In this document: in pieces, positions 1 to 64,000 of the stretch | Layout: every line of letters starts with the position of its first letter | How positions within the stretch are numbered: the first letter of the stretch is position 1 | Source: Halobacterium sp. CBA1132 | GTDB lineage: Archaea > Halobacteriota > Halobacteria > Halobacteriales > Halobacteriaceae | Direction of reading: 5' to 3' | Length of the DNA: 64,000 nt | Assembly: GCF_001485535.1 (NCBI RefSeq) | Contig: NZ_BCMZ01000001.1 | Span: forward strand, 1,674,001-1,738,000 | Program-made: the position numbers and the translations under genes | The notes under the pieces: model-generated | Database searches by the model: none | Told to the model about the DNA's origin: nothing | What the model saw: the letters and a program-made list of their open reading frames with translations, nothing else

Positions 1-288
1 GAGCGTGCCGGTGACGACGACGCTCTGGTACGTGGGTTCGTCCTCCTCGTAGACGACGAGGCGGGCGTCGGGGTTCGAGGAGAGGAACTCGCGTTTCTCG
101 CTGTCCGGCGTGGAGACCAGACGGAGGTAGAACGTGCGGTCGTCGGTGTCGTAGCCGTACGAGATGGGGATGGCGTACGGGTCGTCGTCGCGGGCGAGTG
201 AGAGTACGCCGGTTTCGTGGCGGCCGAGGAGCGCGTCCGTGTCCGACCGCGTCATCTCGGTCTGCTTCTCCAGGGCCATCGTAGACAT
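1..288 (-). CDS. Pyridoxamine 5'-phosphate oxidase-family (FMN-binding) protein, C-terminus outside window
   Basis: Reading the minus strand from ATG at 288 gives 96 residues that run off the window edge without a stop. The N-terminus (MSTMALEKQTEMTRSDTDAL) is followed by LLGRHETGVLSLARDDDPYAIPISYGYD, the opening beta-barrel pattern of the PNPOx-like/nitroreductase-A split-barrel family, which usually binds FMN. A second ATG lies three codons inside. A TATA-like sequence 22-31 nt upstream supports a leaderless start at 288. The substrate cannot be inferred. Confidence 0.8.
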   Translation of the reverse strand, partial: MSTMALEKQTEMTRSDTDALLGRHETGVLSLARDDDPYAIPISYGYDTDDRTFYLRLVSTPDSEKREFLSSNPDARLVVYEEDEPTYQSVVVTGTL

Positions 289-309
289 GTCGGGGTTGTT
301 CGGCAGTAT

Positions 310-319
310 CTTTATAGTT
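310..319 (-). promoter_or_regulatory. TATA box for the FMN-binding protein gene
   Basis: On the minus strand this reads CAACTATAAA, an AT-rich stretch in GC-rich surroundings. It sits 22-31 nt before the ATG at 288, the usual spacing for a leaderless haloarchaeal transcript. Confidence 0.55.
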
Positions 320-396
320 GCCTATCTGGAGTGCGTAGACCGCGAAAACGCGTGCGGGCGCGTACGCCAGCCAGTGAGGGGGTGGCGTCGAGGAGG

Positions 397-555
397 CTAC
401 TCGGGAGCGTCGACGGGAGAGAACGCCGCGGTGGTCACCGAGGCCCCGCAGACGACGCACCCGTTCTCCACGAGGGCGTCCCGCATCGCGGGGTTGACCT
501 CCATGGACTCCCCGCAACTCGGGCAGACGAAGGTGAACTCCTCACTGGCGGTCAT
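397..555 (-). CDS. Small zinc-ribbon protein (DUF7560-like)
   Basis: This 52-residue protein starts MTASEEFTFVCPSCGESM and carries two knuckles, CPSCG and CVVCG, about 25 residues apart, which is a four-Cys zinc ribbon. The open frame continues 17 codons further upstream, but a TATA-like sequence near 582-589 lies about 30 nt before the ATG at 555, so I chose that start. Tiny stand-alone zinc ribbons of this kind are widespread in haloarchaea. No specific function is known, and the family name is from memory. Confidence 0.75.
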   Translation of the reverse strand: MTASEEFTFVCPSCGESMEVNPAMRDALVENGCVVCGASVTTAAFSPVDAPE

Positions 556-639
556 CGCTACCTGAGCGTATGCTCGCTCCGGGTAAATGAACCCCCCTGT
601 TTCCAAACGTCTGAGAACAACTCCGGGGCCGCCCGGCGG

Positions 640-1887
640 TCAGCGGAATCGGCTCGTCATCCCCGAGATACGGCGTTTCAGGGCGTCTAACCGACGGCCG
701 ACGGAAGGAGTGGGGATCGCGCCCGACTGGGCGGCGTCGGGGAGCGCGGCGCGGACGTGGTGGCGGACAACGACGAGGGTCGCGGCGACGACGAGCACCG
801 GGAAGCCGGCGAGCGCGACGGCCGAGAGCGGTTCGACCGACGGCGACACCTGCGCGCCGAGCCCGTACGCGACGTAGACGCAGCCGACGAGCACGGCGAC
901 GGTGGCGGCCGCGACGGCGAATCCGAGACGGCGCGTGCGGGTGGCGAGGTGCGTGCAGAACGCTTCGACTTTCCCCGCGACGTGGGTGGCGGCGTCACCG
1001 GACGACTCTGTCGTGCCCGCGCGCCGGACGGCAGCGGCCTGTTCGCGCGTGAACGCGGCGAGTCCGGGCCGTGGCGCGACGGCCGCGTGGACGGCGACGC
1101 CCGCTGCAATCGCGGTGCCGACAGCGACCGCAGCGACGCCCGCGCTCACCGGTCCCGTGAGGACGAGTCGGGAGCCGTCCGGCGGGCGGAAGATTGCGAC
1201 GACGGCGAGCGTCGCGGCCAGCAGGAACGCCGCGAGGCCGAGCACCCGCCACGCGACCGCGTGGACGCTGTCGAGCGCGTCGAGGTGCGCGTCGAGGACG
1301 GTGTCGGTGCCGGTGAGCGGGGGCGCACCCGACTCGAAGCGCTCGGGGTCGGGCCGGCGGTCTCCGGGCGTCCCGTCGGGCGGCACGTCGAACGCGAGCG
1401 GGTTCGCGACGGCGTCCTCGACGAGTCGCGCAGGTGTCGTGTACGCCGCGCGGAGGTCCGCCGCAACCCCTTCTGGCAGCCGGTACAGCGAGTCGTCGCG
1501 GCGCGCGTCGTCCATCCCCAGCGAGAGCAGCGACACGTGGTCGAGGGCGGGCTGGACGTTCGTGAGCGTGACGAGGCCCCACTCGCCGGCGGGCGATTCG
1601 ATGTCCGTGTACCGGGCGACCTCGCTGCTGTCCGCGGTGGTCGACCAGACTTGGCCGACGCAGCGCAGGCCGAACTCGCGGTGGAAGAAGACGTAGTCGC
1701 CGCGGTCGAGGTCGGCGAGGACGTCCGTGTCGCGGGTCGCCCACGCCCGCGTGTCGGCGAGGCTGCGGAGGAGGTCCGAGACCGCCGGCGGCTCCGCGGC
1801 GGTCGCGTACCCCTCCCCGAAGGCGTCGGTGAGGTCCTCGCTGTGCAGGGAGGCGAGGTAGACGCTGTCGGCGAAGTCGGCTGGCAT
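640..1887 (-). CDS. Conserved haloarchaeal membrane protein of unknown function
   Basis: The protein has 415 residues. The soluble N-terminal half (about 1-205) contains YVFFHREFGLRCVGQVWS and a Trp/Glu-rich strand pattern. The C-terminal half has about four hydrophobic helices: two near 212-270 and two near 320-372. A basic tail follows. I recognise no catalytic motif. A TATA-like ACTTATACTG on the plus strand at 1911-1920 supports the start at 1887. Function unknown. Confidence 0.7.
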   Translation of the reverse strand: MPADFADSVYLASLHSEDLTDAFGEGYATAAEPPAVSDLLRSLADTRAWATRDTDVLADLDRGDYVFFHREFGLRCVGQVWSTTADSSEVARYTDIESPAGEWGLVTLTNVQPALDHVSLLSLGMDDARRDDSLYRLPEGVAADLRAAYTTPARLVEDAVANPLAFDVPPDGTPGDRRPDPERFESGAPPLTGTDTVLDAHLDALDSVHAVAWRVLGLAAFLLAATLAVVAIFRPPDGSRLVLTGPVSAGVAAVAVGTAIAAGVAVHAAVAPRPGLAAFTREQAAAVRRAGTTESSGDAATHVAGKVEAFCTHLATRTRRLGFAVAAATVAVLVGCVYVAYGLGAQVSPSVEPLSAVALAGFPVLVVAATLVVVRHHVRAALPDAAQSGAIPTPSVGRRLDALKRRISGMTSRFR

Positions 1888-1910
1888 ACGGGAGCGCTAA
1901 CGCCCCGGCT

Positions 1911-1920
1911 ACTTATACTG
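1911..1920 (-). promoter_or_regulatory. TATA box for the 415-residue membrane protein gene
   Basis: The minus strand reads CAGTATAAGT, 24-33 nt upstream of the ATG at 1887. It diverges from the promoter of the MBF1 gene about 45 nt away. Confidence 0.5.
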
Positions 1921-1960
1921 TCCCCCGCGGGATTCTCCGCGTTTCCGGCCGGCAAGCGGG

Positions 1961-1970
1961 GTATTAAAAT
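1961..1970 (+). promoter_or_regulatory. TATA box for the MBF1-type gene
   Basis: GTATTAAAAT lies 25-34 nt before the ATG at 1995, an AT-rich island in GC-rich DNA. It fits a leaderless transcript. Confidence 0.55.
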
Positions 1971-1994
1971 GGTGGCACCTCCATACGGCAGGGT

Positions 1995-2489
1995 ATGCCG
2001 AAGTATTCGACCGGCGGCGCCAGCGGCGGCGGGGGCGGACAGACCTGCGAGCTCTGCGGGTCGATGTCCGACTCCCTCCGCACGGCAGACGTCGCGGGGG
2101 CGGAGCTCACCGTCTGCCCCGACTGCGCGAGCAGCCACGACGAGAGCCCCGACCGGAGTCCCGACGAGGACCAGGAACGCAAGAAGCAGGCCGCGCAGAA
2201 CACGGCGCGCGCGCTCGACCAGGCGACCGGCGACTCCAGTCACTGGGAGGAGAACGGGACGGACTACGACCGCGACCAGCTCCCGTACCTCGTCTCGGAC
2301 TACGGCGAGCGCGTCGTTCGCGCGCGACAGGAGGCCGGCCTCCAGCGCGAGGAACTCGCGGAGGAACTCGACATCGAGGAGTCGGACTTGCTGGCCGTCG
2401 AGCAGGGTCGCGCGACGCAGGCGAGCGTCGGCGGGTCGGTCGTCGCGGCGCTGGAGGAGCGCCTCGACGTGGAGCTCAGCGACGAGTAG
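1995..2489 (+). CDS. Multiprotein bridging factor aMBF1-type regulator (zinc ribbon + HTH)
   Basis: The protein has 164 residues. A Gly-rich N-terminal stretch is followed by a zinc ribbon with CELCG (about 18-22) and CPDCA (about 41-45). A charged linker leads to a Cro/C1-type helix-turn-helix at about 100-150 (RVVRARQEAGLQREELAEEL, then DIEESDLLAVEQG). This zinc ribbon plus XRE-type HTH order is that of archaeal aMBF1, a general transcription cofactor homologous to eukaryotic MBF1. A T6 tract follows the stop. Confidence 0.88.
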   Translation: MPKYSTGGASGGGGGQTCELCGSMSDSLRTADVAGAELTVCPDCASSHDESPDRSPDEDQERKKQAAQNTARALDQATGDSSHWEENGTDYDRDQLPYLVSDYGERVVRARQEAGLQREELAEELDIEESDLLAVEQGRATQASVGGSVVAALEERLDVELSDE

Positions 2490-2526
2490 CGTCTCCGGTC
2501 GGAGCCGCGGCCGGGAATCAGTCATC

Positions 2527-2532
2527 TTTTTT
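2527..2532 (+). terminator. Oligo-T terminator downstream of the MBF1 gene
   Basis: A T6 tract lies 38 nt after the stop at 2489, in the gap before the acyl-CoA dehydrogenase gene. Oligo-T without an obligatory hairpin is the usual archaeal terminator. Confidence 0.4.
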
Positions 2533-2555
2533 CAGGTGAGACGCGTTGGTAGCGT

Positions 2556-3680
2556 ATGGACCTCTCCGCCGAGCAGCGCCAGATTCGGGACGCCGTCCGG
2601 GAGTTCGCGACCGAGGAAATTCGCCCGACTGCGGCCGACGCCGACCGCGAGCAGGAATTCCCCGAGGATGTCTGGGACGGCCTCGGCGAGATGGGGATGA
2701 CCGCGATGACCGTCCCGGAGGCGTACGGCGGCCTCGACGTGGACAGCCTCACGTACAGCGTGGTCAACGAGGAGGTCGCGTACGGCGCGCTGTCGGTCGC
2801 GACCGCGCTCTCCGTACACTGCCTGGCCACGTCGTGCATCGCGGAGTTCGGCGGCGACGACCTCAAGTCCGAGTGGCTGCCGGAGATGGCCGACGGCCGG
2901 CCCGTGGGCGCGTTCGCGCTCTCGGAACCCGAGGCCGGGTCGAACCCCGCGCAGATGACTACCGAAGCCGTCCGCGACGGCGACGAGTACGTGCTGAACG
3001 GGAAGAAGCAGTGGATTACGAACGGGCAGCGGTCGGGCGTCGCCATCGTGTTCGCGAAGGTGGACGGCGACGACGACAAGATAACCCAGTTCCTCGTGCC
3101 CAAGGACACCGACGGCGTCGAGGTTGGGAAGAAAGAGGACAAACTCGGGCTGCGCGCCAGCGACACCACCGCGTTGCTGTTCGACGACTGCCGGATTCCC
3201 GCGGAGTACCGACTCACCGAGGAGGGACGAGGGATGTCGGCGGCGCTGCACATCCTGACCGGCGGACGCATCGGCATCGCGTCGCAGGCAGTCGGACTCG
3301 CGCAGGCCGGCCTCGACGCGGCGCTGTCGTACGCCGACGAGCGCGAGCAGTTCGACAAGCCGCTCTCGGACATCCAGACGATTCGGCACAAGCTCGCGGA
3401 CATGGAGACGCAGACGCAGGCCGCGCGGCTGCTCGCTCGCGACGCCGCTCGGCGGGTCGACGACGGCGAGGACCACCGCGGCGCGGCGGCGAAAGCGAAG
3501 TACTTCGCGAGCGAGGCAGCCGTCGACGTCACCAACGAGGCCGTCCAGATTCACGGCGGCTACGGCTACACCACGGACTTCGACGTGGAGCGGTTCTACC
3601 GGGACTCGAAGATCACGACCATCTACGAGGGTACTTCCGAGATTCAGAAGGAAGTCATCGCGCGCGACCTGCTGGACTGA
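2556..3680 (+). CDS. Acyl-CoA dehydrogenase
   Basis: This 374-residue protein has the usual length of the family and catalyses FAD-dependent alpha,beta-dehydrogenation of an acyl-CoA. The all-helical N-domain starts DLSAEQRQIRDAVREFATEE. The middle beta-domain carries ALSEPEAGSNPAQMTT for FAD and substrate contact. The C-domain has QIHGGYGYTTDFDVERFYRD and ends with IYEGTSEIQ, where E358 is at the position of the catalytic base in many family members. Chain-length preference cannot be read. The HAD phosphatase gene follows after 48 nt. Confidence 0.93.
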   Translation: MDLSAEQRQIRDAVREFATEEIRPTAADADREQEFPEDVWDGLGEMGMTAMTVPEAYGGLDVDSLTYSVVNEEVAYGALSVATALSVHCLATSCIAEFGGDDLKSEWLPEMADGRPVGAFALSEPEAGSNPAQMTTEAVRDGDEYVLNGKKQWITNGQRSGVAIVFAKVDGDDDKITQFLVPKDTDGVEVGKKEDKLGLRASDTTALLFDDCRIPAEYRLTEEGRGMSAALHILTGGRIGIASQAVGLAQAGLDAALSYADEREQFDKPLSDIQTIRHKLADMETQTQAARLLARDAARRVDDGEDHRGAAAKAKYFASEAAVDVTNEAVQIHGGYGYTTDFDVERFYRDSKITTIYEGTSEIQKEVIARDLLD

Positions 3681-3728
3681 GCCCCGACCACCGAAGTTCC
3701 TAACACCCGGCGCGGTCAACGTTTCGCC

Positions 3729-4247
3729 GTGACTGACTACGAGGCAGTGGTCTACGACCTCGACGGGACGCTCGTCCGACTCGCCGTCGACTGGGCGGTC
3801 GTCGAGCGCGAGGTCGCCGACCGACTGCGCGAGGCTGGCGTCGACCCCAGCGCGTACGACATGTGGGAGATGCTGGACGCCGCCGAAGACGCGGGCGTCG
3901 GGGCCGACGTCGACGAACTCATTGCGAGCCACGAACGCGACGGCGCGACCCGCGCGGAGCGGCTGTCGAGCGCGGACGAACTCGCGGGCCTCGACGTGCC
4001 GACGGCAGTCTGCTCGCTGAACTGCGAGGCCGCCTGCCGGACCGCGCTCGGGCGCCACGACCTCCTCGATTCGTTCCGCGTGGTCGCGGGCCGCGACACG
4101 GTGCCCGCACGAAAACCCGACCCACGGGCGCTGACGTGGGTGCTGGACGAACTCGGCGTCGCGCCCGAAGACGCGCTGTTCGTCGGCGACTCGGCCTCGG
4201 ACGAAGTGACTGCCGAGCGCGCGGGCGCGGCGTTCCGCTGGGTGTAG
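3729..4247 (+). CDS. HAD-superfamily hydrolase
   Basis: The protein has 172 residues and starts with GTG. Motif I is VYDLDGTLV (nucleophile D10, acid/base D12), motif II falls in PTAVCSLN, motif III is the Lys in ARKPDPRAL, and motif IV is LFVGDSASD. It looks like a phosphoglycolate-phosphatase-like small HAD enzyme, but the substrate is not determined. It ends where the convergent DUF5822-like gene ends, with no gap. Confidence 0.85.
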   Translation: MTDYEAVVYDLDGTLVRLAVDWAVVEREVADRLREAGVDPSAYDMWEMLDAAEDAGVGADVDELIASHERDGATRAERLSSADELAGLDVPTAVCSLNCEAACRTALGRHDLLDSFRVVAGRDTVPARKPDPRALTWVLDELGVAPEDALFVGDSASDEVTAERAGAAFRWV

Positions 4248-4511
4248 CTACTCGTCGGCGTTCCGGCGCGCGTACCAGTACGTCGCCAGCGCGGTGAGCA
4301 GCCAGACGACCGCGCCGACGCGCACCGCGAACGAGACGCGTGACGCCCACGACGGCAGCGTGTAGAACAGCGAGAGGGCGACGACGGTGGGCGCGCCGAC
4401 GACGATAGTGAGCACGAACGTCGTCTGCATCACCCAGCCGTAGTCGACGCCCTCGGGGTCGGTCTCCTCCTGTAGCTCCGGCACACGCGAGAGCACGGTG
4501 GCCCCCGGCAT
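4248..4511 (-). CDS. Small two-helix membrane protein (DUF5822-like)
   Basis: This 87-residue protein starts at the ATG at 4511. It opens MPGATVLSRVPELQEETDPE, then GVDYGWVMQ, followed by two hydrophobic helices at about 30-52 and 58-82 and a short charged tail. The segment DPEGVDYGWVMQTTFVLTIV matches a conserved haloarchaeal family that I recall as DUF5822. Function unknown. It is divergent from panB. Confidence 0.7.
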   Translation of the reverse strand: MPGATVLSRVPELQEETDPEGVDYGWVMQTTFVLTIVVGAPTVVALSLFYTLPSWASRVSFAVRVGAVVWLLTALATYWYARRNADE

Positions 4512-4542
4512 AACTTCCCCGTTGTGCGGCCCGGTTCGCGTA

Positions 4543-4550
4543 CGTTTATC
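4543..4550 (+). promoter_or_regulatory. TATA box that sets the panB start
   Basis: CGTTTATC lies 25-32 nt before the ATG at 4575. This favours that start over an in-frame ATG at 4524, which is upstream of the TATA box itself. Confidence 0.6.
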
Positions 4551-4574
4551 ACGACGCCGACGCGACCACGAAGT

Positions 4575-5387
4575 ATGCCGACCGTCCGAGACGTCCGCCG
4601 GAACGCGGGCGACGAGCCGATAACGATGTTGACCGCGTACGACGCCCCGACCGCCAGCGTCGTCGACGACGCGGGCGTCGACGTGATTCTCGTCGGCGAC
4701 AGCATGGGCAACGCGAAACTCGGCTACGACACCACGCTCCCCGTGACTGTCGACGAGGTCGCGAGCGCGACCGGCGCGGTGTCGCGAGTCACCGAGGACG
4801 CCGTCGTCGTCGCGGACATGCCGTTCCTGAGCTTCGGGGTCGACGACAGCGAGAGCATCGAGCACTGCGGCCGGATGCTCAAGGAGGCGAACGCCGACGC
4901 CGTGAAACTGGAGAGCGGCCCGCACACGGTCGAACTCACCGACCGCCTGACGGACCTCGGGATTCCCGTGATGGCCCACCTCGGGCTGACCCCCCAGCAC
5001 GTGAACCAACTGGGCGGGTACTTCCGGCAGGGCACCGACCAGAGCGCCGCCGAGCGAATGCTCGACCTCGCGCGCGAGCACGAGGACGCGGGCGCATTCT
5101 CGCTCGTACTCGAACACGTCCCGGCGAACGTCGCCGGCGACATCACGGAGTCGCTCGACGTGCCGACCATCGGCATCGGCGCCGGCCCGGACACCGACGG
5201 ACAGGTGCTCGTCGCCGACGACGCAATCGGGCTCTCCGAGCGCAGTCCGCCGTTCGCCGAGCAGTTCGGAGACGTCAGAGCCGAAATGGAGTCCGCCGTC
5301 GAGGCGTACGTCGACGCCGTGGAGAGCGGGGAGTTCCCGGCCGACGAGCACAGTCACGTCGAAGACGACGTGGACTCGTTGTACTAG
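4575..5387 (+). CDS. panB: 3-methyl-2-oxobutanoate hydroxymethyltransferase
   Basis: This 270-residue TIM-barrel enzyme makes ketopantoate from alpha-ketoisovalerate and a folate one-carbon unit, the first committed step to pantothenate and CoA. Signature segments are ITMLTAYDAPTASVVDDAGV, ILVGDSMGN (metal-binding Asp), DMPFLSFG, VKLESG, MAHLGLTPQ and IGIGAGPDTDGQVLV. Length and motif order are complete. Its stop overlaps the end of the convergent hydrolase gene by about 4 nt. Confidence 0.95.
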   Translation: MPTVRDVRRNAGDEPITMLTAYDAPTASVVDDAGVDVILVGDSMGNAKLGYDTTLPVTVDEVASATGAVSRVTEDAVVVADMPFLSFGVDDSESIEHCGRMLKEANADAVKLESGPHTVELTDRLTDLGIPVMAHLGLTPQHVNQLGGYFRQGTDQSAAERMLDLAREHEDAGAFSLVLEHVPANVAGDITESLDVPTIGIGAGPDTDGQVLVADDAIGLSERSPPFAEQFGDVRAEMESAVEAYVDAVESGEFPADEHSHVEDDVDSLY

Positions 5388-6169
5388 AGGCCGCGGTCGT
5401 CGAGGAACGCGGAGAGTTCGTCGTCGAACGCCTCGGCCGCTTCCAGCATCGAGAGGTGGGCGGCCTCCGGGACGGTTGTCCACGCCCCGTCTTGCACGTG
5501 TTCTGCGACGTACTCGTGGTACTGTGGCGGCGTGAGCCGGTCGTTCTCTCCGGTGAGCGCGAGCACCGGCGTAGCGATTTCGTCGAGGCGGTCGCGAACG
5601 TCGAATGTGTGACAGGATAGGAAGTCGCGTTCGACCACTTCCCGGCCGGCCGCGCGCATCGCGGCCTTGGACACCTCGACTTCGCGCTCGTCGGGGTCGT
5701 CGAAGAGCATGTCGTCGCGGTGGAGGAACTCGACGGCCCGGTCGAAGCCGCCGTCTTCGCCGGCCAGCCAGTCGCGGAGTTCGTCCAGCACGGAGAGCTT
5801 CGCGCCGGAGCCAGCGAGCACGAGCGCGTCGGCGTCGAAATCCCCGAGGACGGCGGTGAGCGCGACTGCACCCCCGAGGCTGTTCCCAGCGAGCACGCCT
5901 GCGCCAACCTCGTCGGCGACCGCTCGCACGTCCGCGACGTAGGCTTCGAGCGTGTCGGGGCCAGGGTCGGTGTCAACGTCGTCGCTCTCGCCGTGGCCGC
6001 CGAGGTCGACGGCAGCGACGGGGCGCTCGCGCGAGAGGCGGGCTAGCTGTGACTTCCAGACCGCGTGTGTGCCGCCGCTGCCGTGGACGCAGAGCAGCGG
6101 CGCGCCGTCGCCCCCGCGGTCCTCGAGGCGGTAGGCGGTCGCGCGGCCGTCGTGGGTGACCGTCTGCAT
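5384..6169 (-). CDS. Alpha/beta-fold hydrolase
   Basis: The protein has 261 residues from the ATG at 6169 (MQTVTHDGRATAYRLEDRGG). An in-frame ATG 27 nt upstream is possible but gives a poor N-terminus. The oxyanion region is LLCVHGSGGTH, the nucleophile elbow is GNSLGG (Ser), the acid lies near LTGENDRLTPPQ, and the catalytic His is in VPEAAHLSML. The substrate is unknown. The gene is convergent with panB and divergent from the CS-domain/cdc48 operon. Confidence 0.88.
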   Translation of the reverse strand: MQTVTHDGRATAYRLEDRGGDGAPLLCVHGSGGTHAVWKSQLARLSRERPVAAVDLGGHGESDDVDTDPGPDTLEAYVADVRAVADEVGAGVLAGNSLGGAVALTAVLGDFDADALVLAGSGAKLSVLDELRDWLAGEDGGFDRAVEFLHRDDMLFDDPDEREVEVSKAAMRAAGREVVERDFLSCHTFDVRDRLDEIATPVLALTGENDRLTPPQYHEYVAEHVQDGAWTTVPEAAHLSMLEAAEAFDDELSAFLDDRGL

Positions 6170-6271
6170 GGTTGCGGCGAGGTCGACCAGCGCCAAAACA
6201 CCTACGGCGGTGTGAACCGCAATTCCACCTGAAGCAGAATTCGCCCACCGTCCCCCACCAACCGTAGAAAC

Positions 6272-6280
6272 ACTTATAAG
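6272..6280 (+). promoter_or_regulatory. TATA box of the small CS-like/cdc48 operon
   Basis: ACTTATAAG lies 29-37 nt before the ATG at 6309, inside an AT-rich stretch (6265-6308) that contrasts with the flanking GC-rich DNA. Confidence 0.6.
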
Positions 6281-6308
6281 CTAGGAAGGATAACTATAGG
6301 TTAGTCAA

Positions 6309-6560
6309 ATGAATCCGAACACCATCACCGAGCAACTCGGCGCTCCGGCCCGGCGGTTCGACTACGGCGACGAGACGGTACTCGTCGCTGACCTCGGCCC
6401 CGGCGAGGACGACGGCGTCTCCGTGGACGTCGTCGACGACACGGTGCTCGTCGTCGTGGACGGCGACGAACCCGCCCAACACGAATTCGACGTTCCGGAG
6501 GGCGCGGTCGCGAAAGCGCTTATCAACAACGGCGTCGTCACTGTCGAGGTGCAACAATGA
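6309..6560 (+). CDS. Small CS/Hsp20-like protein translationally coupled to cdc48
   Basis: The protein has 83 residues and is built mostly of predicted beta-strands ([49 protein letters not shown]). This resembles an alpha-crystallin/CS sandwich, and haloarchaeal relatives are filed under a DUF (I recall DUF7127). Its stop overlaps the cdc48 ATG (ATGA, 6557-6560), so the two are made together, which suggests an adaptor or chaperone partner for the ATPase. That role is an inference. Confidence 0.72.
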
Positions 6561-8830
6561 AACTCACGGTCAAGCCGCTCAAGCAGAAGGACGCAGGCCG
6601 CGGATTGGCCGCCATCGACCGCGCGGCGATGGAGGAACTCGACCTCGAGAACGGCGACTACGTCGTCCTCAACAGCGACCAAGGCCGTGCCGTCGCGCGA
6701 GTCTGGCCCGGCTACCCCGAGGACGAGGGCGAGGGCATCGTCCGCATCGACGGCCGGCTCCGCCAGCAGGCCGACGTCGGCATCGACGACGCCGTCGCCG
6801 TCGAACCTGCGGACATCAAACCCGCGACCGCCGTCACAGTCGCGCTCCCACAGAACCTCCGCGTTCGCGGTGACATCACGCCGATGGTGCGCGACCGCCT
6901 GAGCGGCCGCCCCGTCACGACCGGCCAGACCATCCCCATCTCCTTCGGCTTCGGCGGGATGAGCACGGTCTCCGGCCAGCAGATTCCCGTCAAAATCGCC
7001 GACACGGACCCCGAGGGAACGGTCGTCGTGAGCAACGACACCGACATCCAGGTGTCCGAGCAGCCCGCCGAGGAAATCGCCTCGGGCGGGCCCGCCGGCG
7101 AAGGCGGTGACAGCACGCCGAACGTCGCCTACGAGGACATCGGCGGCCTCGACCGCGAACTCGAACAGGTCCGGGAGATGATAGAACTCCCGATGCGCCA
7201 CCCCGAACTGTTCCAGCAGCTCGGCATCGAGCCGCCGAAAGGCGTGCTCCTGCACGGCCCGCCCGGAACCGGGAAGACGCTCATCGCGAAGGCCGTCGCC
7301 AACGAAATCGACGCGCACTTCCAGACCATCTCCGGCCCCGAAATCATGTCGAAGTACTACGGGGAGAGCGAGGAGAAGCTCCGCGAAGTCTTCGACGAGG
7401 CCGAGGAGAACGCGCCCGCAATCGTCTTCATCGACGAAATCGACTCCATCGCGCCCAAGCGCGGCGAAACGCAGGGCGACGTCGAGCGCCGCGTCGTCGC
7501 GCAGCTGTTGAGCCTTATGGACGGCCTCGAAGAGCGCGGTGACGTCACCGTCATCGCGGCGACGAACCGCGTCGACGCCATCGACCCCGCGCTCCGCCGC
7601 GGCGGTCGCTTCGACCGCGAAATCGAAATCGGCGTCCCCGACCAGGACGGCCGCCGTGAGATTCTGCAAGTCCACACCCGCGGCATGCCGCTGGCCGACG
7701 GCGTCGACATCGAGGCGTTCGCGGAGTCCACGCACGGCTTCGTCGGCGCCGACATCGAGAGCCTCGCGAAGGAAGCCGCGATGAACGCGCTCCGGCGCAT
7801 CCGCCCGGACATCGACCTCGAATCCGACGAGATCGACGCCGAGCTACTGGAGTCCATCCGCGTCACCGAGAAGGACTTCAAGAACGCGCTGAAGGGCATC
7901 GAGCCCTCCGCGCTCCGCGAAGTCTTCGTGGAAGTCCCGGACATCACGTGGGACCAAGTCGGCGGCCTCGAAGGCACCAAAGAACGCCTCCGCGAGACCA
8001 TCCAGTGGCCCCTCGACTACCCGGACGTCTTCGAGTCCATGGACCTCCAGTCCGCGAAGGGCGTGCTGCTGTACGGCCCGCCCGGAACCGGGAAGACGCT
8101 CATGGCGAAAGCCGTCGCAAACGAGGCCAACTCGAACTTCATCTCCGTGAAGGGCCCCGAACTCCTCAACAAGTACGTCGGGGAGTCCGAGAAGGGCGTC
8201 CGCGAGGTCTTCGAGAAGGCGCGCGCGAACGCCCCGACGGTGGTGTTCTTCGACGAAATCGACTCCATCGCCGGCGAACGCGGCTCCAACATGGGCGACT
8301 CCGGCGTCGGCGAACGCGTCGTCAGCCAACTGCTCACGGAACTGGACGGCATCGAGGAGCTCGAAGACGTCGTGGTCGTCGCGACCACGAACCGGCCCGA
8401 CCTCATCGACAGCGCGCTGCTGCGCCCGGGTCGCCTCGACCGCCACATCCACGTGCCCGTGCCCGACGAGGAAGCGCGCCGCGCCATCCTCGACGTCCAC
8501 ACGCGCAACAAGCCGCTGGCCGACGACGTCGACCTCGACCACCTCGCCGCGAAGACCCAGGACTTCGTCGGCGCCGACATCGAAGCGCTCGTCCGCGAAG
8601 CCACGATGAACGCCACCCGCGAGTTCATCAACTCCGTCAACCCCGAGGACGCCGCCGAATCCGTCGGCAACGTCCGCATCACCGCCGACCACTTCGAGGA
8701 AGCCCTCGAAGACATCACGCCGAGCGTCGACGAAGACGTCCGCGAACAGTACGAAGAACTCGAACAGAAATTCGAGAAAGCAGCCACCCCCGACGAGGAA
8801 GAACCCTCCGCCCCCGGGGCGTTCCAATAG
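6557..8830 (+). CDS. cdc48: Cdc48/p97/VAT-type AAA+ ATPase
   Basis: The 757-residue protein has the canonical N-D1-D2 layout. The N-domain covers about 1-185, with a double-psi barrel starting [21 protein letters not shown]1 has Walker A GPPGTGKT at 234-241 and Walker [16 protein letters not shown]2 repeats GPPGTGKT near 507-514 and has [15 protein letters not shown]. Arginine fingers lie in the [10 protein letters not shown] and [10 protein letters not shown] regions. The C-tail is acidic. It unfolds protein substrates, probably feeding the proteasome. Confidence 0.97.
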
Positions 8831-8954
8831 TACCTTCTTGCTGCGCTAAAAAGCGCTCCCCGCTCCCGTCGCGCGGGAGGCGCGCGGTGGTCACGCGTCG
8901 GTCCGCTGTGGCCGACCCGGACTGTTAATTCGTCGCAGCTCGTAGCTGTCCAGT

Positions 8955-9614
8955 ATGACCGTCACAGCGGAGTTCGTTCTCCGGTCGTCGTCGCTCCCGC
9001 TCGTCAGCGTCACGACGGACCTCCCACCGGACGAAATCACCTGCAGGCACGCGCTCTGCCTCCAACCCGACGTCCGAACCTTCGTCGTCGAAGTCGACCC
9101 CACCGGTGGCGTGTCCGAGTCGAATCTCGAGTCTCTCGACGAGATCGAAGCCGCCACTGCACTCGGTGAGACGGACGACCGAGCCGTCTTCGAGGTCGAC
9201 GTCGACCTCGCGGACACGCCGTTCGCGTCCCTCGACGACGGCCGCTCTGGCGTGGCGAAGATGAAGTCGACGACAGTGACGCCGGACGGCTGGCGCGAGA
9301 CGAAGGTGTTCAAAGACCACCAGACGTTCGAGGAGTTCCGCGCGACGATGGCCGACAACGGAATTCCACTCGACCTCGTGTCCATCACGCCGAACGCTCC
9401 CGAGGACGAAGACTTCTTGCGGAACGGATTGACCGAACGCCAGCGCGAAGCCCTGTCGCTGGCCGTCTCCCGCGGGTACTACGAGAGCCCGCGGCAGGTC
9501 ACTGCCGCGGAACTCGCCGCAGAACTGGACATCTCACAGCCCTCGCTGTCCGCGCTTCTCCGCCGCGGCGAGCGCGAGGTGCTCACCGCCTCCCTCGACG
9601 ACCCACCGACGTAA
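8955..9614 (+). CDS. Bat-type helix-turn-helix regulator (HTH_10 domain)
   Basis: The protein has 219 residues. The N-terminal 150 residues form a beta-rich sensor-like region ([16 protein letters not shown] and on). The C-terminal 55 residues are the bacterio-opsin-activator [23 protein letters not shown], then [20 protein letters not shown] and LRRGEREVL. No PAS or GAF domain is present, so the input signal is unknown. It stands alone upstream of an SDR gene, which it may or may not control. Confidence 0.88.
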
Positions 9615-9669
9615 ATACCCTTTACAGATAGCGTCATCGTCTCCCCCGTCGTGGACGTTCGATGTAGTG

Positions 9670-10434
9670 ATGTCAGTGGATTTCGGATCCGAACTGGACG
9701 AACAGGTCGCGATCGTCACCGGTGCGTCGTCCGGAATCGGCGAAGCGACCGCGAAAGCCCTCGCGTCCCGCGGCGCGCGCGTCGTCGTCGCCGCCCGCCG
9801 AGAGGACGAACTACAGGACCTCCGCGAGCAGATTACCGCCGACGACGGGGAAGCGCTCGTCGTCCCGACGGACATTACGAACGACGACGACATCGACGCA
9901 CTCGTCGACGCCACACTCGATGAGTACGGTCGCATCGACATTCTGGTGAACAACGCCGGCGTGATGCCGCTCAGTCACATCGCGGACGTAGACCGCGAGA
10001 CCCTGCAAACGACCATCGACGTCAACCTCAGCGGCCTCGTCAAGCTCACGCACGCCGTGATTCCGACGATGATCGAACAGGAGCGCGGCCACGTCGTCAA
10101 CCTCTCGTCGGTCGTCGGGCGGTTCCTGATGGAGAACGGCGCCCACTACAACGCGACGAAGGCCGGCGTGAAGATGTTCGGTGATTCGCTCCGGTTGGAC
10201 GTCGCGGAGGAAGGGATTCGCGTGGCGACCATCGAACCGGGTTCGGTCGCCACGGAGCTCCCGGAGTCCATCGCCGACGAAGAAATCAAAGCACAAATCG
10301 AGGCGCTCGAAGACTCGATGCGCCCGCTCCGACCGGCCGACGTCGCGCGAACGATCGCATTCGTCGTCTCCCAGCCCGAGCACGTGGACATCAACGAAGT
10401 CCTCGTCCGGCCGACCGACCAAGTGCAGCCCTAA
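9670..10434 (+). CDS. Short-chain dehydrogenase/reductase (SDR)
   Basis: The 254-residue Rossmann enzyme has cofactor motif VTGASSGIGEATA, NNAGVMP, the catalytic Ser in VNLSSVVGRF, and Tyr/Lys in HYNATKAGV. Arg residues after the second strand (AARRED) suggest NADP(H). A GTG immediately upstream (9667) could also start the protein. It resembles YdfG/clavaldehyde-type oxidoreductases. The substrate is unknown. The cupin gene follows after 21 nt and may be cotranscribed. Confidence 0.9.
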   Translation: MSVDFGSELDEQVAIVTGASSGIGEATAKALASRGARVVVAARREDELQDLREQITADDGEALVVPTDITNDDDIDALVDATLDEYGRIDILVNNAGVMPLSHIADVDRETLQTTIDVNLSGLVKLTHAVIPTMIEQERGHVVNLSSVVGRFLMENGAHYNATKAGVKMFGDSLRLDVAEEGIRVATIEPGSVATELPESIADEEIKAQIEALEDSMRPLRPADVARTIAFVVSQPEHVDINEVLVRPTDQVQP

Positions 10435-10455
10435 GCTCCCGGGAGGTGACTACAG

Positions 10456-10854
10456 ATGGACATTCAACGCGGCTGTTCGCTGCCCTCCGCCGACGGCCCC
10501 GACGAACACTTCACTGGCGACGTCCGAATCGACCCCCTGTTCGACGCACGCGACCCGGCCCGGGCGGTCGGAGCGAGCGTCACGTTCGAGCCCAGCGCTC
10601 GCACCGCGTGGCACACACACCCCCTCGGGCAGACTCTCGTCGTGACCTCCGGCTGCGGCCTCGTCCAACGCGAGGGCGGGCCGACAGAGAGCGTGCGTGC
10701 GGGCGACGTCGTCTGGTTCCCGCCCGGTGAGAAGCACTGGCACGGCGCGACGCCGGAGAAAGCGATGACCCACATCGCGATTCAAGAGCAACAGGACGGC
10801 GAAGCCGTCGAGTGGCTAGAGCAGGTCACGGACGAGCAGTACCAGCCGGAGTGA
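10456..10854 (+). CDS. Cupin-domain protein
   Basis: The protein has 132 residues. The two cupin motifs are visible: [15 protein letters not shown] supplies metal-binding His and Gln/Glu, and [15 protein letters not shown] supplies the last His. It resembles the small carboxymuconolactone-decarboxylase-associated or YwlB-like cupins often paired with SDR enzymes. It lies 21 nt after the SDR gene. Function unresolved. Confidence 0.85.
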
Positions 10855-10966
10855 CGATTCGACGACCGCGGTAGCCGCCGGCGGCGGGGGACGTCGCCGC
10901 TCCCGCGAGTCAGTGCGTGCTTCGGCACTCCGGTCGAGTGGCCGGACAGTGAGCGCCGAACCGCAG

Positions 10967-11821
10967 TCAGTCCAGCTTCTCGGCGGCATCCTTCTCGACG
11001 AGCGGCTTCGCGTTCTCCTCGGGCAGCGTCACGATGTCCTCGGCTTCGAGCGTGTACGGGCGCTCGTCCACGCCGAAAATCTCGCCGACGTCGTCGGTGA
11101 CGCGCACCTTCGTCCGCGCGACGTCCCCGTCGGCTTCGGCGTCCTCGCTCGCTCGTTCGTCGCCGGCGACGCGTTCGAGGTCCTCGGCGACGGCTTCGGG
11201 GGGTTCGGGGTCGGCGGGCACGCGGTCGGTCTCGGAATCTGCCTCGTCGGCGTCCGGCTCGGGGGCCGGCTCCGCGTCCGCGTCGTCCAGCCCGCCGCCC
11301 ATCGCGGCCGCGGCCGAGGAGTCCGCGGCGGGTTCGCTGTCGGGCTCGGGCGTCGGATCCGTCGGCGTCCGGTCGGTCGCGTCGCCGAGCGGGCCGGACT
11401 CCGCGTCGTCCGGGTCGGCGCTCGACGGTTCGGCGTCCCCGGAGATGACGTCGAGGACGTGGTTCTTGTTGGACTCGATGCGGTCGACGAGGTCGCCGTA
11501 GAGCGCGCGCTCCTCCTCGGTGAGGCCGTCGGCGTCGTCGGGCATCCCGGCGGCCGCGAGGCTCGCCTGCTTGACGAGCTTGCCCATGCGGCGCTCGTAG
11601 ATGGCTTCCGCGACCTGCTCGGCGGTCTCGATTTTGTCCGTCAGCTCCTGCACCTCGGGGTCACCGAACGGGTCGTCAGCCGCGTTCGCGGCGGCTTCTC
11701 GGCGGTCCTTGAGGTCCGCGATGTACGAAGCGACATCGCCGTAGAACGAGTCCCGAAGCTCCTGGAGGCCGTCCGTGGCGCGCTCGCGGGTCTGGGCCGC
11801 CCGTAAGTCTTCGAGGTTCAT
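10967..11821 (-). CDS. GINS complex subunit (Gins15/Gins51 type)
   Basis: The 284-residue protein helps activate the MCM helicase at replication forks. Residues 1-125 are helical (MNLEDLRAAQTRERATDGLQ, then IYERRMGKLVKQASLAAAG), matching the GINS A domain. Residues about 126-235 are a low-complexity Asp/Pro/Ala-rich linker. The last 45 residues (VRVTDDVGEIFGVDERPYTL and on) form the small B domain, giving the A-B order of Sld5/Psf1. The linker is unusually long. The gene overlaps priS by 4 nt (ATGA), the conserved archaeal pairing. Confidence 0.88.
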   Translation of the reverse strand: MNLEDLRAAQTRERATDGLQELRDSFYGDVASYIADLKDRREAAANAADDPFGDPEVQELTDKIETAEQVAEAIYERRMGKLVKQASLAAAGMPDDADGLTEEERALYGDLVDRIESNKNHVLDVISGDAEPSSADPDDAESGPLGDATDRTPTDPTPEPDSEPAADSSAAAAMGGGLDDADAEPAPEPDADEADSETDRVPADPEPPEAVAEDLERVAGDERASEDAEADGDVARTKVRVTDDVGEIFGVDERPYTLEAEDIVTLPEENAKPLVEKDAAEKLD

Positions 11822-12993
11822 TGCTTGGCTTTCTCCGCGGTGCCGCGGGCCATCAGGAAGACGCCCGCGTACTCTGGGACCGAGACGACGCCCGGTCGCA
11901 CCGTAAGCGTTTCCCCGCGCAGCTCCAGCGTGCGCTCCTCCTTGACGTCGACGGTGATGTCGTGGCCGACGAACGTCTCCGGGACGGCGTCCACCAGCGG
12001 GTCGAAGTCGTCGAGTTGCTCGCGGGTGAGTCGCTGGACTTCGAAGCCGCTGCCGCCGTGCAGCGTCCCGGGCAGTCGAATCAGGCGGTTCGTGTCCGTC
12101 GTCACGGGTTCGTCGATGGGCGCGTTCTCGGCCTCGACGGTCTCCGCGACGTACTTCCGCGCGACCTTCAGGAATGCCGGATGCACGTCGACGTTCCCGC
12201 GTTTGACCGCCTCCGTGTTGTTCGCGACGGCGTTGTAGATGGCGCGCGCGGACTTCTCGCCGATTCCCTCCATCTCCGAGAGGTACTCGACGGCGTCGTC
12301 CTCGCCGCGCTCCAGTAGGTCGTCGGCGAACTCGCCGAGGCGCTCGGTGACCCGACGCCCCCAGCCGCCGTCGGCGGGGAGCACGCGCTTGTTCGTCGGA
12401 TTCTTCAGCCCGAGTCCTTCGACGGTCTCCTCGCGCACGAGCGAGTCGAGTTCGAGTTCGTTCCCGCGCACGTAGTCGACGATTTCCCGGCGCTGCTCGC
12501 GTTCGAGGTCGTGGACGCCCTCGTCGCGGACGTGCACGTGGTAGCCGCGACCCCCGGAGAACGTCACCGTCAGGTCCTCGAACCCGAAGTCGCGTTCGAG
12601 GAAGTCCAGCAGGCGGTAGAGGGCGTCCTTGCACTTCGCGAGCATCTGCGCGTACGTGTCCTCGCCGAGCGTCACGCTCGGGAGGTGGTCGGCGTCCAGG
12701 TCGAACACCAAGTCCGAGCCCAGCCAGTTCTTCTGCTCCATCGTCGACGCGCCCGGCGTCTCGTAGAACCCCGCCGAGAAGTAGACGTGGCGGGGTCGCT
12801 GTCGTTCGAGGAACGCCGACGTGTTCCCCAAGTCGAGCGTGGACTTGTGCCGGACCATCGTCGTGTCCGGTCCCGAGGTCCACGGGATGTACCCCCACTC
12901 GCGGTCGTCGGCGCGCGGCGGGAGCTGTACCTCCGAGCGGCGGTAGAAGTCGCCGAAGCGCCCCCGGAGATACGCGCGGGTCCGTTCCTCCAT
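11818..12993 (-). CDS. priS: DNA primase small (catalytic) subunit
   Basis: The 391-residue protein begins MEERTRAYLRGRFGDFYRRS. The metal-binding acidic motif is in DLVFDLDADHLPSV, followed by the sugar/nucleotide motif TFSGGRGYHVHV. The late segment TDTNRLIRLPGTLHGGSGF carries the conserved Arg/His cluster. It makes RNA/DNA primers with PriL, which is not in this window. A TATA-like element near 13020-13027 supports the start. It is coupled to the downstream GINS gene. Confidence 0.95.
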   Translation of the reverse strand: MEERTRAYLRGRFGDFYRRSEVQLPPRADDREWGYIPWTSGPDTTMVRHKSTLDLGNTSAFLERQRPRHVYFSAGFYETPGASTMEQKNWLGSDLVFDLDADHLPSVTLGEDTYAQMLAKCKDALYRLLDFLERDFGFEDLTVTFSGGRGYHVHVRDEGVHDLEREQRREIVDYVRGNELELDSLVREETVEGLGLKNPTNKRVLPADGGWGRRVTERLGEFADDLLERGEDDAVEYLSEMEGIGEKSARAIYNAVANNTEAVKRGNVDVHPAFLKVARKYVAETVEAENAPIDEPVTTDTNRLIRLPGTLHGGSGFEVQRLTREQLDDFDPLVDAVPETFVGHDITVDVKEERTLELRGETLTVRPGVVSVPEYAGVFLMARGTAEKAKQ

Positions 12994-13019
12994 AGCGGGA
13001 AACGCGTACGCCGACCGCG

Positions 13020-13027
13020 GGTAAATG
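13020..13027 (-). promoter_or_regulatory. TATA box for priS-GINS
   Basis: The minus strand reads GCATTTAC, 27-34 nt before the ATG at 12993. It lies between the gene and the repeat element that begins near 13091. Confidence 0.5.
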
Positions 13028-13090
13028 CGTGTCGTCTCTCTCGTCTGTGTGATGATGCAGGACGTAGAGCGGACGTTGTTTTCGACGCCC

Positions 13091-13459
13091 CGAAAGCCCC
13101 GAGACTGTAGACTCGGTGCGCTCTCACGGGTCACTACGTTCCCCGTTCGAGCAGTTCGAGGCCTCCCGTTGGTCGGCCTCGCGCTCGCTGTGCTCCTCGG
13201 CCTTCGGCCTGCGGTGCTTGCGTCGCGCGCCTTCGTCTACTTGGCGGTCGGCTTTGCCGACCGCCTCATACCGTGGCGGCGAAGCCGCCACGCGAGCCTC
13301 GCCCCTTTCAATCCGCCCAATTACCGGCTGACCAACCGGCAACGGGTGGACTGAAAGGGGCGGTGCTGTCGCGCTTGCCTGGTCGTCTCGCGGACCACTA
13401 TCTGCGAGCGTAGCGAGCGGATATGTTCGCGAGCGACCGCGACAGCACCGGGGCTTTCG
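13091..13459. repeat. Non-coding element with terminal inverted repeats, copy 1
   Basis: The ends read CGAAAGCCCCG (13091-13101) and CGGGGCTTTCG (13449-13459), an 11-bp perfect terminal inverted repeat. Inside are hairpins such as GGCGGTCGGC/GCCGACCGCC around TTT, and GTGGCGG/CCGCCAC. A long inverted repeat at about 13310-13362 begins CCCCTTTCAATCC and ends GGACTGAAAGGGG. A shorter relative lies at 44617-44877. No coding capacity is evident. It fills the priS to GNAT gap (12994-13528). Confidence 0.75.
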
Positions 13460-13528
13460 AGGAGACTTCGACATCGCTGTCGAAGCCGTAGCTACGCGAA
13501 AAGCGGACTACACAGCCAGACGCGAGAA

Positions 13529-14008
13529 CTACCGTCCACGCAGCAGTTCGGAAATCCGGTCCCGAATCCGGGCGCGGTCGCCGAGCCGGAGGTAGTAGGC
13601 GCCCTCGCCGTCCTCGTAGTAGTTGTCGATGTCGCGTTCGACGCTGAAGCCGAGGTGTTCGTAGAAGGACACGGCGCTCTCGTTGCTCTGTCGGGCGTGA
13701 CACGACGCCTTTCCGGCGTCCTCGGTGACGCGCGCGACGAGGCGCTCGCCGTAGCCCTCGCCGCGGTAGTCGGGGTCGACAGCCAGAAACAGAATGTAGC
13801 CGTCCGAGCGCGCCGCCGCGAAGCCGACCACGTCGTCGCCGTCGAGGAAGCAGTAGACCGTCGAGCGTCGGTACGCGTTCGCGAAGAACCCGCGTCGCTG
13901 CTTGAGGAGGTCCTCGTCGTCGCGGATTCGCTCCTTGAGGTCCCACGCTTCGTCGAGGTACTCGTCGCTCCCCGGTGGGACCACGCGCTCGTCGACTGTG
14001 ACGCTCAC
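13529..14008 (-). CDS. GNAT-family N-acetyltransferase
   Basis: The 159-residue protein starts with GTG at 14008, chosen because a TATA box lies 24-32 nt upstream. The acetyl-CoA motif A is LAVDPDYRGEGYGERLVARV, with the pyrophosphate-binding RGEGYG loop. Motif B is in SNESAVSFYEHLGFSVERDI. The layout resembles RimI-like enzymes, but the acceptor is unknown. Confidence 0.85.
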   Translation of the reverse strand: MSVTVDERVVPPGSDEYLDEAWDLKERIRDDEDLLKQRRGFFANAYRRSTVYCFLDGDDVVGFAAARSDGYILFLAVDPDYRGEGYGERLVARVTEDAGKASCHARQSNESAVSFYEHLGFSVERDIDNYYEDGEGAYYLRLGDRARIRDRISELLRGR

Positions 14009-14031
14009 TGAGAGGGGGTAGCAGGCCAGTG

Positions 14032-14040
14032 AATATAATT
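14032..14040 (-). promoter_or_regulatory. TATA box that selects the GTG start of the GNAT gene
   Basis: The minus strand reads ATTATATTC, 24-32 nt before the GTG at 14008. No in-frame ATG fits this spacing, so a leaderless GTG start is likely. Confidence 0.6.
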
Positions 14041-14095
14041 CCACCGTCGCCCGACGCCGTAACGCTTTCACGCGTCCTCGGCGTGCCTGCAAACG

Positions 14096-14860
14096 ATGCT
14101 AGGGGGAAGCCGTCCCGACGGCGAGACGATGCAGCGAGCCAGCGAGTCCGCGTACGACCGCGTCCGTGAAGCCGCAGTCACGGGCGTCACGGTGGTCGTC
14201 CCGTTGCTCGTGACGCTGTACGTGCTGTCTATCGCCGTCGGCGTGGTCGAGGACCTCCTCGACCCGCTCGCGCAGGTGCTCGCGAGCACCAACGTCGCGC
14301 CGAACGCCTCCGAGGCTATCGTCGACATCGTCGGCGTGCTCGTGGTCGTCGCAATCACGCTGCTCGTCGGCTTCGCAGCGTCGTTCCGCTCCGGGGAGCG
14401 CGTGCTCGCGTACTTCGACGCGGTGCTCGAACGCATCCCGGGCGTGGGCGCCGTCTACAAGAGTTTCCGGCAGATGAGCGACGTGATGGTCGACAGCGAC
14501 GCGGACAACTTCCAGTCCGTGAAACTCGTGGAGTTTCCCCACCAGGACGCGTACACGCTCGGCTTCCTGACGACGGAGACGCCGACCGTCGTCGAGGACG
14601 CCGCCGGCCACGAGGAGATGCTGACGCTGTTCTTGCCGCTGGCGCCGAACCCCGTGATGGGCGGCCACCTCACGCACGTCCCCGCGGACCGCGTGATGGA
14701 CGTCGACATGAGCGTCGAGGAGGGGATGCGCGCGGTGGTGACGATGGGCGTCGCGGTGTCCTCCGACAACGGCGCTACTGACGGGCTCTCTCAGGAGCGC
14801 CTCGAACGCCTGACCGGCGAGGAAATCTCGCCGAACAAACCGCCCGAGGACGGACAATGA
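14096..14860 (+). CDS. DUF502-family membrane protein
   Basis: The 254-residue protein has two hydrophobic helices near 26-50 and 78-105. These are followed by the family signature IPGVGAVYKSFRQMSDVMV and a soluble beta-rich domain (VKLVEFPHQDAYTLGFLTTE, then LFLPLAPNPVMGGHLTHVP). DUF502 proteins are found in bacteria, archaea and plants and have no firm function. An alternative start is the ATG at 14129. The stop overlaps the archease start by 4 nt. Confidence 0.87.
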   Translation: MLGGSRPDGETMQRASESAYDRVREAAVTGVTVVVPLLVTLYVLSIAVGVVEDLLDPLAQVLASTNVAPNASEAIVDIVGVLVVVAITLLVGFAASFRSGERVLAYFDAVLERIPGVGAVYKSFRQMSDVMVDSDADNFQSVKLVEFPHQDAYTLGFLTTETPTVVEDAAGHEEMLTLFLPLAPNPVMGGHLTHVPADRVMDVDMSVEEGMRAVVTMGVAVSSDNGATDGLSQERLERLTGEEISPNKPPEDGQ

Positions 14861-15294
14861 GCTACGACCTCAGAGAACACACCGCCGACATCGCTGTGGA
14901 AGCGACTGCCGACAGTCTCGGTGGCGTGTTCGCGGCGGTCGCAGACGGCATGGCCGCCGCGATGACCGAGGCGACGCCAGCGTCGGGGAGCCGGTTCACG
15001 TTCGAGGAGCGCGCCGAGAGCCGGGAGGCGCTGCTGTTCGACTACCTCGACCGCCTCATCTACGAGCGCGACGTCCGGAACATCCTCCCCGTCGACCACG
15101 ACGCGACGGTCCGCGAGGAAGCCGGCGAGTGGGTCGTCGAGGCGAGCGCGCGCGCCGTCCCGTTGAACGAGGTCCACGCCCGCGACCTGAAAGCCGTCAC
15201 GTACTCCGAGATGGACCTCTCCGAGCGGCACGACGGGTCGTCGGAGGGCGGGTCCGGCAGCGGGTGGCACGCGTACGTCGTCTTCGACGTCTGA
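14857..15294 (+). CDS. Archease, RtcB cofactor protein
   Basis: The 145-residue protein starts MSYDLREHTADIAVEATADS and has the DHTADI-like N-terminal signature, LLFDYLDRLIYERDV and a C-terminal YVVFDV. Archease promotes guanylylation and multiple turnover of the tRNA ligase RtcB. The rtcB gene lies 1.1 kb downstream on the same strand with only the DoxX-like gene between, so the functional link is well supported. Confidence 0.93.
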   Translation: MSYDLREHTADIAVEATADSLGGVFAAVADGMAAAMTEATPASGSRFTFEERAESREALLFDYLDRLIYERDVRNILPVDHDATVREEAGEWVVEASARAVPLNEVHARDLKAVTYSEMDLSERHDGSSEGGSGSGWHAYVVFDV

Positions 15295-15311
15295 CACCGC
15301 GCCTGCCCGAC

Positions 15312-15317
15312 TTTTTT
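15312..15317 (+). terminator. Oligo-T terminator after archease
   Basis: A T6 tract lies 18 nt past the archease stop, before the start of the DoxX-like gene. Confidence 0.4.
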
Positions 15318-15341
15318 GCGTTCGCGGTCCGTTGACGGGGT

Positions 15342-16361
15342 ATGTTCACGGGCACAGGGCTTGGTCACGTCGACTACGTCGTCGACGGCGCGCCGACGGT
15401 CCGCGCGATGGAGTTCGTCGTTGAGGTGCTGTCGAACCCACTGAACGCCGTGCTCCTGTTCGGCGGTGCGTTCGGCGTCCTCGCCGGCGTCGTCGCGTAC
15501 CTCAAGTTCCAGCCGGCGGCCGCGGACGTTCGCGCGCTCAGGGGTACGCTCGAAGACTACCACGTGTTCCTGCCGTGGATGCTCCGCCTCGCGGTCGGCC
15601 TGCCGCTGGTCGGCGCGGGGTTCGCGGGCTACTTCTTCTCGCCGTCCGTCGTCGCGCCGACGCGCATCTTCCAAGTCCTGCTCGGATTCTGCCTCCTGTT
15701 CGGGCTGGCGACCCGCGCAGTCGCGCTCGTCGGCCTGCTGGCGTACTTGGCGGGGCTGGCGGTCCGTCCCGAACTCGTGCTCGCCAGCGAGTACGTCGGC
15801 GGGTTCCTCGGCATCCTCCTGCTGGGTTCGGGGAAGCCGAGCGCCGACCACCTCCTTCAGCAGGTCGCGGGGGCGAGGGGGAGCATCTACGGCCGCTTCG
15901 ACCCGCTGCACCCGTTGGTCGCGAAGTTCAACGACGTCGTCGGCCCCTACGAGCAGTACGCACCGACCGCGCTCCGACTCGGCGTCGGATTCAACTTCGC
16001 GCTGCTTGGGTTCTGGGAGAAGCTCGCGAACCCCGGGATGGCGCTGGCCGTCGTCGAGAAGTACAGCCTCACGTCGGTCGTCCCGGTCGACCCCGGGCTG
16101 TGGGTGATGGGTGCCGGCCTCACCGAACTCGCGGTCGGCGTGCTCCTGTTCGTCGGCCTGTTCACTCGTGCGACCGCCGCCGTCGCGTTCGTCGTGTTGA
16201 CGACGACGCTGTTCGGCCTGCCCGACGACCCCGTGCTCGCGCACATCACGCTCTTCGGGCTGTCGTCGGCGCTGTTCGTCACGGGCGCCGGCCCGCTCTC
16301 GCTGGACGAACGGCTCGCCGCAGTCCGCGAGTACTCGCCGCTGGCCGCGTCGACGGAGTAG
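15342..16361 (+). CDS. DoxX-like membrane protein
   Basis: The 339-residue protein has about eight hydrophobic helices in two similar halves (around 35-165 and 205-320). Each half has the DoxX-style pattern of a small four-helix bundle, for example LRLGVGFNFALLGFWEKLAN followed by LWVMGAGLTELAVGVLLFVG. Members are annotated as quinol-oxidase-associated or thiosulfate:quinone oxidoreductase subunits, but most have no shown activity. It separates archease from rtcB. Confidence 0.78.
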   Translation: MFTGTGLGHVDYVVDGAPTVRAMEFVVEVLSNPLNAVLLFGGAFGVLAGVVAYLKFQPAAADVRALRGTLEDYHVFLPWMLRLAVGLPLVGAGFAGYFFSPSVVAPTRIFQVLLGFCLLFGLATRAVALVGLLAYLAGLAVRPELVLASEYVGGFLGILLLGSGKPSADHLLQQVAGARGSIYGRFDPLHPLVAKFNDVVGPYEQYAPTALRLGVGFNFALLGFWEKLANPGMALAVVEKYSLTSVVPVDPGLWVMGAGLTELAVGVLLFVGLFTRATAAVAFVVLTTTLFGLPDDPVLAHITLFGLSSALFVTGAGPLSLDERLAAVREYSPLAASTE

Positions 16362-16406
16362 CGCCCAGACGAAACGTATTCCCGGGCTCCGCGCCCATCG
16401 CCGAGT

Positions 16407-19385
16407 ATGAACACGTTCGACGCCGACGGCGTCACGCTCCGAGAAGTCGAGGACGACGTCTGGGAACTCGAACGCGACGACGAGATGCGGGTGCCCGCGC
16501 GCATCTTCGCCAACGAGACGCTGCTCGAAGACATCCAGAACGACAAGACCCTCGAGCAACTCCGGAACGTCGCCTGCATGCCGGGCGTGGTCGCGCCCGC
16601 GCTCTGCATGCCCGACGGCCACCAGGGCTACGGCTTCCCGGTCGGCGGCGTCGCCGCCTTCGACGCCGAGGACGGCTACATCTCACCCGGGGCCGTGGGA
16701 TTCGACATCAACTGCATCGCGGGGGACAGCGAAGTACGTCTGCCCTTCGGGCGAACGAAGCCCATCCGCGAGTTCCTCGACGACTTCGAGGGCAGCGAAG
16801 CAGTCGTTCCAGCAACGGACGACGAATACGACTCCGAGGTTCGTCTCGCGACAGAGACGCGGAGTCGGACCGTTCACGAGATTCGGACGGCGGTCGGAGA
16901 CCGTCTCGAATCGACGGCAGACCACGAATTCCGGACTCCTGACGGGATGAGACCGCTCCGCGACCTCGAGCCCGGAGACCAGGTGTTCGTCTCACCGTTC
17001 GAGGGGCTCTCCGACAAACGACCGCCCGAGTTCGTCGTGCTCGACGAATCTGACTTCGAGGACGAAGACCCGCAGCTCGTCAGTGTACTGAAAGAGCGTG
17101 ATATCCTCCCGTTGAAATCCACCGACAAAGCGTTCAACCATCTCTTGAAGCTCGTCGGCTTCCACACCGGCGACGGAGCGTTCAACAGAGAGCGGTCGTG
17201 GTTCTACGGCGATCCCGAAGACCTGGAGACGATTCGTGACGACATCGAAGCGGTCGGATTCAAGCCGTCGAAAATCTACGAACGCGAACGCGAGCACGAG
17301 GTTCGAGGGAACTCCTTCGAACGAACCGAGTACAGCACTCGATCCACGTCGAACGCGTTCAAGCAGTTGCTGATCCGTCTCGGCGCTCCCGACGGACGGA
17401 AGACCGACTCGTCGTTCACTGTACCCGACTACCTCGACCGTCTCGCGGACTGGCAGAAGGCGCTGTACCTCTCGGCGTTCTTCGGCGCGGAGATGAGCGC
17501 CCCGGACAGCGTCGCGCGAACGAACCTCTACGCCCCGGCAGTGTCGCACAATCGGCTCGTGAAACACGAGCAAGCGGGCGAGCAGTTCATGCGAGACCTG
17601 ATGCGACATCTGAACGACCTCGGCATCAAGACGAACAACCTGGAAGTCGTCGAACGCGGCGAGAGCACGGCGGGTGAAACGGTTCGATTCCGGTTCGGTA
17701 TCAAGACCGCCGAACGGAATCTAATTCGGTTCTTTACCACCGTCGGATATCGGTACAACCGAGAAAAACGACGCCGGGCCGCCCTCGCAGCGACGTACCT
17801 GAAACGCAAAGAGACCGCCGTGCAGCGCCGCGCACGAATCGCATCCGAAGCACGAGCGATGGCGGACGGCGGTACGAGCACGAGCGAGGTGAAAGCGGCG
17901 TTCGATGAAGTCAACGAGCGATTCATCGAGCGCAGCCTCTACGACCAACGCGACGGTCGACCGCGGCCACCGGCGGACTTCCCTGGATTCGAGGAGTTCT
18001 GCGAGTCGACGCCGGTTCGGAACGACTTCACCGTCCCCGTCGAGATTGCCGACATCACCGAGCAGGGCGAGAAAACAGTCTACGACATTGGCGTGACACA
18101 CGACGCACATGCGTTCGTCGCGAACGGATTTGTCGTCTCGAACTGCGGCGTCCGGATGGTGAAGACGAACCTCACGTACGAGGACATCCGCGGCCGCGAG
18201 GAGGAGCTCGTGGACGCGCTGTTCGACGCCGTTCCCTGCGGACTCGGCGGCGGCGGCGTCCACGATGTCTCCCACACGGACCTCGAAGCCGCGCTCGAAC
18301 GCGGCGTCGACTGGTGCGTCGAGGAGGGGTACGCCGTCCGCGACGACCTCCGGCACTGCGAGGACGAGGGCCGGCGCCCGGACGCCGACCTCTCGGCCGT
18401 CTCGAAGAAGGCCAAGGACCGCGGCGCCAACCAGATGGGGTCGCTGGGCTCGGGCAACCACTTCCTCGAAGTCCAGCGCGTCACCGACATCTACGACGAC
18501 GACACGGCCGACGCGTTCGGCCTCGACGAGAACCAGGTCGTCGTCCTGATTCACTGCGGCTCCCGCGGGCTCGGCCACCAGGTCTGCTCGGACTACCTCC
18601 GGCGCATCGAGCAGGAGTACCCGGACTTCACCGACGACCTCCCGGACAAGGACCTCGCGGCGGCGCCCGCGGGCTCCGAACTCGCCGACGACTACTACGG
18701 CGCGATGTGCGCCGCCATCAACTTCGCGTGGGTGAACCGCCAACTCATCACGCACGCCGTCCGGGAGACGTTCGCGGACGTCTTCGACACTTCCTGGGAG
18801 GCCCTGGAGATGGACCTCCTGTACGATGTCGCGCACAACATCGCGAAGAAGGAGTCTCACGACGTCTACGTCGAGCCGGAGGCTCGACGACTGGGAGGCG
18901 GCGAAGCCGCCGACCCCGACACCGAGGACGGCTACAGCCTCGACGGCGACGGCGGCCGCGTCGAGCGCGACCTCTACGTCCACCGGAAGGGCGCGACGCG
19001 CGCGTTCCCCGCGGGCCACCCCGAGGTGCCGAAAGCGTACCGGAACGTCGGCCAGCCCATCATCATCCCGGGCAGCATGGGCGCCGGCAGCTACATTCTG
19101 AAGGGCGGGGACAAGTCGATGACACGGTCGTTCGGGTCGACAGCGCACGGCGCCGGCCGCCTGATGAGCCGGACGCAGGCCAAGCGCGAGTACGGCGGCG
19201 GCGAGGTGCAGGCGGACCTCCACGAGCAGAACGAAATCCACGTGAAAGCCGCCTCCGGGGAGACCATCGCAGAGGAGGCGCCCGGCGTCTACAAGGACGT
19301 CGACGAGGTGGTCGGCGTCTCCGACGCCCTCGACATCGGGGACCTCGTCGTGCGCACGTTCCCCATCGCGAACATCAAGGGGTAG
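16407..19385 (+). CDS. rtcB: RNA-splicing ligase RtcB, precursor containing an intein
   Basis: The 992-residue precursor splits into an N-extein (1-102), intein (103-579) and C-extein (580-992). The spliced enzyme has 515 residues. It joins tRNA exon halves using GTP and Mn2+. Host motifs are PDGHQGYGFPVGG, GFDIN/CGVRM (interrupted), NHFLEVQ, IHCGSRGLGHQV and RSFGSTAHGAGR, whose His matches the guanylylated His of characterised RtcB. The metal-binding Cys becomes the first C-extein residue, so the protein should be inactive until splicing. Confidence 0.96.
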   Translation: MNTFDADGVTLREVEDDVWELERDDEMRVPARIFANETLLEDIQNDKTLEQLRNVACMPGVVAPALCMPDGHQGYGFPVGGVAAFDAEDGYISPGAVGFDINCIAGDSEVRLPFGRTKPIREFLDDFEGSEAVVPATDDEYDSEVRLATETRSRTVHEIRTAVGDRLESTADHEFRTPDGMRPLRDLEPGDQVFVSPFEGLSDKRPPEFVVLDESDFEDEDPQLVSVLKERDILPLKSTDKAFNHLLKLVGFHTGDGAFNRERSWFYGDPEDLETIRDDIEAVGFKPSKIYEREREHEVRGNSFERTEYSTRSTSNAFKQLLIRLGAPDGRKTDSSFTVPDYLDRLADWQKALYLSAFFGAEMSAPDSVARTNLYAPAVSHNRLVKHEQAGEQFMRDLMRHLNDLGIKTNNLEVVERGESTAGETVRFRFGIKTAERNLIRFFTTVGYRYNREKRRRAALAATYLKRKETAVQRRARIASEARAMADGGTSTSEVKAAFDEVNERFIERSLYDQRDGRPRPPADFPGFEEFCESTPVRNDFTVPVEIADITEQGEKTVYDIGVTHDAHAFVANGFVVSNCGVRMVKTNLTYEDIRGREEELVDALFDAVPCGLGGGGVHDVSHTDLEAALERGVDWCVEEGYAVRDDLRHCEDEGRRPDADLSAVSKKAKDRGANQMGSLGSGNHFLEVQRVTDIYDDDTADAFGLDENQVVVLIHCGSRGLGHQVCSDYLRRIEQEYPDFTDDLPDKDLAAAPAGSELADDYYGAMCAAINFAWVNRQLITHAVRETFADVFDTSWEALEMDLLYDVAHNIAKKESHDVYVEPEARRLGGGEAADPDTEDGYSLDGDGGRVERDLYVHRKGATRAFPAGHPEVPKAYRNVGQPIIIPGSMGAGSYILKGGDKSMTRSFGSTAHGAGRLMSRTQAKREYGGGEVQADLHEQNEIHVKAASGETIAEEAPGVYKDVDEVVGVSDALDIGDLVVRTFPIANIKG
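16713..18143 (+). mobile_element. Intein with LAGLIDADG homing endonuclease inside rtcB
   Basis: The element encodes 477 residues, from Cys1 (CIAGDSEVRLPFG) to terminal Asn477, followed by Cys+1. Block B is ESTADHEFRTPDG. The endonuclease motifs are LVGFHTGDGAF (about 147-157) and LYLSAFFGAEMSA (about 251-263). Block F/G is VYDIGVTHDAHAFVANGFVVSN. The penultimate residue is Ser instead of the usual His, a known but less common variant. From memory, the insertion point at the active-site Cys matches the site used in Pyrococcus RtcB. Confidence 0.95.
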
Positions 19386-19814
19386 TTACCGCGAGAACCC
19401 GGGTCCGTTCGGCCCCTGCGGGCCGCTCGGCGCCGTGCCCTCCGCCAACTGTACGTACTCTGACTCGGGCTGACCGCTCACTTCCTCGCCGTTCTCGTAG
19501 CGCACGAAGTTCAGGTAGAACGGCTCCCCGCAGCCCGGCTCGCCGTCCGCGTCTGACTCGGGTGGATGTGACCACGCCGCGGCGTCCGCACCGCAGACAA
19601 ACTTCACGCCGTCAGCGTCCTCGCCTTCGTACGCTCGCGGTTTGTCACCGCTCGCGGATTCCGCGGAACTACGTTCCGCGCTCTCGTCCGCGGGCGAGAC
19701 GTACGTCCACCCTTCCAGCGGGAACGGCGTCACGGACTTGTCGGCGAGGTAGGGGTCGCGGTCCAACTCGGCGACGGCGCCACAGCGCGGGCAGTAGTAC
19801 GAGACGGCGACCAT
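19386..19814 (-). CDS. Zinc-ribbon protein, haloarchaeal, unknown function
   Basis: The 142-residue protein starts MVAVSYYCPRCGAVAELDRD. The CPRCG knuckle near residue 8 pairs with C-x-GADAAAW and GCGEPFYLNFVRYE late in the protein, suggesting one or two zinc sites. The middle (about 45-70) is an acidic, Ser-rich linker. The open frame extends far upstream, but codon bias favours the ATG at 19814. It is convergent with rtcB with no spacer. Confidence 0.7.
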   Translation of the reverse strand: MVAVSYYCPRCGAVAELDRDPYLADKSVTPFPLEGWTYVSPADESAERSSAESASGDKPRAYEGEDADGVKFVCGADAAAWSHPPESDADGEPGCGEPFYLNFVRYENGEEVSGQPESEYVQLAEGTAPSGPQGPNGPGFSR

Positions 19815-19910
19815 GCGCCGGAATTGGGTGTGCAGTCGTAAATCGCCCGCGAAACGTGACATCTCACGGACACCAAAACCGATAAGCCCGTGGGCGGAGC
19901 ACCGACGACT

Positions 19911-20357
19911 ATGCGCCCGTCCCCCCGCGTCCTCCTCGCCGTCCTCCTCGGCGTATCGCTGTTCGCGTACCCGCTCGCGAGTCCGCCACCGGACCCGGGC
20001 GAGCAGGTGCATCTCGAAATCGACCCAGCGCCGACAGACCGGAACTACAGGGCCGAACAGACTTACGAGTCCATGTCGCCGGACGCGCAGTCGTTCTTCG
20101 ACGCGGCGGCGCCGAACGGAAGCGCGACCCGTCGACTCGCGGACGCGCCCGACCCGTGGGCGACGCAGGTGAACGAGAGCTCGGAGGCCGTCACGAGCGC
20201 GTACGTCGTCGAGTACGACGGCACGCTGTACCTCACGCACCCGTTCCATAGAGACCCCGGCCCGTCGGCAACTGACATCCTCACGCGACTCGGCGCGCTC
20301 GCCGTGGGCAGCAGTCTGCTCGCGTACGCCGGCTACGCGACCATGCGGAACGACTGA
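19911..20357 (+). CDS. Small exported or membrane protein, unknown
   Basis: The 148-residue protein starts MRPSPRVLLAVLLGVSLFAY. The N-terminal hydrophobic segment (5-22) could be a signal anchor, residues about 25-110 are hydrophilic and likely external, and a second helix lies at about 118-142 (ILTRLGALAVGSSLLAYAGY). An ATG 21 nt upstream is possible, but its codons add little. No family recognised with confidence. Confidence 0.6.
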   Translation: MRPSPRVLLAVLLGVSLFAYPLASPPPDPGEQVHLEIDPAPTDRNYRAEQTYESMSPDAQSFFDAAAPNGSATRRLADAPDPWATQVNESSEAVTSAYVVEYDGTLYLTHPFHRDPGPSATDILTRLGALAVGSSLLAYAGYATMRND

Positions 20358-20545
20358 CGCGCTGCCGGCTCGGCGATGAGGTAGCCGGCCGAAGATTCGA
20401 CATCGGCTGTCATCTGACGAGCCAGTGTCCTGGTGGACTGTGAGGGCGACGACCGAGCGAGCGCGGTACGGCGCTCGCGAGGGAGGAGGGCTCACGAGTG
20501 GCTGACTCCGGAAGACCTTTGCCCGAATCGGCGGATGCACCAGAC

Positions 20546-21397
20546 ATGATAGACGAGACTGCCGAGGAGATTCGCGAGATGCGGACGCACTCCTCCTCGG
20601 TCGTCGCCGTGAAAGCCGCTCGCGCGCTCGCGGACCTCATCGACAATGACTACCCGACCGTCGAGGAGTACGTGCGGGCGCTGGAGCGGAACAGCAACGC
20701 GCTCCGGCGCGCGAACCCGTCGCACGCGTCGTTGGTGACGACGCAGCGCGACATCGTTGAGCGCGTGCGGGACGCGGAGGCGGCGTCAGTCGTGGAGGCC
20801 AAGGAGGTGACTGCGGCGGCAATCGACGACGTGGTGGCCGACGTCGAGGAGGCGAAACACGAAGCGGCGGCGACGCTGGCCGACCGCGTGGAGGACGGGC
20901 AGACGGTGTTGACCCACGACTACTCGTCGACGGTGCTGGAGGCGCTGGAGACCGCCGCGCAGGACGGCAAGCACCTCGACGTGTACGTGACGGAGGCCCG
21001 ACCCCGCCACCTCGGTCGGAAGACCGCGCGCACGCTGGCGGCCATCGACCGCATCGAACCGACGCTCATCGTGGACGGGGCGTCGGGCTACTACCTCGGG
21101 GAGTGCGACCGCGTACTGCTCGGGATGGACTGCATCGTCGGGGACACGTACTACAACCGGGTCGGCACGTACCCGCTGGCCGCGGCCGCCGACGACGTGG
21201 GAACGCCGGTGACCGTCGCGGGGTCGAGCGCGAAACTCGTCGACGACGGGTTCCGCTTCGAGAACGACTTCCGGGACGCAAGCGAGGTCATCCGCGAACC
21301 GCCGGAGGGCTTCGAGGTGAAGAACCCGGCGTACGACGCGACGCCGACGCGGCTGCTGGATTCGGTCGTGACCGACGAGGGCGTCCGCGAGTTCTGA
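20546..21397 (+). CDS. eIF-2B alpha/beta/delta-related protein (possible ribose-1,5-bisphosphate isomerase homologue)
   Basis: The 283-residue protein has a helical N-domain (MIDETAEEIREMRTHSSSVV and on) and a Rossmann-like C-domain with VYVTEARPRHLGRKTA, LLGMDCIVGDTYYNRVGTYP and a final NPAYDATPTRLLDSVVTDEG. The late NPAYD..P...D signature is that of the eIF2B/MtnA/R15P-isomerase superfamily. Archaeal members act in translation regulation or in the pentose bisphosphate pathway, and the sequence alone does not decide. An in-frame start 48 nt upstream also exists. Confidence 0.85.
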   Translation: MIDETAEEIREMRTHSSSVVAVKAARALADLIDNDYPTVEEYVRALERNSNALRRANPSHASLVTTQRDIVERVRDAEAASVVEAKEVTAAAIDDVVADVEEAKHEAAATLADRVEDGQTVLTHDYSSTVLEALETAAQDGKHLDVYVTEARPRHLGRKTARTLAAIDRIEPTLIVDGASGYYLGECDRVLLGMDCIVGDTYYNRVGTYPLAAAADDVGTPVTVAGSSAKLVDDGFRFENDFRDASEVIREPPEGFEVKNPAYDATPTRLLDSVVTDEGVREF

Positions 21398-21431
21398 GCG
21401 CGTTCAGCGGTCGTACAAGAGCACGAGAACG

Positions 21432-22490
21432 CTACTTTCGGGGCGGGTTGTCGCGGGCGAGCGAGATCTCGTGGGCTTCGACGTCCTCGTAGGCGGCGAC
21501 GCGGCCGCCGACGTCGACGCGGCCCGCGTCGGTTTCGAGGACGAGCGTCGCGACTTCCTCGGTCTCCTCGAATTTCGTCTCGACGACGCGGCCGCGGTCC
21601 GTGCGCGCGTCGCCGGAGAGCACGTCGCGGCCGCGGACGGTCGCGTACACGTCGCCGTCGAGCGTCCGGAGGTCTTTCACGCAGCGCCGAATCGAGGCGT
21701 ACGTCCGCGGGAGGTCGACGTCGGCGGCTTCGCCCGTGTAGAGCACGTCGTTGGCGGTCGACCAGATGACGGTGCCGAAGAACCCGGAGACGAGGAAGCC
21801 CAGCGCCGAGCGGTTGAAGATGACGCCGTACTTCTCGGGGTCGTCGCGGACCGCGCCCTGCGTCGCGTACACGGAGTACTGGCCGTCTGCGACGGCGACG
21901 ACGGGCGTGGTGACGCCGCGGCGGCCGCGCGCGGTGGTGGCGACCTCGCCGTAGTCGTACTCTTCGGGGTCGGGCGCGTCGCGGACCGGCGCGACGACGA
22001 GGTCGACGCTGACGCCGCGCTCGCGGGCGGCCGCGAGGTCGTCCGCGAATCGCTCCAGCAGCGCCGGCGTCAGCGAACAGACGAGTTCGAACTCCGCGCT
22101 GTCGATGACGTCGCCGAAGTACCGCAGAATCGTCGACCGGGATTTCACCAGCGACACCGCCTCGGTGTCGCGGGCGGGCGTCGTGTACGCTTCTTCGAGT
22201 GACGCCACCATCTCCGTGAAGTTCGTCTGGAGGTCCGCGAACGCCTCTTCGGGGTCGATGGCGACGACCTTCATCGGCCGGGACTCGCGTAGTTCGACGA
22301 GTCCGCGGTCGCCGAGGCTCCGAACCGTGTCGTACACCCGCGGCTGGGGGATTTCGGTGCGGTCGGCGATCTCGCTGGCCGTGAGTTCGCCGTGCTGTAG
22401 CACCGTGAGGTACGCCTCGATTTCGTACTCGCCGAGGTCGAACCCCGCGCCGACTCGTTCGACCGTCTCGCGGAGGTCCTCGTCGCTCAT
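21432..22490 (-). CDS. TrmB-family sugar-responsive transcription regulator
   Basis: The 352-residue protein has an N-terminal winged helix ([20 protein letters not shown], then [20 protein letters not shown]). A coiled coil near 80-105 leads to a TrmB regulatory domain ([40 protein letters not shown]). The length is close to the glucose-responsive TrmB of Halobacterium salinarum, which controls gluconeogenesis and cofactor genes. Whether this is the orthologue needs comparison. A start four codons upstream is possible. Confidence 0.87.
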
Positions 22491-22549
22491 ACCGTCATCC
22501 ACGGTGACCCCGGTCTTTTAGCCTGCGGTCGGCGGCGGGTCCCGGCGCG

Positions 22550-23311
22550 CTACATGAACATGCGGTCGTCGGCGCGCTCCTCTTCGGCAGCGCGCTCGAC
22601 GCGCTCGCCGAGTTCGGCGTAGTGCTGGGCGACTTCCGCCGCGAACGCCTCCAGCGGGCCGGTATCGACGTCGAGGTCGTAGACATCGCTGACGGCGTCG
22701 ACGAGCCGAATCGCGGCCTCCACGTCCGGCGCCTGCGCGTGGACCGGCGTCGAGAACACGCACGCGCGGCGGTCGCTGCCGATGCCCTGCGCGAGCAACT
22801 CTGCTTTGAGGCCGTCGAGGAAGCCGTTGCCCATCGGCGGGACGTCGGTGTCCGCGAGCCGCACCTCGCGGTAGTCGTCGGTCGCGATGTAGAACGTCTT
22901 GTGTTCGTCCGGGCCGTGCGCGACCGGGACGCCGGACAGCACCGCGGTTTCCTCGATGTCGTTGCCGTCGAGCCACGCCGCGAGCGCGTCGCTGAACGCC
23001 GCGGAGACCGAGACCGGAACGAACAGTTCACCGACGAGCACGGTGATGTCGACGTCCGGCCCGGAGAAGAACCGCGTGTGGTGGCGGGGCGTGCCGTTCT
23101 CGAACGGCGTAATCGCGGGGAGGCCATCGACGGCGACGTGGCCCGTCTGCTGGAGTTCGAGGTGGTCGACGAGGAAGTCCGCGGCCGTCAGGCCCGCCAG
23201 CCCGAACTCCGAGAACCCGCAGACGAGCGCGTCGCTGGGTTCGGTGTCGTGTGTGAACTCGAACTCGGGGGTGTTGCGGCCCGGGGATGGTGCCGCATCG
23301 GCGTCTACCAT
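22550..23311 (-). CDS. PAC2-family (proteasome assembly chaperone-like) protein
   Basis: The 253-residue protein has the PAC2/DUF75 pattern: ALVCGFSEFGLAGLTAADFL, then HTRFFSGPDVDITVLVGELF, TAVLSGVPVAHGPDEHKTFY, and a helical C-tail ending DDRMFM. Archaeal homologues are named after the eukaryotic 20S assembly chaperone, but several have no shown role in proteasome assembly. The gene stands just upstream of the TrmB-type gene on the same strand. Confidence 0.88.
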   Translation of the reverse strand: MVDADAAPSPGRNTPEFEFTHDTEPSDALVCGFSEFGLAGLTAADFLVDHLELQQTGHVAVDGLPAITPFENGTPRHHTRFFSGPDVDITVLVGELFVPVSVSAAFSDALAAWLDGNDIEETAVLSGVPVAHGPDEHKTFYIATDDYREVRLADTDVPPMGNGFLDGLKAELLAQGIGSDRRACVFSTPVHAQAPDVEAAIRLVDAVSDVYDLDVDTGPLEAFAAEVAQHYAELGERVERAAEEERADDRMFM

Positions 23312-23347
23312 ACCGGGACGACGGCGACCAACCCCTTATCGGTTCGG

Positions 23348-24694
23348 TCAGTCGTCGGCGTGCATCGTCACGCGGCCCTCGATTTCGGGGTCGATGCCGC
23401 GCTCGCGGGCGTAGTCGGCGAGCACTTCGTGTTGGACGTCGAGGCGGTCGACGCGGTGGGCTTCGTCGAGCGCCGGGAACTCGTCGTCCGTGTAGAAGAG
23501 GTAGTCCGTGGTCGCGAGCGTGTACGTCGCGCCGGGGTCGACCGGCTCGCCGGCGACGCGGACCTCCAGCAGTTCGTCGGTGGTCTCGTCCCACGTGAGT
23601 TCCGCGCCGGAGACGTGCGCGTGCCACCAGTCGGGTTCCGCGAACCCCAGCGACCCGCCTTTCGCCCCGCGGAACACGTCCAGCAGTTCCGCGCCCGACA
23701 GCTCAGCGACAGAGACGGACTCCTCGAAGGGCACGACGCTGACGAGGTCCGCGACGGTGACGTCGCCGGCAAGTTCGGGGCCGTCGCGGACGCCGCCCGA
23801 GTTCTGGAGCGCGACGTCCGTGCCGGCCGCCCAGCGGTAGGCGTCCGCGACGAAGTTCCCGATGCGGGACTCCCCGCGGAACAGCGTCGACTCGGTGCGC
23901 TCCATCGGTTCAGTGACGTGGCCGACGGTATCGTTCAGTCCGGTCTCGGCCATGCGCTCGCGGAGGCGCTCCGCCAGCGGCTCGTAGACGGGCGCGTCGG
24001 CGACGACGTGGCGCGTGACTTCGCCGGCGTCGAGGTCGACTTCGAGGACCACATCGCCGCCGGAGCCGGGGCGCGTGAGCAGGGTGTCGTCGAGGCGTTC
24101 GACGCGCTCGGCGGGAATGTGGCCGCCGAGCACCGCGTCCACGTCCGTCGTAGCGGCGAGTTCCTCGTCCCCGCGGCCGAGGTGCGAGAGCGCGACCACG
24201 TAGTCGACGCCCGCGTCCCGCAGTTCCTCGTTGGCCTCCCGTGTGGCTTCGATTGGGTCGGTGACGGTGAGGTCGCTGGCCATCGGATTCAGCGACGGGG
24301 TGGCGTCGTCGAGGACGCCGACGAACCCGACGCGCGTGCCGTCGACCTCGATAATCGTCCACGGGTCGACACCGGCGACGCGGTCGCCGTCCCGGTAGAC
24401 GTTCGCGGACACCCACGTCTGCGGGGACGCCGCGACGATGTCGCCGGTGACGTCGGCGCCGTAGTCGAAGTCGTGGTTGCCGAACGTCTCCACGTCGGGG
24501 TCGACGGCGTCGTAGAAGTCGAGCGCCTGCCGTCCCTCGGTCGCCAGCGAGAGTACGCCCGGCGCCGTGTTGTCGCCCGAACCCGCTGCAATCGCGGCGC
24601 CGCGGTCGCGGAGCACGGACGCGAGTCGACCGGCGTTCGCGGGCGAGTCGTAGACGTTCTCCAAATCAGAGTAGTGGAAAATCCGGGCCGCCAT
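23348..24694 (-). CDS. 5'-nucleotidase / metallophosphoesterase
   Basis: The 448-residue protein starts MAARIFHYSDLENVYDSPAN, with FHYSDLEN as the first metal motif. GDNTAP, FGNHDFDYG and ALSHLGRGDEE complete the calcineurin-like dimetal site. The C-terminal half is the 5'-nucleotidase substrate domain, with ALQNSGGVR, VVPFEESV and YTLATTDYL. No signal peptide is visible, so a cytoplasmic location is likely, unlike bacterial UshA. Confidence 0.9.
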   Translation of the reverse strand: MAARIFHYSDLENVYDSPANAGRLASVLRDRGAAIAAGSGDNTAPGVLSLATEGRQALDFYDAVDPDVETFGNHDFDYGADVTGDIVAASPQTWVSANVYRDGDRVAGVDPWTIIEVDGTRVGFVGVLDDATPSLNPMASDLTVTDPIEATREANEELRDAGVDYVVALSHLGRGDEELAATTDVDAVLGGHIPAERVERLDDTLLTRPGSGGDVVLEVDLDAGEVTRHVVADAPVYEPLAERLRERMAETGLNDTVGHVTEPMERTESTLFRGESRIGNFVADAYRWAAGTDVALQNSGGVRDGPELAGDVTVADLVSVVPFEESVSVAELSGAELLDVFRGAKGGSLGFAEPDWWHAHVSGAELTWDETTDELLEVRVAGEPVDPGATYTLATTDYLFYTDDEFPALDEAHRVDRLDVQHEVLADYARERGIDPEIEGRVTMHADD

Positions 24695-24770
24695 TACCGG
24701 AATCGAGGCCGCCAGCGGGGAAGAGCGCTTCGGTGAGCGGCGTCTCCGCCGCCAACGGGGGACGGACAGC

Positions 24771-24778
24771 GATAAATG
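24771..24778 (+). promoter_or_regulatory. TATA box for the DUF5816-like gene
   Basis: GATAAATG lies 23-30 nt before the ATG at 24801, in otherwise GC-rich DNA. Confidence 0.45.
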
Positions 24779-24800
24779 GCCCACCGGGCTACGGGACTGT

Positions 24801-25037
24801 ATGTTCACGGTGACGACCGACGACGGCACGCTGCACGTCGCCGACGACGAGGGCGAGCGCGGGCAAGACGGCACGTTCTACGTCGTCTACCGCACGGCGG
24901 ACCGACAGCGGCGGTACGGCTACTACTGTTCGAACTGCGAGTCCATCGACGTCGCGATGGACTCGATGCGGCGCATCAAGTGCAACGGCTGTGGGAACTT
25001 CACGAAGCCCGACGAGTGGGACTCCGCCCACGAGTAG
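24801..25037 (+). CDS. Small zinc-finger protein (DUF5816-like)
   Basis: The 78-residue protein has an N-terminal beta region (MFTVTTDDGTLHVADDEGER, then FYVVYRTADRQRRYGYY) and a C-terminal zinc ribbon (CSNCES and CNGCGN). It ends PDEWDSAHE. The pattern is conserved in haloarchaea, and the DUF name is from memory. Function unknown. Confidence 0.72.
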   Translation: MFTVTTDDGTLHVADDEGERGQDGTFYVVYRTADRQRRYGYYCSNCESIDVAMDSMRRIKCNGCGNFTKPDEWDSAHE

Positions 25038-25123
25038 CGCCGGAACCGCCAACTCGTACTTCCTCCCCCGGGATTTCTGTACGCGCGTCCCGATTCTCGC
25101 CGGATTCGGGAACGGCAGGAAAG

Positions 25124-25131
25124 CTTATTAC
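25124..25131 (+). promoter_or_regulatory. TATA box for the DUF7116-like gene
   Basis: CTTATTAC lies 25-32 nt before the ATG at 25156. It rules out the longer upstream extension of the frame, which would place the start before the TATA box. Confidence 0.5.
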
Positions 25132-25155
25132 GTAGGCTGTCCACGGTACGAGTGC

Positions 25156-25464
25156 ATGGGGACTGTTACCACCCCTCCCGACGAGCAGGCCCGGTCGATA
25201 TTCGACGACCTCGGGTACAGCCTCGCAGGAGACGGCGCGGAGTTCTCCGCGACGCGCGACTGGAAAGAGATACGCGTCACAGCCGTCACAGACCGAGTCG
25301 AGGCCGACCACGACAGCGGCTATCGCTGTTTCGTGACGTGGGCCGAGAACACCGACGCGCTCGAACGACAGCTGCGTCGGCTCGACCCGCCCTACGAGTG
25401 GGCGGTGATGGGCGTCGAGGAGGACGGTGACTACGAAGTAGCGCGCGCCCCGCCGGTCAGTTAG
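25156..25464 (+). CDS. Conserved haloarchaeal protein (DUF7116-like)
   Basis: The 102-residue protein starts MGTVTTPPDEQARSIFDDLG. It is a small alpha/beta protein with a conserved YRCFVTWAENTDALERQLRR segment and a terminal EWAVMGVEEDGDYEVARAPP. No catalytic residues are evident. The family name is from memory and function is unknown. The convergent aminotransferase gene ends 13 nt further on. Confidence 0.7.
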   Translation: MGTVTTPPDEQARSIFDDLGYSLAGDGAEFSATRDWKEIRVTAVTDRVEADHDSGYRCFVTWAENTDALERQLRRLDPPYEWAVMGVEEDGDYEVARAPPVS

Positions 25465-25477
25465 GGGCGCAGTTCTC

Positions 25478-26662
25478 TTATCGCAGCGCTTCCCGCGTCG
25501 CCGCCAGCCCGGCAGCCGCGTCCACGTCCGCACCGAGCGCGTCGAAGGCGTCAGCGAGCGCCGCGACGACGAGCGTGACGTTCTCGGGGCGCGCGCCGTG
25601 GCCCATACAGCCGATGCGGAACACGTCGCCCTCCAGCGCGCCGAGACCGGACGCGATTTCGAGGTCGTAGTGCTCCAGCACGTAGTCGATGACGTCGCCG
25701 TCGTCGACGCCCTCGGGCACGCGCACGGCGTTCAGGCTCGGCAGCCAGTAGTCGTCCTCGGGGTTGAGGCCGAGGCCCATCGCCTCGACGCCGGCCTTCA
25801 GCGCGCCCGCGACGCGCTCGTGGCGCTCCCAGCGCGCCTCGATGCCCTCCTCGGCGACCAGCCGCAGCGCCTCGCGGAGCGCGTACACGTTCGAGACGGG
25901 CGCCGTGTGGTGGTACGCGCGCTCGTCGCCCCAGTAGCCCTCCAGCAGCGAGAGGTCCAGATACCACGACCGCGGGTCCTCGTCGCGGGAGAGTACTTTG
26001 TCCATCGCGTCGTCGTTCAGCGTCAGCGGGCTCGCGCCCGGCGGACACGACAGGCACTTCTGCGGGCCGGAGTACGCCGCGTCGATGCCCCACTCGTCGA
26101 CGCGGAGTTCGACGCCGCCGAGGCTCGTCACGGTGTCCGCGAGGACGAGTGCGTCGTGCTCGTGGGCGATGTCCGTGAGTTCGGGGACGTTCGTCTGCTT
26201 CGCGCCCGTCGACGTCTCCGCGTGCACGAACCCGAAGACATCCGGCTGGTGCTCGTCGAAGGCGTCCGCGACGTCCTCGGGCCGAAGCGGCTCGCCCCAC
26301 GGCGCGTCCACGCGCACAACGTCACCGCCCGCACGCCGCGCCATCTCCGCCATCCGGTCGCCGAAGTAGCCGTTCGTCGGCGCGAGGAACGTGTCCCCGG
26401 GCTCCGTGAGATTGCCGATGGCGGCCTCCATCGCGGCGGAACCGGTGCCCGAGACGGGAATCGTCCACTCGTTGTCCGTGCGGAACGCGTACCGCAACAG
26501 CGCCTGCGTCTCGTCCATCATCTCCACGAACGACGGGTCGAGGTGCCCCACCAGCGGCGTACTCATCGCCTTCAGTACGCGCGGGTGGACCGGGCTCGGC
26601 CCCGGCCCCATCAGCGTTCGCTGCGGCGGATTCAGTTCACCGACGTCTGGCGCGTCCGTCAT
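25478..26662 (-). CDS. Class V aminotransferase (alanine-glyoxylate / serine-pyruvate type)
   Basis: The 394-residue PLP enzyme starts MTDAPDVGELNPPQRTLMGP. GTGSAAMEAAIGN is the phosphate-contact loop, VHAETSTGAK and VLADTVTSLGG carry the ring-stacking and Asp residues, and YSGPQKCLSCPPG carries the Schiff-base Lys. The family interconverts glyoxylate or hydroxypyruvate with Gly, Ser or Ala. The exact pair is not determined. Confidence 0.92.
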   Translation of the reverse strand: MTDAPDVGELNPPQRTLMGPGPSPVHPRVLKAMSTPLVGHLDPSFVEMMDETQALLRYAFRTDNEWTIPVSGTGSAAMEAAIGNLTEPGDTFLAPTNGYFGDRMAEMARRAGGDVVRVDAPWGEPLRPEDVADAFDEHQPDVFGFVHAETSTGAKQTNVPELTDIAHEHDALVLADTVTSLGGVELRVDEWGIDAAYSGPQKCLSCPPGASPLTLNDDAMDKVLSRDEDPRSWYLDLSLLEGYWGDERAYHHTAPVSNVYALREALRLVAEEGIEARWERHERVAGALKAGVEAMGLGLNPEDDYWLPSLNAVRVPEGVDDGDVIDYVLEHYDLEIASGLGALEGDVFRIGCMGHGARPENVTLVVAALADAFDALGADVDAAAGLAATREALR

Positions 26663-26749
26663 GTGGGATTCGGAGACGGGCGCCAGCAAGAAGCTTCGGG
26701 AATCGGCACCGGCGACAGAAGTTACGTGGCCGGAGCGTGATGAGTCGGT

Positions 26750-27295
26750 ATGCAGACCGAGTCGCCGTCGTCGCTCTCCGAGCTTCTGAACAGCACCGTC
26801 GACGAGTTCGTCGGGAACGTCGCCGCCGCGATTCCGCGCGTGCTCACCGGCCTCGTCTTCCTCGTGCTCGCCGCGGTTCTGATTCGCGTCGTCGTCGCCG
26901 CCGTCCGAATCGTCCTGCGGCGCGTCTACGCCGACCAACCGATTTACGTCCAACTCGGCGGGACGCTCGCCGCCGTCGTGTTGTGGTTCGGCGCGCTGCT
27001 GGGGTTCCTGTCGGCGGTCGGTCTCCCCGAAATCGCGGCCGCGCTCGGCACCGCGTCGGGCTTCCTCGCGCTCGGCGTCTCGTACGCGCTCTCGGGGATG
27101 CTCGCGGACGCCGTCGCCGGCATCTACCTCCTCCGCGACCCCGACTTCAACCCCGGCGACACCGTGGTCGCCGGCGACGTGACGGGGACTGTCACCGCCA
27201 TCGAACTCCGGAAGACGCGCTTCCGGGTGGGCGAGGACACGGTCGTTCGCGCGAACGCCGACGTCGAGAAGAAGTGGACGAAGAAAGCCGAGTGA
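26750..27295 (+). CDS. MscS-family mechanosensitive channel-like protein
   Basis: The 181-residue protein has two N-terminal helices (about 27-60) and a pore-like helix: IAAALGTASGFLALGVSYAL, then SGMLADAVAGIYLLRDPDFN. A short beta-domain follows (GDTVVAGDVTGTVTAIELRK). The C-terminal vestibule domain of full MscS (about 286 residues) is missing, so this is a minimal version, as is common in haloarchaea. Confidence 0.85.
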   Translation: MQTESPSSLSELLNSTVDEFVGNVAAAIPRVLTGLVFLVLAAVLIRVVVAAVRIVLRRVYADQPIYVQLGGTLAAVVLWFGALLGFLSAVGLPEIAAALGTASGFLALGVSYALSGMLADAVAGIYLLRDPDFNPGDTVVAGDVTGTVTAIELRKTRFRVGEDTVVRANADVEKKWTKKAE

Positions 27296-27330
27296 AGCCC
27301 GAACGCGCCGTGCTAGCGGGGCACCCGCGA

Positions 27331-27338
27331 GTTTATCC
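27331..27338 (+). promoter_or_regulatory. TATA box for the YdjM-type hydrolase gene
   Basis: GTTTATCC lies 23-30 nt before the ATG at 27361. Confidence 0.45.
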
Positions 27339-27360
27339 CGCTTCGTAGAGTACTCAGGGT

Positions 27361-28290
27361 ATGTTCGTAGGGCACGCGACGTTCGCGTTCGGCGTCGTCG
27401 CGCTCGCTGCGGCCGGTCTGGGGGCGTCCCGTGAGCGCGCGCTCGCCCTCGGCGTGGCCGCCGGCCTGTTCGCCGCCGTCCCCGACGTCGACATGGCGTA
27501 CGCCCTCGTCGGCCTCGTCGCCGTCGACCCGACGAGTCCGATGGCGCTCGCCCAGTCGTTCTGGGGCGCGTCGACGGTCGTCCACCGCGCGGTCACGCAC
27601 TCGCTGGTCGTCGCCGTGCCCGCCGCCGCTGCGTTCGCGCTCGCGCCCACGCACCGCCGGATTGCCGCGACGGCGCTCGCCGCGCTCGTCGCCGTCGTCG
27701 TCGCTGTGTCCGGCCCGCTCCCCGCCGTCATCGTCGGCCTGTTCGCGGCCGGCGGCTGGCTCGTCGCGCGCGCCGCCCACGCGTACCGCGTCCGCGGCGC
27801 GAGCCTGTTCGCGGCCGCGCTCGTCGGCCTCGTCAGCCACCCGTTCGGCGACCTGTTCACCGGGAAGCCGCCGGAGCTGCTCTACCCGCTCGGCGTCACC
27901 GTCTTCGACGGCCGCGTCGCGCTCTCCGCGGACCCCACCCTCCACCTGCTCGGCGCGTTCGGCGTCGAACTGTTCGCCATCTGGCTGGGCGTCGTCGCCG
28001 CGCTCCGGTTGACCGGCCGCCGCTTCACCGACCACGTGAACCCGCGGGCGGCGTTCGGTACGGCGTACGCCCTCGCCGTGCTCGTGTTGCCGCCGCCGAC
28101 AATCGACGCCTCCTACCAGTTCGTGTTCAGCGTCGTCGCCGTCGGCTTCGTCGGCGCCGTCCCGGCCCCGAGACTCGGCCAGCGCTCGCTGGCGCGGCCG
28201 TCGCTTCCCACCGCGCTCGTCACCGGATTGACCGCGGTGACGCTCGGGGGGGCCGCGTACGCTGTCGCGTACACGACGGGTCTCGCGTGA
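27361..28290 (+). CDS. Membrane-bound metal-dependent hydrolase (YdjM/DUF457 type)
   Basis: The 309-residue, mostly hydrophobic protein has about eight helices. Metal-ligand motifs are MFVGHATFAFG (His5), AAVPDVDMAYAL (Asp pair) and VVHRAVTHSLVV (HRxxTHS), followed by SHPFGDLFTG. This is the pattern of the YdjM/LexA-binding membrane hydrolase family related to phospholipase C zinc sites. The biological substrate is unknown. Confidence 0.85.
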   Translation: MFVGHATFAFGVVALAAAGLGASRERALALGVAAGLFAAVPDVDMAYALVGLVAVDPTSPMALAQSFWGASTVVHRAVTHSLVVAVPAAAAFALAPTHRRIAATALAALVAVVVAVSGPLPAVIVGLFAAGGWLVARAAHAYRVRGASLFAAALVGLVSHPFGDLFTGKPPELLYPLGVTVFDGRVALSADPTLHLLGAFGVELFAIWLGVVAALRLTGRRFTDHVNPRAAFGTAYALAVLVLPPPTIDASYQFVFSVVAVGFVGAVPAPRLGQRSLARPSLPTALVTGLTAVTLGGAAYAVAYTTGLA

Positions 28291-28341
28291 CGCGGTGCGG
28301 CGGCCTCAGCACTTGTTAAGCAGGCGCCCGAATAGGCGGCC

Positions 28342-28983
28342 GTGGCCCGCGACTCACACCTCGCTTCGCTCGTTCGCTCCGAACGCTCGAACGCCGCGCT
28401 GTCGTGGCTGCTCGTCGCCGTCGTCGTCGCGTCCGCAGCCGAGAGCGCGCTCACTGACCCCGTCTGGGCAGCGTTCGCGCTCCTCGCCGCCGGAGTCGCC
28501 GTCATCCCGCCGGTCGCGTTCGGGAACGTCCGCGCGATGCTCCCGTGGGAAGTCCTGGCGCTCGCCGCACTCCCCGTCGTCGGGCGCGCGCTCTCGGCCA
28601 CCGGGCTGACCAGCGACGTCGCGACCTACGTCGGCGTCGCCGCGCTCGCGCTCGTCGTCGCCGTCGAACTCGACGTGTTCACGCGCGTCCGATTCGCGAA
28701 CTGGTTCTCGGTCGTCTTCGTCGTCGTCGCGACGATGGCGACAGCGGGCTTTCTCGCCGTGCTCGGGTGGCTCTCGGACCTCGCGCTCGGCACCACGTTC
28801 GTCCTCCCGACGCCGCCGCTGACGCCCGCAGAGGAGCACGCCGCCGTGACCGCGCTCGTGCAGGACTTCGCCGCGGCGACCGTCGCCGGCGTGCTCGCGG
28901 CAGCGGTGTTCGTCTGGTACTTCCGGCGGCGCGCGGACGCCAGCCTCCGACTCCCCGAGGAACTGGAGGGGGTCGCGGAGTGA
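28342..28983 (+). CDS. Haloarchaeal membrane protein, unknown function
   Basis: The 213-residue protein starts with GTG. It has about six hydrophobic helices and an Arg-rich C-terminal segment (WYFRRRADASLRLPEELEGV). No family recognised. Its stop overlaps the next gene's GTG start by 4 nt, so the two are coupled and probably work together. Confidence 0.65.
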   Translation: MARDSHLASLVRSERSNAALSWLLVAVVVASAAESALTDPVWAAFALLAAGVAVIPPVAFGNVRAMLPWEVLALAALPVVGRALSATGLTSDVATYVGVAALALVVAVELDVFTRVRFANWFSVVFVVVATMATAGFLAVLGWLSDLALGTTFVLPTPPLTPAEEHAAVTALVQDFAAATVAGVLAAAVFVWYFRRRADASLRLPEELEGVAE

Positions 28984-29645
28984 AGCTCCGCGACCGACTC
29001 GGTATCTCCGAGCGCCGCCAGCGACAGGCGAACCGCGTCATGCAGTTCGCGCTCGCGTCGTTCGTGGCCGTCGGCGTCCTCTCGTGGAACGTCGCCGTCA
29101 TCGTCAACGCCGCCGCCGCGCTCGCGGTCACGCACCTCCCTGCGGTGCTCGAACGCGACTACAGCATCCCGATGGACGCCGGCCTCACGCTGTGGATTAC
29201 GACGGCGGTGTTCCTGCACGTGCTCGGCACGCTCGGCGTCCCCGGCCTCACCGACCAGTTCTACGGCCCGAGACCGCCGATTTGGTGGGACCACCTCACG
29301 CACTTCCTCTCCTCGACGGTGGTCGCCGCGGCCGGCTACGCCACTGTTCGCGCGCTCGACGAACACCACGACGACGTCGCGTTCCCGCCGAAGCTCACGT
29401 TCGTGTTCGTCGTCCTGTTCGTGATGGCACTGGGCGTCCTTTGGGAGCTGCTGGAGTACGCGGCGTGGACGCTCGGGGGCGCCGTCGGCGCGCCCGTCCT
29501 CACCATCTACGGCGTCGACGATGTCACACTCGACCTCGCGTTCAACACCGTCGGCGCGGTCGTCGTCGGCCTCTGGGGGACTGCGTACCTCGGTGCCGTC
29601 ACCGACGCCGTTCGCGCGAACATCGAGGACGCCGCGCGCGAGTGA
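28980..29645 (+). CDS. Membrane protein (possibly DUF2238/YjdF-like)
   Basis: The 221-residue protein starts with GTG inside the stop of the preceding gene. It has about five helices. Conserved polar motifs lie in the membrane: PPIWWDHLTHFLSSTVVAAA and GVLWELLEYAAWTLGG. The DHLTHF and WELLEY pattern resembles YjdF-type proteins, but the match is weak. Function unknown. Confidence 0.6.
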   Translation: MKLRDRLGISERRQRQANRVMQFALASFVAVGVLSWNVAVIVNAAAALAVTHLPAVLERDYSIPMDAGLTLWITTAVFLHVLGTLGVPGLTDQFYGPRPPIWWDHLTHFLSSTVVAAAGYATVRALDEHHDDVAFPPKLTFVFVVLFVMALGVLWELLEYAAWTLGGAVGAPVLTIYGVDDVTLDLAFNTVGAVVVGLWGTAYLGAVTDAVRANIEDAARE

Positions 29646-29702
29646 CTGCGCACCTGTAGCCGGCGGGTAGCTTTATGCGGTTCGCCGGGAAACCACGACG
29701 TG

Positions 29703-29903
29703 ATGGTGTTCAAGAAGATTCGACTCATCGGTACGAGCGAGGAGAGCTTCGACGAAGCCGCCGACGACGCAATCGACCGCGCGGAGGACACGCTGAACAA
29801 CGTCAAGTGGGCGGAAGTTATCGAACAAGGCGTCGAAATAGCGGGCGTCGAGGGGCGCCAGTACCAGGTCGAAGTAGAAATCGCGTTCGAACTCGAGGAC
29901 TAA
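29703..29903 (+). CDS. Dodecin, flavin-binding storage protein
   Basis: The 66-residue protein starts [20 protein letters not shown]. It is very like the characterised Halobacterium salinarum dodecin, a 12-subunit sphere that binds riboflavin and lumichrome. The stacking Trp is in [15 protein letters not shown], and the Gln that contacts the isoalloxazine lies in [16 protein letters not shown]. The C-terminus is a few residues shorter than in H. salinarum. A GTG one codon upstream is unlikely. It is convergent with the Fe-S carrier gene. Confidence 0.95.
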
Positions 29904-30265
29904 GTCCGGAAGGACTCGCCGCAGCCGCACTCACTCTCGACGTTCGGGTTCTGCACGTGGAAGCCGGCGCCCTGCAGGCCACCCTCGAAGTCGAGGCGGC
30001 TGCCGCCGACGTAGTTCAGGCTCGACTGGTCGACGAACAGCCGGATACCGTTGCTCTCGAAGATCTGGTCCTCGGGCTCGGGTTCGGGTTCGAAGCGCAT
30101 CCCGTAGGAGAGCCCCGCGCAGCCGCCCTGCTGGACGTACAGCCGCAGGCCCGCCTCCGAGACGTCCATGTCTTCGCCCTCCATGAGGTCGCGGGCCTGC
30201 TCGGCCGCGGCCTCCGTGGCGGTGACCACCGTGTCTCCGTCCCCGTTCTCGACGGTCGCGCTCAT
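29900..30265 (-). CDS. A-type iron-sulfur carrier (IscA/ErpA/SufA family)
   Basis: The 121-residue protein carries the three conserved Cys: C49 in [12 protein letters not shown], and C113 and C115 in ECGCGESF. The pattern and length fit A-type carriers that accept and deliver Fe-S clusters. A negatively charged insert EPEPEPED lies after the first Cys. The gene stands alone, overlapping the end of dodecin by 4 nt. Confidence 0.92.
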
Positions 30266-30331
30266 GTCGAATACGTTCGGGTCCCGCAGTCATAAGCGTG
30301 GTGCCACCCGACAGGGCCGCCGCGACCCGCG

Positions 30332-31018
30332 TCAGTCCGCGCGGTAGACGCGTCGCCCGAGTTCCGCGTACGCCGCCGCGCCGCCCGCGGTCCCGAGGAA
30401 CCCGCCGGCGGCGGGGAGGGAGACGAGCGCGTCCGCAAGCAACCCGACCACGGCGAGTCCGACGAGTACGCGGACGTACTGGCCCGCGACGACATCGTTC
30501 GCGCGGCCGTAGGCTTCGCGGAGCGTCGCGCGCTCCGCGACGAGGACCGGCGGGACCGCGACCAGCACGGGCAACACCCCGAGGCCGACGACGAGCAGGT
30601 ACGGGACGGCGAGCAGGAACTCCAGTTCGACGACCCACGTCACCGGCCCGAGCAGGGTAGCCGCGCCCGCGGAGACGGCGAACAGCCGAGCGTACGTCCG
30701 CGTTGTCGGCGGGTCGGCGTCCGGGAGAGCGTGCGCGAACGCGCGGCCCGCCGCGACCGCGGCCGCCGCGTGCAGGCAGGCGTACAGGACGAGCAGTTCG
30801 ACCACGAAGACGGGCCGCAGGCCCACCACGGTCCCCGGCCAGAGAGACGCGGCGTGGACGCCGGTCGGGAAGCCGAGCAAGCGAACCGAGAGGTCGCCCG
30901 CGTAGAAGCCGCCGAGTTCCCGCACCGGAACCGGGTCGAGGCGGCGAACCGCGTCGAAGGCCGCGCCGACGACGCCGAGCGCGGCAAGCGGCGCGAGCGC
31001 GCGGAGACGCTGTCTCAC
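30332..31018 (-). CDS. Membrane protein coupled to the PQQ-domain lipoprotein
   Basis: The 228-residue protein starts with GTG at 31018, overlapping the stop of the upstream lipoprotein gene by 4 nt. It has about five hydrophobic helices (including [20 protein letters not shown] and a [20 protein letters not shown] helix) with no recognised catalytic motif. Translational coupling suggests a membrane partner for the beta-propeller protein. Family unknown. Confidence 0.65.
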
Positions 31019-32241
31019 GCCGACCCCTCCAGCGCGTACAGCCGTCCGCCAGTCGTCGCTGCGTACGCGGTCGTCCCGACGACCGACAGCGAGGCCACGC
31101 GGCCGTCGCCGCGGGTCCAGCGCCGTTCCCCGGACGCGGCGTCGAGCGCGACCACGCCGTCGGCGTCGGGGACGTAGAGCGTGCCGTCGGCGGCGACCGG
31201 CGACACCTCCTCGGTCCCCGCGGCGTGCGCCCACCGGAAATCGCCCGTGTCCGCGTCGAGCGCGACGACTGCCGTCCCGTCGTCAATGCTCCCGACCGCG
31301 TACACGCGCTCGCCGTCGGTCGTCAGGGGGGTACGGGTGTCCGTGAGCCGTCGCGCGGCGTCCTCGCGGTTGCCGCGCCACAGTTCGTCGCCACTGGCGG
31401 CGTCGAACGCGTAGACGAACTCGCGGTCGTGCGCGTAGACGACGCTCCCGGTCGCGGTCGGCGGGTAGACGTGGGTTTCGACGACCGGTGCCGTCCAGCG
31501 GTACTCGCCGGTCGAGGCGTCGAGCGCGACGAGTCCTTCCCCGAACGTCGGTACGAACACGCGGCCGCCGGCGACCGCGACCCGCGCGTCGGTGGCGCGG
31601 TGGACGGTCGTCGACCACGCGGTTTCGCCGGTCGCCGCGTCGATGGCGGCGACGGTGGACTCGTCGGCGGTCGCGACAACGTAGACGCGCCCGTCGGCGA
31701 CGACCGGCGGAACCGAACTCCGGGAGAACGCGAGCAGGCGGTCGATGCGGTCCGGCTCGACGCCGGTGCGCTGCCAGCGCGTCTCGAACGCGCGCCGGAA
31801 CCCGAACACGTCGAGGCCGCCGGACGGCGCTATCGCGGCGTACCCGTTCTGCGTGGCGACGACGGGCATCACGTCGCCGTACGCGGGCGCGGCCGCGAGC
31901 GCGCCGTCGAGCCAGCGGCCGTCCTCGCGGAGCTGCCAGCGGCGCTCGCCGGTCGCCGCGTCGAACGCCGAGAAACGGTCGAACGTACCGAGGTAGAGGG
32001 TGTCGCCGCGCACGAGCGGCGTCGGCACGTCGAACAGCGAGCGGACGTCGCGGTGCCACGCGACGCTCGGGTCGGTTCGCGGCCCCGGCGAGGGAGTGTG
32101 GTTCGTGCCGCCGGGGTCGTAGCGGTCCATCGGCCAGGTGTCGGCGCTCGCCGGGTCGTACTCGGGCGGGGAGCCGAGACAGCCCGCGGCGGCGCTGGCC
32201 GCACACGCGGCGAGGAAGCCGCGGCGTCGGAGGGAGGGCAT
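31015..32241 (-). CDS. Exported PQQ-type beta-propeller lipoprotein
   Basis: The 408-residue protein begins [20 protein letters not shown] followed by Cys. The twin-Arg motif and AAGC lipobox indicate Tat export and lipid attachment outside the membrane. The mature part has about seven repeats with tryptophan-docking signatures such as [13 protein letters not shown] and [11 protein letters not shown], typical of the PQQ-like/BamB propeller fold. Most haloarchaeal members do not bind PQQ. The ligand is unknown. Confidence 0.88.
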
Positions 32242-32280
32242 CGACTGACGCGTCGTGTCCGAGCCCCGAGGGGTTTTCGG

Positions 32281-33558
32281 TTAGTCGTCCTCGAAGCGCG
32301 CGTCCACGCTCGCCGCGTGGGCGTCCAGCCCTTCGGCGTCCGCCAGCGTCGTCACGGTCTCCCGGAGGTCAGCGAGCGCGTCCTCGTCGAGGCGCTGGAC
32401 GGTCGTCGACCGGACGAACGTGTCCACGGAGAGGCCGCCAGCGACCTTCGCCTTCCCGTTCGTCGGGAGCACGTGGTTCGTCCCGGTCGCGTAGTCGCCC
32501 GCTGCGACGGGCGCGTACGGCCCGAGGAACACCGAGCCGGCGGAGTCGATTCGGTCCAGCAGCGCCTCGTCGTCGGCGGCCTGAATCGAGAGGTGTTCGG
32601 CGGCGTACTCCTCGGCGAACAGCACGGCCTCGCTCATCGAGCGCGCGACGAACACGCCGCTGGCGTCGCTGTCCAGCGCTTCTTGGATGGTGTCGGCGCG
32701 CTCGTGCTCTCCGATGCGGGCCTCGATTTCCTCGCAGACCGCTTCGGCGGTCGCCTCGTCGTCGGTGACGGCGACGACGCTGGATTCGGGGTCGTGTTCG
32801 GCCTGCGCGAGCGCGTCCGCCGCGACGTACCCGGGGTCTGCGGTCTCGTCGGCGAGCGCGAGCAACTCCGAGGGGCCGGCGAGGAAGTCAATGTCCACGT
32901 CACCGCGGACTTCGGCCTTCGCCGCGGTGACGAACTTGTTGCCCGGCCCGACGATTTTCTGCACGCGGTCGACGGTTTCGGTGCCGTACGCCAGCGCCGC
33001 GACGGCCTGCGCGCCGCCCGCAGCGTACACGCGGTCCACGCCAGCGACGTGCATCGCCGCCAGCGTCACGGGGTTCATCTCCTCGGCGGGCGGCGTCGCG
33101 ACCGCGACCTGTTCGACGCCCGCGACCTTCGCGGGAATCACGCCCATCAGCACCGACGACGGGTACGCCGCGGTGCCGCCGGGCGCGTACACGCCGACGC
33201 GCTCGATGGGGCGGAACCGCCGGCCGAGCTCGCGACCCTCGGAGAACTCGCGGCGCCAGTCCTCGGGCACCTGCGCCTCGTGGAACTCCCGGATGTTCCC
33301 GGCGGCGGCCTCGATGGCGTCCCGCGTCTCGTCGTCGAGTTCTTCGTAGGCGCGTTCGGCGTCGTCGGTGACGTCCACGTTCCCGAGTTCCACGCCGTCG
33401 AACTCGCTGGCGTACTCTCGGAGCGCCACGTCGCCCTCCGTTCGCACGCGGTCGACAATGTCCCGGACCGTCGACCGGACCGACTCCACGCCGGCCGTGC
33501 GCTCGAACAGCGCGCGGCGGCGGTCCGGCCCGAGGTCCGCGACGGCTTCGTAGTCCAT
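32281..33558 (-). CDS. hisD: Histidinol dehydrogenase
   Basis: The 425-residue enzyme catalyses the last two oxidations of histidine biosynthesis, histidinol to histidine with NAD. The start is the ATG at 33558 ([20 protein letters not shown]). Motifs are [30 protein letters not shown], the zinc/catalytic region [18 protein letters not shown], and [12 protein letters not shown]. Length and order are complete. No other his genes are adjacent. Confidence 0.95.
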
Positions 33559-33690
33559 ACCCACCGTAGGCGCGGGCGGCGAAAAGGCGTTTCCATCCGT
33601 GTGGAGTGCACACGTATGAACTATCACACTGGGGGTACAGCGCTGGAACGGACCAGAGACGTTATCAGGCGGCTGTTCCGAGAGAGGGGC

Positions 33691-34956
33691 ATGAACATGG
33701 GCACACTCGTCGACGACGCCGACGGCACGGCGTGGCAGCCGCTCACCGAACAGTTCTTCGCGGACTACCCGGAGCCGCTGTTCGTCGTCGACGACGACGG
33801 ACACATCGTCCTCTGGAACGACGCCATCGTGGAGATGACCGGGCTCCCGCGCGAGGAAGCCGTGGGTGTGCCCGCCATCGACGTGTTCGGGACCGAGGGG
33901 CAGACCGAAACGCTCGCGGACGCCGTGATGCGTTCGGGCAGCGCGGTGCGCGAGGACACGATTCGCTCCGCGGAGATGGGCGGCCAGCAGTTGCACGCGC
34001 AAGCGTCCGCGACGCCGCTGCAGCGATCCGACGGCGACGTCGTCGGCGCGGTCGAAGTGTTGACGCTCGTGACCGACGTGGTCGAGCAGCGCGAGCGCGT
34101 CGAGCGCGTCCAAGAGACGCTCTCGGAGGAAGTCGAGGTCGCCGTCGAGGAACTGCGGGAGGCCAGCGAGGACGTCGCGCAGTCCAGCGAGGAAATACAC
34201 GACCTCGCCGAGGGCCAAGCCGACGACCTCGGCGAAGTCTCCGGGGAAGTGTCGACGTTCAGCGCGACCGTCGAGGAGGTCGCCGCCAGCACCGACGAGG
34301 TCCGCCAGCAGAGCAACGAAGCCATGGAGCGCGCCCGCGAGTCGCGGGAGGCCGCCGAGCGCGTGCTCGACGCCATCGACGCGTTCGCCGAGACCGCCGA
34401 AACTGTAGAGGGGAACACCGAGCAACTCCGCGACCGCCTCGACGAAATCGACCGCGTTGTCGACGTCATCACCGACATCGCCGACCAGACGAACCTGCTG
34501 GCGCTCAACGCGAACATCGAGGCCGCGCGCGCCGGCGAGGACGGCGACGGGTTCGCGGTGGTCGCCGACGAAGTCAAGGAACTCGCCGAGCAGTCCCAGT
34601 CCGAGGTCGGCGAAATCGAGGCGCTGGTCGACGACATCAAAGCCGACAGCCGTGAGACCGCCGAAAGCGTCGCCGACGCCACGGACCTCGTCGCGGACGC
34701 TCGCGAGGCCGCCGAAGCGCTCGTGGAGAACCAGCGCGAAATCGAGACGCTCGTCCGGGAGACCGCCGAAGGGATGGACGAAATCGCGAACGCGACCGAC
34801 GACCAAGCCGCCAGCGCGGAGGAAATCGCGACCGTCGTCGACGACGTCGCCGAGGAGACCGCGAGCCTCGCGGCCGCCCACGAGCAACAGACCGCGATGC
34901 TCGCGGACATCGAAGCGGCCATCGAGGACGCCGAGCGCGAACTCGACGAGGAGTAA
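33691..34956 (+). CDS. Soluble methyl-accepting transducer with PAS domain
   Basis: The 421-residue protein has no transmembrane segment. A PAS domain (about 20-135; [20 protein letters not shown]) leads to a long coiled coil with the MCP signalling hairpin tip [20 protein letters not shown], then [19 protein letters not shown]. It probably feeds CheA from a cytoplasmic redox or ligand signal, like soluble Htr proteins. An ATG at 33616 is in frame, but codons 33616-33690 lack the strong GC3 bias, so I prefer 33691. Confidence 0.9.
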
Positions 34957-34959
34957 GCG

Positions 34960-36588
34960 CTACTCGCCGGCCCCGTCCGCCCGCATCGCATCGAGGTGTT
35001 CGGTCGCGCCCTCCCGGATGACGTCCTCGGGGCCGCGCACACACTCCTCGCGCATATCCGGGTACTGGCCGTCCAGCAGTTCCTCGACGCGCCCCGCCAG
35101 GTTCGTGATGGCTTCGACTGGCTCGCCTTCGAGGTCGTCAGCGAGGAGACTCGCGACCGCGCTGGAGACCGCACACGACTCGCTCACGAACCCGATTTCC
35201 GCGATAGTGCCGTCGTCGGCCACGTCGACGTGGAACTCGCCGTCGTCGCCGCAGCTAGTCTCCGCGGAGTGCTTGCTGAACGTCGGGTCGTCGAGGCCGC
35301 CCGCGTTCGGCTGGCGCTGGAAGTGGTCGCGGACGCGGTCGTGGTAGCGCGCCGACGCGAGCAGTTCGTCGCGGCGTGCGGGCGCGTCCTCGATGGCGTC
35401 CAGCAGAGCGTCGACGTCGTCGCGGGTGTTGTACGCGTAGAACGACGCCCGAACGGACCCCGGGACGTCGAGAATGTCGTGGAGGGGCTGCGTGCAGTGG
35501 TCGCCCGCGCGCACCGCGATGCCCGCGTCGTCCAGCAGTTCGGAGAGGTCGTGGCCGTGGACGCCGTCGACGTTGAACGCCACGAGGCCGGTGCGTTCGA
35601 CGCCCGGCGGGGGGCCGTACGTCTCCACGTGCTCGCGGTCGGCGAGTTCCCCGAGGAGGTACTGCGCGAGGTCGTTCTCGTGGTCGCGGACCGCATCCAT
35701 CCCGAGGTCGTCGAGGTAGTCGGCGGCCTCCGCGAGCGCGATGCCCTCCGCGATGGGCGGCGTACCGGCTTCGAACTTCCACGGGAGGTCGTTCCACGTC
35801 GCCTCGTCGAAGGTGACGTGGCGAATCATCTCGCCGCCGTAGAGGAACGGCTCCATGTCCGCGAGGAGGTCGCGGCGGCCGTACAGGCAGCCAATACCGG
35901 TCGGCCCAGCCATCTTGTGCCCGGAGAACGCGAGGAAGTCAGCACCCAACTCGTCGACGTCGACGGGCCGCGTGGGCACGGACTGAGCGCCGTCGACGAC
36001 CACGACGCCGCCGGCGTCGTGTGTCAACTCAGCGATTTCTCGGACAGGGTTGACGGTGCCGAGAACGTTCGAGACGTGCGCGACGGAGACGATTTCGACG
36101 TCATCGTCGACGACCGCTTTCGCGTGCTCCATGTCGAGACGGCCGCCGTCGTCGACCTCGACGTACCGGAGGTCGGCGCCCGTGCGCTCCGCGAGCTGCT
36201 GCCACGTCACCAGCGACGCGTGGTGCTCCATCTCCGTCGTGACGATGGCGTCCCCTGGGCCGAGCCGGTGAGCGAGCCCGTACGCGACGAGGTTCACGGC
36301 CTCAGTGGCGTTCTTCGTGAACACCATCTCTTCGCGGCCGTCCGCGCCCACGAACTCCGCGAGGCGGTCGTGGGCGTTCTCGTACGCGACCGACGCCTCG
36401 TGGCTGAGCGTGTGGATGCCGCGGTGGACGTTCGCGTTGTACTCGTCGTAGTACGCTTTCGCGGCGGCCGACACGCACTCGGGTGTCTGCGTCGTCGCCG
36501 CGTTGTCGAGGTACACCAGCGACTCTCCCCCGACATCTCTGTCGAGCACCGGGAAGTCCTCCCGTACCGCCTCGACGTCGAATCCCAT
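34960..36588 (-). CDS. sufS: Cysteine desulfurase fused to a SufU/IscU-type scaffold
   Basis: The protein has 542 residues. Residues 1-408 are a complete SufS: YLDNAATTQTP, TTEMEHHASLVTW, VDGAQSVPTRPVD, the PLP Lys K225 in SGHKMAGPTGIG, and catalytic C365 in RAGDHCTQPLHDI. Residues about 415-535 match SufU/IscU, with YHDRVRDHFQRQPNAGGLDD, C446-G-D448 in SCGDDGEFHVDV, C472 in SESCAVSSAVAS and C516 in REECVRGPEDVI. All three scaffold Cys and the Asp are present. Sulfur made by the first domain could pass directly to the second. Confidence 0.93.
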   Translation of the reverse strand: MGFDVEAVREDFPVLDRDVGGESLVYLDNAATTQTPECVSAAAKAYYDEYNANVHRGIHTLSHEASVAYENAHDRLAEFVGADGREEMVFTKNATEAVNLVAYGLAHRLGPGDAIVTTEMEHHASLVTWQQLAERTGADLRYVEVDDGGRLDMEHAKAVVDDDVEIVSVAHVSNVLGTVNPVREIAELTHDAGGVVVVDGAQSVPTRPVDVDELGADFLAFSGHKMAGPTGIGCLYGRRDLLADMEPFLYGGEMIRHVTFDEATWNDLPWKFEAGTPPIAEGIALAEAADYLDDLGMDAVRDHENDLAQYLLGELADREHVETYGPPPGVERTGLVAFNVDGVHGHDLSELLDDAGIAVRAGDHCTQPLHDILDVPGSVRASFYAYNTRDDVDALLDAIEDAPARRDELLASARYHDRVRDHFQRQPNAGGLDDPTFSKHSAETSCGDDGEFHVDVADDGTIAEIGFVSESCAVSSAVASLLADDLEGEPVEAITNLAGRVEELLDGQYPDMREECVRGPEDVIREGATEHLDAMRADGAGE

Positions 36589-36610
36589 GTCGAAGTACAA
36601 GCGTATTTCG

Positions 36611-36618
36611 CCGATAAA
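36611..36618 (-). promoter_or_regulatory. TATA box for the sufS-sufU fusion gene
   Basis: The minus strand reads TTTATCGG, 23-30 nt before the ATG at 36588. Confidence 0.5.
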
Positions 36619-36631
36619 TCTGTGGGGTGAG

Positions 36632-36868
36632 CTACACGAGTGCGCCGACTGCCGCGAGCAGCAGGCCGACGACCTCGACGAACACGACGACCGGACAGCA
36701 GTCGCGCTCGCTGGTCTCGCGTTGCCCCGTGCTGCCGTCGATGCCGGGATTGCGCTCGCGTAGACGACGACTACTGACTCGCTCGGCGTGCAATCGCCCC
36801 CTCGGTTCTGACGCCGCACTGAATGAACCCTGCGCGAGCAATCGACATTTAACATGGCAGCGTCCCAA
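36632..36868 (-). CDS. Doubtful small ORF with a C-terminal hydrophobic helix
   Basis: A 78-residue frame ends DCCPVVVFVEVVGLLLAAVGALV, which reads like a genuine transmembrane tail anchor. The N-terminal half is Arg-rich and looks non-coding, so any real gene probably starts inside, near 36770. The segment otherwise fills the 288-nt gap between sufS and the next gene. I recognise no family. Confidence 0.25.
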   Translation of the reverse strand: MGRCHVKCRLLAQGSFSAASEPRGRLHAERVSSRRLRERNPGIDGSTGQRETSERDCCPVVVFVEVVGLLLAAVGALV

Positions 36869-36876
36869 GGTGAAGT

Positions 36877-37470
36877 ATGGACGGGGCCACGTTCGAGGCT
36901 ATCCACAAGTACGGGGTCGTGCTGTCCGTGGTCGCCACCGCGCTCGCCGTCCTCGCATCCGTCGTGGGCGGGCCGATTGGCTCCGTCGCCCTCCTGTTCT
37001 TGGGGTGGGCGGGCCCGCTCGGCCTGTTCTACTTCGGGGGCGCATACCTCACCCACACCACCGCCTACGCGTCGGCATATCACGTCCTGGGCGAAGAACT
37101 CATGCGCGGTGTCGCGTGGTACTCTCTGAGCCTCATCGCGTGGTCGGTCGTCGCCAACCAAACCACCGGCTTTGCGACCTCACCGGGTGCCGTATTCGGG
37201 TTGCCCGCAGTGACAGCCCTCGGTATCACCCTCCTGATGGCCGCTACCAGATACGTGACAGGGAGCGACCTGAGAGTCGAGAGCGAGGGCGGGCAACTAC
37301 TCGTGGTGATTTCCGGCGGAATCGCCTTCGGGTTCCTCGCGCTCTTCCTCGTGCTAACTGGCCAAGCGGACTGGTGGCTTTTCGCGCTGTCCCTGCTCAG
37401 TCTTCCGGGTGGACTCGCGCTCCGCTGGGTTCTGAAGCAGCGCTATCCGGGAGTCCTCGGGGCAAATTAG
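36877..37470 (+). CDS. Membrane protein, unknown, at the edge of the accessory region
   Basis: The 197-residue protein starts MDGATFEAIHKYGVVLSVVA. About six hydrophobic helices cover most of the length, with one polar loop near 125-140. Third-position GC is weaker than in neighbouring core genes, suggesting more recent arrival. A TATA-like TTTAAC at 36848-36853 lies 24-29 nt upstream. No family recognised. Confidence 0.65.
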   Translation: MDGATFEAIHKYGVVLSVVATALAVLASVVGGPIGSVALLFLGWAGPLGLFYFGGAYLTHTTAYASAYHVLGEELMRGVAWYSLSLIAWSVVANQTTGFATSPGAVFGLPAVTALGITLLMAATRYVTGSDLRVESEGGQLLVVISGGIAFGFLALFLVLTGQADWWLFALSLLSLPGGLALRWVLKQRYPGVLGAN

Positions 37471-37600
37471 TCACGCCGAGTCACCCACCGCTAACCAGTA
37501 GTAGCCGAAGGAGGGAACGGCAGAGCACAGTTCACACACTCACACTGCACTCCGTCGCACTCGAATCGACTGCACGGACGAGAACAGCGTTGCTCCGTGG

Positions 37601-37669
37601 AATTTCGAGATGTGCGCCCACGACACTACCGGCCGACAATCTACCAGTAGGCTCGGTGGAGGTGAAACT
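37601..37669 (+). repeat. Array repeat, copy A
   Basis: This is the first of six same-orientation copies. It reads GAGATGTGCGCCCA, CGACACTACCGGCCGACAAT, then CTACCAGTAG and GCTCGGTGGA. Relative to copies B and E it has point changes in both the hairpin stem and the CTACTAGTAG palindrome. The left flank GTGGAATTTCGAG is shared with copy C. It lies 62 nt before the DUF433 gene. Confidence 0.85.
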
Positions 37670-37699
37670 ATCCGGTGAGCGACGAGTGACTGCCGAAAA

Positions 37700-37708
37700 G
37701 ATATAAAC
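37700..37708 (+). promoter_or_regulatory. TATA box of the DUF433/DUF5615 operon
   Basis: GATATAAAC lies 24-32 nt before the ATG at 37732, downstream of and separate from repeat copy A. The module therefore has its own promoter. Confidence 0.6.
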
Positions 37709-37731
37709 GAGAACGCGACTAACAGATTCGT

Positions 37732-38007
37732 ATGACCATTACCCGCGACGAGGGCGTCCTCGGGGGCGAACCCCGAATAGAGGGGACGAGAGTCGGCGTC
37801 CGACACGTCGCGGCAGGAGTTCTCGACGGCGACCGATCGCCACCACACGTCGCGGACCAACTCGACGTCTCTCTCTCCGAGGTCTACGAGGCACTCGCGT
37901 ACTACTACGCGCACGTCGAGGAGATGCGTGAATTCGAGCGCGAAAACGAGGCCGCCTTCGATCGGATTCACGAGTCCTCGCTGAAGCCGAAGGAAACGAT
38001 TCAGTGA
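37732..38007 (+). CDS. DUF433-family antitoxin
   Basis: The 91-residue protein starts MTITRDEGVLGGEPRIEGTR, then VGVRHVAAGVL, the standard DUF433 opening with the PxIxGTR motif. A winged-helix/HTH segment follows (HVADQLDVSLSEVYEALAYY). The C-tail is charged and probably binds the toxin. DUF433 genes are regularly paired with PIN-like DUF5615 genes, as here, where the stop overlaps the partner's GTG start by 4 nt. Confidence 0.9.
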   Translation: MTITRDEGVLGGEPRIEGTRVGVRHVAAGVLDGDRSPPHVADQLDVSLSEVYEALAYYYAHVEEMREFERENEAAFDRIHESSLKPKETIQ

Positions 38008-38372
38008 CGGGAACGCGGATTCTCCTAGACGAGCACGTCGGACGAGTGTTCGAGCGCGTGCTCAGTGAACGGGGTTACGACGTCGAGCAAGCGAAGGACG
38101 TGTTCGGCGAACTCACCGAGGACGCGGAGTTACTGGCGTGGTGTGGCGAGCACGGCGTCGCGCTGATGACGAACAACGCACGAGACTTCGAGGAGCTTCA
38201 CCGGGAGACCGACCACGCCGGGCTCCTGCTCTACTACGATCAGAACCGCCCCGACGAGGATCCGGAAGGCCTTGCACGAGTCGTGGACGAAGTGTTCAAC
38301 CAGTACAGAACGTCAGGCATCGAGAACGAAATTATCGATCTCGACGAGTGGTACGACTGGCTCCACGAGTGA
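38004..38372 (+). CDS. DUF5615-family PIN-like toxin
   Basis: The 122-residue protein starts with GTG. The Mut7-C/PIN-like core is visible: RILLDEHVGRVFERVLSERG (first acidic residue), ELTEDAELLAWCGEHGVALM, then TNNARDFEEL with the conserved N-x-x-D/F pattern. It is a probable ribonuclease neutralised by the preceding DUF433 protein. The frame is intact, unlike the other two toxins of the region. No ATG start is available, and the GTGA overlap fixes the start. Confidence 0.88.
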   Translation: MTGTRILLDEHVGRVFERVLSERGYDVEQAKDVFGELTEDAELLAWCGEHGVALMTNNARDFEELHRETDHAGLLLYYDQNRPDEDPEGLARVVDEVFNQYRTSGIENEIIDLDEWYDWLHE

Positions 38373-38424
38373 TCAGCGGCCAACAGTTCGATACCGGATT
38401 CTACATCGCTACCGCTTCTCGGTC

Positions 38425-38484
38425 TCGAAATGTACGCCCGCGACACTACCGGGCGACAATCTACTAGTAGGCTCGGTGAAAGTA
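38425..38484 (+). repeat. Array repeat, copy B (best copy)
   Basis: It reads TCGAAATGTACGCCCG, CGACACTACCGGGCGACAAT, CTACTAGTAG and GCTCGGTGAAAG. CGCCCG and CGGGCG can pair around a 9-nt loop, and CTACTAGTAG is a perfect 10-bp palindrome. It begins 52 nt after the DUF5615 stop. Confidence 0.88.
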
Positions 38485-38586
38485 AAGTCCGGCATGAGTG
38501 GCAGTGAAATAGCCAGCAAGTCAATCTGCGTATCGAGTACTTCCGACCGGCAAAATTAGATGGTCCACGACACAGTTGGCAGTTAT

Positions 38587-38829
38587 ATGAGTCTCCGTGG
38601 CCGATTGCGAGAGTGCCTTCTGCTCACAGTCGCAGTGCTCCTCTCCATCGGGGGAATTAGCCTACTGTTCATCGGAGCTTACTTCACCGGATTCGGATGG
38701 CAGGGTTTGAGTTCGATAGTCGTCGGTATCGGTCTTCTTACCGTCGGGCTGTTGATTCTGCTGCGACAAGACTCAGAGGTTTCCGCCCGCCTCGTCGGTT
38801 TTATCAAAGAGGTATTCATGAGCACTTGA
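38587..38829 (+). CDS. Small two-helix membrane protein in the array
   Basis: The 80-residue protein starts MSLRGRLRECLLLTVAVLLS, with helices at about 9-32 and 37-58 and a short charged tail ending EVFMST. An AAAATTAGA box at 38552-38560 lies 27-35 nt upstream, favouring this ATG over the in-frame ATG at 38560. Codon bias is weak. No partner gene is present between repeats B and C. It could be a solitary membrane toxin, an immunity protein or an orphan, and nothing decides. Confidence 0.6.
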   Translation: MSLRGRLRECLLLTVAVLLSIGGISLLFIGAYFTGFGWQGLSSIVVGIGLLTVGLLILLRQDSEVSARLVGFIKEVFMST

Positions 38830-38951
38830 CTCCTCAGAGTAACCGTACAGATCCGGTACCAGCACTCGCTATACTTAGCGATGCGTGAGTACATTTAGAT
38901 CCTATTCCGGCGACTTCTCGACACCTGAGCGGTCGAAGAGCCGTCTCTCCG

Positions 38952-39000
38952 GGGAATTTCGAGGTGTGCGTCCGAGACACTACCGGGCGACAATCTACTA
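38952..39000 (+). repeat. Array repeat, copy C (cut at the palindrome centre)
   Basis: It reads GGGAATTTCGAGGTGTGCG, TCCGAGACACTACCGGGCGA, then CAATCTACTA, where the match stops and unrelated ATGAATACG begins. The break falls at or within one base of the centre of CTACTAGTAG. The left flank matches copy A. Confidence 0.82.
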
Positions 39001-39059
39001 ATGAATACGTACTGAAGTACGGCAGTACATTCATTACGTCAGCACTTCAATCTCACAGT

Positions 39060-39434
39060 ATGCCCGTGAGCATCGACGAGTTCGAATCGGGGGAATTGCC
39101 GGAGGGGCCGAGCGTGCCCGAGCAGGTGATTACGTACCTACACATGCACCGGGACGCGGCGTTCACCCGGTCGGAGATAGCTACTGCCATCGGCGAGGAC
39201 CCGAACACGGTTGGCACCGCTCTCACGCGATTGAAAGAGCGTGACCTCGTCCGCCATCGAGGGCAGTACTGGGCGATCACGGAAGACGAACACCGGGTCG
39301 CCGCCGCCTACGACCTCCACGACGTGAGCGAACGACTCGACGAAGCCGACGGCGGAATCGACTCGGGGGACTGGGACGCCGTCGCCCCCGACCAACTGCA
39401 TCCGAGCGAGCAGGATTCAAGTGAGGGCGAGTAA
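39060..39434 (+). CDS. Winged-helix antitoxin-like protein (partner of MazF/PemK remnant)
   Basis: The 124-residue protein starts MPVSIDEFESGELPEGPSVP. Residues about 20-80 form a winged helix (VITYLHMHRDAAFTRSEIAT, then AIGEDPNTVGTALTRLKERD and a WAITEDE wing). An acidic C-tail follows (WDAVAPDQLHPSEQDSSEGE) that could mask the toxin. In haloarchaea such MarR-like genes precede mazF/pemK genes. The toxin gene begins 3 nt after this stop but is broken. Confidence 0.8.
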   Translation: MPVSIDEFESGELPEGPSVPEQVITYLHMHRDAAFTRSEIATAIGEDPNTVGTALTRLKERDLVRHRGQYWAITEDEHRVAAAYDLHDVSERLDEADGGIDSGDWDAVAPDQLHPSEQDSSEGE

Positions 39435-39437
39435 TCG

Positions 39438-39766
39438 ATGGAGCCGGAACGCGGCGATGTCGTCAGGAGTACCGACCCGTTCAAACTCGGCACTGATCGC
39501 CAGCGACCGTGGCTCGTCGTGAACAACAGCTCCCACCCGTTCGCCGACGAGCAACACGTCGCGGTCGCTATCTCGACGAAGGAATACGACGACTCGCTTC
39601 GTCTCGGGGAGGACGTCTGGGAAACGGGCGGTGTTCCATGAGAGTCGTTCCTCTCGCCGTGGGCGATCCACTCGCCCGGAGCGAAGACCTCGTCGCGTGG
39701 CAGGGCCGAGTTACTGACGAATTCGTGGATCGCGTCGTAGACTCACTGGAGACGTATCTGCGGTAG
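39438..39766 (+). pseudogene. Degraded MazF/PemK-family toxin gene
   Basis: The first 67 codons (MEPERGDVVRSTDPFKLGTD, then RQRPWLVVNNSSHPFADEQH) read as a MazF/PemK toxin up to WETGGVP, where TGA at 39639-39641 interrupts. The same frame continues after the stop as ESFLSPWAIHS, the expected family motif, so the stop replaces a sense codon. The remainder (RSEDLVAWQGRVTDEFVDRV, then VDSLETYLR) lies in another frame, which requires a net one-base loss near 39675. The gene therefore carries two independent lesions. Confidence 0.85.
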
Positions 39767-39767
39767 T

Positions 39768-39826
39768 TCGAAAGTGTACGCCCGCGACACTACCGGCCGA
39801 CAATCTACTAGTAGGGACAGTGAAGG
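39768..39826 (+). repeat. Array repeat, copy D
   Basis: It reads TCGAAAGTGTACGCCCG, CGACACTACCGGCCGACAAT, CTACTAGTAG, then GGACAGTGAAGG. The palindrome is intact and one stem position is changed. It starts immediately after the stop of the broken MazF gene. Confidence 0.87.
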
Positions 39827-39878
39827 AGGAGCAGGCCGCTCAACACACGGAAGTTCCCGCCCGGAAGAGATGCAACGA

Positions 39879-40188
39879 CTACTCGTCGGCCTCGGAGAGC
39901 ACTTGTGCGTACAGGTCGTCGGAGATCCAGAACCCGGCTTCGCGGAGGGGTTCGTGGAAGATTTCGACGAACAGGTCCGAACGCTCCACCTCGACTAAGC
40001 GCAGAAATTCGTCGTCACGCAACTCCCGAAGTCCCTCTAATCCATCCCCCCGTCGGTGAGTTCACTCCATACCTGGCGCGGAATCGTGGTTTCGGAGAAC
40101 TGTGACTGGAGGAGGTCGAGCCGTTCGATGAGCGCGAGATTCAGCAGTGGGGACGTATCCGAGACCACGAGCTTACTATTCGGCATAC
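39879..40188 (-). pseudogene. DUF3368 PIN-like toxin, frameshifted at a homopolymer
   Basis: From the ATG at 40188 the frame reads MPNSKLVVSDTSPLLNLALI, then ERLDLLQSQFSETTIPRQVW and SELTDGG, and stops at a TAG just after a run of six G (C6 on the plus strand, 40046-40051). One base more in the run would restore GDGLEGLRELRDDEFLRLVE, then FHEPLREAGFWISDDLYAQV and LSEADE to the stop at 39879. SDTSPLLNL is the PIN-fold acidic motif. It overlaps the UPF0175 stop, the usual pairing. This could be a true defect, slippage-based switching or an assembly error. Confidence 0.82.
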
Positions 40189-40421
40189 TCGAGGTCTTCT
40201 GCTAACTCCCGCTCACCGTAGTGCCGGGAAATATCGCGGTCGCCGAGGAGAGTCTGAAATTCCCGCTTCGAGAGGCCCGCCAGTGCACGCGCCTTCCCGA
40301 ACGAGAGAACGTCACGAGCGTACAACGAGACCGCCAACTCCCGCTTCATCGCAGGCGAGCGCTCCCCTTCGGGGAGCTGTAACGCCTCGTAGACGTCGTC
40401 GTCGATCTCGATCGTCGCCAT
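40176..40421 (-). CDS. UPF0175-family antitoxin
   Basis: The 81-residue protein starts MATIEIDDDVYEALQLPEGE. An N-terminal strand for dimerisation precedes a helical UPF0175 core: LAVSLYARDVLSFGKARALA, then GLSKREFQTLLGDRDISRHY. UPF0175 proteins are antitoxins of DUF3368 PIN-like toxins, and the partner frame begins inside the end of this gene. It is on the minus strand, opposite to the other modules of the region. Confidence 0.88.
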   Translation of the reverse strand: MATIEIDDDVYEALQLPEGERSPAMKRELAVSLYARDVLSFGKARALAGLSKREFQTLLGDRDISRHYGERELAEDLEYAE

Positions 40422-40495
40422 ACCCGGAGGTAGGCGTACGGGATTCTTGAGTGTTTGGCTGCACACGGAAACGAACACAGCAAGCGCTGAGAAGG

Positions 40496-40553
40496 TCGAT
40501 GTACGCCCGCGACACTACCGGGCGACAACCTACTAGTAGTCTTGGTGAAACTA
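40496..40553 (+). repeat. Array repeat, copy E
   Basis: It reads TCGATGTACGCCCG, CGACACTACCGGGCGACAAC, CTACTAGTAG, then TCTTGGTGAAAC. Stem and palindrome are both intact. It lies 75 nt upstream of the minus-strand UPF0175 start, in the same orientation as the other copies although the adjacent gene is reversed. Confidence 0.87.
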
Positions 40554-40559
40554 ACACGG

Positions 40560-40742
40560 TACAGCGTCCGGCGACCGAGTGGTCCGAAGGACCCCGGAAG
40601 GTCGCCGGTTCACTGCGCGAGCGAACGAAGTGAGCAAGCGCAGGCCGACGAGCGACTAAGCGCCGAAGGCGCGCTGGAGCGAGGAGTGCTTTTGGCCGAG
40701 CTTTTACCGAGCGCTGGCTCCGCCAGCGCGCAGCGTAAAAGG
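40560..40742. repeat. Gene-free GC-rich hairpin element between copies E and F
   Basis: The segment has no credible gene. It holds short-loop palindromes, for example CTGGCTCCGCCAG and GCGCCGAAGGCGC, and the phrase GCGAACGAAGTGAGCAAGCG. From memory, related stretches are scattered between genes in many haloarchaeal genomes. It occupies the position of a cassette body but is only about 180 bp long. Confidence 0.55.
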
Positions 40743-40778
40743 TCGAAATGTACGCCCGCGACACTAACGACCGACCTC
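40743..40778 (+). repeat. Array repeat, copy F (truncated)
   Basis: It reads TCGAAATGTACGCCCG, then CGACACTAACGACCGAC. The match ends before the CTACTAGTAG palindrome, and the right half of the hairpin has diverged. It is the last recognisable copy. Confidence 0.8.
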
Positions 40779-41081
40779 ATCCGTGGGCAGTGTGCCCCGT
40801 TGGCCGGGAAACCCTCGTGGCGGGCGGGTGGCTTCGTCAGAAGCCACCAATTGCCGAAGCGGCGTCAGCCGCTGCGGCGGGAGTGCTCGACGAGCACTCC
40901 GAGTACCGAGCCGGCGAAACCGACTCGCTGCGTGGTGTGTGACGCCACCAGCCGGGCAGCGTGTGGCTGCCGCACGTGTTGCACGCCGGGGTTCTCCGAG
41001 CGGTCATCGCGTCCGAATGGACGAACTCGGCCGGGGACAAACGGCGCGCGTAGCGTCGTAGGCGGCCGCGTAGAAAGAGGG
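40779..41081. other. Non-coding or remnant segment with three perfect hairpins
   Basis: Three hairpins follow in a row: GGTGGCTTC/GAAGCCACC around GTCA, AGCGGC/GCCGCT around GTCA, and GAGTGCTC/GAGCACTC around GAC. An open frame without its own start covers 40750-40942 and ends EHSEYRAGETDSLRGV. This might be the tail of a lost gene, perhaps of an insertion element, or a structured RNA. No start, promoter or family is recognisable. Confidence 0.4.
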
Positions 41082-41309
41082 TTACGCCTCTGCCGTCTCG
41101 GTGAGCGCGTACACCTGTTCTTTGGTCTCGCAGAGGCCGCAGACGCACTCCGCGAGGCCGGCGTCCTCCAGTTCCGCGAGCGCGTCGGCGGCGTCGGCTT
41201 CCGAGAGGCGCCCCTCTTCGGCCACTTCGGCCGGGGAGAGCGGACCGCAGTTGTCGAGCACGACGCGCGCGAGTTTCGCCGCGCACGACAGCGCCTCGGA
41301 CTCACTCAT
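41082..41309 (-). CDS. Small winged-helix protein
   Basis: The 75-residue protein starts MSESEALSCAAKLARVVLDN and contains a compact winged helix (CGPLSPAEVAEEGRLSEADA, then ADALAELEDAGLAECVCGLC). The pair CVCGLC gives two closely spaced Cys that may bind metal or sense redox. It probably acts as a small DNA-binding regulator. The target is unknown. It is divergent from the dehydrogenase gene. Confidence 0.7.
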   Translation of the reverse strand: MSESEALSCAAKLARVVLDNCGPLSPAEVAEEGRLSEADAADALAELEDAGLAECVCGLCETKEQVYALTETAEA

Positions 41310-41410
41310 CACTTCGGCGTAGTTGACACGAGTCAAAAACCCTTCGTAAAGCGGCGAGTAGGACGCCTGTCGCACAACGCTTACTGTCGTCGGCGCCGAC
41401 CAGCGAGGCG

Positions 41411-42358
41411 ATGACAGACATCACAGTTCTGCGGACCGGCGCCCACGGCACGCCGATGTCGGAGTACGCGGACGCGCTCCGCGAGCGACTGCCCGAGTAC
41501 GACGTGGCGCTCGCGCGGACGCCCGCCGACGAGCGCGAACTCGTGGCGGACGCGCGCGTCGTGACGGGCGTCGACGTCGACGAGGAACTGCTCTCGCACG
41601 CCGACGAACTGGAGCTGTTTGCGGGTGCGTACGCCGGCTACGAGCACCTGCCGCTGGACGTGTTCCGTGAGCGCGGCGTGGCGGTGACGAACGCCGCGGG
41701 CGTCCACGCGCCCAGTGCGGGCGAGCAAGTGCTGGGCTACCTGTTGACGTTCGCGCGCCGCCTCCACGAGGGGTGGCGGCGCCAGCAGAACCGCGAGTTC
41801 CGTCACTTCCGAGCGCACGAACTGAAGGGTTCGACGGTGACCGTCGTCGGCCTCGGCGCTATCGGGCAGGGCGTCGTCCAGCGTCTCCAAGGGTTCGACG
41901 TGGACACCATCGGCGTGCGATACACGCCCGAGAAGGGCGGGCCGACCGACGAAGTCGTCGGGTTCGACGACGACGCGCTCCACGACGCGTTCGCTCGCAC
42001 GGACTACCTCGTGCTGGCGTGCCCGCTCACGGACACCACACAACATCTCGTCGACGAGGCCGCGTTCGACACGCTGCCGCCGGAGAGCGTGCTCGTGAAC
42101 GTCGCTCGCGGCGGCGTCGTCGACACGGACGCACTGATCTCAGCACTGCGCAGGGAACACATTCGGGGCGCTGCGCTCGACGTCACCGACCCCGAGCCGC
42201 TGCCGGAGGACCACGCGCTGTGGAACTTCGAGAACGTCGTCGTGACGCCGCACATGGCTGGGCAGACGCCCGAATACTGGAACCGGCTCGCGGACATCCT
42301 CGCGGCGAACGTCCCGCGCCTCGACACTAACGAGGAACTGCAGAACCGCGTCGCTTAG
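41411..42358 (+). CDS. D-isomer-specific 2-hydroxyacid dehydrogenase
   Basis: The 315-residue protein has the split catalytic domain around a Rossmann domain with VTVVGLGAIGQGVVQRLQGF. Catalytic Arg is in VLVNVARGGVVDTDAL, Glu in LDVTDPEPLPEDH, and His in VVVTPHMAGQTPEY. The substrate (glyoxylate, phosphoglycerate or other) is not readable. It is too short for a full SerA with regulatory ACT domain. Confidence 0.9.
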   Translation: MTDITVLRTGAHGTPMSEYADALRERLPEYDVALARTPADERELVADARVVTGVDVDEELLSHADELELFAGAYAGYEHLPLDVFRERGVAVTNAAGVHAPSAGEQVLGYLLTFARRLHEGWRRQQNREFRHFRAHELKGSTVTVVGLGAIGQGVVQRLQGFDVDTIGVRYTPEKGGPTDEVVGFDDDALHDAFARTDYLVLACPLTDTTQHLVDEAAFDTLPPESVLVNVARGGVVDTDALISALRREHIRGAALDVTDPEPLPEDHALWNFENVVVTPHMAGQTPEYWNRLADILAANVPRLDTNEELQNRVA

Positions 42359-43176
42359 CCCTCGACGTAGCCGAGCCACGCGAACAACACGCCGAACAGG
42401 CCCGCGAAGAGGGCGAGCAGCACGCCGATGCTGGCGGTGTCGCCGGACTCGGTGGTCGCGAAGTACGCGAACGCCGCGGCGAGCGCGACCGACCCGACCG
42501 CGAACGCGTACAGCGTCCGCGCTATCGTCGGATTCCGGTCGTGAGTCGGTGGCTCGGCGTCACTGGACTCGATGGCCTCCCGAATGCGGGCGGCGTCCGC
42601 CGAGGGAACGCCGAATAGTCGGGGCGCGCTCACACCAGGACTGTTGGGGTAGTGCACGCGGAGGACCGAAACCGAACCGAGGTCGTACCGGCTCACGGAG
42701 TCGACGGCGGTGAGTACGGTTTCGTTGTTGTTGGCGCGGAGGACGCCCTCTGCGGTATCGACATATCCCTCGCTACGGAGCGCCGCACCGATGGGGAGTG
42801 TCCCGAGGACAGCGACGGCGACGACGCCGAACAGACACTCCGACGGCGCGTCGAGCGCCACCAGCGCACCGAGTACGGCCGCCCACGCGACGCTCGCGGC
42901 GGCCAGTTCGCGCGCGGAGAAGTACTCTCGGAGTCCGTCGTTCCCGCTGCGCGCGAGCGCGGCGTGGGTCGCCATCCGTCGCGCACCGAGCAGGCCGAAC
43001 GCCAGCAGGAGCGCGAGCACCCCGAAGTTCCCGGAAAGCAGGCTGCCGGCGAACACGAACAGCGAGAACGCGCCGAAGAAGACGAAGAGACCCGCGATGG
43101 CGCCGAACGGGACCAGCGCGAGCGTTCGCAGCAGCCGGCTCGTTTCGACGGTGTACGTCCACTCGACGCGGGTCAC
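42355..43176 (-). CDS. Membrane protein with central soluble domain, unknown
   Basis: The 273-residue protein has two helices near 14-75, a helix pair near 90-130, a soluble segment about 135-210 (VDSVSRYDLGSVSVLRVHYP) that resembles a PH/bPH2-like strand set, and two C-terminal helices. No specific family recognised. A TATA-like TCGTTTTAAC at 43201-43210 (minus strand) supports the start. It is convergent with the dehydrogenase gene. Confidence 0.65.
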   Translation of the reverse strand: MTRVEWTYTVETSRLLRTLALVPFGAIAGLFVFFGAFSLFVFAGSLLSGNFGVLALLLAFGLLGARRMATHAALARSGNDGLREYFSARELAAASVAWAAVLGALVALDAPSECLFGVVAVAVLGTLPIGAALRSEGYVDTAEGVLRANNNETVLTAVDSVSRYDLGSVSVLRVHYPNSPGVSAPRLFGVPSADAARIREAIESSDAEPPTHDRNPTIARTLYAFAVGSVALAAAFAYFATTESGDTASIGVLLALFAGLFGVLFAWLGYVEG

Positions 43177-43221
43177 GACAGTCGGTTCGCGGAACCGACA
43201 GTTAAAACGAGCGGGGGCGTC

Positions 43222-44253
43222 TCAGACCCAGCCCTCACTGGCGAGCAGTTCGCCGTTGAGGAGGCTGGCGCCGGCCGCACCGCGGATGGTGTTGTGCGCG
43301 AGGCAGTTGTACTGGAGGCCCGAGTCCGTCTCTTGGATGCCGCCCGCGGCGACCGCCATTCCGTCGCCGAGCATGCGGTCGAGGCGCGGCTGCGGGCGGT
43401 CGGGCTCCTCGAAGACGTGGACGAGCTGGTCGGGCGCGCTCGGGAGGTCCAGCGTCGGCGCGTCCCGGAACGCCTCCGCAACTTCCTCGGGGGTGGGCTC
43501 GTCGGCCGTCTCCACGAAGACGTTCTCGAGGTGGCCGTCGAGCGTCGGAATGCGGTTGCAGGAAGCGGAGACGCTGGCGTCGTGCCACGAGACCTCGGAG
43601 TCGGCGAACTCGCCGAGGAGTTTGCGGGACTCGGTCTCCATCTTCGCTTCCTCGCCGCCGATGTGCGGGACGGCGTTGTCGATAATCTCCATCGACGTCA
43701 CGCCCGAATAGCCCGCGCCAGAGACGGCCTGCAGCGTCGAGACGTGGACGCGTTCGAGGCCGAACTGGCGGAGCGCGGCGAGCGTCGGGACCATCGTAAT
43801 CGTCGAGCAGTTCGGATTCTTCACGAGCGCGCCGTCCCACCCGCGCTCGTCGCGCTGCACGTCGATGAGGTCGAGGTGGTCGGCGTTCACTTCCGGAATC
43901 ACGAGCGGCACGTCGTCGGCGGCGCGCGCGTTGCTCGAATTCGAGGAGACGACGAACCCGGCCTCGCAGAGCGCGGGTTCGACGCGCTCGCCGACGCTGG
44001 ACGGCAGCGCGGAGAACAGCAGGTCGGTGTCGTCGGGAATCTCGTCCGGGTCGGTGTCGCGGACCTCGACGTCCGCCACGTCCTCGGGAATCGGCGTGTC
44101 GAGGCGCCACTTCGCCGCCTCGCGGTATCGCTTCCCCGCGCTCTCCGGGCTCGCGGTAAGTACTGAGAGTTCGAACTCCGGGTGGCCGTCCAGCAGTTGG
44201 ATGAATCGCTGGCCGACCGCACCAGTCGCACCGAGTACGCCGACAGATGTCAT
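43222..44253 (-). CDS. asd: Aspartate-semialdehyde dehydrogenase
   Basis: The 343-residue protein makes aspartate semialdehyde, the branch point to Lys, Met and Thr. NADP motif is GVLGATGAVGQRFIQLL, the catalytic Cys is in VKNPNCSTITMVPTLAAL, the substrate motif is SGAGYSGVTSME, and the catalytic His lies in RIPTLDGHLENVFVE. It resembles the archaeal/fungal-type enzyme. Length is complete. Confidence 0.95.
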   Translation of the reverse strand: MTSVGVLGATGAVGQRFIQLLDGHPEFELSVLTASPESAGKRYREAAKWRLDTPIPEDVADVEVRDTDPDEIPDDTDLLFSALPSSVGERVEPALCEAGFVVSSNSSNARAADDVPLVIPEVNADHLDLIDVQRDERGWDGALVKNPNCSTITMVPTLAALRQFGLERVHVSTLQAVSGAGYSGVTSMEIIDNAVPHIGGEEAKMETESRKLLGEFADSEVSWHDASVSASCNRIPTLDGHLENVFVETADEPTPEEVAEAFRDAPTLDLPSAPDQLVHVFEEPDRPQPRLDRMLGDGMAVAAGGIQETDSGLQYNCLAHNTIRGAAGASLLNGELLASEGWV

Positions 44254-44335
44254 ACCACCCTCTCAGAACCGGGTAGTGAAACCCCTTCGGGTGGTGGAAA
44301 ATTAAGCACGTTCCCCGGCGGCGGCCGCCGGACGA

Positions 44336-44515
44336 CTACTCGCGCTTGTGCGTGATGTAGCCCGCGATGCGGTTGCGGACCGGCTTCGACTCGACGTTCG
44401 TGAGCTCCGTGACGGCTTCCTTGTTGTGATCGAAGTCTTCGCGGCTGAACGCGTCGGGGTATCGCTCCATGAGAATGTTCCCCGTCTTCTTGACGTAGTC
44501 GGGCTTGATGGCCAT
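44336..44515 (-). CDS. rps17e: 30S ribosomal protein S17e
   Basis: Reading the minus strand from ATG at 44515 gives 59 residues starting [20 protein letters not shown] and ending [10 protein letters not shown]. The IKPxYVKKxGxxLxExYPDxF opening is the S17e signature of archaea and eukaryotes. A TATA-like TTTTAACG lies about 25-32 nt upstream. Confidence 0.95.
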
Positions 44516-44539
44516 ACGGTCTGGTTCATTCGCCGTGCG

Positions 44540-44547
44540 TTAAAAGG
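44540..44547 (-). promoter_or_regulatory. TATA box for rps17e
   Basis: The minus strand reads CTTTTAAC, 25-32 nt before the ATG at 44515. Confidence 0.5.
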
Positions 44548-44616
44548 ATTCGTTTCACGAGCACGACTCGACTTCTGGAGGTGTGTCCTGAGTGAGGGAC
44601 GTTACCGTCTTCGACA

Positions 44617-44877
44617 CCTCGAAAGCCCCCGTGCTGCCGACTCCCGGGACTCGCTGTGCTCCTCAGTCGCGACGCTCCCTGCGGTGCTTGCGTCGTCCGG
44701 GTTCGTCGGCAGCACGGCCCCTTTCAATCCGCCCGCTGCCGGCTGCCCAACCGGCTACGGGCGGACTGAAAGGGGCGGGCCGCTCGCGCCTGCGTGGTCG
44801 TTTCGCCGGCCGCTATCTGCGAGCGGAGCGAGCAGATATGCCGGCGAGCGACCGCGAGCGGCCCGGGGCTTTCGAGG
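44617..44877. repeat. Non-coding element with terminal inverted repeats, copy 2
   Basis: The ends are CCTCGAAAGCCCC (44617-44629) and GGGGCTTTCGAGG (44865-44877), a perfect 13-bp inverted repeat enclosing 261 bp. The centre holds the same long hairpin as copy 1 (CCCCTTTCAATCC at one side, GGACTGAAAGGGG at the other) and the shared phrase CGGTGCTTGCGTCG. No open frame looks coding. It fills the gap between rps17e and the deoxyhypusine synthase gene. Confidence 0.78.
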
Positions 44878-44908
44878 CGTCAGAAACGAACCAGTACGTG
44901 CAGTCGCG

Positions 44909-45895
44909 CTACTCCGAATCGCGCTCGAACGCGCCGGCGACGAGCAGCGGGAAGACGAGCGTGGCTTCGGCCTCGATTTGGGTGTAGTTGGTCTCGGACT
45001 CGTCTTTGATTTTCCCCCACGAGACGGCTTCTTCGGGCGGCGCGCCGGAGAGCGAGCCGTCGCCTTCCATGCCCGTGGAGATGTAGACGGCGTACTCGGC
45101 GCCGCCGCGGAAGAGGTTCGTCATGATGGCGTGGTGCTTGGGGACGCCGTCGCCGACCGCGATGAGGCCCGTGGTGTCCGCGAGCAGGCCCTCCTCGATG
45201 AGCGTGTCGTAGTCGTCGACGATTTCGATGCCGACCTCGGAGTCGTAGCCCTGCCGGTAGTAGTAGAGGAAGTTCCCGATTTCGGCGTCCGTGAGCGCCG
45301 GACAGAACACGGGGACGTCCTGGTCGGCGGCGTTCTTCAGCACGGAGTCCTCGTCGTCTAAGGTCTCGCCGAGTTCCCGCGCGAAGTCGGTCGGGGTGCG
45401 GACTTTCTCCTCGGCGAAGAAGTCCTCGAAGAAGTCGTAGAGATACTCCTCCAGCCAGACGTAGCGGTCCGAGGGGACGAAGATGTTGCCGAGGCGGTTG
45501 ATGCCTTCCTCGCGGAGCGCGGCCTCGTCGGCGTCCCACTCGCCCATCTTGAACGGCTTCGCGGTCTTGATGACGTCCTCGGTCAGGGAGCCGGAGGTGG
45601 TGATGATGACGTCGACGTGGCCCTCGCGGACGAGGTGCGCGACGACCTCGCGAAGCCCCGAGGAGACGATGTTCGACGTGAACGTGAGGTAGACGGTGGC
45701 GTCGTCGTCGCGCATGTCCTGCACGATGTCGACGCCCTCCGCGAGGTGTGTGGCCTGGAAGCCCGTCGTCGCGTACGCGTCCAGCATCTCGAAGAAGTCG
45801 AAGTCGCCGCGGAAGTCGTAGCCGCGGACGTCCTCGGTGTCCAGCTCGCCGTCCGAGCCCGGGAGGACGTTCTCGCGGGTGTCGTCGTCGGTCAT
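44909..45895 (-). CDS. Deoxyhypusine synthase
   Basis: The 328-residue enzyme transfers the aminobutyl group of spermidine to a Lys of aIF5A, using NAD. Motifs are LTFTSNIVSSGLREVVAHLV, IITTSGSLTEDVIK, RLGNIFVPSDRYVWLEEYL, and a C-terminal VSWGKIKDESE with the Lys that forms the enzyme intermediate. In haloarchaea, which make agmatine-based polyamines, the donor may differ from spermidine, so the reaction here is inferred. Confidence 0.94.
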   Translation of the reverse strand: MTDDDTRENVLPGSDGELDTEDVRGYDFRGDFDFFEMLDAYATTGFQATHLAEGVDIVQDMRDDDATVYLTFTSNIVSSGLREVVAHLVREGHVDVIITTSGSLTEDVIKTAKPFKMGEWDADEAALREEGINRLGNIFVPSDRYVWLEEYLYDFFEDFFAEEKVRTPTDFARELGETLDDEDSVLKNAADQDVPVFCPALTDAEIGNFLYYYRQGYDSEVGIEIVDDYDTLIEEGLLADTTGLIAVGDGVPKHHAIMTNLFRGGAEYAVYISTGMEGDGSLSGAPPEEAVSWGKIKDESETNYTQIEAEATLVFPLLVAGAFERDSE

Positions 45896-45976
45896 GCCAC
45901 CGGCTAGTGGCCGCGCGAATTTGAACGTCCCGACATGCGACCGTCTACGACAGCCGTGTCCGGCTGATGGAGAATC

Positions 45977-46555
45977 CTACCACTCGCCGTCGACGCACTC
46001 GCGTACTCGCTGGATGGCCTCGCGTTCGCGCTCGCCGCCGCACTTGCGCGCGACGTCCGCGAAGAACCGCAGGCGCTCGCGCAGTGTCTCGGTGTCGTAG
46101 GCGGGGACGTCCAGGCGCGACGCCGCGACCGTCGCCTCCACGACCGCGTTGAACCCGCGGTTTATCGTGGCCGGCGACGCCCGCACGACTTCGCTCTCGA
46201 CGGGACGGAGTTCCCAGTGCTCGCGTCGCGTGCCGTCGTCCTCGTCCGTGCCGACGTGTTCGACCTCCACCTCAACCCACGCGTCCGCCGCGTCGAGCAC
46301 GCGCTCGCGCTCCTCGCGAATCGAGAGCGCGGCGTCGGCGAACACCACGGGGTCGGAGACGAACTGGACGTAGCCGCCGCCCTCGCGGTGGAAGTTCCGG
46401 CGCGTGCGCGTGTTCCCCCACGTCGTCGCCGTCGCCGTTTCTCCGTCCTCGGACGCCCGAATGCCCAGCGCAGCGACGTTCCACAGGTCGTTGGGCCCGC
46501 GCGTCGTCACGACCGTCTCCGTCGTCCCGCGCAGCGCGACCGGCCACTCAGCCAC
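45977..46555 (-). CDS. DUF447-family protein (flavin-reductase-like fold)
   Basis: The 192-residue protein starts with GTG at 46555, overlapping the upstream gene's stop by 8 nt. Conserved segments are VVTTRGPNDLWNVAALGIRA, TTWGNTRTRRNFHREGGGYV and a helical C-tail, typical of DUF447. Archaeal DUF447 genes often sit near a CitG-like gene, as here, and have been tied by context to pterin or one-carbon metabolism. No activity is established. Confidence 0.87.
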   Translation of the reverse strand: MAEWPVALRGTTETVVTTRGPNDLWNVAALGIRASEDGETATATTWGNTRTRRNFHREGGGYVQFVSDPVVFADAALSIREERERVLDAADAWVEVEVEHVGTDEDDGTRREHWELRPVESEVVRASPATINRGFNAVVEATVAASRLDVPAYDTETLRERLRFFADVARKCGGEREREAIQRVRECVDGEW

Positions 46556-47384
46556 GGACGGACACCCCGCGTTCGAGCGCGACGAACACCGCGGCGGCGG
46601 TGAGGTCCGCGGTCGTTCCGGGGTTGACGCCGCGCTCCACGAGGTCGTCGGCGAACTCCCGGACTTCCTCGGTGTCGGCGCGCTGCAGGGAGAGCGCACG
46701 CTCCTGGACCTCGCGAGCGACGCCCTCGCCGTGCTGCGTGACGACGAGCGTGTCGAGGTCCTCGGCGAGCAGCGTGAGGAACGCGGACGCCGCGCGGTCG
46801 GTCAGCGGCCCACGCTCCGCCTCGATGCGGGCGGCCGCGCGGAACACGCGCGGGAACCCCTGCAGCCACTCGCGGGCGTTCGCGTCGTGGTCGGTGCCGA
46901 GTGCCATCACGTCTTCGAGCGTGAGGTCGCGCTCGCGGAGCGCGGGAATCGCCGCCGCGCCGCGGCGCGCGTCCAGCGCGTCCACGCCCTCTGGCGGGTC
47001 CGGAACCGCGACTTCGGCGTGCTCGAACGCGCGGTAGAACGCCTCGGCGTCCGCGACGGTCGTCGCCTCCACGATATCGGTGACGCCCTCGGGCGAGAGG
47101 TCGCCGCGGCTCGCGGCGCGCACGAGCGGCGTCAACAACAGCAGGCAGCCGAACTGCGTGTTCGTCCCGCTGCCGTCGGCCATCCCCGCGACGGCCGTCT
47201 CGAAGGCGTCCCCGACGGGGCCGTCGGCGGCGGCTTCGAGGCCGTCCCGTGCGCCGACCGCGCCGGCGAGGAACTGCTCGAAGTGGAGGTCCGCGAGGTC
47301 GCGCTCGCGGTCGACGTTCCCGGGCTTCGGCGTCCCCGCGACCTCCACGAGCAGCGCGAGTTCGGCGTGCTCGGGCGGCGTCAC
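46548..47384 (-). CDS. Triphosphoribosyl-dephospho-CoA synthase (CitG)-like protein
   Basis: The 278-residue, helix-rich protein starts with GTG inside the stop of the Dus-like gene. CitG-type motifs are VEVAGTPKPGNVDRERDLAD near the N-terminus and SGTNTQFGCLLLLTPLVRAA, followed by TLEDVMALGTDHDANAREWL. Haloarchaea lack the citrate lyase this family is named for, so the archaeal protein must do another nucleotide-transfer or ring-opening job. The cluster context points to coenzyme biosynthesis. Confidence 0.85.
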   Translation of the reverse strand: MTPPEHAELALLVEVAGTPKPGNVDRERDLADLHFEQFLAGAVGARDGLEAAADGPVGDAFETAVAGMADGSGTNTQFGCLLLLTPLVRAASRGDLSPEGVTDIVEATTVADAEAFYRAFEHAEVAVPDPPEGVDALDARRGAAAIPALRERDLTLEDVMALGTDHDANAREWLQGFPRVFRAAARIEAERGPLTDRAASAFLTLLAEDLDTLVVTQHGEGVAREVQERALSLQRADTEEVREFADDLVERGVNPGTTADLTAAAVFVALERGVSVRG

Positions 47385-48112
47385 AGGAACCACTCCTTGA
47401 CCGCGGCGTACACCGACTGCACCGCCTCGACATCGCGGCTCGGCCGCCCGACGCTGACCGCGTCCGCACCGTACGAGAGGTACTCGAAGACGTCCTCGCG
47501 GCCGCGCACGCCGTTGTTCGCGACGACGAACAGGTCGGTCGCCTCGGCGATGTCGCGGACGACGCGCCGCGAGTCCATCGCGTCCACGTGAATCGCGTCG
47601 GCGCCGGCGCGCTCGATGGCTTTCGCGAGCGTCGGCAGGTGCGCGCCCTCGACTTCCGCCCGGACTTTCACGGAGACCGCCGCGCCCGCGTCGCTCGCGG
47701 TCTCGACCTGCTCGCAGAGCCGTCCGGTGTCTCCCAGCAGTGACTCGCCGGCGCCCGCGGCGCACATTTCGTCCTGCCGGCAGTGCGCGTTCACTTCGAG
47801 CATCGCGTCGTGGTCGGCGCAGACCGCGGCAACCTCCCGTAGCGCGTCGAGTTCGACCGCGCGGACGTTCACGCCGGCACGCAGGAAGGCGTCGTCGAGT
47901 TCGCCGAGCTGGTCGTCGACGAACGCAATCGGGTCCGCGGGGAGGAACTCCTCGCGGTCGCGGTCGACCATCGCTCGGGCGGCTTCGCGGGTCGGCTCGT
48001 CGACGGCGATACCCCCGAGGAAAGCCGCGCCGGCGGGCCGAGCGCAGGCTTCCGCCCACTCGGCGTCGGACTCGCCGCTGAGGCTCGCGAGCGCGACGCG
48101 CGGCGCGAACAT
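47381..48112 (-). CDS. Dihydrouridine-synthase-like TIM-barrel flavoprotein
   Basis: The 243-residue protein starts [20 protein letters not shown]. Dus-like motifs are VNAHCRQDEMCAAGAGESLL (active-site Cys region), VSVKVRAEVEG, AIHVDAMDSR and VVANNGVRGREDV, with a phosphate-binding YGADAVSVGRPS. It lacks the C-terminal RNA-binding domain of true Dus enzymes and is shorter, so it may act on a small molecule. It overlaps both neighbours by one to a few bases. Confidence 0.82.
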   Translation of the reverse strand: MFAPRVALASLSGESDAEWAEACARPAGAAFLGGIAVDEPTREAARAMVDRDREEFLPADPIAFVDDQLGELDDAFLRAGVNVRAVELDALREVAAVCADHDAMLEVNAHCRQDEMCAAGAGESLLGDTGRLCEQVETASDAGAAVSVKVRAEVEGAHLPTLAKAIERAGADAIHVDAMDSRRVVRDIAEATDLFVVANNGVRGREDVFEYLSYGADAVSVGRPSRDVEAVQSVYAAVKEWFL

Positions 48113-49119
48113 CAGGCCACCTCCCCGCCAGCGCGCTCGATTGCCTGCTGGCAGGCGCGGGCGACGCGCTCGGCGTCCGCGTCGTCGTTCATCTCGGTGT
48201 CCGTGCAAACGACCGGTCGGTCGAGACTGGTGCCGTCGGCGTCGTCGAGCACGAACGCGTCCGCGAACGGGTAGGCGTCCGCCACACCCGCCGTCGACGG
48301 CTCGTAGCCGACTGCATCCATCAGTTTCGCCGCGGGTCCCGAGAACACTTCGTCCTCGACGAACGGGGAGACGGCGACCACGGTCGACTCGCGGAGCGCC
48401 TCGCGGACGCCGTCGAGCGCGAGCACCGGGCCGATGCTCGTGACTGGGTTCGAGGGTCCGATAATTACGGGCCCGTCGCGGAGCGCGTCGAGCGCGGCGT
48501 CCCCCGGGGCGGCTCGGTCGGCGCCCCGGAACTCCACGTCCTCGACGGTCGGTTCGCCGTTCTCCGCGACCCAGAACGCCTGAAAGTGCAGTTCGCCGTC
48601 GGGCGTGTGGACGATTGTCGCGACGGGGTCGTCGCTCATCGGGACCACGTCGGCCGCGAGGCCGAACGCGTCCGCGAGCGTTCGCGTGACCTCCGTGAGT
48701 GAGTTGCCTTCGTCGAGGAGGCTGGTGCGGAGGACGTGGACCGCTCGGTCGCGGTCCCCGATGAACATGAACTCGCTGGCCGCCGAGAAGCGCCGCCAGC
48801 GCGCGAGGTCGCGGCCCGCCGTCTGTCTGCCGTCAGGGAGGTATCGAGGACCGGGCTCGATGCCGGCGGCCCGCGAGAGGTCGGTGAGGTAGTCGTGGGT
48901 CGTCGCGTCGTCGCCCTCGATACCCCACCACGTCTCGCGGTCCAGCACGTCGCCGCCCTCGAAGAGCACGGTGTCGACGTCCGGACAGACGAGCACGCCC
49001 CCGAGTTCCACGTCGTCGCCGGTGTTCGCGACGACCGTGAGTTCCGTTGGGTCGAAGACCTCGCGGCCGCCCGCGAGGAGCTTCGGCGTCCCCGTCCCTC
49101 CGGCGAGGAACGTCGTCAT
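48112..49119 (-). CDS. cofD: LPPG:FO 2-phospho-L-lactate transferase (coenzyme F420 synthesis)
   Basis: The 335-residue protein starts [20 protein letters not shown], the CofD signature. [56 protein letters not shown] and a [20 protein letters not shown] segment complete it. It joins FO to a lactyl- or enolpyruvyl-phosphate guanosine donor to build F420. It is first in a tight minus-strand cluster with the Dus-like, CitG-like and DUF447 genes. Confidence 0.95.
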
Positions 49120-49193
49120 GGCTCGTCGTCGGGGCGCAGTCCGGTAAACCCTTGCGTCACCGGCGTACGAGCGCAGAAGTAGACCGGAGAGAG

Positions 49194-49967
49194 TTAGGCG
49201 GAGGTGTTCGCGCGCGCCTCGTCGAGCCACGCCGGCTCGGAGACAGTCGTCGAACCGATGTCGACGTACCGCTGGTCGGTGGCGATGCTCGCCTCGCCGT
49301 TACTCGTGGACACCGTCAGCGAGTAGCCGAACCGCTTCACGAGGCCGTCGTCGGTGATGTAGAGTTCCGCGGTCAGGCTCGTGAGGTTCTCCGTGTCGAG
49401 GCTGCCGAGCCCGGGCGCAGACTGGTTGAGGTCCTCGACGCCGCTGGCTTCGTAGACGTGCGTGTCCGTTCCATCGACAGTCTCGCTCCCCGTGTGGGAG
49501 AACGAGAACGCTCCAACGAACGATTCGAGTTGGCTGCCCGCCAACTGCGACGTGTTCGGCGCCTCCCGGGGAATCGTGTACCGGGTCTGATTGTCCGCCG
49601 TCGAGACACGCTGGTATGCCGTGCCGTTCCCGAAGCCGAACTGCTCGACAGTCTGCATAGGGGACTCCTGCGTGGCGAAGTACGCGCCCGTCGCGAGGTC
49701 GACCGCAGTCGACGACTGAACGGAGACCGACTGGCCGCCCTGCGTCCGGTTGGACGTGGAGACGAGCGTGAACGTGCCTGCGTCGCGAACGACGGACTCG
49801 TGGGTCTGTGCGACGGTCTGGGCGTCGAGCGGCGACTCGTAGACGGGGTCGCCGGCGCCGCCGGCTGTCGTCTCGGGGGCGGTCGTCGCGCCGCCGTTCC
49901 CGCCGGCGCTACACCCGGCGAAGACGAGTAAGGCCGCGACGGCGACGGCCGCAATCTGTTTTCGCAT
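49194..49967 (-). CDS. Haloarchaeal lipoprotein (DUF7537-like)
   Basis: The 257-residue protein starts [20 protein letters not shown], a signal peptide with an FAGC lipobox. A Gly/Thr-rich linker follows. The mature domain is beta-rich with many Asn and Thr ([20 protein letters not shown], then [19 protein letters not shown]), resembling the LolA/LppX-like fold proposed for this family. It is likely anchored outside the membrane. Ligand unknown. Confidence 0.8.
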
Positions 49968-50089
49968 GCTCTCGAATTCGGCGGACGAGCGGAAAACCCC
50001 TCCGAACGCCACCGCCGCGGCACCGCGGTCGACAGCCCGCAGACGGCCGTTCCACGGGTTTTTAGGCGAGAACGCCGAACGCCCGCCCA

Positions 50090-51316
50090 ATGACGACCAT
50101 CAAGGACAGCGTCCACGACCACATCGAGGTCGGGGGCGTCGCCGCCGACTTGCTGGACACGCCGCCGGTCCAGCGGCTCCGCCGTATCAAGCAGTTGGGG
50201 ACGGTGGCGCTCGTCTACCCCTCCGCGAACCACACGCGCTTCGAACATTCGCTCGGCGTCTACCACCTCGCCGACCGCGCGCTCGACCACCTCGACATCG
50301 CCGGCAAGCGCGCCGACCGCGTGCGCGCCGCCGCCGTCCTCCACGACGTCGGACACAGCCCGTACAGCCACAACGTCGAGGGCGTCGTCGCCCGCCGCAC
50401 CGGGAAAGAACACGACGATGTCGACGAACTCGTCACAGACGGCCGCGTCGCCGCCGTCCTCGACGACCACGACATCGACCCCGGGGCGGTCGCAGCCCTG
50501 ATTCGCGGCGACGGCGAACTCGCCCAGCTCGTCGCGGGCGAGTTGGATGTCGACCGCATGGACTACCTCGTGCGCGACGCCCACCACACCGGCGTTCCCT
50601 ACGGCACCATCGACCACGGCCGCCTCGTCCGCGAGTTGACGTTCATCGACGGCGACCTCGTGCTCGACGAGGGCAACGTCCAGACCGCCGAGTCGCTGCT
50701 GGTGGCGCGCGCGCTGATGAACCCGACCGTCTACAGCCACCACGTCGCCCGCATCAGCAAGTCGATGCTGCGCCGCGGCACCGAAGCCCTCCTCGACACC
50801 ACCGAAATCGACGCCGAACAGCTCCGCCGGATGGACGACCACGAGCTATCGGTGGCGCTCCGCACCCACGACGCGAGCCGCGAGTTCGGCCGCCGCCTCG
50901 CCGAGCGCGACCTCTACAAGCGCGCCGTCTGGGCGGAGATGGGCGACGTCGGGGACGACCTCCTCGACGCCGACCACGACGCCGTCCGCGAGTTCGAAGC
51001 AGCGGTCGCCGCGGACGCCGACGTCGACCCGGACGCCGTCATCCTCGACGTGCCCGGCAAGCCGTCGATGCGCGAGTCCACGACCGGCGTGCTCGTCGGC
51101 GGTGAAGTCCGGCGGCTGGACGAGCAGTCCACGCTCGTGCGCGCGCTCCAGGTCGCCCAGCGCGAGCAGTGGCGCCTCGGCGTCTACGCGCCCGAACCGC
51201 ACGTCGAGGCCGTCGGGCACGCCGCCGAGCGCGTGCTCGGCCTCGAAACCGACGGCGCGCTCATCAGCGACGTGAACACGCCCGGGCGGTACGCGTCGCT
51301 GGCGGAGTTCGAGTAG
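50090..51316 (+). CDS. HD-domain phosphohydrolase (dNTPase-like)
   Basis: The 408-residue protein starts MTTIKDSVHDHIEVGGVAAD. Metal ligands are in NHTRFEHSLGVYHLADRALD, AAVLHDVGHSPYSHNVEGVV (HD), and the late Asp in DVDRMDYLVRDAHHTGVPYG. The layout matches archaeal and bacterial SAMHD1-like HD proteins. Nucleotide preference is unknown. Confidence 0.9.
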   Translation: MTTIKDSVHDHIEVGGVAADLLDTPPVQRLRRIKQLGTVALVYPSANHTRFEHSLGVYHLADRALDHLDIAGKRADRVRAAAVLHDVGHSPYSHNVEGVVARRTGKEHDDVDELVTDGRVAAVLDDHDIDPGAVAALIRGDGELAQLVAGELDVDRMDYLVRDAHHTGVPYGTIDHGRLVRELTFIDGDLVLDEGNVQTAESLLVARALMNPTVYSHHVARISKSMLRRGTEALLDTTEIDAEQLRRMDDHELSVALRTHDASREFGRRLAERDLYKRAVWAEMGDVGDDLLDADHDAVREFEAAVAADADVDPDAVILDVPGKPSMRESTTGVLVGGEVRRLDEQSTLVRALQVAQREQWRLGVYAPEPHVEAVGHAAERVLGLETDGALISDVNTPGRYASLAEFE

Positions 51317-51434
51317 CGTGGCCGACTGAAAGGAGGCCACGTTAATGCGAGCGCTGAGCGAAGCGATGCGCGAGCAGCGTGCTCGACCCGCCGCGTCGAG
51401 TAACCTTCACGGTACCGGAGGTGCACCTCCCGGT

Positions 51435-52466
51435 ATGGAACTCTCCGGTACCGTCCTCTGGGGCGAAGAGTACGAGCCCGTGGAGGGCACGCTCGTCGTG
51501 GAGGACGGCGAAGTCGTCCGACTGGACGAGGAGTTGACCGACTCCGAGGACATCGTGTTGCCGGCGTTCGTGAACGCCCACACCCACCTCGGGGACTCCA
51601 TCGCGAAGGAGGCGGGGCGCGGGCTCACGCTCGAAGAGCTCGTCGCGCCGCCGGACGGCCTGAAACACCGCTTGCTGCGGGAGGCGAGCCGCGAGGAACT
51701 CGTCGAGGGGATGCGCCACAGCCTCCAGTTCATGCACCAGACGGGCACCACGCGCACGCTGGAGTTCCGCGAGGGCGGCGTCGAGGGCGTCCACGCGCTC
51801 CGCGAGGCCGCCGAAGGAACCGGCGTCGACCCGTTCATCTTCGGCCGGGAGACACCCGACGTTCTCGATGTCGCGGACGGCTTCGGGGCGAGCGGCGCCG
51901 CCGACGGCGAGTTCGGGCGCGAGCGCAACGCCGCCCGCGACGCCGACAAGCCGTTCGCCATCCACGCCGGCGAGGTCGACGCGCGGGACATCAACCCCGC
52001 CATCGACCTCGACCCAGACCTGCTCGTGCACATGGTCCACGCCGAGTCGCTGCACCTCGACCGCGTGGAGGATGACGAGATTCCGGTCGCGGTGTGTCCG
52101 CGGTCGAACCTCGTGACGGATGTCGGCCTGCCGTCGGTCAGCGACCTGCTGGACCGCACGACGGTCGCGCTCGGCACGGACAACGTGATGACGAACAGCC
52201 CGTCGATGTTCCGCGAGATGGCGTTCGCGTCGAAGCTCTTCGACGTCGACGCGCCCGACGTGTTGCGGATGGCGACCCGCGCTGGCGCCGAAATCCTCGG
52301 GGAGAGCCACGGCGTCGTCGAAGCCGGCCGGGAGGCGCGCCTGCTCGTGCTGGACGGCGACTCGGACAACCTCACCGGCGTCCGCGACCCGGTCCGTGCG
52401 GTCGTGCGCCGCGCCGGTGCCAGCGACGTGAAACGCGTCGTCACGCCCGAATCGCTGGCGGAGTAA
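51435..52466 (+). CDS. Amidohydrolase (chlorohydrolase/cytosine deaminase-like)
   Basis: The 343-residue protein is taken from the ATG at 51435 (MELSGTVLWGEEYEPVEGTL). Metal motif I is VNAHTHLGDSIAKE. Later ligands are FAIHAGEVDA, LLVHMVHAES and GTDNVMTNSPSMF. The order fits the TrzN/SsnA-like nucleoside or aminohydrolase group. The substrate is not determined. The frame stays open 90 nt upstream, but the peptide there looks non-coding. Confidence 0.86.
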   Translation: MELSGTVLWGEEYEPVEGTLVVEDGEVVRLDEELTDSEDIVLPAFVNAHTHLGDSIAKEAGRGLTLEELVAPPDGLKHRLLREASREELVEGMRHSLQFMHQTGTTRTLEFREGGVEGVHALREAAEGTGVDPFIFGRETPDVLDVADGFGASGAADGEFGRERNAARDADKPFAIHAGEVDARDINPAIDLDPDLLVHMVHAESLHLDRVEDDEIPVAVCPRSNLVTDVGLPSVSDLLDRTTVALGTDNVMTNSPSMFREMAFASKLFDVDAPDVLRMATRAGAEILGESHGVVEAGREARLLVLDGDSDNLTGVRDPVRAVVRRAGASDVKRVVTPESLAE

Positions 52467-52788
52467 CTGCGTTCGGTCTAGGAGGTTGTGCTTAGTTAAG
52501 CGAGAGCCGGCCAGACAACCGCTTCGGGCCGGGAAATCGAAAGGGGTTCTCGGACGACCTATGGTCGTCCGATAGCCAACGAGACGCCATGCGTCTCGTT
52601 AGGCCGACCGCTCGCGGGCTGCGCCTCGCTGCGCGCGGCCTGCGGCCGTGCTTGCGTCGGCTCGCTCCGCGAGCGGGAGGAGGCTTTCGAAAACAAATAC
52701 CGTTACTGGTCCTGCAATCTTCGTAACTGAACACTGCCCAGGATTCCGCCCCGAAAGTTAAGCCGTTCCCCGACAATCTGTGACACAC
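52467..52788. repeat. Gene-free stretch with strong hairpins
   Basis: The gap contains TCGGACGACC/GGTCGTCCGA around TAT, and AACGAGACGC/GCGTCTCGTT around CAT, both 10-bp perfect stems, then CGGCCTGCGGCCG and GCTCGCTCCGCGAGC. AATCGAAAGGGG lies at the left side and AGGCTTTCGA at the right, weakly like the ends of the two elements with terminal inverted repeats. No gene is credible. Confidence 0.5.
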
Positions 52789-53235
52789 ATGGGCCGCTAC
52801 GAGCGCATCCTCGTTCCGACCGACGGCAGCGAGGAGACACGGGAGGCGGTCGAACACGCTATCGACCTCGCTGCCGAACACGGAGCGACGATTCACGCGC
52901 TGTACGTCGTCAACTCCGCGAGTTTCTCCGGGCTCCCGATGGAGTCCTCCTGGGAGAGCGTCGCGTCGATGATGAACGAGGAGGGCGCCGCCGCGCTCGA
53001 CGACGTCGAAAGTCTCGCCGCCGAACGGGGCGTCCGCGTCGAGCGCTCGCTCGTGGACGGCAACCCCAGCCGCGAAATCGTCCGGTACGCCGAGGACGAG
53101 GACTGCGACCTCGTCGTGATGGGAACCCACGGCCGCGGCGGTATCGACCGACTGCTACTCGGGAGCGTCGCGGAGAAAGTCGTTCGGTCGTCGTCGGTGC
53201 CGGTGTTGACGGTGCGCGTCGACGGCGACGGCTAG
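52789..53235 (+). CDS. Universal stress protein A family
   Basis: The 148-residue protein starts MGRYERILVPTDGSEETREA. It has the full ATP-binding UspA signature: VPTDGSE at the N-terminus and VVMGTHGRGGIDRLLLGSVA, then EKVVRSSSVPVLTV at the C-terminus (G-2X-G-9X-G-S). It probably binds ATP and forms dimers. The in-frame GTG at 52780 is less likely. It is convergent with birA with a 4-nt overlap. Confidence 0.93.
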   Translation: MGRYERILVPTDGSEETREAVEHAIDLAAEHGATIHALYVVNSASFSGLPMESSWESVASMMNEEGAAALDDVESLAAERGVRVERSLVDGNPSREIVRYAEDEDCDLVVMGTHGRGGIDRLLLGSVAEKVVRSSSVPVLTVRVDGDG

Positions 53236-54182
53236 GCGTCGTCGACGGGTCGCAGGTGTTGGCAGTCCCCGGCGTGGACGACCCGTTGGCCGTCGTCGGT
53301 GTCGACGACGAGCGCGCCGTGCTCGGTGACGTCCACGGCGTCGCCGACGATATCTCCGTCAGCAGTTTCGACGCGAACGCGCTCGCCGAGCGTCGCCGCG
53401 CGCTCGCGCCACGCGTCGAGAATAGCCTCCGGGTCGCCGCGGAGCGCGTCGAAGCGTTCGAGGAACCGCTGGACGAACAGCCGGCGGTCCGTCTCCCCGC
53501 CCTCGGCGCGCACGCTCGTCGCGTCCCCCGCCAGTTCCTCGGGGTCGACGTCGACGTTCACGCCGACGCCGACGACCACCCACGAGACGCGACTGGCTTC
53601 GCCCTCCATCTCGGTGAGCACGCCCGCGAGTTTGTCGCCGCCGCGCTCGGCGCCCTCGCGGGGCACGATGCAGTCGTTGGGCCACTTGATAGCGGCGTCG
53701 ACGCCCGCCTCGCGCGCCGCGTCCGTCACCGCGACTGCGGCCGCCAGCGTCACCAGCGGTGCGCGCGCCGGCGGCACGTCCGGCCGGAGTACGAGACTCA
53801 GCCAGACGCCGCCGGACGGTGAGGACCACTCGCGGCCACGCCGCCCCCGTCCCCCGGTCTGTCGGTCCGCGAGCACCACCGCGTCACTGGCGCCCTCGGC
53901 AGCCAGTTCTCGCGCGCGGTCGTTCGTGCTCGGGAGCGCGTCGTGGTACTCCACGTCGAACGGCGCTTCCAGTCCGAACTCGATTGCCTCCGCGCCGTAC
54001 TCGGGCACCGACGCGAGCACGTAGCCGTCGGCCGCGCTCTCGACGGCGAACCCCGCCTCGCGGAGCGCTTCGACGTGCTTCCAGACCGCGGTCCGCGAGA
54101 TACCGAGGCGTTCGGCGAGCGCGGGACCCGCCACGGGCCCGTCGGCGAGCGCGTCCAAGACCGCGCGGCGCGTCTCGTTCAT
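53232..54182 (-). CDS. birA: Biotin-[acetyl-CoA-carboxylase] ligase, with N-terminal HTH
   Basis: The 316-residue protein has an N-terminal winged helix (ALAERLGISRTAVWKHVEAL) that would let it repress transcription as in bacterial BirA. The catalytic domain carries ADRQTGGRGRRGREWSSPSG (biotinyl-AMP loop), IKWPNDCIV (Lys) and VVGVGVNVDVDPEELAG, and a C-terminal SH3-like cap follows. Its likely substrate is the carrier domain of PccA at 56.9-58.8 kb. Confidence 0.94.
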   Translation of the reverse strand: MNETRRAVLDALADGPVAGPALAERLGISRTAVWKHVEALREAGFAVESAADGYVLASVPEYGAEAIEFGLEAPFDVEYHDALPSTNDRARELAAEGASDAVVLADRQTGGRGRRGREWSSPSGGVWLSLVLRPDVPPARAPLVTLAAAVAVTDAAREAGVDAAIKWPNDCIVPREGAERGGDKLAGVLTEMEGEASRVSWVVVGVGVNVDVDPEELAGDATSVRAEGGETDRRLFVQRFLERFDALRGDPEAILDAWRERAATLGERVRVETADGDIVGDAVDVTEHGALVVDTDDGQRVVHAGDCQHLRPVDDA

Positions 54183-54350
54183 CGCGGGGAGCTACCCGCT
54201 CTGCCAGCAAAAGTCCCGCCCTTCGCGGGACGCGTGGAAGAATCCCCCGGACGCACCCCGAAGCGGGCGTTTCGCGGTGTCTGCGTCGGCCGAGCCGCTT
54301 TCATACGAGTAATTTCGGTATATTTTATCTCGGTTATCTTCAAATAGATT

Positions 54351-54358
54351 GAATATAC
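54351..54358 (+). promoter_or_regulatory. TATA box for the 44-residue membrane peptide gene
   Basis: GAATATAC lies 26-33 nt before the ATG at 54384, at the end of a roughly 60-bp AT-rich island (54300-54358) that stands out sharply in this genome. Confidence 0.6.
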
Positions 54359-54383
54359 GGGCGGCGTACGGTGTAGGTAGACG

Positions 54384-54518
54384 ATGTCAGACAGCAAGTT
54401 CACGCAGTTCCTCGAGGACAACCCCCGGATGATCGGCGTGCTGTTCAGCCTAATGGTGTTCCTGTCGACGACCGGCGCCGCGGCGGCGGCGAACGCGACG
54501 ACCAACCCCGGCCCCTAG
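54384..54518 (+). CDS. 44-residue single-helix membrane peptide (DUF7503-like)
   Basis: The sequence is MSDSKFTQFLEDNPRMIGVL followed by FSLMVFLSTTGAAAAANATT and NPGP. A charged N-terminus precedes one hydrophobic helix (about 16-36) and a short polar tail. Haloarchaea carry many such tiny proteins with the FTQFLxDNPRMIGVLFSL pattern. The family name is from memory and no function is known. Its TAG overlaps the stop of the convergent CHAT protease gene by 4 nt. Confidence 0.78.
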   Translation: MSDSKFTQFLEDNPRMIGVLFSLMVFLSTTGAAAAANATTNPGP

Positions 54519-56596
54519 TCAAGTTCGTTCTCCAGCAGTTTGTCGCTCCACGTGAGTTCTCCATCGAACAGTACCGGGACGACTCCGTGGTTGAAGAAAT
54601 CGCGTAACTTAGTTGTAGACACCTCAAACGTGTCGATGACGCCGGAATTGAGGTAGCGCGTAGCGTTCCCGTCGATATACGGCGTCAGAATTGACCCAAT
54701 CGAACATTGCGACGTCGGGTAGCCCCGAATCTGTACCTCGTACCCGTCTTCGATTTCGCTCAGCGTCACCGACAACGGAGTTCCCTGCTGGCTCTGCACC
54801 AACTGGAGCGTGCCGTCGCCGATGGTGATGTACTTGTTCCCGAACAGCGTCACGTGCCGCGCGACCGACAGCCCCGCCTGCAGCGTGAAGCCGTTGTTCA
54901 GCAGGCGGGCGAGCGCGCGACCGATGCGGACCGCGGGGTCGTTGCTGATGTTCGCGAGCGTGACGATGCCGCCGTAGCTCCCGCGTTCGACGAGCGCGTC
55001 GCCCTGCTCGTAGGACTTGCAGGCGTTCAATAGGAACGCGTCGACGTTCACTTCGTCCAGCGTTCGCGCGTCGAACATGCCGTCCGAGCACTGGAAGCCG
55101 CGCTCGTCGACGTGCCCGATGTAGTGCAGGAAGTCGGTGTCCGTCCGCAGGACGTCCGCGAGTTCCGCGCCGGTGAGGTCGTAGTGGACCGTGATGTCGA
55201 ACTCGAAGATGTCCCGCGTCCCGTAGAACTCCTCTACGATGTCCTCCTCGCTCATTTCGTCCTCGTTGCAGACGATGTCGATGCTGATGGAGTGTTGGTC
55301 GCGGACCGGACGGTTCAGTCGGCGCAGGTACGACTCCACTCGGGTCTTGCTGGCGCCGAGCGGGAACCCCTCGGCGATCCACGCGTGCTCGATGGCGTCC
55401 GTCTCGTCGGGCTTGACGACGTTCGACCAGTCGGTCGCCGACTCCCCGCCGGAGGTGCTCCGGACGGTCGCACTGTCGGCCCGATAGAACTCGGTCAGCG
55501 CGTCTGGTTCGTCGTGGACGTCCGGTTCCTCGTCGTCCTCGGGGATGCGGACCGTCGCGAGTTCGTTCGCGACGAACGGAATCGCCGCCACGTGGTCGGG
55601 GTCCGGGTCGATGTCGGCGGTGAGCTTCCACTGCGGGAGGTGAGGTTCCGTGAGTTCGTAGGGAACGTCGAGGTACGCCCGGAGTCGCTGTGCGAACGAC
55701 GCGTCGTAGACGGCCGCCGGGTCGAACCCGAGGTCGTCCTCGACGACGTTGCGCTCGTGGAGGTTCACCGGGTAGAACCCCTCGGTGCGGGTGACGCAGT
55801 CGAGGAAGAAGACGTGCTTGAGCAGCGCCGACACCTCGGCCTCGAAGCCGCGCTCCGTGTCGAGGTCGTAGCGGGCGCCCGCGACGTCGAGTACGCGTCT
55901 CTCGCCCGGGACGACATCCGCGCCGAGGTAGTACGCCAGCGAACTCACGCGAAACAGGTCGCCGTAGTCGCGCGGAATCTCGATTGTGACGCCGGTCTCG
56001 GGGCGTTCGAACGCGTCGGGGGCGTCGAAACTGTCGCCGCGCTCGATGAGCGGCGGGTGGCCGCGGAGCGACGGGAACGACCGCTCGGGGGACGTCGTCT
56101 TGAGCGCCGAACTACCGAGCGCGACCGCACGCATCGCGTCCTCGACGTCGTCGCCAATGGTGATGGTACCGGCGGGCGACTCGTGGAGCGACCGCACGCC
56201 GAGGCCGAGCGTCGTCTCGTCCTCGAAGTCGAGGTGCGTCGCGTTCTCCGAACGCCGAACTGTCAGGGCGCTCTCGGCGACAATCTGGAGTTTCATCGGG
56301 CCGAGCGGCAGGTCCAGCGAGTACCACCCCGAGGGGTACTCCGTGTACTGTTGGTTGACGGACTCGCCGACCATCGTCTCGGTCTCGTCCCAGCGGAAGA
56401 CGTTCACCAGTCGCGGGATTTCGAGACTCCCGACGGTGACGGTGACCGCGCTGTCCACGGGGAGGACGAACTGGTCGGTGCTCGTTTCGACGGGGTCGAC
56501 CACGCGGTCCGTGTACAACTCGAACTGCGCGTTCTCGATGGGGTCGCGCACGAGGAGGCCGTCCGGGTCGACCAGCGAGTCGAACTCGGGCCTCAT
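54515..56596 (-). CDS. CHAT-domain caspase-like protease
   Basis: The 693-residue protein has no transmembrane segment. Residues 1-430 form a beta-rich N-terminal region of unknown fold. Residues about 435-690 are a CHAT domain, with the catalytic His H495 in FLHYIGHVDERG and catalytic Cys C526 in FLLNACKSYEQGDALVERGS, followed by GGIVTLANI. CHAT proteases in bacteria act in death or defence pathways, including cleavage of gasdermins. Its partners here are a convergent membrane peptide gene and an overlapping upstream small frame. Confidence 0.88.
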   Translation of the reverse strand: MRPEFDSLVDPDGLLVRDPIENAQFELYTDRVVDPVETSTDQFVLPVDSAVTVTVGSLEIPRLVNVFRWDETETMVGESVNQQYTEYPSGWYSLDLPLGPMKLQIVAESALTVRRSENATHLDFEDETTLGLGVRSLHESPAGTITIGDDVEDAMRAVALGSSALKTTSPERSFPSLRGHPPLIERGDSFDAPDAFERPETGVTIEIPRDYGDLFRVSSLAYYLGADVVPGERRVLDVAGARYDLDTERGFEAEVSALLKHVFFLDCVTRTEGFYPVNLHERNVVEDDLGFDPAAVYDASFAQRLRAYLDVPYELTEPHLPQWKLTADIDPDPDHVAAIPFVANELATVRIPEDDEEPDVHDEPDALTEFYRADSATVRSTSGGESATDWSNVVKPDETDAIEHAWIAEGFPLGASKTRVESYLRRLNRPVRDQHSISIDIVCNEDEMSEEDIVEEFYGTRDIFEFDITVHYDLTGAELADVLRTDTDFLHYIGHVDERGFQCSDGMFDARTLDEVNVDAFLLNACKSYEQGDALVERGSYGGIVTLANISNDPAVRIGRALARLLNNGFTLQAGLSVARHVTLFGNKYITIGDGTLQLVQSQQGTPLSVTLSEIEDGYEVQIRGYPTSQCSIGSILTPYIDGNATRYLNSGVIDTFEVSTTKLRDFFNHGVVPVLFDGELTWSDKLLENELD

Positions 56597-56883
56597 CGCG
56601 TGCCCCGTGCGTGTTGTTGCCGGCGACGCGGCGTCCGGGTCGCGCGCTCGTTCGGCGAGCGCTCGAACGGCGTCGCCGGTCGAATCGCGTCGCGGTTGGC
56701 GAAGTAGCGTGGCATGGCGCTGGTGGCGCGTTGCAGTACCTGACGTTCGCGGTCACGACGCTTACGCTGTCCGGTGGCGTGAACTGCTGGCAACGCGGCC
56801 CCTCGACTGCGCGTGCTGTACTCGACTGATACGTCAACGAGCGCCCACAGCTCGTCGCACGACGACACCGCCACCCTCGGCAT
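56593..56883 (-). CDS. Possible small basic protein coupled to the CHAT gene
   Basis: A 96-residue frame starts MPRVAVSSCDELWALVDVSV and ends in an Arg-rich tail (FERSPNERATRTPRRRQQHA). Its stop overlaps the CHAT ATG (ATGA), and a TATA-like box lies 25-33 nt before its ATG, the leaderless layout. Third-position GC is moderately high. A shorter version from the ATG at 56715 (MPRYFANRDAIRPATPFERS) is also possible. No homologue is known to me, so it may be just the CHAT leader. Confidence 0.42.
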   Translation of the reverse strand: MPRVAVSSCDELWALVDVSVEYSTRSRGAALPAVHATGQRKRRDRERQVLQRATSAMPRYFANRDAIRPATPFERSPNERATRTPRRRQQHARGTR

Positions 56884-56907
56884 TATGTCACAGAGGGATA
56901 GTGCAGG

Positions 56908-56916
56908 TAATAAAAA
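56908..56916 (-). promoter_or_regulatory. TATA box of the CHAT operon, possibly also the accC/pccA terminator
   Basis: The minus strand reads TTTTTATTA. It lies 25-33 nt before the ATG at 56883 and also about 10 nt after the pccA stop at 56926, so the T5 run may end the upstream transcript. Confidence 0.5.
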
Positions 56917-56925
56917 TTCGGTCGT

Positions 56926-58758
<1,833 letters not shown>

Positions 58759-58957
58759 TCTTGCAAGACCGTTCTGCGGACGCCCTACTCATACCTTCGG
58801 TTCGAACCCGGCCGTCTCCGGATTCACTCCCTACCAGCCGCACACAACGAACGAAACCGAACGAGTGCGCCCGACGTTGGTCGGAGTCGTTCACACGACG
58901 ACATGACTGTTCAACAGTCGTCAATAAACGCGCGCCGTGACCGGCTCCGGAGTGTCC

Positions 58958-59077
58958 TCAGGCCAGCAGGAACGACAGCGCCCGGTCGACGACCTCGCGC
59001 TCACGGACGTCGCGAACTACGATTTCGGCGTCGAATGACTCGCCGTGGGCTGTCAACTCGAAGTCTCGGGAGGGCAT
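58958..59077 (-). CDS. 39-residue ORF between the carboxylase subunit genes
   Basis: The minus strand reads MPSRDFELTAHGESFDAEIV followed by VRDVREREVVDRALSFLLA and a stop. It has haloarchaeal acidic composition and sits between pccX and pccA in the same direction. The short length limits confidence. It could be a real micro-protein of the operon. Confidence 0.45.
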   Translation of the reverse strand: MPSRDFELTAHGESFDAEIVVRDVREREVVDRALSFLLA

Positions 59078-59119
59078 CCTCGAAGTAGATTCCGCACCAG
59101 CGCAAAAGTGTCGGGGACG

Positions 59120-59374
59120 TCAGAAGCGGTCGCTGCGTCCTGCGGCGGTCCACGCGTCCGTCGGCGCGCCGTCGGGGACGCGGTCGGGGGACTGGTCGAG
59201 GCCGGCGAGGCGGCCGGCGAACGTCCACTTCTCGCCGTCCCAGGACTCCTCGCTGTCGCTGGCGGCTGCTGCGGCTTCGAGGCGCGCGAGGTGCGCGCTC
59301 ACCGCGGCCGCGATGGCGGCGGCTTCCGCCTCGGTCGCGTCGTCGGGGACGGAGACGTCGTAGTCGGCGGCCAT
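59120..59374 (-). CDS. pccX: Small acyl-CoA carboxylase subunit (PccX-like)
   Basis: The 84-residue protein starts [20 protein letters not shown]. The N-terminal half is a helix-rich [17 protein letters not shown] segment, and the C-terminal half has [20 protein letters not shown]. The pattern resembles the epsilon subunit of actinobacterial carboxylases and the PccX subunit required by Haloferax mediterranei propionyl-CoA carboxylase. Its ATG shares one base with the pccB stop (TAATG), so the two are translated together. Confidence 0.82.
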
Positions 59375-60924
59375 TACAGCGGGATGTTGCCGTGTTTCTT
59401 GTCGGGCGAGTCCTCGCGCTTGCTCGCCAGCATCTCCAAGTCCTGAATCAGGCGCGGGCGGGTCTCGGTCGGTTCGATGACGGCGTCGAGGTAGCCGCGG
59501 TCCGCTGCGGTGTAGGGGTTCGCGAACTCCTCGCGGTACTCGTCGATGAGCTGGTCGCGGAGTTCGTCGGGGTTCTCGGCGTCGTCGAGTTCCTCGCGGT
59601 AGAGGACGTTCACCGCGCCCTTCGGCCCCATCACCGCGATTTCGGCGGTCGGCCACGCGTAGTTGACGTCCGCGCCGAGGTGCTTGGAGGCCATCACGTC
59701 GTAGGCGCCGCCGTAGGCCTTCCGCGTGATGACCGTCAGCAGCGGGACGCTGGCCTCCGAGTACGCGTACAGGAGTTTCGCGCCGTGGCGGATGATGCCG
59801 TTGTGTTCTTGGTCGGTGCCGGGCATGAATCCGGGCACGTCGACGAACGTGACGATGGGGACGTTGAACGAGTCGCAGAACCGGACGAACCGGCTGGCCT
59901 TCTCGGAGGCCTCGATGTCGAGGGTGCCCGCGCTCACGCGGGGCTGATTGGCGACCAGGCCGACCGAGCGGCCGTCGAGGCGCGCGAACCCGACGACCAT
60001 GTTCTTCGCGTAGTTCTCCTGCACCTCGAAGAAGGAGTTCTCGTCGACGACGCTGTCCACCACGTCGGTCATGTCGTAGGGCTTGCGGGGTTCGTCGGGG
60101 ACGATGGTTTCGAGCGCGTCGTCGCGGCGCTCGGGGTCGTCGTAGGGTTCGACGCGCGGCGGGTCCTCGACGTTGTTCTGCGGGAGGTAGGAGAGCAGGC
60201 GCTTGATGTTGTCGAGGGCTTCCTCCTCGCTGTCGCAGGCGAAGTGCGCGACGCCGGACTCCGAGGAGTGCGTGGTCGCGCCGCCGAGTTCCTCGAAGCC
60301 GACTTCCTCACCGGTGACCGTCTCGATGACGTCCGGCCCGGTGATGAACATGTGGCTGGTGTCTTTCACCATGAAGATGAAGTCCGTGATGGCGGGCGAG
60401 TACACCGCGCCGCCAGCGCACGGCCCCATGATGGCCGAAATCTGGGGAACGACACCCGAGGCTTTCTCGTTTCGCGTGAAGATTTCCGCGAACCCGCCGA
60501 GGGCGTCGACGCCCTCTTGGATGCGGGCGCCGGCGGAGTCGTTGAGCCCGATGACGGGCGCGCCGACCTCCACGGCCTTGTCCATGACCTTCGTGACTTT
60601 CTCCGCGAACACCTCGCCGAGACTCCCGCCGAAGACGGTGAAGTCGTGGGCGAACACGAAGACGGTGCGGCCGTCGACTTCGCCGTAGCCGGTGACCACG
60701 CCGTCCCCGGGGAGCTGTTTCTCCTCCATCCCGAAGTTGTGGCTGCGGTGGGTGCGGAGCTGGTCGAACTCGTTGAAGGTATCGTCGTCGAGGAAGTAGT
60801 CGATGCGCTCCCGGGCGGTCATCTTCCCCTTGTCGTGTTGGGACTCGATTCGTTCTTCGCCGCCGCCGAGGAGTGCGCGCTCGGTCTTCTCGCGCAGTTC
60901 CTCGATGCGCTCTTCCATCGTCAT
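59374..60924 (-). CDS. pccB: Acyl-CoA carboxylase, carboxyltransferase subunit
   Basis: The 516-residue protein starts [20 protein letters not shown]. It has two crotonase-like halves: the first with [20 protein letters not shown] and [16 protein letters not shown], the second with [40 protein letters not shown] and [20 protein letters not shown]. These match propionyl/acetyl-CoA carboxylase beta chains. An ATG two codons inside is an alternative start. Propionate or acetyl-CoA specificity cannot be settled by eye. Confidence 0.95.
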
Positions 60925-60996
60925 CTGATTGTGCCATCGTTTCCCCACCGGCGGCAAAAGGATTCCGAGACGACCACACCCGCGGCGGCGGTTGCG

Positions 60997-62430
60997 CTAC
61001 AGGACGGACTCCGAGCGCCGGAGCCCGAGGAACGACGCGACGGCGACGGCGACGGTCACCACGACGAACACGCGCGTCTGGTCGAACGTGACGCCGAGCA
61101 GTGAGAGCGGGCCGACGGCGACACCGAGCGCACCCGCAAGCCCGGAGACGAACGTGAAGATGAGGAACACGGGGATGACGACGCCGACGGCGAACAGCCA
61201 CGGCGTCGCCAGCGAGCGCGCCAGCGACCCGGCGCCGCTCCGGAGTTCCTCGGTGGCGGTGGCGCCGAGCACCCACCCGGCGAACAGCAGGAATCCGATG
61301 AGGCCGCCGGTCAGCAGGAGGTCCACGACGGGGCCGGCGACGGTGCCGAAGATGCCGGCGTCGAGCGCGCAGACGCTCCCGGTGACCGCGAACAGGCCGA
61401 CGAGGCCGAGGACCGCGTTTCGGCGGGAGACGCCGTACTCGTCGACGAGGAAGGAGACGGGAATCTCCAGCATCGAGATCGAGGAGGAGAGCGCGGCGAG
61501 CAAGACGACGCCGAAGAAGACGACGCCGACGACCTGTCCGTACGGGAGCGCAGCGAACGCGCCCGCGAGACTGACGAACAGCGCGCCGGGGCCGCCGGCG
61601 CCAGCGCCGGCGCCGAGCGCGAACAGGACGGGGAAGACGGCGACGCCCGCGAGCACGCCGACGAGCGTGTTCAGTACCGCGATGGCGCTGCCGTCGGCGG
61701 CGAGCGAGCGGTCCTCGCCGAGGTAGGAGGCGTACGTGAGCATCGTCCCGGCGCCCAGCGAGAGGGTGAAAAGCGCCTGTCCGGCGGCCTGCGGGAGGAT
61801 GTCGAGGAAGTTCGCGCGGAGGTACGAGACGTCCGGCGAGAGGAAGAACGCGACGCCCTCGGCGGCGCCGTCGAGGGAAACCCCCCAGACGGCGAGGCCG
61901 GCGAGCAGGACGACGATGGCGGGCATCATCACCTTGGTCGCCGTCTCGATGCCGCGGCGGACGCCGCGGAGCACGACGAGCGCGGTGAGGCCGAGGAAGA
62001 CGAGGTGGAACGCGACGGCCTCGAAGCCGTAGTTGATTGCGTTGAAGTGCGCGCCGGGGTTCGCGAAGTACGCGCCCGTGAAACTCTCCGCGAAGTAGCG
62101 GACAATCCACCCGCCGACGACGCTGTAGAACGACAGCAAGACGATGCCGGCGAGCACGAAGACGTGGCCGAACGCCGACCAGTACTTCGACTCGGAGAGC
62201 GCGGAAAGCGCGCCGACGGGGTTGCGTCGGGAGCGTCGCCCGATGACGAACTCGGCGAGCAGGCCGGGGACGCCGACGAGCAGAATGATGCCGAGGTAGA
62301 CGACGAGGAACGCCGCGCCCCCGTTCTCGCTTGTCATCCACGGGAACCGCCAGAGGTTCCCGAGTCCCACCGCCGACCCCACGGCGGCGAGGATGAATCC
62401 GATTCGCGTCTGCCAGGACTCGCGTGCCAT
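60997..62430 (-). CDS. Sodium-dependent transporter (SNF/NSS family), copy 1
   Basis: The 477-residue protein starts MARESWQTRIGFILAAVGSA, then VGLGNLWRFPWMTSENGGAA, the NSS family's helix 1 Na+ site. It has about 11-12 helices, including the unwound helix 6 region LFTLSLGAGTMLTYASYLGE and a SSISMLEIPVSFLVDEYG stretch. Bacterial and archaeal members import amino acids with Na+. The substrate is unknown. The paralogue lies immediately upstream. Confidence 0.92.
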   Translation of the reverse strand: MARESWQTRIGFILAAVGSAVGLGNLWRFPWMTSENGGAAFLVVYLGIILLVGVPGLLAEFVIGRRSRRNPVGALSALSESKYWSAFGHVFVLAGIVLLSFYSVVGGWIVRYFAESFTGAYFANPGAHFNAINYGFEAVAFHLVFLGLTALVVLRGVRRGIETATKVMMPAIVVLLAGLAVWGVSLDGAAEGVAFFLSPDVSYLRANFLDILPQAAGQALFTLSLGAGTMLTYASYLGEDRSLAADGSAIAVLNTLVGVLAGVAVFPVLFALGAGAGAGGPGALFVSLAGAFAALPYGQVVGVVFFGVVLLAALSSSISMLEIPVSFLVDEYGVSRRNAVLGLVGLFAVTGSVCALDAGIFGTVAGPVVDLLLTGGLIGFLLFAGWVLGATATEELRSGAGSLARSLATPWLFAVGVVIPVFLIFTFVSGLAGALGVAVGPLSLLGVTFDQTRVFVVVTVAVAVASFLGLRRSESVL

Positions 62431-62569
62431 TGTCACGCCGTAGCAACCCCCCGCATTTGAGCGTTCCGTCTGAGGAACCGTCAAATCGCGGAGAACACGG
62501 CCGAAAGCCCCTGAACGACCGTTATAGAAGTGAAGTCGGTGCGATATTTGCCGCCCGAGCCGACGATTC

Positions 62570-63913
62570 CTAACCGAGGATGACCGCGGCTTCGAGCACG
62601 CCGGCCTTCACGAGCAGGTCCTGCACGCCGAGGACGAGCGTGAGACCGATGCCGACGGGGATGACGAGGCGCACCCACCAGAGCCAGAGGGTGGCGAAGC
62701 CGTCGCCCAGCGACGTGCCGAGCTGCAGTTCCTCGCTCGAGGAGTCGTAGGCGACCCAGCCGACGAACAGCGCGAACAGCAACACGACCAGCGGCAGCAG
62801 AAGGCTGAACACGATGGCGTTGTACCAGCTGAGCGTACTCGTCGACAGCGCCGTCGGTACGCCGAGCAGGAAGATGATTCCGCCGAGGACGCCCGCGACG
62901 GTCTTGCGGCTGTAGTCGTATCTGTCGACGATGTACGACGTCGGCGTCTCCAGTAGGCTGATGGCACTGGACAGCGCGGCGAGCAGCAACACGACGAAGA
63001 ACACGACGCCGAGAAGCCTCCCGCCGGGGAGTTCGCCGAACGCGGTTGCGAGGCTGACGAACGTGGTCGGGATGCCGCCGGAGCCCGGGTCGATGCCGTT
63101 GGCGAACAGCACGGGGAAGACGACGAAGCCGGCGAGCAGCGCGACGAGCGTGTTGATGACGACGATGGCGCCGCCGTCCGCGGGGAGGCTGTCGTCGCGG
63201 CCGAGGTAGGACGCGTACGCTATCATCACGCTGAACCCGAGCGACAGCGTGAAGAACGCCTGCCCGACGGCGGACGGGATGATGGACGCGAGGTTGTCGG
63301 CGATGTAGCCGAAGTCGGGCGACAGGTAGTACGTGTACGCCGCGCTGGCGCCGTCGAGTGTCGTCCCCCAGACGCCGAGGCCGAGGAGCAGCACGACGAT
63401 GGCGGGAATCATGACCTTGGTCGCGCGCTCGATGCCGTTCTCGATGCCGAACGCGACGATGGCGATGGTGACGGCCATGAAGACGGCGTGCGTGCCGACG
63501 GCCAGCGGGCTGGCGGACACGGAGCCGAAGAAGCCACCGGCGTTGCCGAAGTACGCGCCGGTTGCGCTACCGGCGATGTAGCTGAGTACCCAGCCGCCGA
63601 TGACGCTGTAGAACGCCAGCGTCACCATCGACGAGACGACGCCGAGCGTCCCCGCGAACGACCAATTGCCGAAACCGAGTTCGCGGAACGCCGAGATTGG
63701 GTTCTGGTTGCTGCCGCGGCCGATGACGAACTCCATGAGCATCGCCGGGAAGCCGAACAGGAGTACGATTGCGAGGTAGACGACGAGGAACGCGGCCCCG
63801 CCGTTCGACCCCGTCTGGAACGGGAACGACCAGATGTTCCCGAGCCCCACCGCCGAACCCACGGCGGCGAAGATGAATCCGATTCGCGTGGTCCAAGTCT
63901 CTCGTTCTGCCAT
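62570..63913 (-). CDS. Sodium-dependent transporter (SNF/NSS family), copy 2
   Basis: The 447-residue protein starts MAERETWTTRIGFIFAAVGS, then AVGLGNIWSFPFQTGSNGGA. It has the same fold as copy 1, with FFTLSLGFSVMIAYASYLGR and SSAISLLETPTSYIVDRYDY. In helix 1, WSFPFQ replaces WRFPWM, so the Arg of the extracellular gate in the family is Ser here. This suggests a different substrate or altered gating. A 139-nt gap separates the two, and copy 2 has its own TATA box. Confidence 0.92.
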   Translation of the reverse strand: MAERETWTTRIGFIFAAVGSAVGLGNIWSFPFQTGSNGGAAFLVVYLAIVLLFGFPAMLMEFVIGRGSNQNPISAFRELGFGNWSFAGTLGVVSSMVTLAFYSVIGGWVLSYIAGSATGAYFGNAGGFFGSVSASPLAVGTHAVFMAVTIAIVAFGIENGIERATKVMIPAIVVLLLGLGVWGTTLDGASAAYTYYLSPDFGYIADNLASIIPSAVGQAFFTLSLGFSVMIAYASYLGRDDSLPADGGAIVVINTLVALLAGFVVFPVLFANGIDPGSGGIPTTFVSLATAFGELPGGRLLGVVFFVVLLLAALSSAISLLETPTSYIVDRYDYSRKTVAGVLGGIIFLLGVPTALSTSTLSWYNAIVFSLLLPLVVLLFALFVGWVAYDSSSEELQLGTSLGDGFATLWLWWVRLVIPVGIGLTLVLGVQDLLVKAGVLEAAVILG

Positions 63914-63942
63914 GTTGTACCACGCCGTACCCGCGCCGCCAG

Positions 63943-63950
63943 TTAAAAAA
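63943..63950 (-). promoter_or_regulatory. TATA box for transporter copy 2
   Basis: The minus strand reads TTTTTTAA, 30-37 nt before the ATG at 63913. The remaining sequence to the window end shows no gene. Confidence 0.5.
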
Positions 63951-64000
63951 CGTACGGTCTGCGGGAGGAGCCACCCCACCGGCCCGCGAATGTCCCCGCT

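Follow-up and report, generated by a model that had tools for sequence, protein, structure and literature searches.

A caspase-fold CHAT protease and its convergent Gly-Pro-ended micropeptide as a candidate protease-ligand module in haloarchaea

The 64,000-nucleotide stretch of Halobacterium sp. CBA1132 DNA analysed here (hereafter the window) carries a CHAT protease gene and a convergent gene for a micropeptide ending in Gly-Pro (GP). The two almost certainly form one functional unit in almost all haloarchaea, because their tail-to-tail pairing is near-universal among the genomes compared and the peptide was found nowhere else. We tentatively read protease and micropeptide as one module and the GP tail as a putative ligand of the CHAT protease, either an inhibitor or an activator, and hold this reading at somewhat short of even confidence.

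Results

Organization of the locus

Both genes lie where the original prediction placed them, the one for the peptide at 54384-54518 and the one for CHAT at 54515-56596, and their stop codons overlap (CTAG at 54515-54518). The features of the locus are listed below.

54340..54359, + strand: BRE/TATA-like promoter of the peptide gene, tcaaatagattgaatatacg, ~25-45 nt 5' of the ATG
54384..54518, + strand: DUF7503 micropeptide gene, convergent with CHAT; 44 aa, MSDSKFTQFLEDNPRMIGVLFSLMVFLSTTGAAAAANATTNPGP; PF24335, 69.4 bits
54420..54488, + strand: [HN]P[RK] motif and single transmembrane or signal-sequence-like helix of the peptide, from homologue comparison
54489..54515, + strand: C-terminal nine-residue tail of the peptide, a near-neutral uncharged spacer and then the invariant Gly-Pro
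54510-54515, + strand: GP codons of the peptide; codon choice free across homologues
54515..54518, no strand: stop-codon overlap of the DUF7503 and CHAT genes, 4 nt, CTAG, read from the sequence
54515..56596, - strand: CHAT (clan CD, caspase-fold) protease gene, 693 aa, assigned from homologues, a model of pLDDT 90 and fold matches
54797..55303, - strand: predicted CHAT catalytic subdomain, residues 432-600, from the SAVED-CHAT match (Z 15.5 over 432-600)
55019-55021, - strand: CHAT Cys526 codon, catalytic dyad
55112-55114, - strand: CHAT His495 codon, catalytic dyad
55643..56596, - strand: CHAT N-terminal region, residues 1-318, modelled as a beta-sandwich (1-138) and an alpha/beta part, pLDDT 95.6

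The small frame expected over the CHAT start does exist (56593-56883, - strand, 96 aa), but it is weakly conserved and lies outside the conserved unit. In a few Halobacterium species the frame stays open and begins in a broadly comparable way; its first ~20 residues are alike in three close species and divergent after that, and it may represent either a small gene or a leader that has been conserved. The neighbourhood did not yield the defence genes for which a check had been proposed: the flanks encode a biotin ligase, a universal stress protein, a biotin carboxylase and other housekeeping proteins, no defence or CRISPR-effector neighbour of the window CHAT was found (PADLOC gave weak HTH/HD cross-hits only), and the family is near-ubiquitous rather than sporadic. 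Elsewhere in the window, positions 37001-40000 have a GC content of ~0.585 against 0.69 around them and may be a foreign stretch. The genome as a whole holds one DUF7503 copy and four CHAT paralogues. Tandem CHAT paralogues without a peptide lie at C1:2250450-2254446 (L003/L004 and L242), and the second CHAT of this pair appears truncated or frame-broken near the catalytic Cys.

Predicted caspase fold and catalytic dyad of the CHAT protein

The 693-residue protein has no Pfam match at E<=1 and none in NCBIfam, PADLOC or PDB sequences, and its paralogues and relatives score 20.2-22.9 bits with the PF12770 CHAT profile, just under the 24-bit cut-off. Its AlphaFold model was built on a 90-sequence alignment and has a mean pLDDT of 90. 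The catalytic part of the model matches gingipain R (Z 19.2) and separase (Z 17.6 over 218 residues), and the model further matches SAVED-CHAT (Z 15.5, rmsd 2.8, 167 residues, 432-600) and Csx29/TPR-CHAT (Z ~13), a shared fold that bears out the proposed caspase-like protease. His495 and Cys526, which the original prediction had noted as kept, form a dyad conserved among homologues, with HYIGH(495) and LNAC(526) at a conservation of at least 90%. As modelled, the window protein is a caspase-fold CHAT protease with an intact dyad, and proteolysis is its predicted activity. The sensor earlier assigned to the N-terminal 430 residues was drawn too wide, as the gingipain/separase-like match begins at about residue 322. 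For residues 1-318, which may still hold a sensor fold, no known one was recovered; residues 1-138 are modelled as a beta-sandwich, and its structural matches are at background level (best Z 7.6).

The dyad is intact in all 152 of the 152 peptide-paired CHATs. Dead CHATs, in which the His-Cys dyad is lost, comprise a clade of 11 and two more, all without a peptide; loci with His and/or Cys lost and no peptide include L118-L124, L126 and L151, together with L125 and L127. That peptides apparently occur only where the CHAT is catalytically intact is a suggestive pattern and falls short of proof, because the co-loss of peptide and catalysis corresponds to about two independent losses on the tree of 196 CHATs, whose deep branches are approximate because it was made with FastTree only.

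Obligate pairing of the peptide with CHAT

The survey of DUF7503 and CHAT covered 76 haloarchaeal genera, each represented by a single genome. DUF7503 is convergent to a CHAT homologue in 99 of 99 places and was not found away from CHAT in this census; the match-to-match gap has a median of 29 bp and a range of 2-879. The peptide is accordingly not equally common away from CHAT genes, and the proposal that protease and peptide are one unit is upheld by a pairing that is obligate. Chance adjacency is ruled out by the same 99/99 count. Over 130 pairs, the stop-to-stop distance has a median of 0, with -4 the commonest value (40/130). Comparison of the loci thus shows both the obligate pairing and a fixed convergent layout.

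Within the 76-genus set, CHAT places equal or outnumber DUF7503 places in every genome with DUF7503, and every DUF7503 is matched by a separate CHAT, with the exception of a tandem peptide duplication in one genome (G012), where two DUF7503 copies of identical protein sequence stand beside one CHAT (L039). Across 292 Halobacteria genomes, DUF7503 was found in 250 and CHAT homologues in 271. Besides CHAT and DUF7504, no gene is common to more than 14 of 81 loci. CHAT homologues are carried by 25 haloarchaeal plasmids. A viral or phage origin was rejected, as CHAT has no match in phage records and no convincing viral structure match. Several active CHATs have no detectable partner, including paralogues in the window's genome; neither by eye nor by the GP rule was a partner seen for the methanogen CHAT homologues or for three paralogues of that genome. 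Distant CHAT homologues from another family of the phylum (L238, L239, L240 and L241; 270-318 bits) likewise have no visible GP partner.

Conserved architecture of the DUF7503 peptide

DUF7503 (PF24335) is the only Pfam match of the window peptide, at 69.4 bits against a cut-off of 27 and over positions 1-42 of 42. The C-terminal GP is present in 122 of 130 homologues, and the other eight end in TID (three), GI (two) or GP plus 3-5 residues (three). GP codons and stop codons vary freely among the genes, and therefore the constraint acts on the protein; a DNA-level cause of GP, such as a terminator or the overlap, is ruled out by the same variation. In Halobacterium, Halorubrum and Haloferax, pN/pS is 0.13-0.28 for the body of the peptide, 0.50-0.94 for the six-residue spacer and 0.00 for GP. 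Sequence comparison thus shows a GP fixed at the protein level behind six almost neutral residues. The spacer keeps a nearly constant length though its sequence changes, the distance from the invariant Pro to the end being 31 residues in 94 of 121 peptides, and the tail is free of charged residues in 101/121.

Ahead of the tail, the Pro of the [HN]P[RK] motif is invariant (121/121) and an AxA-like site is present in 120/121. Lys or Arg stands in front of the helix in all 121 peptides and behind it in 11, so that an N-in/C-out topology is expected, as the charge pattern suggests for the helical forms. An AT-rich BRE/TATA-like element occurs 5' of the peptide genes in the same register in many genera; by this comparison, the peptide gene has a separate promoter-like element of its own.

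A wider family of GP-ended partners

A PF24335 match is absent beside 104 of the 202 census CHAT places. Reading the bases 3' of such CHAT stops revealed other convergent micropeptides ending in GP, namely single-helix peptides, helix-free peptides ending S[ST]YxGP (L096, L098, L101-L104, L117 and L137) and tandem-repeat proteins. Of 68 CHATs that have no PF24335 partner, 22 have a convergent frame that ends exactly in GP and lies within -30..+170 nt of the stop. Among the convergent frames near these stops, 22 of 184 end exactly in GP, versus 147 of 29,297 (0.5%) in the background; the nominal p~2e-23 of this comparison is overstated because the rows are related.

The tandem-tail proteins, encoded 3' of CHAT on the opposite strand, have lost the helix and carry 4-13 tail copies at L055, L056, L057 and L061. 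These partners, from genus g44, keep the start MSExDSGTVA and repeat the tail 4-13 times as (ADGNGGGISGPYT)n; a Haloplanus contig of the same clade (L179) has two tail copies and no helix. Comparison within this lineage shows helix loss with tail amplification. The copy number (2-13) varies between species. In Haladaptatus or its genus (L128, L174, L186), a short frame convergent with CHAT ends in RIKxGPFR, at -8 relative to the CHAT stop; it may be a further partner of the GP type, extended by 2 residues. Judged across these sequences, the constant part of the partner is the C-terminal tail ending in -GP and not the membrane helix, because some partners without a transmembrane segment still end in Gly-Pro.

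DUF7504 (PF24336) is encoded by an extra gene that immediately precedes CHAT in the same orientation and is present at 60 of 196 CHAT loci, about a third, and at 49 of the 129 with a DUF7503 partner; one example (L156, 6292-6993, + strand) scores 187 bits with PF24336. The window's locus lacks DUF7504, and its genome has 13 DUF7504 matches elsewhere.

Discussion

The GP tail as a possible ligand of the protease

Since partners of an intact protease can dispense with the helix and multiply the tail, the GP tail is the leading candidate for the part of the peptide that does the work. Its C-terminal dipeptide is free and absolutely constrained, and the spacer ahead of it is near-neutral but fixed in length. 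This arrangement resembles a docking end more than a site of cleavage, and we therefore favour the protease-ligand reading, with reservations. The CHAT protease would read the tail as a regulatory ligand, which may be a product-like or pseudosubstrate inhibitor, in the manner of securin, or an activator. The hydrophobic N-terminal half of the peptide would position or export the tail, and a change in tail supply or location would change the protease activity and thereby the cutting of its targets. Tests of covariation between tail and protease residues gave nothing above chance. A weak point is that, in the helical forms, the distribution of charges would place the tail outside the cell, where a cytosolic CHAT could not meet it unless the peptide were re-imported or not inserted.

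Securin is a pseudosubstrate inhibitor of separase, a clan CD protease. The haloarchaeal pair resembles separase and securin in the modelled catalytic fold and in the small dedicated partner. It differs in that the CHAT is prokaryotic, a single 693-residue chain with a different N-terminus, and in that its partner is a 44-residue helix plus tail for which inhibition is putative, by analogy.

Alternative readings

An unlikely but serious alternative is a gasdermin-like effector, the role originally proposed, in which a triggered CHAT would cut the peptide beside the helix and the freed membrane peptide would damage the membrane. Most peptides do have one transmembrane helix with the conserved [HN]P[RK] just ahead, the closest folds of the CHAT include the Arg/Lys-specific gingipains and separase, and peptides occur only beside catalytically intact CHATs. 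As a general rule, cleavage-activated membrane attack is nevertheless not supported, as two classes without a helix, the tandem-tail and STYGP forms, retain the GP tail and an active-type CHAT; it could apply to the helical forms. The invariance of GP is left without explanation, no internal cleavage motif common to all peptide classes was seen, and 44 residues are much too few for a gasdermin.

CHAT protease-effector systems include bacterial gasdermin-CHAT, the Craspase TPR-CHAT/Csx29 with Csx30, and SAVED-CHAT. The haloarchaeal pair shares with them the CHAT/caspase fold (Z 13-15.5), the His-Cys dyad and a dedicated neighbour protein. Unlike them, its CHAT shows no TPR, SAVED or gasdermin part and no CRISPR or defence neighbours, and its partner is tiny, convergent, defined by a C-terminal GP and near-ubiquitous across the class. 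Unlike the partner in gasdermin-CHAT, the window peptide is no gasdermin pore-former, consisting of one helix and a short tail.

We give a slightly lower, and still small, probability to peptide signalling, in which DUF7503 would be a pheromone precursor from which signal peptidase frees the ~nine-residue GP tail, to be re-imported and sensed by CHAT as Rgg senses SHP; phage arbitrium AimP is a further comparable system. The body of the peptide is signal-sequence-like, with the AxA-like site and the N-in/C-out charge pattern, and the tail combines a fixed length, a fast-changing interior and a fixed C-terminus; tandem tails recall multi-copy pheromone precursors. The layout has a close precedent in SHP/Rgg group III, where shp is found downstream of rgg in convergent orientation (PMC3679016); the mature SHP consists of the last 8-9 residues of its precursor, as in DILIIVGG (PMC3679016). 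The two systems are alike in the tiny precursor, its hydrophobic N-terminal part, the short tail with conserved last residues and the gene order. However, the receptor there is a transcription regulator (RRNPP, HTH-TPR), whereas the CHAT is by its model a caspase-fold protease and not an RRNPP receptor; export and import remain putative, suggested by the AxA-like site, and an export signal is missing from the tandem and STYGP forms. In addition, the spacer evolves near-neutrally rather than by diversification, and no importer or processing gene is linked.

It is improbable that the hydrophobic peptide is a toxin whose level the CHAT protease keeps low. Such control would accord with the obligate pairing, the lack of a peptide beside dead CHATs and the antisense control that a convergent overlap permits, but helix-free partners would make poor membrane toxins, many active CHATs have no peptide, and a near-neutral spacer with a fixed end is left without explanation. 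Simple proximity, or convergent antisense control of proteins that do not interact, which the original prediction allowed, is very improbable and close to refuted by the 99/99 census: stops frequently overlap (40/130 at -4), yet orientation and pairing persist over spacings of up to 879 bp and GP is fixed at the protein level.

Novelty and implications

The components were known before only as CHAT and as domains of unknown function, Pfam listing DUF7503 and DUF7504 merely in that way. In the literature searched, no paper names DUF7503, links DUF7503 or DUF7504 to CHAT, or joins "CHAT domain" with Haloferax volcanii. Three features appear to be undescribed: the pairing of CHAT with its peptide, the broader family of GP-ended peptides and the form with tandem tails. 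The pair gives DUF7503 and DUF7504 their first function-linked context.

H. volcanii has strong caspase-like activity without an identified gene (PMC3615174). Haloferax species carry the caspase-fold CHAT family, DUF7503 and DUF7504 both occur in H. volcanii itself, and the CHAT family is a natural and concrete candidate for this gene-less activity. More speculatively, and rather doubtfully at present, the GP-ended tail, delivered on a ~44-residue precursor or in tandem copies, would be the dedicated ligand of a caspase-like protease in a class-wide haloarchaeal signalling or restraint system, possibly the source of haloarchaeal caspase activity. A tail acting as a signalling ligand, if true, would be a new kind beyond the CHAT protease-plus-partner systems, and archaeal caspase-fold proteases with dedicated tiny partners would be added to the known range of prokaryotic proteases that act in cell death and stress.
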